Shown: positions 1 to 32,160 of the stretch, in pieces
Position numbering within the stretch: the first letter of the stretch is position 1
Layout of the letters: every line of letters starts with the position of its first letter
Assembly (NCBI GenBank): GCA_025459275.1
Contig: JALOQW010000004.1
Location: forward strand, 1 to 32,160
Source of the DNA: Pirellula sp.
GTDB taxonomy: Bacteria > Planctomycetota > Planctomycetia > Pirellulales > Pirellulaceae
DNA length: 32,160 nt
Reading direction: 5' to 3'
Notes under the pieces: model-generated
Told to the model about the DNA's origin: nothing
The model's input: only the letters and a program-made list of their open reading frames with translations
The model's database searches: none
Position numbers and translations under genes: made by a program

Positions 1-576
1 CAGGTCGAGCGAGCACAGATTCCCGAATTGGTGGCGGAAGCTTTAAATGCGGTGCCCGATCTCTTCAAGGAAGCGCAAGGATCCCTGGCGCAACTCCAGA
101 GAACACTCAAAGGATTCGAAGAGTTCAGCGTACAACTGGAATCGCTTGGAAAAGAGTTTGATGGCGTAGGAGACAATGTCCGCTCCGCGATTAAGAATGC
201 GGATGAAGCCATTGCGAACATATCCGAGATCACGGAACCGATCAGCCAACGCAGCGACGAACTTGCTGAGAACCTGGTTCGCTCTATGGAGAACATCGAT
301 GCGCTTGTATCCGATCTTCGTATCTTTGCCCGAAGACTCAACAGCAGCAATGGAACCATCGCTCGGTTGGTGGATGACCCAACTCTGTATGGCAAAGTTA
401 CCGAAACTTTGGAAAGCATCCGCAATGTCTCAGGCAACGTCGAGATGCTCTCGCGTCGGTTGCAACCGATTCTTGACGATGTCCGAATCGCCACGGACAA
501 ACTGGCTCGCGACCCAGGACAAGTGGGCGTTCGCGGAGCATTAAGCGGCCGCCCCCTGGGTGCCGGACTCAAGTGA
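1..576 (+). CDS. MlaD/Mce-type ABC transporter substrate-binding protein, C-terminal part (5' end outside window)
   Basis: Frame is open from base 1 to the stop at 576. Long helical region (FKEAQGSLAQLQRTLKGFEEF...NGTIARLVDDPTLYGKVTETLESIRNVSGNVEMLSRRLQPILDDV) typical of MlaD/Mce C-termini. Confidence 0.8.
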   Translation, partial: QVERAQIPELVAEALNAVPDLFKEAQGSLAQLQRTLKGFEEFSVQLESLGKEFDGVGDNVRSAIKNADEAIANISEITEPISQRSDELAENLVRSMENIDALVSDLRIFARRLNSSNGTIARLVDDPTLYGKVTETLESIRNVSGNVEMLSRRLQPILDDVRIATDKLARDPGQVGVRGALSGRPLGAGLK

Positions 577-585
577 GCCTTGATA

Positions 586-609
586 AGCGGAACGGCGCCA
601 GCCGTCCGG
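586..609 (+). repeat. Copy 1 of a 24-26 bp dispersed imperfect palindrome (REP-like): AGCGGAACGGCGCCAGCCGTCCGG
   Basis: Matches the reverse complement of 12853..12876 at 23/24 positions. Internal inverted repeat CGG(A)ACGGC / GCCGTCCG. Confidence 0.75.
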
Positions 610-823
610 TGGGTCGAGGACTCCATTTCACATTGGGTCCGGGTAAGCGCTACCTCTAAAAAAGGATATGCCGACGCATCGATCGGCACAACCCGCAGAA
701 CCGGTCCATTTTCACTCGGAATCGGTAACCCTTTCCCAGTCCTTCGATCGTGGAGGGTTCGAGACAACCTAGGGTTTCCAGTCGTGTCTCCGCGCCCCAG
801 TTGGATCTCTGCAATCGATTGCT

Positions 824-2047
824 ATGCATTCCGCAACCCACGCCATTCCGTTGATCGCTCCTCAGGCCGAGATCGCGAGCCCACCCAAGAAAGCGACCAG
901 TCGCGTTGCGTTGGATGCAAACAACGTCACTCACGACGATTCACCGGTGTGGAGATTTGGTTCGCATTGCGTTGAACTGGATGGCGTGCGAGGTATCGCG
1001 ATTCTCCTCGTGACACTGTACCGATTCATGAAAGAGTGGGACCCCTCGGCGCACTGGGGGTTGGCACTAGCGAAGAAATACTGCGACTTTGGTGAGCGAG
1101 GTGTGGATCTGTTCTTCGTCCTCTCCGGCTTTTTGATCACCGGTATTCTCCTTCAAACCAAGTCGTCTCCGGGTTACTTCAAGAACTTTATGGTGCGCCG
1201 CGCGCTCAGAATTTTTCCGCTCTACTTCTCAGCCCTGTTCATTTGCCTGTTCCTTCTGCCTGGTCTTATGGCAACGGAGGTGTTCAACCTGCCTCGATCG
1301 AATCAGGCGTACCTGTGGACCTATACTTCCAACATCTACATGGCATGGACGAATTCTTGGTGCTTTGGTCCACTGGATCACTTCTGGTCGTTGGCTGTCG
1401 AAGAGCATTTTTACCTCGTCTGGCCTGCCGTTGTTTTCTGCTTGAGTTCGAAAGCGTTACTGCGATTAACCATAGGGCTGGTCGTAGTCGTTGGTATCGT
1501 TCGAACAGCCTTTGCAATGCGTCCAGAGTTCGGGCTGGCGGTCGACTCGTTGACGTTGTTTCGCTGCGATGCCTTGGCGCTCGGAGCGATGCTAGCCGTC
1601 GTAATGAAGAATGGTCTTACCGTCGCATCGGTGAATCGTTTCGCTCAATGGACATTGCCCGTGTTGGCGCTCGCAGGATTGATGGTGGTTTTGTCCGGCA
1701 AGCGATGGATGGGTATCCCCCACACATTGTTCGGCTGCTTGTGGATGGTAGTGATGGCCATTGTGGTCACCCGCACACGTTCACATCGATTGAGTCAGTT
1801 GCTTCGCATACAGGGATTGCAATGGCTTGGAAAATACAGCTACGGCATGTACGTGATTCAATTGCCATTGGTGACTTTGCTGCCGATGGCGACCGTAGTC
1901 TCATGGTTGCAATGGGACGGACTCAACCCTCTGTTTTCTGGATTCGCCTATGTCGCAATCCTGATGGGCATGACATGTGCATTGGCGTTGGTCAGCTACC
2001 ACTGCCTTGAGAAGCCATTCCTCAACCTGAAAAAGTGGTTTGCTTAA
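824..2047 (+). CDS. Acyltransferase family 3 (OafA/YrhL-like) integral membrane protein
   Basis: ELDGVRGIAILLVTLYRF, RGVDLFFVLSGFLITGIL and the multi-TM C-terminus ending YHCLEKPFL are typical of acyltransferase 3 proteins. Confidence 0.9.
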   Translation: MHSATHAIPLIAPQAEIASPPKKATSRVALDANNVTHDDSPVWRFGSHCVELDGVRGIAILLVTLYRFMKEWDPSAHWGLALAKKYCDFGERGVDLFFVLSGFLITGILLQTKSSPGYFKNFMVRRALRIFPLYFSALFICLFLLPGLMATEVFNLPRSNQAYLWTYTSNIYMAWTNSWCFGPLDHFWSLAVEEHFYLVWPAVVFCLSSKALLRLTIGLVVVVGIVRTAFAMRPEFGLAVDSLTLFRCDALALGAMLAVVMKNGLTVASVNRFAQWTLPVLALAGLMVVLSGKRWMGIPHTLFGCLWMVVMAIVVTRTRSHRLSQLLRIQGLQWLGKYSYGMYVIQLPLVTLLPMATVVSWLQWDGLNPLFSGFAYVAILMGMTCALALVSYHCLEKPFLNLKKWFA

Positions 2048-2059
2048 CGACCATGTAGT

Positions 2060-2104
2060 GGAAGTTGCCAAACTTCCCGTGATCCAGGATCTTTGGCAAG
2101 ATCC
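2060..2104. other. Paired 7-bp hairpins with complementary tetraloops between convergent genes
   Basis: GGAAGTT-GCCA-AACTTCC (2060..2077) and GGATCTT-TGGC-AAGATCC (2087..2104); both stems perfect; loops GCCA and TGGC are reverse complements. Confidence 0.6.
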
Positions 2105-2120
2105 ACACCATGTTACTGGT

Positions 2121-2714
2121 TCATGGAATGGTTCGGTTTGACCTGTGCCTACGAATCGCTTCCAGTTCTTCTGGCGTATTGAAGCTGGATGGGCGTTGCT
2201 CGGCTGGCCATTTCAGACGTTGAATGCTGTGCTCGACTTGTCGGTGAAGGTCCCTCAGCGATCGGCTTCCCTCGCGCCAGATGCGTTCTGCGAGTTCCAG
2301 CAGATGCGACGCATATAGGGCTGGAAAAGGAAGAAAGTCACTGGATTCGAAGGCAACGATGGAGGTCGACGGGAGGTTGATTCGCTTCTCCATCGCGAGC
2401 AACCATTCCCAATCATCAACCACAAGGTCGCAGTTCATGATCAAGCAGTAGGGCAGTTTACAACCCCTGCAATCCGATACCGAGGCAATCGTTCCAGCTA
2501 ACGGTCCAGCATCAGGAACGGGATCTGCGATGGTCGGCAACCCCAGGTCGGAGTAATCCGCGGGCGATTGCGAGACAACGGTCACGGTCCAATCACGCCG
2601 CTGTAGATGCAAGGCGAGTCTTTGAAGATTTGGAATGCCATCCACTTCGACTCGGGCCTTGTTGCTTCCGAAGCGTCGGCTTTGGCCCCCCGCGAGTAGA
2701 TACGCTCGCTTCAT
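2121..2714 (-). CDS. mobA: Molybdenum cofactor guanylyltransferase
   Basis: N-terminus LLAGGQSRRFGSNKARVEVDG and later DAGPLAG / MNCDLVVDDWEWL match the MobA nucleotidyltransferase family. Confidence 0.85.
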   Translation of the reverse strand: MKRAYLLAGGQSRRFGSNKARVEVDGIPNLQRLALHLQRRDWTVTVVSQSPADYSDLGLPTIADPVPDAGPLAGTIASVSDCRGCKLPYCLIMNCDLVVDDWEWLLAMEKRINLPSTSIVAFESSDFLPFPALYASHLLELAERIWREGSRSLRDLHRQVEHSIQRLKWPAEQRPSSFNTPEELEAIRRHRSNRTIP

Positions 2715-3037
2715 TTTGCGGCTGGCAGGTCACTATACAAGTCACCGGGCAGGTCAACCCCTGCGCCATCGGCGTGACTCTGAGGAAAGATCGCGCCAAC
2801 GACCATTAAGCACAGGCTACCGGTATGAAGCAACCAGCACGGCTCGTCGGCCAGGATGGTTCGCAAAGTGGCGGTCGCCACAACAAGCATCATGATGAAA
2901 TAGATCCGTTCGGCATTCGATCGCACGCGGGCGTCATCGCAAAGCCGGGCAATCCATAAGCTGAGGATCGACAAGGCCGGGACGATCCAAGGGAACCATG
3001 CAGCAAACGACTCAAACCAATAAGGTACGTAAGGCAT
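2711..3037 (-). CDS. Hypothetical membrane protein, translationally coupled to mobA
   Basis: 108 aa with several hydrophobic segments; 4-bp overlap with the mobA start. Confidence 0.7.
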   Translation of the reverse strand: MPYVPYWFESFAAWFPWIVPALSILSLWIARLCDDARVRSNAERIYFIMMLVVATATLRTILADEPCWLLHTGSLCLMVVGAIFPQSHADGAGVDLPGDLYSDLPAAK

Positions 3038-3156
3038 AGGCTTTAACCACGCATTCCATGCGGTTTTTCAGGCGCGAACCCTCGAAGAAAGGACGCGATT
3101 TCGGAGCCACCTTCCATGGTAGCCGTGGGTCATCATGCCGACTTTTCGAAACGAAA

Positions 3157-5223
3157 TCAAGAGCGATGTGTGGAAGGCAAAACGGGGCCCCGACGCAATC
3201 GCGGCAAACAAAGCAGTGCTTCGAGGATGAGTGCTGCCAGCATGAGAATCACGAACCATCGCCATATTTCTTGAATGATGCCGTTGCTTCTACCCTCCAC
3301 GCCGACTCTCGCCCAATTCAGCTCACCAAACATCGTCCCCAACGCCGACTCGTCGACGGTCGAAGACTCGTCTTCGCGGAGGCCGCGATCCAAAGCCACC
3401 AAAGACTTGTTGGAATCATAGATCCCAGCATGCATGGCGTACTCCGTCGTGGTCGCCGCTTCATCCCCTGCAATCAACAGGGAAGTCGCCTGGACCCAGT
3501 CGCGGTTTACCCCGGCCACTCCTTGCTTGATCGTGGCCGCCCGTCTGGCCCCGGCAGCCAACATTCGTTGGATGGCCACGTACAGCACCACGCCGTCCCC
3601 TGCCAGCGTGGAGTCGCGATCTGACGGAGTAGTGGCACAAATCACCATGGAGCCTGCCGTCTCTCTAGGCCCATCGTTTTCTAGAACCGCCAAGATCGGC
3701 TGCCCGTCAGCCATGCTTGCCAGAGCTGTAGCACGTCCGTCGAAGGCACAGAGCCGACGAATGCTCAATTGCCCTAAAGGCAAGGGGGCGCCGTTGAGTG
3801 TGTTGGCCAGAAGCTCTGAATCGTTTTGCCATTGAGAGATTCTCGTATTCGAGGCGGCGTCTTCGTCGACGCCCGTCGGAGTGCCTCTAGCGACTCCGCC
3901 GACATCCTTCCATTCCTTCCACTGAAAGCCAAAAGCCACGTTGTCGTTGGGGTTTTCAGGAGGGACCAACAGTACCTGGCCTCCGGAATGGACAAAGCTC
4001 TGAACGATCTCGAGCAAATCTCCTGTGGGGAGATCGTCGTTCCAGACGAGCAACGCAACTCCATCGAGTGGGACTGAAGGGAGCTGCGAAGGAGTAACGA
4101 GTTCAGATTCGCATCGAATCGTTTGTTGCGGAGCGATGCTCGCACACAATTCGATGGCGGCGACGAGGTCCGGTGTATTGCTGACAATTACGGTGCGCCG
4201 CAATGGAGGTTGTTCAAATGCAAAGTAACTGATGTCGTTGCTCGGATTCCCATCGCTAGGAATCTTGACCCATCCCCAACCTCGAATCCCCTCCGTTGCT
4301 GAACCGTCTACGGCGGGCAATGGCAATCGATAATCGTTGACCTGGGCTCCTGAAGCACTCGCATTGACATCCAGGGATGTCCGCGAGTTGCCGATGGCAA
4401 TCTCAACTGGGATCGAAACGGCATCGGATCCAGACGTCCGGTCGATGCGAAAACTGATGGAGAGTGTCGGCGTTTCCGAGTTATCGATGCATTGAGCGTT
4501 CGTGACACGAATACTGCGATCCTCCGTTCGATCGCTTGAAAGATCCAGCACGGAGAAGCGAATGTTTTGAGGGAGCGACTTGAATCCATCGCGAACCGCC
4601 GCCCATCTGCCATCTCGACTGCGCCAATCTGCTTCTCGCAGATCCGATCCGATCCAAACCACCGAGTTGCCGACCGGATTGTTCTTAGCGTATACCAGGG
4701 CTTGTTCCAATAATCCTGGAATATCGCTGGTCGCGCTCCAAGGAGTGCGAGGTACCGCTCGAAGCCATTGATTGAGTGAAGCAAACTCCTCGGGTTTACC
4801 GGTGGCTTCATCCAATTGAATGATGCGCTGGATTCCAAGTGTTTGGAAGGTAGAGGACAACTGATCGATGGCGGATTCGAGACGCGTTCGATTCGAATTG
4901 GGAAGTCGGTCCCCCATGCTTGGTGATCGATCCAAGATCACGATGGCCTGCGTTCCGGATTCTCCGTTGAGAAGTGCCATGATGCCGCTGGTCAATGGTC
5001 GTGCGGTGAATAGGACCAAGGCGAGTACGGCCAGGGTTCGCATGGCTAGTATGAGCCACTGCCTCAGCCGAGTGTAACCGCTGGACATGCGATTGGCTTC
5101 CAGCAAGAATCGCATCGCCGCCCAAGGAACCGTTTGGAAGCGACGTTGGTTCACCAAGTGGATGACAATCGGAATGGCTGCAAGCGGAAGAGCCAGCAGC
5201 ATCCATGGCTGCAGGAAACTCAT
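3157..5223 (-). CDS. BatA/VWA-domain protein with N-terminal double-TM domain
   Basis: MSFLQPWMLLALPLAAIPIVIHLVNQRRFQTVPWAAMRFLL is a typical BatA N-terminus; VWA MIDAS-like DRSPSMGD; lies in a MoxR-DUF58-BatA operon. Confidence 0.9.
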   Translation of the reverse strand: MSFLQPWMLLALPLAAIPIVIHLVNQRRFQTVPWAAMRFLLEANRMSSGYTRLRQWLILAMRTLAVLALVLFTARPLTSGIMALLNGESGTQAIVILDRSPSMGDRLPNSNRTRLESAIDQLSSTFQTLGIQRIIQLDEATGKPEEFASLNQWLRAVPRTPWSATSDIPGLLEQALVYAKNNPVGNSVVWIGSDLREADWRSRDGRWAAVRDGFKSLPQNIRFSVLDLSSDRTEDRSIRVTNAQCIDNSETPTLSISFRIDRTSGSDAVSIPVEIAIGNSRTSLDVNASASGAQVNDYRLPLPAVDGSATEGIRGWGWVKIPSDGNPSNDISYFAFEQPPLRRTVIVSNTPDLVAAIELCASIAPQQTIRCESELVTPSQLPSVPLDGVALLVWNDDLPTGDLLEIVQSFVHSGGQVLLVPPENPNDNVAFGFQWKEWKDVGGVARGTPTGVDEDAASNTRISQWQNDSELLANTLNGAPLPLGQLSIRRLCAFDGRATALASMADGQPILAVLENDGPRETAGSMVICATTPSDRDSTLAGDGVVLYVAIQRMLAAGARRAATIKQGVAGVNRDWVQATSLLIAGDEAATTTEYAMHAGIYDSNKSLVALDRGLREDESSTVDESALGTMFGELNWARVGVEGRSNGIIQEIWRWFVILMLAALILEALLCLPRLRRGPVLPSTHRS

Positions 5224-6128
5224 CGCACACCTCGAGCTCGCGTTCGTCCAACGAGGAAGCGCATCATCGGATGTTCATAAGACTCGCTGGTCAAAACTCG
5301 GTGGTAATCCACCGCAGTCTCCAAGACGATCTTCTGCATCTCCTTCAAGTAGTTTTGAAGGGCGCGTTGATATCGATCCGCTATCTCGTTGGGTTCAACA
5401 AATAACGAAGTGTTTCCTTCCATGTCCACGAATCGTACCGGTCGTCCGAATGCGAAGTCGACTTCTTGCTGGTCCAGGAGATGAAATGCAGCCACGTCAT
5501 GCTTTCGGAATCGCAAGTGTTCCAGCGATCGTTTTAAGGCTGCAGGTTCGACAAAAAAATCAGAGATGATGACGACCAATGCGCGCTGACGAACGGTTTC
5601 AGCGAGTTCATCAAGTATCTCCGGTAGACGAGTTTCTCCTAAAGTATTTGCGTTTTCCAAGGTATCGAAAAGTACCTTCAGATGAGCAGCGCTGCGCCGA
5701 GGAGGGATGTTCTGCACAATCTGATGGGAAACCAGAGACAGACCGACCGCATCTCCTTGTTGGGCTGCGAGATAGCCTAGCGAAGCCGCGATGCGGCGAC
5801 CGTAATCGAGCTTGGTCAGCATCCCTTTGGATGCGAATCCCATGGAACCGCTGGTATCCAAGACAACGCAGCAGCGAAGGTTGGTGTCGGCTTCGAACTC
5901 TTTGACGTAGTATCGATCGGTCCGACCATAGGCTCGCCAATCCAGACGGCGTAGGTCGTCGCCCGGAACATACTTTCGGTACTCCGCGAACTCGACGCTC
6001 GAACCGCGGTGAGGCGACGCATGTCTGCCGGATACATTCCCTTGCATGGCATGCCTTGGATGCAATGGCACGGCAGCCAATCGAGACAGAATCTGCGGAT
6101 CGAGAAACGAACGCGAGACTTGAAACAT
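5220..6128 (-). CDS. DUF58 domain-containing protein (VWA-like)
   Basis: RHASPHRGSSVEFAEYRKYVPGDDLRRLDWRAYGRTDRYYVKEFEADTNLRCCVVLDTSGSMGF is the DUF58 signature; 4-bp overlap with the BatA gene. Confidence 0.95.
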   Translation of the reverse strand: MFQVSRSFLDPQILSRLAAVPLHPRHAMQGNVSGRHASPHRGSSVEFAEYRKYVPGDDLRRLDWRAYGRTDRYYVKEFEADTNLRCCVVLDTSGSMGFASKGMLTKLDYGRRIAASLGYLAAQQGDAVGLSLVSHQIVQNIPPRRSAAHLKVLFDTLENANTLGETRLPEILDELAETVRQRALVVIISDFFVEPAALKRSLEHLRFRKHDVAAFHLLDQQEVDFAFGRPVRFVDMEGNTSLFVEPNEIADRYQRALQNYLKEMQKIVLETAVDYHRVLTSESYEHPMMRFLVGRTRARGVR

Positions 6129-6131
6129 GGC

Positions 6132-7154
6132 CTATTGCATCTCGTCGACCAGACGGGAAACGATCTGTTTGGCCGTGACCCCCTCAGCTTGTGCAGCAAA
6201 GGTCGTGATCAATCGATGGACCAACACGGGCCGTGCGACGTACTGGACGTCTTCAAGGCGAACCATATAGCTCCCTTGCAATGCCGCGCGGCTCTTGGCT
6301 CCAAGGATGAGGTTCTGGACAGCGCGGGGCCCAGCGCCCCAGGAGACGAACGGCTTGAGCCAATCCGGAGCGGTCGTTCCTTGCGGGCGCGTCTTACGCA
6401 CTAGCCGGGCAGCATACTCATAAATGTGATCCGGGACCGGAATACGTCGCACGAGCCGTTGGTAGCTCATGATCTCTTCGCCACTCAAGACGCCGGCCAG
6501 CCGAACCATGTCGTCCCCGGTGGTCGTGCGAGCGATTTGAATCTCTTCTTCTTCGTTGGGATAATCCAATTCGACCAGGAACATAAAGCGATCGAGCTGT
6601 GCTTCGGGCAACGGATACGTACCTTCCTGTTCCACCGGATTCTGGGTCGCGAGAACCATGAATGGCGACTCGAGTTCGAACGACTTCCCCAAGACCGTGA
6701 CTCGCTGTTCCTGCATGGCTTCGAGCAACGCAGCCTGTGTCTTCGGAGGGGCGCGATTGATCTCATCGGCGAGAATGATGTTTTCAAAAATCGGGCCTGG
6801 GATGAACTGGAATTCGCGTCTTCCTTCTGCTGTCTCCTGCAGGATATCGGTACCGGTGATGTCCATCGGCATCAGGTCAGGAGTGAATTGGATGCGATTA
6901 AAACCCAGGGACATCGTTTCCGCGATCTTGCTGACGAGCAGTGTCTTGGCCAGGCCAGGAACCCCCATCAGCAGCGCGTGTCGACGAGCGAACAAGCAAA
7001 TCGCGAGTTGCTCGATGACTTCTCGCTGACCGACAATGACCCTTCCTAACTCGCTGCACAATCGGGCATAGCTGCCGCGTAGCATATCGATGGCATGGAC
7101 ATCTTGATCGGATAACTGGGCGTTCGTTGCGCCGGTGGTGTTGGCAAGGCTCAT
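6132..7154 (-). CDS. MoxR family AAA+ ATPase
   Basis: GVPGLAKTLL Walker A, ILADEINRAPPKTQAALLEAMQEQRVT Walker B, FMVLATQNPVEQEGTYPLPEAQLDRF. Confidence 0.97.
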   Translation of the reverse strand: MSLANTTGATNAQLSDQDVHAIDMLRGSYARLCSELGRVIVGQREVIEQLAICLFARRHALLMGVPGLAKTLLVSKIAETMSLGFNRIQFTPDLMPMDITGTDILQETAEGRREFQFIPGPIFENIILADEINRAPPKTQAALLEAMQEQRVTVLGKSFELESPFMVLATQNPVEQEGTYPLPEAQLDRFMFLVELDYPNEEEEIQIARTTTGDDMVRLAGVLSGEEIMSYQRLVRRIPVPDHIYEYAARLVRKTRPQGTTAPDWLKPFVSWGAGPRAVQNLILGAKSRAALQGSYMVRLEDVQYVARPVLVHRLITTFAAQAEGVTAKQIVSRLVDEMQ

Positions 7155-7229
7155 TCGATGAAGTAACGCAAAGTGAGATGGGTTAGTCGATGGATCGGTC
7201 GAAACGTCAGCAATTATTGTACTTCAAAC

Positions 7230-8021
7230 TCATTCCGACGTTTTCTTGCTGAGGGCTTGGTCGAGAAAACCCATCACAATCTTGCGGTAAACACGTTCCA
7301 ACAGCGGGTTGGATTCAATGATTTTCATGATCTTGTACAGCTGCGGTCCGGTTTCCGCGTCCAATTCGATTTCCGTCGTGATGCCATGGGCATCGATCAT
7401 GGTAGCGATGTACTGGTTCCTTCCGGCTGCATCCATTTCCTTTCGAACCCGATGGAATTGGGCCGTATCGATATCGAATGGGGGCGGATTGTCGTTGGGA
7501 TTCAGGTCCTCGGAAACGGGTTCGGTTCGACGTTGCCCCAAGAGTCCACCGAGAAAATCGGCCATCTCATCGATGTGCTCCGGCTTACTGGTCTCATTCA
7601 AGCGTCGACTGAGTCGCGACAGTTTATTTTCATTCTCTTGTTGAGAGCGATGTTGGCCATCGGTTACGCTCCGATCGATTTGACGTTGAACGAACGACGA
7701 CAGATCGCTGACCTTCGGATCGGGAAGCACATTTCGAGTCTTGCTGGCGTCGACGATATCGGCCCATCGTTCATCGATTTCTCCCGCATCCAGCTTGGTC
7801 ACATCGGCCGTAGTCGCATCGACATAGGTGGAAGGCGAATCCACCGATGCGGGCCCCCAGCGGCCATCGACTTGGATTTCTGAATTGGACGGCCCGACAG
7901 GCAAAGGGGTAGAGAGCATCCAAGACAAGGCGATTCCAGTCACCGTCACATGCAGGCCCACGGACAGGAACCAAGCCAATCGCCAAGGTCGTGAACGGAA
8001 TGGAATCGCGGTAGGAAACAT
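7230..8021 (-). CDS. Unknown protein with a TonB-like N-terminal transmembrane segment
   Basis: 263 aa; N-terminal RPWRLAWFLSVGLHVTVTGIALSWM resembles the TonB anchor (SxxxH motif); the rest is not recognised. Confidence 0.75.
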   Translation of the reverse strand: MFPTAIPFRSRPWRLAWFLSVGLHVTVTGIALSWMLSTPLPVGPSNSEIQVDGRWGPASVDSPSTYVDATTADVTKLDAGEIDERWADIVDASKTRNVLPDPKVSDLSSFVQRQIDRSVTDGQHRSQQENENKLSRLSRRLNETSKPEHIDEMADFLGGLLGQRRTEPVSEDLNPNDNPPPFDIDTAQFHRVRKEMDAAGRNQYIATMIDAHGITTEIELDAETGPQLYKIMKIIESNPLLERVYRKIVMGFLDQALSKKTSE

Positions 8022-8166
8022 GCACCCATTGTATCCAGAGCGTCGCCCTCGATCGAAATGTCCTCTTATCTATAACAGATCCGTTTGGCGAAGGCTCGGA
8101 GGACTATTCGTCGGTCTTTGGAGTGGATCCATCTTTCTCTTAGCCTCCCGCAGTTATTGACTTAAG

Positions 8167-8184
8167 TCGCTTAGCAGTAAGCGA
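8167..8184. other. Perfect 7-bp hairpin TCGCTTA-GCAG-TAAGCGA
   Basis: Direct reading; intergenic between 8021 and 8381. Confidence 0.5.
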
Positions 8185-8299
8185 TTACAACTCGAAAACA
8201 CGCCGCGTGCATCCGTTTCTTTGAAAGAATGTTCCGGTTTTTTTTGTTTTCTGTGTGACGTTGCGGCGCCGAATACGCATTTGTTCTTGTACGGTTGTT

Positions 8300-8366
8300 T
8301 CCCATTCGCGGGTCCGTCACGCCCGAGGCCTCGGCTTGAGCGCTCGAATCGGACTCGCGAATGGGA
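8300..8366. repeat. Long inverted repeat with nested palindromes, 14 bp beyond the pyrC-like stop codon
   Basis: TCCCATTCGCGGGTCCG (8300..8316) against CGGACTCGCGAATGGGA (8350..8366), 16/17 complementary. Enclosed palindromes CCGAGGCCTCGG (8323..8334) and GAGCGCTC (8338..8345). Confidence 0.8.
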
Positions 8367-8380
8367 TGCAGCCTTTTCTT

Positions 8381-9730
8381 TTACACACCAATCCCGTCCG
8401 GAGTGGACCAATATCCACCGCGGCCGTGGTCGAACGTCAAGCGTTTGCCTGGTTGATCCGCGATCACTTTCTCGTCTTGATAGACGGTTCGGCCGCCACA
8501 CCACGTGCGAATCGGCCAGCCACGCAAGGTTTCGCCGTGCCAAGGGGACCATTTGGTCTTCGTCCATTGCTTGGCATTGTCGATGGTCCTCTCCAGTCGA
8601 GGATCGACCAAGACCACATCCGCATCGTAGCCGACCTGAATTCGGCCTTTCCCAACGATGCCCCAGATGCGGGCGGGTGCGTCGCTGGTCCATCCCGCGA
8701 TCTGCGTCCATTGACAGAGTCCTCGATTCGCTCGATCGAGCAGCAAGGCAAAGTAGTTCTCGACGGCCGGAAGACCACTTGGGGACTGAGGGTACGGCTG
8801 AGCTTTTTCTTCCAACGTGTGAGGGGCATGATCTGTCGCGACGACTTGGATCTTGCCGGTGACCAGCGCATCCCAAAGAGCCTGGTTGTCGTGAGCCGTC
8901 TTGATCGAAGGATTCATTTGAATGAGCGACCCCAAGCGGGCGTAATCGTCGATGTTGAAGCACCAGTGATGAGGGCACACTTCGGCTGTGATCAAGCCGC
9001 GATGGTCTTGAAGTAATGGGATCTCTTGAGCAGTGCTCACATGAAGCACATGAAAGCGATGCTGGTGACGATATGCCAAATCGAGCGCGCGCCGTGTAGC
9101 GATCTCGGCGGCGCGATGATCGCGAATGCGCGAGTGGTCTTCAACTCGTAAGGGGAGCCCCAAGCTAGCTTGATTCTCTCGTACCGTCTTTTCGTCTTCA
9201 CAGTGAGCACATATCGGTACCTTCGTTTCCGCGAAGATGCGCTCCAAGACCTGTTGATCATCGACCAAAAGATCGCCGGTACTGGAACCGATAAAGATCT
9301 TGATGCCTGGCACTCCTGTGACTCCCTTCAAGTCATCGATGTTGTCGTTGGAAGCACCGATGTAGAAGCCATGATTCACAATCGCTTTTTGTGCAGCGAT
9401 GGCGTACTTGGCTTCGATCCGCTCTTGATTGATCGCGGAGGGTTTCGTGTTGGGCATCTCGAGAAACGAGGTAACTCCACCTGCAGCGCAGGCAGCACTC
9501 GCCGTGGCCAAATCTTCTTTATGAGTCAGGCCGGGCTCACGGAAATGAACCTGGTCGTCGATCAAGCCTGGGAAGAGGAGCATCCCCTGGGCATCCACCA
9601 CTTCATCGGCTGGGGAGGTCGGTGCTGCGTCGACACTCGCGATACGGCCATTTTTCAATAGCACGTGCGTTTCTGCAACGTGATCGGGAAAGACCACGGA
9701 GGCGTGACGAATTAGGGTGGATTGTGGCAT
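8381..9730 (-). CDS. pyrC: Dihydroorotase ([10 protein letters not shown] subfamily)
   Basis: [84 protein letters not shown]. Confidence 0.88.
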
Positions 9731-9914
9731 GGTTCTCTCGATCGACTTGTCAGGAGATGAATATAGAGTGTGGATCGACTATCATTTCCTTTTGGCCTCA
9801 ATCAGGAATTCCCGCGCACAACACGCGGTTCACGGACTGTAGCGGCCGAGAGGATTTCAGAATTGTAACCGATCCGTTGCGAATCACGATCCGCACTTGC
9901 AAAGGAATTTTGAT

Positions 9915-10718
9915 ATGGACTTACAGAATAGGCAGAGTGCTACTTCGCGGCGACTTTGGGTGCTGATGGCGATCGCTGTTGTTCTGGGGGGAGGCTACGT
10001 TTTGAATTCGGATGCGTCCCCTTGGGCTCAGCCGCCGGCGCCTGAGGATGTGAATGGATGGAGCGACCGGATCGAAGCAGCATTGCAACAAGGACGGACT
10101 GACACCGCGCTGGTGGAACTCGATCGTGCGATGCAATCCGTTCCCAACAATCCGCAGATGCATTTGATCCGAGGGTCTTTGTTGTTTCGAAGCGGTAAAG
10201 TCGAGGAGTCGCTCGTGGACTTCGACAAGTGCATCGAACTCGACCCACGTATGAAGCCCTATTTGTGGCAACGCGGTATCTCTCTCTATTACGCCGGCAA
10301 GTACCAGGAAGGGGTCGATCAATTCGTCGAGCATCGAGAAGTGAATCCGAACGATGTTGAGAATGCGTTTTGGCATTTCCTGTGCGCAGCCAAGCTCGAT
10401 GGTGTGGAGGCAGCACAGAAAGCGATTCTACTTTCAGGTGCCGATCGGCGTATTCCCATGATGCAGGTTCAAGAGTTGATTCAAGGCAAGACGACTCCCG
10501 AAGCAGTCATCGAAGCAGCGGAAACCACCCGAAAGAACATTCGCGGTCCCGACTACGATCGTTTCTATGGATACCTCTACGTCGGTCTGTACTACGACGC
10601 GGTAGGGAACGAAGAGTTGGCGAAGAAGTGGATCGAAAAATGCGTCGATCTCAAAGTGGATGGCTACATGGGGGACGTCGCCAGAGTTCATTGGAATCGA
10701 ATGAAGCGCAAACCGTAA
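9915..10718 (+). CDS. TPR-repeat protein with N-terminal signal/anchor
   Basis: ATG at 9915 behind an AAAGGA RBS; TM segment LWVLMAIAVVLGGGYVL; TPR-like PQMHLIRGSLLFRSGKVEESLVDFDKCIELDP. Confidence 0.85.
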   Translation: MDLQNRQSATSRRLWVLMAIAVVLGGGYVLNSDASPWAQPPAPEDVNGWSDRIEAALQQGRTDTALVELDRAMQSVPNNPQMHLIRGSLLFRSGKVEESLVDFDKCIELDPRMKPYLWQRGISLYYAGKYQEGVDQFVEHREVNPNDVENAFWHFLCAAKLDGVEAAQKAILLSGADRRIPMMQVQELIQGKTTPEAVIEAAETTRKNIRGPDYDRFYGYLYVGLYYDAVGNEELAKKWIEKCVDLKVDGYMGDVARVHWNRMKRKP

Positions 10719-10729
10719 CGGACAGCCGA

Positions 10730-11323
10730 TTATTCAAAGACGCCATCACCGAATCTCTTCGGGTCTTTGGGAGCATTGGCTGCGGTCGGGGACCCTTGCG
10801 GTTTCGGATCCAAGAAGTGGGGGCGGGCGATCGGCGACCCCTCGTTCACAAGCTGGTCAGGAGTTGCGACAGCCGGTGGCAAGTGGGGTGCAGGAGGAGT
10901 CGTATCGACGTACTCTTCGTCGTAGCGCGACATGTACCCGGGTTGCTTGGCACGTTCTAGCTCCAAGGCGTACTCACGAATCACGGCATGTTGGATCATG
11001 TCGCGACAAGCTTGATTGATTGGGTGCGCGATATCGGCGTAGAGCTTGTTCGGGCCCCCTTCCACGTCCTTGAGGTCCTGGGGGCCGCGCAATCGAGAAC
11101 CACACTGGTTGCAGTAATGGCTGCGGAGATGGTTCTTGCTCCCACAGCGCCCGCATCGAGCCGACATCTTGCGGCTGGGCATGGCTACAAAGGGGCCATT
11201 CGTCCCTTCGATGATCTTTAGGTCACGAATGACGAAGCAATGGTCCAACGTGATAGAGCAGAAGGCCCGTAATCGGTCTTCCGATTCCTCCATCAACTTG
11301 ATCCGAACTTCGGTAATTTCCAT
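10730..11323 (-). CDS. spoVG: SpoVG-family protein with inserted zinc ribbon
   Basis: [11 protein letters not shown]...[35 protein letters not shown] ... [22 protein letters not shown] matches SpoVG on both sides of [19 protein letters not shown]. Confidence 0.85.
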
Positions 11324-11361
11324 GGCCTAAGGCTTCACTCCCTTGATGAGCCGTTTGTCGG

Positions 11362-12366
11362 CTAGATGCCGAATCCGAGTTGTTTGGCCTGATCCTGGAT
11401 CGATGGCGAACGCCATGTCGATGCCACGAATACCTTGAACTCGTTCAATGACTCCAGCTCACTCGCTATCTTCTCGGCTTCCGAGCGGGTGGAGCACAAA
11501 CAAAAACGGGCCGATCCGCTCCCGCTCAGGCAATGGCCAAGAGGATTGTAACGGTCAAACCGCCTCGCCGTCCGATCGATCCATGAATTGCACTCCCTCG
11601 CTGCAAGCTCCAAGCGATTATACAGCAACCGTGCCACCCGGTCGCTCCGTCCGAGAGCGAGGGACTGCAGCAATTCATCGGAATTTCTCAACATCGTCTC
11701 CGAGGCATGGCCGGGATCCGCATGCCATTTGGCCAGCACGCGGAAGATCGACGCCGTATCGCAGCCTTCTGGTGGCTGTGCAATCACTACAAATTGACTC
11801 TTTGCGTTCGCGACCGGCTCCACTCTCTCGCCACGTCCCAGGCAATGCGCTGTCCAGTGGCCGTCTCTCCAACCTTCCAGAAAAAAGTTCAGATCGCTCC
11901 CGAGATCTTTTGCCAGTGCGCTCAGTCTGGGCATCCCAAGCTGTCCCGTCCATGCCAGGCTGCCGATCACCAAGGCAGCGGCTGCATCTGCGCTGCCACC
12001 ACCCAGGCCAGCTTGGACCGGAATGCGTTTGGTCAAGGTAACGTCAGCCCCCTTCTCGATCCCTAATGAAGCTTGTAACCGTTTCAGCGCTCGTACGACC
12101 AGGTTCCGATCATCGGTCGGAATAGCGTGGGGGGCTACATCGGATGGAAGGGTGGGCGTTTCTTGGAGCGTCAGCTTGATACCCGGCTCGGATCGAACGC
12201 GCAGGGTAAGTTCATCGCACAAATCCACGGCGAGCATTACCGTGTCTAGATCATGGTATCCATCGGATCGCTTGCCCAGAACTTCCAAGAACAAGTTGAT
12301 CTTGCAAGGGACCTGGCAGCGCAGCGCGGTGGATGCGGTGTCTGGGTCGAGCCGATCGATCTTCAT
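11362..12366 (-). CDS. ispE: 4-diphosphocytidyl-2-C-methyl-D-erythritol kinase
   Basis: CKINLFLEVLGKRSDGYHDLDTVM, KRIPVQAGLGGGSADAAAAL, GSDLNFFLEG, CLSGSGSARF. Start taken at internal ATG 12366 (MKIDRLDP); the ORF opens at 12417. Confidence 0.95.
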   Translation of the reverse strand: MKIDRLDPDTASTALRCQVPCKINLFLEVLGKRSDGYHDLDTVMLAVDLCDELTLRVRSEPGIKLTLQETPTLPSDVAPHAIPTDDRNLVVRALKRLQASLGIEKGADVTLTKRIPVQAGLGGGSADAAAALVIGSLAWTGQLGMPRLSALAKDLGSDLNFFLEGWRDGHWTAHCLGRGERVEPVANAKSQFVVIAQPPEGCDTASIFRVLAKWHADPGHASETMLRNSDELLQSLALGRSDRVARLLYNRLELAARECNSWIDRTARRFDRYNPLGHCLSGSGSARFCLCSTRSEAEKIASELESLNEFKVFVASTWRSPSIQDQAKQLGFGI

Positions 12367-12377
12367 GATTCGATCGA

Positions 12378-12758
12378 TCAGCTTGGTTTCGTGACCGGGT
12401 AGCCGGCTTCCGTCCAACCTCGCCAGCCACCATCGACACTGATTGTGTTCAAATACCCCATCTTGCGCAGATTGTCAGCGACGAGTACCGATCGATAACC
12501 GCCGCCGCACATGAGAAAGATTTCGGTCTGCGGATCGGGAACCCGTTCTTCAATATCGCGTTCGATGATTCCTTTGCTGAGGTGGATCGCACCCGGAACA
12601 TGGCCGGCCGCGAACTCGCTCTCCTCCCGCACGTCGATCAAGATGGGTGGAGGTCCTAACTCCATGCGCTGTGCCAAGTCATGGATCGTGCATTCTCGAA
12701 CGCGTGATCGAGCCTCATCCACCAATTTGACGAATCCGGGTGCGTGCGACTTGGCCAT
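12378..12758 (-). CDS. Rhodanese-like domain protein
   Basis: PPPILIDVREESEFAAGHVPGAIHLSKGIIERDIE ... IFLMCGGGYRSVLVADNLRKMGYLNTISVDGGWRGWTEAGYPV, with a Cys active-site loop. Confidence 0.95.
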   Translation of the reverse strand: MAKSHAPGFVKLVDEARSRVRECTIHDLAQRMELGPPPILIDVREESEFAAGHVPGAIHLSKGIIERDIEERVPDPQTEIFLMCGGGYRSVLVADNLRKMGYLNTISVDGGWRGWTEAGYPVTKPS

Positions 12759-12852
12759 AAACCATCCGATCCTTTGAATCCAGGAGCCTGAGAGAATCCC
12801 GCTATCGTACCGAAAATTTTAAGGGTTGAAACGGAGCGGATGAGGATCCTTA

Positions 12853-12876
12853 CCGGACGGCTCGCGCCGTTCCGCT
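12853..12876 (-). repeat. Copy 2 of the REP-like palindrome: CCGGACGGCTCGCGCCGTTCCGCT on + strand
   Basis: Inverted relative to 586..609; 23/24 identical (25/26 including the flanking bases 585..610 and 12852..12877). Confidence 0.75.
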
Positions 12877-13089
12877 TTGATTTTCCGTGGGCTGTTGACT
12901 TGCGGAACCTTGATAAAACTTGCGGAGGCTTTTCCAAATCGAGCATGAAATTTTTCCGTAATGGCTGCAGAGTCAGCACAGTCTACGCCGATAGAAACTT
13001 GGCGGTCGAACTCCAGTCGTTATTTTCGCCGGTCTACGGGGAAGCAGCGATGAAGGTTTGCTCGCATTGCGGACACTAACCTGGCACCT

Positions 13090-13353
13090 ATGAGGAATGC
13101 GATGGGACGCTCGTTCGCGGCTTGTCTCGGTTGCATCGCCATGCTGACCCAAATCATTGCGGGTTTCGTGGTGGGCATGGATACCGAGACAATCCTTGTG
13201 CGAAGCGTGGTCGCGATGGTGGTTGCAGCCTTCCCGGGCTGGATCATCGGACACATGGCTGACGCGGTGGTTCGTGAGAGTATCGAGGCTCAATACCGTC
13301 GACAAATCGAGCAGCTCAAGGCACCAACGGGCGGCGAAAGCAGTACTGCTTGA
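13090..13353 (+). CDS. Small membrane protein upstream of the sigma factor
   Basis: 87 aa with two hydrophobic segments (FAACLGCIAMLTQIIAGFVVGM; VRSVVAMVVAAFPGWIIGHMADAVV) and a charged C-terminus. Confidence 0.65.
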   Translation: MRNAMGRSFAACLGCIAMLTQIIAGFVVGMDTETILVRSVVAMVVAAFPGWIIGHMADAVVRESIEAQYRRQIEQLKAPTGGESSTA

Positions 13354-13552
13354 CCGGATTTGGCAATCTGGACAAGTGAGCGAAGGCTGCCCCTGAAAAC
13401 TTGCTGCAATTGATGTGGAACTGACAACACCAAGTCGGTAGAGTCCCCGGACATTCATCACCACAACGCCAGAACCTCAATTCGGCATGGGCAAGATGCC
13501 TTTGTCGGATTGTGGGCCCATCGGCATTGCAAACAGGTGGCAATGAATCGAG

Positions 13553-13584
13553 TCTCGAAGTCTAAATTCGCACGGACTTCGAGA
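13553..13584 (+). promoter_or_regulatory. Perfect 10-bp inverted repeat in the leader of the sigma-factor gene
   Basis: TCTCGAAGTC (13553..13562) / GACTTCGAGA (13575..13584), 12-nt loop, 29 bp upstream of the ATG at 13614. Confidence 0.5.
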
Positions 13585-13613
13585 GGTGAGCCAAATCAAG
13601 CACGGAGGTTCGG

Positions 13614-14399
13614 ATGGCGACAACTGCAGTACAAAATGTCGACATGACAGAGGTCTGGAAGCAATACAAAGCAGACCCCAACAACGTCGAACTGCGGAAT
13701 ACCCTGATAGAACGCTACACTCCTTTGGTTCGCTACAACGGCGAACGCCTCAGGTCCAAGCTCCCCGAAGGGGTCGAGCTGGATGATTTGATCAGTGCTG
13801 GTATCTTCGGCTTGATGGATGCGATCGATGCATTCGATTTGGACCGAGGTGTGAAATTTGAGACGTATTGTGTGCCGCGGATCCGCGGCGCGATGCTTGA
13901 TGAACTGCGGACGATGGACTGGGTACCACGTCTGGTCCGAAGCAAGGCGAGCAAGTTGAACGAAGCGACCAAGCTGCTCGAAACGAAATACGGTCGTGCT
14001 CCCACCACTCACGAGCTCTCCCAATACATGGGGATCTCGATCGATGAGCTTGAGAAGATGAAGGCCGACGCCTCTGCGGTGGGATTGGTATCGCTCAACA
14101 AGAAGTGGTACGAAACCGACAGTTACAAGGATGTTCGAGAGATCGACGTTCTCGAGGACAAGCGGAGCGAAGATCCGACGCGGCGCGTCAGCAAGAGCGA
14201 CTTGATGCGTCTGGTCACCAAGGGGCTCAACCGCAACGAACGCTTGATCATCATCCTGTACTACTACGAAGAGTTGACGATGAAGGAAATCGGCGCGACG
14301 CTCGATCTGAGCGAAAGCCGGGTTTCGCAGATGCATACCAGCATCGTTCAGCGGCTACAGGAGCAACTGGGCCGTCGACGACAAGAGTTCGGCACCTGA
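13614..14399 (+). CDS. fliA: FliA/WhiG family RNA polymerase sigma factor
   Basis: YTPLVRYNGERLRSKLPEGVELDDLISAGIFGLMDAIDAFDLDRGVKFETYCVPRIRGAMLDELRTMDWVPR, and region 4 ELTMKEIGATLDLSESRVSQMHTSIVQRL. Confidence 0.95.
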   Translation: MATTAVQNVDMTEVWKQYKADPNNVELRNTLIERYTPLVRYNGERLRSKLPEGVELDDLISAGIFGLMDAIDAFDLDRGVKFETYCVPRIRGAMLDELRTMDWVPRLVRSKASKLNEATKLLETKYGRAPTTHELSQYMGISIDELEKMKADASAVGLVSLNKKWYETDSYKDVREIDVLEDKRSEDPTRRVSKSDLMRLVTKGLNRNERLIIILYYYEELTMKEIGATLDLSESRVSQMHTSIVQRLQEQLGRRRQEFGT

Positions 14400-14419
14400 T
14401 CTCGGGTGAAGGAATCGTT

Positions 14420-17400
14420 TCAAGGAATCGTGGCGAGATAAGCAAACAGATCGGCGACTTCTTGCGGAGTCCGATCGTCCAGCAGACCGCTGGGCATGAT
14501 CGATTCGGTGCTGTAAGCCTTTTTCTCGATCTGGTCCTGGTTGATTCGCAGGATGGATCCGTCGGCGGCTTGGAGGGTGACACCATCGGCTGCGTTGTAG
14601 ATGACCATCCCCGTCAAGACCTCGTCGTCCACGGTGAGCACTCGTACTGCTCGGTATCGGTCTGGAACATCGCGGCTCGGTTCATAGATCGCGCGTGCCA
14701 GATCTTCTCTTGAGAATCGCTTCGTAATCCCGGAAAGGCTGGGGCCGAGAGCGGATTGGCCGCCATGGCACAAGGCGCACTTGGCTTGGAAGATACCGGC
14801 CCCTCGGTCGGCATTCCCTTTCAATCCATCGATCGCCTTCAGAATGCTCTCGATATCGGCTTGGTTGGTAGGGACGATCAGGGCGTTCCATTGCGATTCA
14901 TCGAGTTCGGATTGAAGGTATCGGCTCCAATCCGTCCAGGAATCGGACTTGGGAGCGGGAGTGCGTTGCCCACGCGCGGCGACGGTGCGAGCCCGTTCGA
15001 GGACCATTTGGCGCGGGAAAGAAGCACCCGAATTCAATGTTGCTGAGACCAGTTTAGCGAGGGCGGGAAACTCGCGAGCTGGATCACGTGCGTCAAGCGG
15101 AGCGAGCCCGCGCCAGGCATCGGGCCACAAGGAGCGATCGGTATCCTCGATGGCGTTCAAATACAATTCGTATTCACCCGGCTGCGGGCTTTGAGACAAG
15201 TAACTTAGGCATGTCGATCGCAGCCACTCGAGTTGCATTGCATTCTTGAACGCGGTGCGCAGTCCTTCGTCCAGAGGTTCGACGACGGCGAACTTGATGA
15301 TGGGAACGGACCATTCTTCCGGCGAAGCGGTTTGCAAATGATTGCGGATCTTGGTGCGGGCTTGGTCTTGAATCGCAGGAGGCAAAGCATTCAGGAGTGC
15401 TAAGTCTTCATTGCAACAAGGCTGGGGAAGGTCGATGAAGGCCGCTCCGAGTTTGTTGTCTCTGGAAAGGAGACGCGAGACGAGTTGATTGAGTCGGATA
15501 GGCCATTGGTTGTCTGTGTACAAGCCTCTCGCTTTAACTTTGCGAACCATATCGGCCAATCCATTCGCTGTTTTGTTGGTTGCGGCCGAGGTTCGTGGTG
15601 CGGTGCACTGGGCCAGGCAGCACAGCATGTGAATGTCCGATGTGGGGTGGGATTCGGAGGTGATTTGATCCAGAAGGTACGACATGGATTGCTGATCGCT
15701 CGGTTCCATCATGGCCATGGTTCGCACCGCTTCCGCATGGACGGCATCCCAGCCGCGTTTCTTGGCCGATGTCGCGAAGAACAATGCCCATCGTGCCCAG
15801 TTGTTGCGAGCCGACTCGGTGAGCTGAGACGTGTAGAGTCCTCGATAGCCATCGCTGGCATCGGCCGGTGCGTCGGTTTGCAGAGGAAACACCCCGCGTC
15901 GATCCCCGAGCGCACTTTGCATCACGCACAATTGTTCCATCAATTCTCGCGGATTGGTTGCGTCCAAGTCCGAACTAAATCGTTGACTCAGAGCATCGAG
16001 CAAAAACTTGTCGGCTGAACCACGATGTGGGCCAAACAGCAACTCAGCGATTTGCAGGTCCAAAGGTTTCGAGGGATTACGAGAAGTTGACGTATTTCGA
16101 TTCGAGGAGGACGTGTTGCGGCCTGCAGCCCAAAGCCACGTACGCCGTAGCGAGTTCCCGGAAGGACTGGAGTCCAATTGTGGGGGCTGCGCTGTATTCA
16201 TGGGCCATCGCTTCAGTCCCATCGCTTCCCAGCACAATCGATCTTCGTCGGACCCTAGGTGCGTCTCCCATCGCGTACCATCGGCTTCACCCCGATTGGA
16301 CCAACGCATCCCACGTTGCAGCTTGGCATCCTCCTGAGGGTTCGAGCTTTGCCGGCCAGCCAACCACCATGCGGAAACGCGCACCGCGGGTATCGGAGAG
16401 GAGGCCGACGACTGCAATCGTTCCGCAGGTATTCTCTCACCGAGATGTGTCAACATCTGGGCTGCGCGCAAAATCGCCTTTTCGGAAACGTCTACTGGCC
16501 CATCGATCGGGATTTTGCCCAAGGCCAAGTCGGCTAAATGTCGGCGTACTTTCGGCGTCGCTTGAGGATGCCAAAGGGCGACCGACCAGGCGCTCCACGG
16601 AGCGGGCGACTTGACGACAGACTCAAGCGTTGTCGCCTCCTCGGTAGAAAGCAGTTTCATCTCGACCGCTTTCGAGAAGCAGCCGGGGGATGGATCACCC
16701 GCAGGCGATGGAAGGGAAGGATCTTCGGGTGCATAAGCAACGCGATAAACAGCGCCCATCGTGCCACGCCCACCGACGCATACCAACAAGCTGCCGTCGG
16801 GTGCGACGCAGATCGAGGTCGGGGCGAAACCGGCGGTCCCACTCGGCTCCATGAAGACTTCGGAAGGAATCCTGTCCGGGATGCGTTGCTCGGGATCGAG
16901 GTTCTCGGATGGGAAGATGGTGATCACTCGACCGAATGTCCAGTCCAATACGAAGACTGCATCCCGATACTTCTCCGGGAACGCATCATGCTCGTAGACA
17001 GCAACGCCCGTGGGCGATCCTCGTCCTAATCGGGCCAGGACCATCGGCATCGTCACTCGGTAGTCGTCATCCTTCCATGCGGCTCCGCACCAACCGGCAT
17101 CCGATCCCGGTCCCAACACAAAAACGCGGGTCGGGCGATACCAAGGCAACGTCGCCTCGCGCTCGTCATCGCTGTCGTACGTTGCGATTTGTCCATCTGG
17201 TAGAAAGTCAAAGTCGTAACAGTTGCGCAGACCATGGGCCCATACTCCTCGACGCGAAAAGTCGGGGCTGATGCGCCAGAGCGTGCCGGCACGGGGACGG
17301 ACAATGGCTGCGTTGGGATCGTTCGCAATCCTTCCTACGTTGGCTGCAAAGTTGCCGACGATCAGGTACCAGTGGCCGTCCGGTCCTCGACGGATGGCAT

Positions 17401-17938
17401 GCGCGTCATGTTCGCCCCCTGTCGGCAACTCCAAAACACGCTGAGCTCGCGCATTGGCCACCAAGTCACCGTCTGTGTCATCGGATCGCCACAATCCTCC
17501 GTCCGAAACCCAATACAGCGTTCTTCCTTCGGACCAAAGCCCCTGAGCCCCTTGTTTGACTTCACGCGTCCACTCCACACCTCGATCGAAGACGCCATCA
17601 GCATCTTCGTCCACCAAGGTCCGAAGGTATCCAGGACCGGAAACGACAGGCCTTCCTCCCGCGTCGATCGTCATGCAAAAGCAATCGTGCGCGAGTCGAT
17701 CGTCCGCAACGCGTTGGACCACGAACCCATCGGGAACGGAAAACGGGGGTTGCTCTGCATGCAATGGAACAGGAAGTGACAGCCCGCCGACAGCGAGAAA
17801 CAGGATTCCTGCAACCAGCCAACAAGTTTTCCACCGATTGTTCGACACGGATGCTCTTCCCAGCATTGGCGTTGAAGTATGTTGGACGAGGGAACCGCGA
17901 GGTCCTAGAAATGACCCTTGTCGTATATAGTAACGCAT
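14420..17938 (-). CDS. PVC-type membrane-bound dehydrogenase / cytochrome c domain protein (CxxCH)
   Basis: N-terminal beta-propeller-like dehydrogenase region (FSVPDGFVVQRVADD...), C-terminal haem site CALCHGGQSALGPSL with late Met (SIMPSGLLDDRTPQEVADLFAYLATI). Start may be 17866 (MLGRASVSNNRW, giving a better signal peptide). Confidence 0.9.
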   Translation of the reverse strand: MRYYIRQGSFLGPRGSLVQHTSTPMLGRASVSNNRWKTCWLVAGILFLAVGGLSLPVPLHAEQPPFSVPDGFVVQRVADDRLAHDCFCMTIDAGGRPVVSGPGYLRTLVDEDADGVFDRGVEWTREVKQGAQGLWSEGRTLYWVSDGGLWRSDDTDGDLVANARAQRVLELPTGGEHDAHAIRRGPDGHWYLIVGNFAANVGRIANDPNAAIVRPRAGTLWRISPDFSRRGVWAHGLRNCYDFDFLPDGQIATYDSDDEREATLPWYRPTRVFVLGPGSDAGWCGAAWKDDDYRVTMPMVLARLGRGSPTGVAVYEHDAFPEKYRDAVFVLDWTFGRVITIFPSENLDPEQRIPDRIPSEVFMEPSGTAGFAPTSICVAPDGSLLVCVGGRGTMGAVYRVAYAPEDPSLPSPAGDPSPGCFSKAVEMKLLSTEEATTLESVVKSPAPWSAWSVALWHPQATPKVRRHLADLALGKIPIDGPVDVSEKAILRAAQMLTHLGERIPAERLQSSASSPIPAVRVSAWWLAGRQSSNPQEDAKLQRGMRWSNRGEADGTRWETHLGSDEDRLCWEAMGLKRWPMNTAQPPQLDSSPSGNSLRRTWLWAAGRNTSSSNRNTSTSRNPSKPLDLQIAELLFGPHRGSADKFLLDALSQRFSSDLDATNPRELMEQLCVMQSALGDRRGVFPLQTDAPADASDGYRGLYTSQLTESARNNWARWALFFATSAKKRGWDAVHAEAVRTMAMMEPSDQQSMSYLLDQITSESHPTSDIHMLCCLAQCTAPRTSAATNKTANGLADMVRKVKARGLYTDNQWPIRLNQLVSRLLSRDNKLGAAFIDLPQPCCNEDLALLNALPPAIQDQARTKIRNHLQTASPEEWSVPIIKFAVVEPLDEGLRTAFKNAMQLEWLRSTCLSYLSQSPQPGEYELYLNAIEDTDRSLWPDAWRGLAPLDARDPAREFPALAKLVSATLNSGASFPRQMVLERARTVAARGQRTPAPKSDSWTDWSRYLQSELDESQWNALIVPTNQADIESILKAIDGLKGNADRGAGIFQAKCALCHGGQSALGPSLSGITKRFSREDLARAIYEPSRDVPDRYRAVRVLTVDDEVLTGMVIYNAADGVTLQAADGSILRINQDQIEKKAYSTESIMPSGLLDDRTPQEVADLFAYLATIP

Positions 17939-17990
17939 TCACTCCGCGAGACAGCCCGAGATGACCTTGATCTTGTAACAAAAATCCATC

Positions 17991-19022
17991 ATGCACCCAT
18001 TCCCTTGCTTCCGCTTGGTATATTCCCCCTTGGCTCTGTTCCTTCTTTGCTTCACGACCGTCGGTTCATCGTGGGCGCAGTTCTCGCTGGAAGAGCACAC
18101 CGATCGCATCGATGTTTTGCATGATGGTCAGCTGCTGACTTCCTATCGGTTCCGATCGGGCTCCAAGCCGGTCCTGTGGCCCATTCTGGGGCCTGATCAA
18201 CAGAAGATGACTCGAAGTTATCCCCTCGATGACACCGTCGAAAGGGAAGAACATGATCACCCGCATCATCGTGGGCTTTGGATGACCTTTGGAGAGGTCG
18301 ATGATTGGGATTGGTGGGCCGAAGGAAAGGGAAGAGGTGTCGTCGCGCATCGACGCGTTGTCGACAAAGGAGCCTCCAGTTCCGATGCCTTTATCGTTGC
18401 CGAGCACGAGTGGCTGTCCCCGATGAAAGACAGCCAAGAACCGACGACCATCCTCAAGGAAACTTGCTGCTATACGTTTCGTATCGAGGGAGGAGAGCAC
18501 GTCATCGATTGTGAGTACGTACTCAAGAGCCCCACAGCAGGAAAACAAGTCCATTTCGGCGATACAAAGGAAGGTATGTTTGCCATCCGTGTCCCCGAAT
18601 CGATGCGAGCAGATCGTCCCGCTGGTGAAATGCTGAGCAGTTCCGGCGATCGTGGCGGTGATGTTTGGGGCAAGTCCGCGCGGTGGGTCGACTACTCTGG
18701 TCCAACGGTTCCGGGAGGAAAGGATCTCTATGGAATCGCTATGCTGGTTCACCCTGAGAGCTTTCGCAGTCAGGGGCTTTGGCATGCACGAACGTACGGC
18801 CTCTTCGCACACAACCCCTTTGGGATTAAAGACTTTTTGCCCAATCGAACCCAAACCGAGTCAGGGAGGCAAGATCCTCCGCACTCTGGAGGCTATACCT
18901 TGCCCGCCAATGAGTCCCTTCATTTCATGTACCGGGTCATTCTGCATCGCGACCGCTGGTCGATGGAGACCGGCAACCAGCGGTGGAATGAATTTGCAAA
19001 ACTGAAGCCTCGGCTACACTGA
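17991..19022 (+). CDS. PmoA family protein (DUF6807), secreted
   Basis: Signal-peptide-like N-terminus; VLWPILGPDQQKMTRSYPL, EREEHDHPHHRGLWMTFGEVDDWDWWAEG typical of planctomycete PmoA/DUF6807 proteins. Confidence 0.88.
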   Translation: MHPFPCFRLVYSPLALFLLCFTTVGSSWAQFSLEEHTDRIDVLHDGQLLTSYRFRSGSKPVLWPILGPDQQKMTRSYPLDDTVEREEHDHPHHRGLWMTFGEVDDWDWWAEGKGRGVVAHRRVVDKGASSSDAFIVAEHEWLSPMKDSQEPTTILKETCCYTFRIEGGEHVIDCEYVLKSPTAGKQVHFGDTKEGMFAIRVPESMRADRPAGEMLSSSGDRGGDVWGKSARWVDYSGPTVPGGKDLYGIAMLVHPESFRSQGLWHARTYGLFAHNPFGIKDFLPNRTQTESGRQDPPHSGGYTLPANESLHFMYRVILHRDRWSMETGNQRWNEFAKLKPRLH

Positions 19023-19029
19023 TTCACGT

Positions 19030-20559
19030 TTGAGGGAGTTGCCGAAGTTGTCCAATCATCCGAATGAGTCATTGAGCTTTACCTGCCCGCAATGCAACAA
19101 GCGTCTCAAGGCTCCCCCGTCATTGGTTGGGAAGAGGGTCATGTGTCCTGGTTGCCAAGCCAAGGTCTTGGTGCCTGAGCCGCAATCGGCACAAGCGGAC
19201 GCTGACTCTTGGCTCGACTGGGATGGCTCGACTAGTGGCACAGCCTCTGCCCAACTGGCAACACGTCCAACCCCTTCTCCAGAACCAGAGCCAGTGAGTT
19301 CTCCGAAACCAGGAGCAAGCCTGTTCGACGATGACTTGCCCGACTTGGCGCCGTTGACTGCAGCCCATACGGCATCGCCTGCTGTGCCTGCAGCCGACAA
19401 GGATTCGGGGCCGGCTTCGTTGGGAGCTGCGATCGAGAGGTTGTCGCAGGAACAACTTGCTCGAGACGACGCGGCCTTGAACGAATACTTCAAGCCTCCT
19501 GTCGACGAGGAATTCTCGTTTCCGTGCAAAGTCTGCGGCACGCTACTGTACGCGTCCGCTTCACGCGTCGGTTCGATGACGCGTTGCCCAGACTGTCATT
19601 CGGAGTTCAGCGTTCCGTCACCACCGGTCAAGAAGAAGATGCCCAAGATCGTCATCGATGACGCTGTGGCTGATGTGCGACTTGCACCGGTCGAAAGCAC
19701 GAATCCTCGCACCCAAACCGGTGATGCGATCAAGACCAAAGAAATCTTGGACAAGGCGGCCATCGAGGCGGACCGAGAGCGGCAGGAGATTGAATCCGTA
19801 GCCGTCGCCTTTGATTCGCGGCGATGGCTTTCCATGATCTTCGGATTTCTGAGGGATCCAGGAATCGTGTTCCTGGCGGTGTTGCTGGGGATTTTTGCGG
19901 CGGCATGCTTCTATGCGCTCCATGCCGTCGGGAGCATGGAAATGCCACTGGTCCAGATTTGGATCCTACGAGCCATTCTGTTCGCAATTTTCGGCGTTCC
20001 CATTCTGGTCTCTATTTTGATGTGTTGCATGGTCATCTTGCCGATGGCAGCCGATCGCAAGAGCAGGGTTGATGAATGGCCCTTCGGGAGATTCGGAGAT
20101 GCGATGAGCGAACTCAGTATGGTGCTCTCTGCGATCGCGATCGCCGCCGTGCCAGGAGGAATCCTCGCAACGCTTTTGTCGTGGGTCGGTGTGGTTCCCA
20201 TCGTCCGAGAGATCTTGGTCCTGGGCTCGATTTGGGGACTGACACCGTTCGTACTCCTAAGCATGATCGACAACAACCGAGTTACGGAGCCGTTCTCTAA
20301 AGCGGTCTTCGGTTCGATCAGCGCAAGGCCCGACGCTTGGGGGGCTATGTACTTTCAGACGGCAATCATGATTGCTTGCCTCTTCATCCTTTTTGGAATC
20401 GCTGTGATCACGACTCCGATGACGTCGGCGCTGCTGGGATTGGCAATCCCGTTCGGCCTTTTCTTTATTGCCAATCAGTATGGGATCCTCGCCGGCCGCG
20501 TTAGCGATATCACGCACCTCGGCTTCGAAGGGGATTTCAGCCAAGACGACGAGTCCTGA
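19030..20559 (+). CDS. Membrane protein with two N-terminal MJ0042-type zinc ribbons
   Basis: FTCPQCNKRLKAPPSLVGKRVMCPGCQAKVLVPEP and FPCKVCGTLLYASASRVGSMTRCPDCHSEFSVPSP, followed by multiple TM helices. TTG start at 19030 (or 19048). Confidence 0.85.
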   Translation: MRELPKLSNHPNESLSFTCPQCNKRLKAPPSLVGKRVMCPGCQAKVLVPEPQSAQADADSWLDWDGSTSGTASAQLATRPTPSPEPEPVSSPKPGASLFDDDLPDLAPLTAAHTASPAVPAADKDSGPASLGAAIERLSQEQLARDDAALNEYFKPPVDEEFSFPCKVCGTLLYASASRVGSMTRCPDCHSEFSVPSPPVKKKMPKIVIDDAVADVRLAPVESTNPRTQTGDAIKTKEILDKAAIEADRERQEIESVAVAFDSRRWLSMIFGFLRDPGIVFLAVLLGIFAAACFYALHAVGSMEMPLVQIWILRAILFAIFGVPILVSILMCCMVILPMAADRKSRVDEWPFGRFGDAMSELSMVLSAIAIAAVPGGILATLLSWVGVVPIVREILVLGSIWGLTPFVLLSMIDNNRVTEPFSKAVFGSISARPDAWGAMYFQTAIMIACLFILFGIAVITTPMTSALLGLAIPFGLFFIANQYGILAGRVSDITHLGFEGDFSQDDES

Positions 20560-20592
20560 TCTTCAAGGATCAAGAAAGAGTATGAACGCACA

Positions 20593-20874
20593 ATGAATCG
20601 AGAACGCGATTCCGACCGGAACCAGGAAGCCAAAGCGGTGTGGAAGTTATCCGCTTACGTTTTCGGAGTTGTCCTCATCAGCGTTTTGCTACTTGCAATC
20701 AACGCCGGTATGGTATTTGGATTGGCATCTGTCTTGGAAGCGCGTTATCAAACCGTTCCTTTGATCGAGCAAATCTCGCAGTATTCGATTTACGTGTTTC
20801 CTATCATCCTTCTCTACTTCGAGTGGTACGCCTGGGATGTTCTTTCCTCGACGCGTCGACGCAGGCAGGCTTAA
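20593..20874 (+). CDS. Small hypothetical membrane protein
   Basis: 93 aa with two strong TM helices; 33 bp downstream of the zinc-ribbon membrane protein, same strand. Confidence 0.7.
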   Translation: MNRERDSDRNQEAKAVWKLSAYVFGVVLISVLLLAINAGMVFGLASVLEARYQTVPLIEQISQYSIYVFPIILLYFEWYAWDVLSSTRRRRQA

Positions 20875-20916
20875 GACTCGGGTTGGTTCAAGTCACAAAG
20901 TAACGAGATAACCCAT

Positions 20917-21594
20917 CTATGACGCGCGAGCCAAATTAGAAGCGCCATCAACGCAATCGCCCGTTAAAGGGATCACGTTCTGGGGGATCGCTTCATCACT
21001 CTCCGCCCCTGCGCAGCAATTCTGCTTGATGCATGGAGCCATCCAGCGTCGCTTAAGATTGAGGACGTGGGCCATAATCAATAGCAAGCCACCGATGGGA
21101 GTCATCCAAGGTTGGAATGTGCCGATCCCTGCCATCAGCAAATCCGGAGTTTCCTTGTTCGACTGTTCGTCCGATGGTTTGCTCGCATGCGAATGATCGT
21201 GATGTGCGTGATCGTGATGTGCGTGATCGTGATGTGCGTGATGACCATGAGCTTGATCATCGTCTTGCAAATGACTCACCGAACTGTCTGGGGAGCAGCA
21301 ATCGAGGGAACAACAGTCGCCGGGCAAAACAAAAGCGGCTGTCAGGATCAATCCGAGACCGGAGCTTGCGAGAGTCAGAATGCGCAGATCCCGAAAACGA
21401 AAGACGGTCGGGAGAATGGCCAACGCAACTAGCGAGCAACACACGACCGCCGCCACTTGATGGAACTCCGGAGCAGCCATCCATTCCGTGAACTTGAGCG
21501 TAGGAAGGGTCGCGACGAGAACAGGTGTCGCAGCGCAATGGACTGCACAAGCTGCCGACGCAAAAATTCCCAATCGATCCTTCCAATCACGCAT
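20917..21594 (-). CDS. MerC domain-containing protein with His-rich metal-binding-like insert
   Basis: DRLGIFASAACAVHCAATPVLVATLPTL is a MerC-like first helix; HGHHAHHDHAHHDHAHHDHSH. ATG at 21594; the ORF can open at TTG 21627. Confidence 0.85.
   Translation of the reverse strand: MRDWKDRLGIFASAACAVHCAATPVLVATLPTLKFTEWMAAPEFHQVAAVVCCSLVALAILPTVFRFRDLRILTLASSGLGLILTAAFVLPGDCCSLDCCSPDSSVSHLQDDDQAHGHHAHHDHAHHDHAHHDHSHASKPSDEQSNKETPDLLMAGIGTFQPWMTPIGGLLLIMAHVLNLKRRWMAPCIKQNCCAGAESDEAIPQNVIPLTGDCVDGASNLARAS
21195..21239. repeat. Three tandem 15-bp repeats GATCGTGATGTGCGT
   Basis: Perfect units at 21195, 21210 and 21225; encode the pentapeptide repeat (HHDHA-type) of the MerC-like protein on the minus strand. 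Confidence 0.9.
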
Positions 21595-21628
21595 TCCATC
21601 CACTCCAATCTTATATCTAGTCAACAAT

Positions 21629-21670
21629 ACTCAGTCGCCGAGACTCAATTGCTGAGACTCCGTCACTGAG
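21629..21670. promoter_or_regulatory. Candidate metalloregulator operator: repeated GAGACTC with flanking CTCAGT/ACTGAG
   Basis: CTCAGT 21630..21635, GAGACTC 21640..21646 and 21654..21660 (14-bp spacing), ACTGAG 21665..21670, just upstream of the MerC-like gene. Confidence 0.4.
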
Positions 21671-21741
21671 GACCCTCTATCGTACCGAGAACCCATCCAG
21701 ATGCAATCCGATTGCGAAAACATTTTCGTTACCTTTCTGAA

Positions 21742-22461
21742 ATGAATGCAAACGTGGTGCGAACGGAGCGGATTCGTGAGAATTACCGGCAAGTGTTGAC
21801 GGAAGTGGCCGCAGCGGAGTCGTCGGCGGGGCGTGCCTCGGGTTCGGTGCGAGTCGTGGCGGTCACAAAGTATGTCGGGGTATCGGAGACGCTGGCCTTG
21901 GTCGAAGCTGGTTGTTTGGATTTGGGAGAGAGTCGGCCTCAGAGTCTTTGGGACAAAGCCTCGCAGGTTCCGGCTCTTGTCCGATGGCATTTGATCGGGC
22001 ACTTGCAGCGGAACAAAGTTCGACGCACGCTCCCGTTCCTGCACCTGATGCATTCTCTGGATTCGCAGCGTTTGAGCGAGCAGATCGAGCGGGATGCGTC
22101 GGAACTCGGGGTGCGTGTTTCGGTACTTTTGGAGATCAATATCACGCAGGATGGCACAAAAACGGGGATGCAGCCTGTGGATGCGGAGGTTTGGTTGGAA
22201 CGGTATGCCGCGGACGAGGGATGGCGCGATCGGATCCGATTGCTGGGTTTGATGGGGATGAGCTCGCTGGATGCGGATGCATCGCAAGCCCGGCGCGAGT
22301 TTGCGTCGCTCCGAGAGAGGTGTGAAGCCTGGAATGACCGATTTGGATTGGAGATGTCGGAGCTATCGATGGGAATGAGCCATGATTTTGCATCCGCCAT
22401 CGCAGAGGGAGCGACATTGGTTCGCATAGGTTCCCGTCTTTTTGAAGGAGTAGAGCCTTAG
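21742..22461 (+). CDS. YggS family pyridoxal-phosphate homeostasis protein
   Basis: VRVVAVTKYVGVSETLALVEAGCLDLGESRPQSLWDKA, WHLIGHLQRNKVRRTL, LGLMGMSSLD, LSMGMSHDFASAIAEGATLVRIGSRLF. ATG at 21742. Confidence 0.93.
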   Translation: MNANVVRTERIRENYRQVLTEVAAAESSAGRASGSVRVVAVTKYVGVSETLALVEAGCLDLGESRPQSLWDKASQVPALVRWHLIGHLQRNKVRRTLPFLHLMHSLDSQRLSEQIERDASELGVRVSVLLEINITQDGTKTGMQPVDAEVWLERYAADEGWRDRIRLLGLMGMSSLDADASQARREFASLRERCEAWNDRFGLEMSELSMGMSHDFASAIAEGATLVRIGSRLFEGVEP

Positions 22462-23285
22462 TTCAGACTTCGGAAGGCGTCGGGCAGTCGTTCGAGAAGA
22501 TCGGTGGGAAGGGTGCTGGGGGTGCCCAGATCTCGATGCGCGATATCCCCTGCGCGACCGTGCAAATAGACCCCCAGGACGGCTGCATCGAACGCGTTGA
22601 GTTTTTGGCAGATCAATCCTGCAAGGATCCCGGTGAGAACGTCGCCACTTCCCCCGACGGCCATGCTTGGATTGCCCGTCGAGTTGACGAACAGACGCGA
22701 ACCGTCGGTGACTAGGGATTGCTGCCCCTTCAAAACGATAATCAGTTGGTTTTGTCGCGCGATTTCGATCGCTCGGTCCCTTTGCAGTTCGCGCTCCGAG
22801 GCAGGGATTCCGGACAACCGCGACCATTCCCCTGGGTGAGGGGTCAAGACTCGGGGGCCATGAGTTCGAATCGTTTGCCAATCGGTCGTGGCCAAGGCAT
22901 TCAGCGCGTCGGCATCCAAGACGGCGGGTCCTTGCCATTCGGCGTACCATTCGCGCACTTTGGCCTGGGTTTCGGCCCTTTGGCCCAATCCGGGTCCAAT
23001 GGCCAGGACATATTTCTGAAGGTTATGAACCGAAAGCGAGAGATCGAGCCCCATGGTCATTGCGCACGGCAGGCTCGCCGCAACGATATCCTGGCAGTCC
23101 GTAGGGGTTGCGATCGTTACCAATCCTGCACCTGCTCGCAAAGCGCCGTGTCCTGCCAAAACGATCGCGCCGGTCATGCCTCGCGAGCCTCCCACCAGCA
23201 AAGCGTGACCGAATAGGCCCTTGTGCGCGTTCTCGGGGCGAGGCGGGAGTCGCGGAATCGTATCCACCAGGTCTACTTCAATCAT
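22458..23285 (-). CDS. nnrD: ADP/ATP-dependent NAD(P)H-hydrate dehydratase
   Basis: KGLFGHALLVGGSRGMTGAIVLAGHGALRAGAGLVTIATP, VLTPHPGEWSRL, TGNPSMAVGGSGDVLTGILAGLI. Confidence 0.93.
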   Translation of the reverse strand: MIEVDLVDTIPRLPPRPENAHKGLFGHALLVGGSRGMTGAIVLAGHGALRAGAGLVTIATPTDCQDIVAASLPCAMTMGLDLSLSVHNLQKYVLAIGPGLGQRAETQAKVREWYAEWQGPAVLDADALNALATTDWQTIRTHGPRVLTPHPGEWSRLSGIPASERELQRDRAIEIARQNQLIIVLKGQQSLVTDGSRLFVNSTGNPSMAVGGSGDVLTGILAGLICQKLNAFDAAVLGVYLHGRAGDIAHRDLGTPSTLPTDLLERLPDAFRSLN

Positions 23286-23304
23286 CAGTCACTTCAATCA
23301 TCAG
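23275..23304. repeat. 14-bp direct repeat ACTTCAATCATCAG (x2, 16-bp period) across the nnrD start codon
   Basis: 23275..23288 and 23291..23304, identical. Confidence 0.9.
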
Positions 23305-23429
23305 CAGTTCCTAACACAGCAGGAATCCAAAACCGGCGACCTTCATGGTACCATACGCCACGTGGAGGTCGTGATGATGCCAAGGGGCGTACCAAGAATG
23401 TGCGCCTGAACGGCAGCCGTTCTCGGCCG

Positions 23430-25073
23430 ATGAGTCGAGGCCAAAAACGCCTTTACAAAGGACAAGTTTCGCTCAACAACCTCCGTCCGATCCGATCATT
23501 CGTCCATTCCGACCATTCCTCCAATCCGACCATTATCGTGACCAAAGGTAAAGTCGTCCTCGTCGCTATCGTATGGCTCCTCCTCTTCGGGATCGGAGTT
23601 GCGGTTTGGCGTTTGGTGATTTTCCCTGCCCGGACCCAGCAGCAGGAGGAGCAAGCCAAGGAGCAGGTGGCTCGGGATGTTGCCAAGACATCAGGCACCA
23701 GTCGCTATTTGCACGAGCTTCAGCTTGGGCTGGACAGCTTTTCGGGTTACGCCGTCTTGCGGAGCGAGGAGTTTCGCAAGCAGCTTGCTGATCGTGGGAT
23801 TCGGATCAAGAACATCGATGACGGAGCGAACTATGCCAAGCGCGCTGCAGACCTGGAGCAAGGATCGTTGCAGTTCGCAGCCTTTCCCATCGATGCCCTC
23901 TTGAAGACCTTTTCCAAGATGGATTATCCCGCAGCCACCATCGTTGCCATCATCGACGAAACGCGAGGCGCGGACGCCATGGTGGCTTACAAGAGCAAGT
24001 TTCCCGACGTCGATCGATTGAATCAACCGGACGTGCGATTTGTTTTGGTCGGTGATTCGCCGAGCGAGACTTTGGCGCGCGTGGTGATGCAGGACTTCGA
24101 TTTGGATCGGCTCGGTGCGAACTCCATCGAAACGATGCATTCCCCTGAAGAGTTGATGGCTCGATATCGCGCGGCGGCTCCTACGACCAACGATGTCTAT
24201 GTCACTTGGGAGCCTTACGTAAGCCAGATACTAGGCAATGATCAGTTGCATGTGCTGGTCGACAGCTCGCGATTCACTGGATACATCGTCGATAGCTTAG
24301 TTGTGAGTCGGGATTATTTGCTCAAAAATGGGCCGGTCGTCGAATCGGTGCTCGAAGCCTACTTCACTGCTCTGTACGCTTACCGGGATGACCAGGCCCT
24401 GATTCAATTGCTCTTACAGGATGCCAAGCAAACCAAGCAGGAACTGACGCAGGAGCAAGCCCAACGATTGGTTGCAGGGATTCAGTGGAAGAACACCCAA
24501 GAGAACTTTGCCCATTTCGGCAAACGAGCCGGGGCTGTGGTTCATATCGAAGATATGTTGACTCGGATTGCCGGGGTCTTGTCCAAGTCAGGATCGATCT
24601 CGGAAAGCAGCGTCAATGAGAAGTTCAACCGTTACTTTTTCGATCGGCCGATCGAAAATCTTCAGTCTCGCAATTTCCATCCCGGGTTGGCTTCCGAAGC
24701 GGTGCGAGTAGAAGCAAAGCTGAAGGCCTTGAGCGACGCAGAATGGGATCGTTTGGTCACGGTAGGAACGTTGAGTGTTCCGGAATTGGTCTTCCTACGA
24801 GGCAGCTCGAATTTGTCGGATCAAAGCAAACGGACGTTAGACGATTTGTTTCAGAAGTTGCAAGCATGGCCGCAATACTATTTGATCATTCGGGGCAACG
24901 CGTCGCAGGCGGGTGACATGCAAGCCAATATCCAACTTGCAGAACAACGTGGACAAGCGGCACTGAAGTATCTGCTATCGTTGGGGATACCATCGGAACG
25001 CATGCGCGTGGTCACCGGAGAGATCACGGGGCAGACGCGAGTGACTTTTGTCGTAGGACAAATGCCGTTTTGA
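23430..25073 (+). CDS. Membrane-anchored NMT1-like substrate-binding domain fused to C-terminal OmpA-like domain
   Basis: N-terminal TM GKVVLVAIVWLLLFGIGVAVWRLVIFP; SBP-like VYVTWEPYVSQIL...IVDSLVVSRDYLLKNGPVVESVLEAYFTALYAY; OmpA-like LIIRGNASQAGDMQANIQLAEQRGQAALKYLLSLGIPSERM. ATG at 23430; the longer ORF start at 23223 overlaps nnrD and is unlikely. Confidence 0.85.
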   Translation: MSRGQKRLYKGQVSLNNLRPIRSFVHSDHSSNPTIIVTKGKVVLVAIVWLLLFGIGVAVWRLVIFPARTQQQEEQAKEQVARDVAKTSGTSRYLHELQLGLDSFSGYAVLRSEEFRKQLADRGIRIKNIDDGANYAKRAADLEQGSLQFAAFPIDALLKTFSKMDYPAATIVAIIDETRGADAMVAYKSKFPDVDRLNQPDVRFVLVGDSPSETLARVVMQDFDLDRLGANSIETMHSPEELMARYRAAAPTTNDVYVTWEPYVSQILGNDQLHVLVDSSRFTGYIVDSLVVSRDYLLKNGPVVESVLEAYFTALYAYRDDQALIQLLLQDAKQTKQELTQEQAQRLVAGIQWKNTQENFAHFGKRAGAVVHIEDMLTRIAGVLSKSGSISESSVNEKFNRYFFDRPIENLQSRNFHPGLASEAVRVEAKLKALSDAEWDRLVTVGTLSVPELVFLRGSSNLSDQSKRTLDDLFQKLQAWPQYYLIIRGNASQAGDMQANIQLAEQRGQAALKYLLSLGIPSERMRVVTGEITGQTRVTFVVGQMPF

Positions 25074-25103
25074 ACATTTTCGATTGTTACGGGACCCACT
25101 GCA

Positions 25104-25829
25104 TTGGACGATCTGCGCAAGCGAATCATGAACGAGTTGTTCGTTGCCCCTTCGGTCGTTCTTCCGATCGTAGGCGGTGCCACGGCATGGCTCATGTCTT
25201 GGGCGGTCGGTGGCATCGGTTGGCTGAACGCGGCTGGATTAGTCGGCGTGTTGGCAGGGATCGGATGGTTTGCGACTCGATTCATTTTCCAACTCGACTC
25301 CATCACGGAGAAAGCCATGCGCGATCAAGTGATGGAGCAGATTCGACAGGAAGAACAGCGACTCGACCAATTGGCTGTGCGACTTCGTGCCGATCGCGAT
25401 CCGAGAACGGAAGATTATTTGATGCTGCTCCGAACCAATCGGGCCGAGATCGAGCGGGTCGCGCAAACCCCAGGAATCCAGCTTCGCAGCATGGAGATTG
25501 TCAAACAGGCGAGACAGCTGTTTTGGGCCGCCATCGAACAACTCGAACAATCCTTGAAGATGTACGACTTGGCCCAGCAAGTGTCTGGTCCTGCACGGCG
25601 CGAGGCTTTAGAACAACGAGAGCGTTTTTTGATGGAAGCCTATGAAAGCACCGAGCACTTGCGAGAAGCCGTTGCCACATTTCGTGGTTTCGTCGACAAG
25701 AACCAGGAACGGGACATGGACACCCTACAGCGGGACCTCGCGGCATCCATAGAGGCTGCCAAGCGTTCCGAGGAAAGGATGAAAGAGCTGGAAAGCTCTC
25801 CTGATTACGAATCGTTTCTCAAAGATTGA
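25104..25829 (+). CDS. Hypothetical membrane coiled-coil protein
   Basis: Two N-terminal hydrophobic helices followed by a long charged helical region; 30 bp after the previous stop. TTG start at 25104 or ATG at 25128. Confidence 0.78.
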   Translation: MDDLRKRIMNELFVAPSVVLPIVGGATAWLMSWAVGGIGWLNAAGLVGVLAGIGWFATRFIFQLDSITEKAMRDQVMEQIRQEEQRLDQLAVRLRADRDPRTEDYLMLLRTNRAEIERVAQTPGIQLRSMEIVKQARQLFWAAIEQLEQSLKMYDLAQQVSGPARREALEQRERFLMEAYESTEHLREAVATFRGFVDKNQERDMDTLQRDLAASIEAAKRSEERMKELESSPDYESFLKD

Positions 25830-25881
25830 TTAGAGTCGAACTGTTACCTTGTTTTGAAATAACCGAGAGGAGTTCCTTTTC

Positions 25882-26691
25882 ATGTTCAATGCGTTAGGCC
25901 GTTTTTTTCGTGCAATCAAATACTTGTTTACCGGCAAGATTGACGCGGCTGCCGATGCGCTCAGCGCCAACCCAACGGTCATCTCTGCGAACTATGACCG
26001 CATCATTCAGGAAAAGAAATCGCGGCTGAATCAATACAAAGACGCCATCAGCGCCATGATCGCGCAGGAAGAGAGCAAAAAAGCCAAACTCCGATCGATC
26101 ACCGAAGAGGTGGAGAAGCTTGAGAAACTGAAGTCCGGTGCAGCAGCCCGAGCCAAACAGCTGGTCGATAAATACAACGGTGATGTCGTCGCGGTAAAGA
26201 ATGACCCCGAATACGCCAAGTGCCAATCCGCCTTCAAGGATTTTTCGAGCACGCTGGCCGAAAAACAGCAACGTGCTACCGAGCTCGAGGATGATCTCAA
26301 GCAATTGGTCCAAAACGTCAATGGTCACAAGAACCAAATCCAAACCTTGATGCGCGAACTGGAGAAGATCAAAGAAGAAAAGCACGATGCCGTCGCCGAT
26401 GTACTCTCCGCAACCGAAGAGAAACAAATCGCCGATATGGTCAATGGAATCTCCAATGACAAGACCTCAGAAGAATTGCAACGACTGCGAGACCTGCGGC
26501 AGAAAGCATCGGCGAACGCACGTGTTTCTCGAGAATTGGCGGGTATGGATTCGAAACGCGCTGAATCGGAGTTTCTTGAGTACGCACAAAAAACGGCAGC
26601 CGATGATGAGTTCGATGCTCTCATTGGCTTGACGCAAGAGAAGAAATCAAGCGAACCCTCGGTGGCCGATGCCAAGATTCCAGAAGCTTGA
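25882..26691 (+). CDS. PspA/IM30 (ESCRT-III-like) family coiled-coil protein
   Basis: MFNALGRFFRAIKYLFTGKIDAAADALSANPTVISANYDRIIQEKKSRLNQYKDAISAMIAQEESKKAKL: amphipathic N-terminal helix then long coiled coil as in PspA/Vipp1. Confidence 0.75.
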   Translation: MFNALGRFFRAIKYLFTGKIDAAADALSANPTVISANYDRIIQEKKSRLNQYKDAISAMIAQEESKKAKLRSITEEVEKLEKLKSGAAARAKQLVDKYNGDVVAVKNDPEYAKCQSAFKDFSSTLAEKQQRATELEDDLKQLVQNVNGHKNQIQTLMRELEKIKEEKHDAVADVLSATEEKQIADMVNGISNDKTSEELQRLRDLRQKASANARVSRELAGMDSKRAESEFLEYAQKTAADDEFDALIGLTQEKKSSEPSVADAKIPEA

Positions 26692-26745
26692 ACCCCGCAA
26701 TCGTAAGACCCGTTCGATCCCCTTTTTGAAGTGAGGACATTCGTT

Positions 26746-27888
26746 ATGAAAAGCCATCGTATGTTGAGGTTGTGTGTCGCGAGCTGGCTCGCCATCGGTC
26801 TCGGGTTGTGCGGCTGCACGGACAGCAAACCAACCGCGACTCCAGGAGGGGCAAACGCCTCCCCTTCAAAGACCGCAGCTGGTGGTGCCAGCTCGGGTTC
26901 ATCTGCTCCCGCCAAATTCACGTTGGCATGGAGCGAATATCCGTCATGGAGCATTTTCGGAGTCGCCGACGAAGTGGGATTGATCGACGGCAAAGCCGGC
27001 GCGCAAGGCTCGATCGAGAAGAAGTACAACGTCGACATCGAGCTGCTGCTCGCCAGTTACGACCAATGCATCACCCTGTACGGCAACTCGCAAGCCGATG
27101 CCGTCTGCATCACCAACATCGACATCCTCGGGGCTGCCGGCTCCCGCAACTCCGTCGCCATCATGCCTACCTCGACCAGCGCCGGAGCGGATGCCTGCAT
27201 CACGGCAGGGATTGATTCGATCGAGGGACTGCAAGGGAAAATCACTCGAGGACTCGAGAAGAGTGTTTCTCAGTATTGCTTCGATCGATGCCTCGAGAAA
27301 CTCGGAAAGAAGACCGCTGATTTCCCCTTCAGCCAGATGGATCCGGAACAAGCTGCCCAAGCCTTCCAGGGCAAGGACCCCGATGTACCCTCCATCATGG
27401 TATGGAACCCGTTCGTGATGCAATCGCTGCGCAGCCGAAGCGATGCCAAGGTCCTCTTCAGTTCGGAATCGATCCCCGAGGAAATCATCGACATGGTCGT
27501 GGTTGGCAAAGATTCGCTCGACAAGGCTGGCGGCAAGGAGTTCGCCATGGCGGTGTTGGAAACCTTCTATGCCATGAACCAGCGCATGTCGGATCCCAAG
27601 ACGTCCGATGCGACGTTGATCGGCATCGGAGCACGCTTCGCCAAATTGGAACTCGACGACATGAAAACCATCGTCAAGCAAACGCGATTCTATTCCGATC
27701 CCAACGATGCAGTACGGCTCTTTTCCAGCGATGCCTTTCAAAAGGAGACGATGCCCATCGTCAGCAAGTTCTGCGTGACTTACGGCATGACACCTCAGCC
27801 GATTGCTTTGTCATTCGGCACAGGCCAAGGGGTCATGGACTTCGATACGTCCTATCTCAAGTCGTACGTCGAAGCCCAAAAGAAGTAA
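26746..27888 (+). CDS. ABC transporter substrate-binding lipoprotein (NMT1/SsuA-like)
   Basis: Lipobox-like AIGLGLCGCTDS; FTLAWSEYPSWSIFGVADEVGLID, YGNSQADAVCITNIDILGAA. ATG at 26746; the ORF opens at GTG 26731. Confidence 0.87.
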   Translation: MKSHRMLRLCVASWLAIGLGLCGCTDSKPTATPGGANASPSKTAAGGASSGSSAPAKFTLAWSEYPSWSIFGVADEVGLIDGKAGAQGSIEKKYNVDIELLLASYDQCITLYGNSQADAVCITNIDILGAAGSRNSVAIMPTSTSAGADACITAGIDSIEGLQGKITRGLEKSVSQYCFDRCLEKLGKKTADFPFSQMDPEQAAQAFQGKDPDVPSIMVWNPFVMQSLRSRSDAKVLFSSESIPEEIIDMVVVGKDSLDKAGGKEFAMAVLETFYAMNQRMSDPKTSDATLIGIGARFAKLELDDMKTIVKQTRFYSDPNDAVRLFSSDAFQKETMPIVSKFCVTYGMTPQPIALSFGTGQGVMDFDTSYLKSYVEAQKK

Positions 27889-27891
27889 CCC

Positions 27892-28707
27892 ATGATACGA
27901 CGCGATCTGCCCAAATGGTTGTTTGTCGCTATGGCGGTCGGTGGCGTCATCGTGCTGCTGATCGCCTATGAATGGCTGTCGCTTCGACAGACTGCGATCA
28001 ATCCCAAGCAGACCACGATCCCTTCGTTCGCCAAGCTGGCAGAAGGAGTGCAACGCGTCTTCCAAGTCCAAGGCACGGCAGAGAATCCCAAACCTCCGAT
28101 GTTCTGGAACGATATCGGAGCTACCCTCTGGCGTTTGGCGATGGGGCTCGGCATCGGCATTCTGGCGTCGGTCCTTGTGGGAGTCCTGATGGGAGCCTAC
28201 CGATGGATCGAGGCCCCCTTGAGCCCAGTGATCATGTTTATGTCCAAGGTTCCCCCAACCGCGATCATGCCACTCTACTTTGCGGTCGCCGGAATCGGAT
28301 TCCGAATGTACGTGCTGATGGTGGCGTTGGGAGTCTTCTTTTCGATGGCGCAAGCCATTTTTCAGGCCGTCCGTGATAACGTCACCGATGAGGCTATCAG
28401 CAAGGCTTATACCCTTGGGGCGTCAGAGATCGAAGTCATCTATGAGGTCATCTGGAAGCAGATCCTCCCCAACTTTTTGGACTGCATTCGCTCCCAGATT
28501 GGTCCGGCCATGATCTACTTGCTCGCCGCGGAGTATTCGATGGGGGAGCCGGGGGTCGGATGTCAAATCCGAATGCAGTACAAGCTCCTGAACTTCAACG
28601 TCATCTTCGTTTACCTGTTCGTCCTAGGCATTCTCGGCCTGGTGGCTGAGTTTGGGCTCGTATGGCTCCGAAAGTGGCTTTGCCCCTGGTTCCAAGAAGG
28701 GCGGTAA
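27892..28707 (+). CDS. ABC transporter permease (SsuC/TauC-like)
   Basis: Multi-TM with EAA loop DEAISKAYTLGASEIEVIYEVIWKQILPNFLDCIR; 3 bp after the upstream SBP gene. Confidence 0.9.
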   Translation: MIRRDLPKWLFVAMAVGGVIVLLIAYEWLSLRQTAINPKQTTIPSFAKLAEGVQRVFQVQGTAENPKPPMFWNDIGATLWRLAMGLGIGILASVLVGVLMGAYRWIEAPLSPVIMFMSKVPPTAIMPLYFAVAGIGFRMYVLMVALGVFFSMAQAIFQAVRDNVTDEAISKAYTLGASEIEVIYEVIWKQILPNFLDCIRSQIGPAMIYLLAAEYSMGEPGVGCQIRMQYKLLNFNVIFVYLFVLGILGLVAEFGLVWLRKWLCPWFQEGR

Positions 28708-29037
28708 GCGCAACCGTATTGCATCTATGGGGATAACCGAGGCCGTTACGAACGCGGATTTGGAATTTTGAAATTTTTTTTGGCCGATCGCTGCAGGAGG
28801 GGGGAGGTTCTTGGCGGCGTCAAACTCCAAGATCCCCAGCGTTATCGGAACTTCACTCGGACTTCAAGCCTAAAAATGGACGGTTTTGGGTTGCGAAGCA
28901 TAAAGATTTGATCAAGAAAATGGTTGACAAAGCCACCTCTAAAGTCTTTGATATAGGTGGTTTGGTTACGCACCCACCACACACCCCCGCGCAAAGTCAT
29001 CCGCCGCGATGCTTTGTTGCAGGCGTTGCGGCAGATA

Positions 29038-29075
29038 GTGAGACAGCGATTTACCTTCCCTAAATATGGTCTCAC
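29038..29075 (+). promoter_or_regulatory. Leader hairpin upstream of the DUF1559 gene
   Basis: GTGAGAC (29038..29044) / GTCTCAC (29069..29075) outer stem, ATTTA (29049..29053) / TAAAT (29061..29065) inner stem. Confidence 0.45.
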
Positions 29076-29143
29076 AACAGATTTTTGCCCCTGAAGAGGG
29101 GAATACGTTTTTTTCCTTTTTATTCTGTCGAAGGGTTTTTGTT

Positions 29144-30331
29144 ATGTCGAAGAGTCTTCTTGCTCGACGAGGGGGTTTTACCCTGGTTGAGCTCCTGGTG
29201 GTTATCGCCATCATCGGCATCCTGGTAGGACTTCTCCTGCCAGCAGTTCAGTCGGCGCGGGAAGCTGCCCGCCGCATGACTTGTTCCAAAAATGTCCGTG
29301 AAGTCGGATTGGCTGCTCTTAATTTTGAGAGCGCTTACAAGCGTTTGCCTCCTGGGGTGATGTTCCCAGACCGTTACGCAGGTGGATTCATCAACCAGAC
29401 GCCAGACCCGCTGGGCTATCAACCCAATGCCCACAATGGTGTTGGTCACCTGACGCATTTGCTTCCTTATTTGGAACTGAACGCAATTTACCGGGTGATC
29501 GAAGCCAATCTGAACTTGAATCCAGACATTAGCGGCTGGGACCTGTCAGCTGGTTTGCCTGGCACGCCCTTTCCTTCGGGATCGGATCAGCAGGTGAGAA
29601 ACATCTATTGGTGGGGTAATGGCCCTGTGTGGACCGCAGCCCAAAATTCGCTCCCGATTTTGCTTTGCCCATCGGATATTGCGGATCAAGGGTTGTACAC
29701 CTCGTACATCCATCAAAGCGGTGCAACCAGCGCCATTACGGCGAACGCAGTGCACTATCTGTACGCGGTCAGTCCGTTCAGCGCTGATTTCCACCGAACG
29801 GTCGGTAAGACCAATTACATGGGTAACCAGGGTCGTTCGGGTCGCACGGGGAGCACCTTCCTCGATCCGCCTGCACCTACGGGCGCCAACTTGGGTGCCA
29901 CCGCTGGCTTGACTGTTGACGATCTTCAAGGACCTTTCACCATCCGTAGCAAGACTCGATTGCGAGATTTCACGGACGGAGCGTCCAACACGTTCTTCTT
30001 TGGTGAAGTTACTGGTCAGTGGCGGAACCCTGCGACGAACACGGGACGAACAGGTTCGTGGTGGTGGTTGCCGGCGACGGGACAGTTGACCCGATTCATG
30101 ATTCCAAATCCAGCCATTGCGAATAACCCGAACGATCCGGTTTTCAACAATGGAGGATTTGCTGCGACTCAGTACGGTAATCCAAGAAAGTTCCACAGCT
30201 TGCACGGGTCTGGATTGCACATGTCGTTCGCCGACAACTCGGTGCGACTCGTACCCTTCTCTATGGAATCACGGTTGTGGTTTGTTCTCGGTGGTATGCG
30301 TGACGGTCAAATCGCTACACTTGAGGAGTAA
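29144..30331 (+). CDS. DUF1559 domain-containing prepilin-like protein
   Basis: [55 protein letters not shown] plus C-terminal [21 protein letters not shown] at 29144 matches a prepilin leader; the ORF can open at 29066. Confidence 0.95.
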
Positions 30332-30365
30332 AGGATAATCGAATTTGGAAATTCCAGGAGTATTT

Positions 30366-30569
30366 ATGATGAAGTACCGCGTATCGGTGATTTGTTTGAT
30401 GGTTGTCTGCCTAGGCAGCGCCATCGGGTGTGGCGGCAGTTCCGGGGGTGGGGCGATCCCAGCTCCTAGGCCCGCTGAATCACCTGCAGCAAAGAATACG
30501 AATCCAGATGGCGGAGCGAATGCAGCGACTGAAAACGACGCTGGCGCACAGTCGTCGGCTCTAGAGTAA
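30366..30569 (+). CDS. Small lipoprotein following the DUF1559 gene
   Basis: MMKYRVSVICLMVVCLGSAIGCGGSSGGG: signal peptide and lipobox, then a short Ala/Pro/Asn-rich tail. Confidence 0.75.
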   Translation: MMKYRVSVICLMVVCLGSAIGCGGSSGGGAIPAPRPAESPAAKNTNPDGGANAATENDAGAQSSALE

Positions 30570-30609
30570 TTTAGCGCACGACTCAGGTCGTTGCTGTTGA
30601 ACAAGCAAT

Positions 30610-30643
30610 AACAAGGTGGTGGTCGCAGGACTACCACCTTGTT
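30610..30643. terminator. Strong hairpin between convergent genes, probable (bidirectional) terminator
   Basis: AACAAGGTGGTGGT-CGCAGG-ACTACCACCTTGTT, 14-bp stem with one G-U on the + transcript; short T-rich flank after it. Confidence 0.7.
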
Positions 30644-30677
30644 TCATTTAAAAAAAGCAATCAGCAACCAATCCAAT

Positions 30678-32160
30678 CTACAGATTCAGTGCCTCTCGAG
30701 CGAGTCGACCTTTCCACTTGGCTCGAAGATAGTCTACCGAGGTGACTGATCGATCGCAGGCAAGCCACTCTTCTGAGTCCACCAGAATGCAGACTTCCTG
30801 ACCTTGCTGGTTCATCGCATGGGCAACGACAGCCGATCTCCCAAGGAATTCTAGGGACCTCTTCACTACCAACGCTTGGTAACCGACTTCTTCAAGCCGT
30901 TCCAACCATGCTTCGACATGATGCTGTTGATCGGAATTCTGCGTTCCCCACTCGGCTGAGACTTCGTTGGGATCCTCGATATCTTGAGCCATGAACATGC
31001 TGAAAAGCTCATCGTTCGTCAGGCCGCTCGTCTCGAATGGAAAAGCGAAAGCATAAGGTCCAGCAAATCCGATGCTGGTTAAGTGTGCATTTCCTAGCGC
31101 ATACTCGAATCGAAGTAGAAAGCAGTCTTGTGGCTGATCCATCCCTGGCCACGGTAACGTGCGATGCTCAACAAGCTCGATATGCTGCGGAGCTAGAGAG
31201 AACTGTTCCGGCTGGCTCAACCAAAGAGCGAGTTGGGATTTGGCGTGAGCCAAAGGGGTGCACCATTCAGGCTCGATCCGTTCTTCGATCCCAAGTTCTT
31301 TGGCGTATTGCATCACCCGCGGTCGGCTTGCATCATCTTGCATCAACTGCAAAAGAAGGTCCACCGCACGGTCTTCTCCAAGTCGCGCGAGCGCAAATGC
31401 AGCCTCCGCTTTGATTCGACGATGCCCCAGATCGAGCGCTTGCGTAAGTTTTCCAATGGCTCGAACGTCCCCTTGGAGAGCAAAAAAATGGCAAAGCGAC
31501 ACTGCCAAAGAGACGCCATCAAAAAGCATTCGCTGGATTTCGCTGACACGATCCGAGTATCTGCCGGGATTCTCTTCTAACGAAGCTAATTGCTGCGTGA
31601 CTGCCCCTAAAAGGGACAACAACGCATCAAAACGTGGTGCTGCAGGATGGGGATACACTCCCTTTTCGCGGCACAAATGATTTGCGATATCCAAGGCAGG
31701 TGCGAGGACCGCAGGACTCGTTGCATCGAGGATCCTCGGAAAAACATCCTCGACTCGTTGGTGAGGAGATTGCATCAATGCACTGAGAGCAAGGCTCGAG
31801 TCCGACCACTCGAATGGTGGCTGCTCGACGAGCAGGTCCACGCCAAGCGAAACCGCGGTTGGAACTCGACTCGCAAAAAGGACCTGCAATAACACCCCTT
31901 GGGACCGATGGAAGCGATACTTTCGGAATCGGACGTAGAGTTGCGCGGCTCGCTGTGCCGCCAGTGCATGGATGAGGAGCTCGCCTTGCTCATCCAAGCC
32001 TGAGGAAGATCGACGAACCAGTTCCGACAGCCACGACGCTAACTTGCCAACCGCCAGCTCCAGCGTCCCTCGAAAGGATGATATGGATTGGACCACCTCG
32101 TCATCGATTGGCAATTCCAGGAATGATTCCGCCAAGAGATGAGCTGCTTCCTGAGTCGGA
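30678..32160 (-). CDS. HEAT-repeat-like hypothetical protein, probably truncated by the window end
   Basis: Stop at 30678; repeat-like RRIKAEAAFALARLGEDRAVDLLLQLMQDD. The frame stays open past the nominal TTG at 32135 to the window edge. Confidence 0.75.
   Translation of the reverse strand, partial: PTQEAAHLLAESFLELPIDDEVVQSISSFRGTLELAVGKLASWLSELVRRSSSGLDEQGELLIHALAAQRAAQLYVRFRKYRFHRSQGVLLQVLFASRVPTAVSLGVDLLVEQPPFEWSDSSLALSALMQSPHQRVEDVFPRILDATSPAVLAPALDIANHLCREKGVYPHPAAPRFDALLSLLGAVTQQLASLEENPGRYSDRVSEIQRMLFDGVSLAVSLCHFFALQGDVRAIGKLTQALDLGHRRIKAEAAFALARLGEDRAVDLLLQLMQDDASRPRVMQYAKELGIEERIEPEWCTPLAHAKSQLALWLSQPEQFSLAPQHIELVEHRTLPWPGMDQPQDCFLLRFEYALGNAHLTSIGFAGPYAFAFPFETSGLTNDELFSMFMAQDIEDPNEVSAEWGTQNSDQQHHVEAWLERLEEVGYQALVVKRSLEFLGRSAVVAHAMNQQGQEVCILVDSEEWLACDRSVTSVDYLRAKWKGRLAREALNL

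Follow-up and report, generated by a model that had tools for sequence, protein, structure and literature searches.

Operons that combine PspA, Snf7 with a transmembrane segment (TM), a double AAA+ protein, an ABC ATPase, a permease and PBP-OmpA (e.g., OGG56892.1) were described by Ravi et al. (2024, mSystems; PMC11237479, section 18), where a link between transport and membrane remodelling was already proposed in a few sentences. Importers of the taurine/sulfonate/nitrate type and the "putative urea" SBP (TIGR03427) share an EAA permease, an SBP lipoprotein and an importer-type ATPase with the system reported here, but their subfamily cut-offs are missed here, and SBP-OmpA, vWA, PspA and AAA+ proteins are extra. 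Classical PspABC/Vipp1 and archaeal ESCRT (Snf7-Vps4) share the predicted PspA/Vipp1-like fold and a same-operon AAA+ comparable to Vps4, whereas the partners PspB, PspC and PspF were not seen in our module, which has transporter parts instead. The huge gut phages known as Jug phages (PMC12363816) have a pspA-like gene adjoining terD; their description is without transporter, OmpA or vWA, whereas here a whole eight- or nine-gene set occurs in phages. The 2020 huge-phage paper mentions neither transporters nor PspA.

Here, we describe a new, split member of this type of system, known from comparative genomics, in Pirellula sp. (GenBank assembly GCA_025459275.1). The window, meaning the whole 32,160-nucleotide stretch of DNA that was analyzed, is an entire contig (C456; JALOQW010000004.1). 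A PspA-like protein, a membrane helical protein, an AAA+ protein with an inactive first half, an ABC ATPase, a permease and SBP-OmpA are common to this genome and to the operons of Ravi et al., yet in this genome they lie on three contigs, while in relatives they are contiguous. One PBP-OmpA and no vWA protein are mentioned in the text of that paper, against two SBP-OmpA proteins and a vWA protein here, and its searched text describes neither phage carriage nor a TelA form. In the open literature searched, we found neither the nine-gene form that includes vWA nor its occurrence in huge phages described, a weak negative because most subscription journals lie outside that literature. Relative to it, the vWA protein with a second SBP-OmpA, the loss of an Asp in one OmpA domain, the swap of PspA for TelA and the viral module are new.

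The five-gene locus and its nine-gene system

Five genes, termed C to G, lie on the forward strand. Gene C (23430 to 25073) encodes a 547-aa SBP-OmpA fusion with a TM at residues 42 to 60, an SBP-like region at about 93 to 366 and an OmpA domain at 455 to 528; gene D (25104 to 25829), a 241-aa membrane protein with hydrophobic helices at 12 to 30 and 35 to 53 and then a helical domain; gene E (25882 to 26691), a PspA/Vipp1-like protein of 269 aa; gene F (26746 to 27888), a 380-aa SBP lipoprotein with a lipobox (LCGC, residues 21 to 24; 26806 to 26817) read from the sequence; and gene G (27892 to 28707), a 271-aa ABC permease of the taurine/sulfonate type (BPD_transp_1 match, E value 2e-14). 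The gaps C-D, D-E, E-F and F-G measure 30, 52, 54 and 3 bp, so that the genes and spacings listed in a preliminary description of this DNA proved exact. The intact EAA coupling loop that it had noted in the permease is also there, at 28390 to 28473 on the forward strand (EAISKAYTLGASEIEVIYEVIWKQILPN), and is the predicted docking site for the ATPase H introduced below. Promoter and terminator scans at the locus gave results no better than shuffled sequences and so carry no information about the transcript. The gene downstream of G, a DUF1559 protein according to the preliminary description, has the same strand as the five-gene set. Elsewhere in the window, positions 20917 to 21627 (reverse strand) encode a small membrane protein that looks MerC-like by eye and contains a tandem repeat rich in His (HDHAHHDHAHHDHAHHDHSH).

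The whole window holds no ATPase gene, and the preliminary description had offered two readings of that fact: an ATPase-less permease acting as a sensor coupled to PspA, or an importer that relies on an ATPase encoded elsewhere. The assembly (4.6 Mb) is in 544 contigs and 80% complete and the genome has 57 ABC-domain matches, so the statement that there is no local ATPase is true yet weak by itself. Relatives were searched with gene C, and its flanks and the permease-adjacent ATPase were then read, which gave the full set: the window's five genes are C to G of a conserved nine-gene system, A to I. Gene A (SBP-OmpA1, about 620 aa) has SBP-like and OmpA domains and a signal peptide, gene B encodes a vWA protein with a signal peptide and a C-terminal TM, gene H an ABC ATPase, and gene I an AAA+ protein with two halves (double AAA+).

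Searches with H, I and A in the window's own genome returned one clear orthologue apiece. The orphan ATPase that the preliminary description proposed to look for is on contig C481 (7780 to 8697); it is 55% identical to the permease-adjacent ATPase of a relative (E value 4e-98; the runner-up in the genome has 5e-30). Genes I and A were found on contig C324, where B was read beside A; I, A and B together span 2857 to 7628. With I-A-B on C324, H on C481 and C-D-E-F-G on C456, all nine genes are thus in this genome, and the puzzle of the missing ATPase is solved as operon fission. An ATPase absent merely through an assembly break was considered and rejected, because the operon end is internal to the contig, with another gene beyond it, and the same split is found across the genus. 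The relocated H sits after a SOD-like gene and a DUF808 membrane protein (L044:6154-7767, on C481 of the window's genome, G000); these neighbors of H are shared by the window's genome and five or more species of the genus.

Conservation, fission and co-inheritance

A scan based on gene A over 84,980 species (one genome per species) gave 141 relatives, of which the best 80 were kept. These were mainly Planctomycetota and Verrucomicrobiota, with Lentisphaerota, Hydrogenedentota, Kiritimatiellota, Omnitrophota and single others. Gene-order strings among these best 80 of 141 included ABCDEFGHI (15 loci), IABCDEFGH (3), ABCDEFGH (3), hIABCDEFG (3, with H divergent upstream) and ABCDFGH (6, without E), and many other strings were interrupted by contig ends. 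Botrimarina colliarenosi Pla108 (L083) and Aeoliella straminimaris (L091) are cultured relatives in which the system is nearly contiguous. A split form with I-A-B alone occurred at 15 loci, mostly of Pirellula-like freshwater bacteria. At relatives' loci with G, the order C-D-E-F-G was found in 24 of 32 and C-D-F-G in 7 more; this recurrence means that the five-gene order is not due to chance, and the loss of order that would have counted against the preliminary description was not what relatives displayed. Gene E is absent at some loci (C-D-F in 7 of 45 loci with C-D), so PspA is not strictly needed there.

H stands immediately after G in 28 of 32 relatives' loci with G. An ATPase regularly adjacent in relatives and lost only here had been named in advance as evidence against the preliminary reading; adjacency is indeed the rule, but H has moved, not vanished, and has done so across a genus. 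In that genus, the operon is broken into three loci. Five examined genomes besides that of the window have C-D-E-F-G alone, with H elsewhere beside DUF808 and SOD-like genes. Other species of the genus (G436, G444 and G426) have G adjoining H, with C, D and E elsewhere and, in two of them, F elsewhere too; nothing speaks more strongly for a continued partnership of G and H, parted as they are in the window's genome. In one further genome (G126, contig C76; L046:7609-10282), E and I are together and apart from the rest, another split form.

Across 199 genomes of the family, C was present in 40 and H in 40, both in 37, C only in 3 and H only in 3 (Fisher p = 4e-33, without correction for shared ancestry). 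In the complete genome of another member of the genus (G395), A, C and H are all absent together. The reading of the permease as a sensor that works without an ATPase had the empty window in its favor, and we regard it as highly improbable: an orthologous ATPase gene occurs in this very genome and across the genus, comes straight after the permease gene in most relatives and shares its inheritance with the module. The other half of the preliminary interpretation, an importer with its ATPase encoded elsewhere, stands, the cognate H being on C481.

Protein parts and the proposed coupling

The transporter parts are those of an ABC importer: a permease with an EAA loop, an SBP lipoprotein and a motif-intact ATPase are all present in the genome. 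H keeps its Walker A motif in 25 of 27 sequences and its signature, Walker B and H-loop in 27 of 27. F matches TIGR03427 (E value 5e-40), below the family cut-off, and has about 50 invariant positions among 23 sequences, which suggest a kept ligand pocket. F and G are nearest to SsuA/TauA- and TauC-type proteins, respectively, yet miss all curated cut-offs, including those of the taurine, sulfonate and "urea" (TIGR03427) subfamilies (137.6 versus 333.9 bits for F; 77 versus 342 for G).

These affinities, the conserved positions of F and an H that looks like a normal importer ATPase are what would be expected of a plain nutrient importer of the taurine/sulfonate/nitrate type, in which PspA, AAA and vWA proteins would only protect the membrane or help assembly, and which phages would use to feed replication. 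We consider this unlikely, as import needs no three SBP-like proteins (two of them OmpA-fused), vWA and AAA+ in a fixed order, and every substrate-specific cut-off was missed.

The SBP-OmpA and vWA proteins are among these extra parts. Gene C has an N-terminal TM and matches TIGR03427 (E value 1.8e-7), SsuA_fam (1.7e-6) and OmpA (PF00691; 5.6e-11); Pfam NMT1 gave no match in gene C. In Pal/OmpA domains, an Asp (with an Arg) contacts the diaminopimelate of peptidoglycan. In gene C of the window, Ser492 (24903 to 24905) takes the place of this Asp. In the alignment of C, the Asp is replaced in 41 of 41 sequences (Arg in 33, Ser in 7, Gly in 1) and the Arg partner is kept in 40 of 40, while A has the Asp in all 43 sequences in which the motif was found (of 49), with the Arg seen in the aligned set. 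With the Asp kept in A and lost in C, A may hold peptidoglycan, and C probably either fails to hold it or holds it in an unusual way. The metal site of B (DxSGS) is kept in 37 of 38 sequences.

The PspA likeness of E is faint in sequence and clearer in predicted structure. E has a weak match to PspA_IM30 (PF04012; E value 0.0011, 19 bits versus a cut-off of 33.9), and 5 of 29 orthologues match PF04012 at an E value of <0.01 (best, 4e-6). A structure predicted with AF2 from 29 orthologues (pLDDT 77) had Vipp1/PspA entries as its seven best PDB matches (best E value 1.3e-3; probability mostly 1.00), with poor superposition. In I, Walker A and an RRPGR motif in the second half are each kept in 40 of 41 sequences and the Arg finger is kept; there is no P-loop in the first 250 residues. 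D, with its two hydrophobic helices and helical domain, matched no known family, and comparison with ESCRT-III or with E gave no Pfam, fold or profile match, so the literature label "Snf7 with TM" is not confirmed for D. What points to coupling with an ESCRT-III-like remodeller is thus a parts list, namely the PspA/Vipp1-like predicted fold and the double AAA+.

We favor, at a probability of roughly 0.55, a nine-gene envelope system, its operon here split in three loci, that couples transport or ligand state to remodelling or repair of the inner membrane. Lipoprotein F would pass a small ligand on to permease G, for which ATPase H, encoded on another contig, would supply the power. A, secreted and potentially peptidoglycan-holding, and C, tied to the inner membrane, would be SBP-like ligand sensors or relays in the periplasm; their assembly could fall to B, a vWA protein that is anchored in the membrane and has its metal site intact. 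D would hold the PspA-like E at the inner membrane, and I would disassemble assemblies of E as Vps4 does those of ESCRT-III. In this way, capture of ligand and turnover of the ABC transporter would be tied, at the inner membrane, to the assembly of PspA and its turnover by AAA; the net effect would be local remodelling or repair of that membrane in response to envelope transport or ligand state. This proposal is built on gene content, order, co-inheritance, catalytic motifs, the predicted fold of E and the carriage by phages and, with TelA for PspA, by Vibrio plasmids reported below; from these we infer that a complex forms, as well as the direction of coupling, the ligand and what A, B and D do. 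Counting against it are an E below its Pfam cut-off, a D without ESCRT-III likeness, an F short of all curated transporter cut-offs, the loci without E and a partial set in one viral contig (3300017989).

Carriage by plasmids and huge phages

Vibrio plasmids (NZ_AP025146.1 and NZ_LC081338.1) have an operon H-A-B-C-x-TelA-F-G, in which A, B, C, F, G and H match our profiles and the order A-B-C-x-x-F-G is shared. Its annotation reads ABC ATPase, OmpA, vWA, phosphate-SBP-OmpA, hypothetical protein, TelA, putative urea SBP and permease. It differs in having TelA for PspA and H first, in the absence of AAA+ from the locus and in a D-slot protein without a match to the D profile; a search for E in plasmids gave no match. 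TelA (PF05816) fills the PspA slot in NZ_AP025146.1 (L212:7970-16754) and in a 545-kb viral contig (3300037484; L236:12326-13522). The swap suggests that E acts as a scaffold on the membrane side and that an unrelated helical protein is able to take over this role.

LR756511.1, a 595,163-bp phage record, has A-B-C-D-E-F-G-H on a single strand in the order found in bacteria (L214:15610-24172; about 310.6 to 319.2 kb of the record). Phage-family matches flank the module (DnaJ-like, GroES, dUTPase and PhoH on one side, an aldehyde-dehydrogenase-like gene on the other), and PHROGs searches found a terminase (E value 1e-41), a portal (1e-72), a head protease (4e-46) and a major head protein (5e-81). 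LR756511.1 is thus a bona fide phage genome carrying the module. Gene I gave no match across the whole record, and its terminase gave none in three viral contigs of 65 to 68 kb, which are fragments and hence uninformative.

Besides LR756511.1, the IMG/VR search placed the module in about nine further viral contigs of up to 545 kb (loci L216, L226, L228, L227, L237, L230, L236 and L248), which brings the viral genomes with the module to about ten. Structural hallmarks were confirmed solely for LR756511.1; the other contigs are assigned from replication or flanking phage-family genes and their IMG/VR class. The set A-I occurs at near-identical loci from two samples (3300027983 and 3300027976, with UvsX, a ssDNA-binding protein and a DnaB-type helicase on the contig) and in 3300017388 (436 kb), 3300037467 (299 kb) and 3300015263; A-H occurs in 3300005681/3300005690 (494 kb), with C shortened to its OmpA domain. 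Up to the contig ends, A-D was found in 3300045107 and A-C in 3300032053. In 3300017989, D-E-F and I are near each other, and A, B, C, G and H are not nearby. In one phage group, a conserved membrane-type gene of no known family (125 to 135 aa) lies between A and B (L216:11925-12302 and L237:8627-9034).

The viral copies do not form one clade. The A tree requires 5 changes of the phage label, and an AU test on it, in which long branches play a part, rejects monophyly of the phages (p = 5e-51). The G+H tree also needs 5 changes, of which well-supported branches force 3. In both trees, LR756511 and 3300017388 fall near or among Pirellulales, and 3300037484 pairs with Vibrio. The GC content of the module is equal to or at most 0.05 above that of its flanks, and runs of N are absent. 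We see about an even chance that huge phages of Planctomycetota and related hosts captured a complete machine several times (ABC transporter, three binding proteins, vWA, PspA-like ESCRT-III protein and often the Vps4-like AAA+), controlling the host inner membrane or uptake during infection, and that a TelA version moves on Vibrio plasmids. That phages carry the full set speaks for these eight or nine proteins being enough for a function that merits about 10 kb of phage genome.

Mobility of this kind also suits resistance to envelope stress or a toxic agent by a TelA/Ter-like logic, in which the transporter-like part would sense an outside agent or cell-wall fragments and not feed the cell. 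TelA replacing PspA in Vibrio plasmids and one viral contig, patchy presence in the family (40 of 199 genomes), carriage by plasmids and phages and the terD-adjoining pspA-like gene of gut huge phages all fit, but TerD, TerC and known resistance genes were not seen in the module, and H has all catalytic motifs, as for active transport. We judge this reading unlikely and retain that of a transport-coupled envelope system.

What was a vague placement of PspA next to a transporter can now be described as a system of nine defined parts whose order is strict, and its natural splits show which parts stay together. It provides a bacterial example of joint inheritance, as a single unit, of an ESCRT-III-like protein, a Vps4-like ATPase and a transporter. 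Huge phages carry that unit intact, and plasmids carry its version with TelA for PspA, so that expressing one cassette could serve to test what it does, and the partner process of PspA-type remodelling outside Proteobacteria becomes directly testable.
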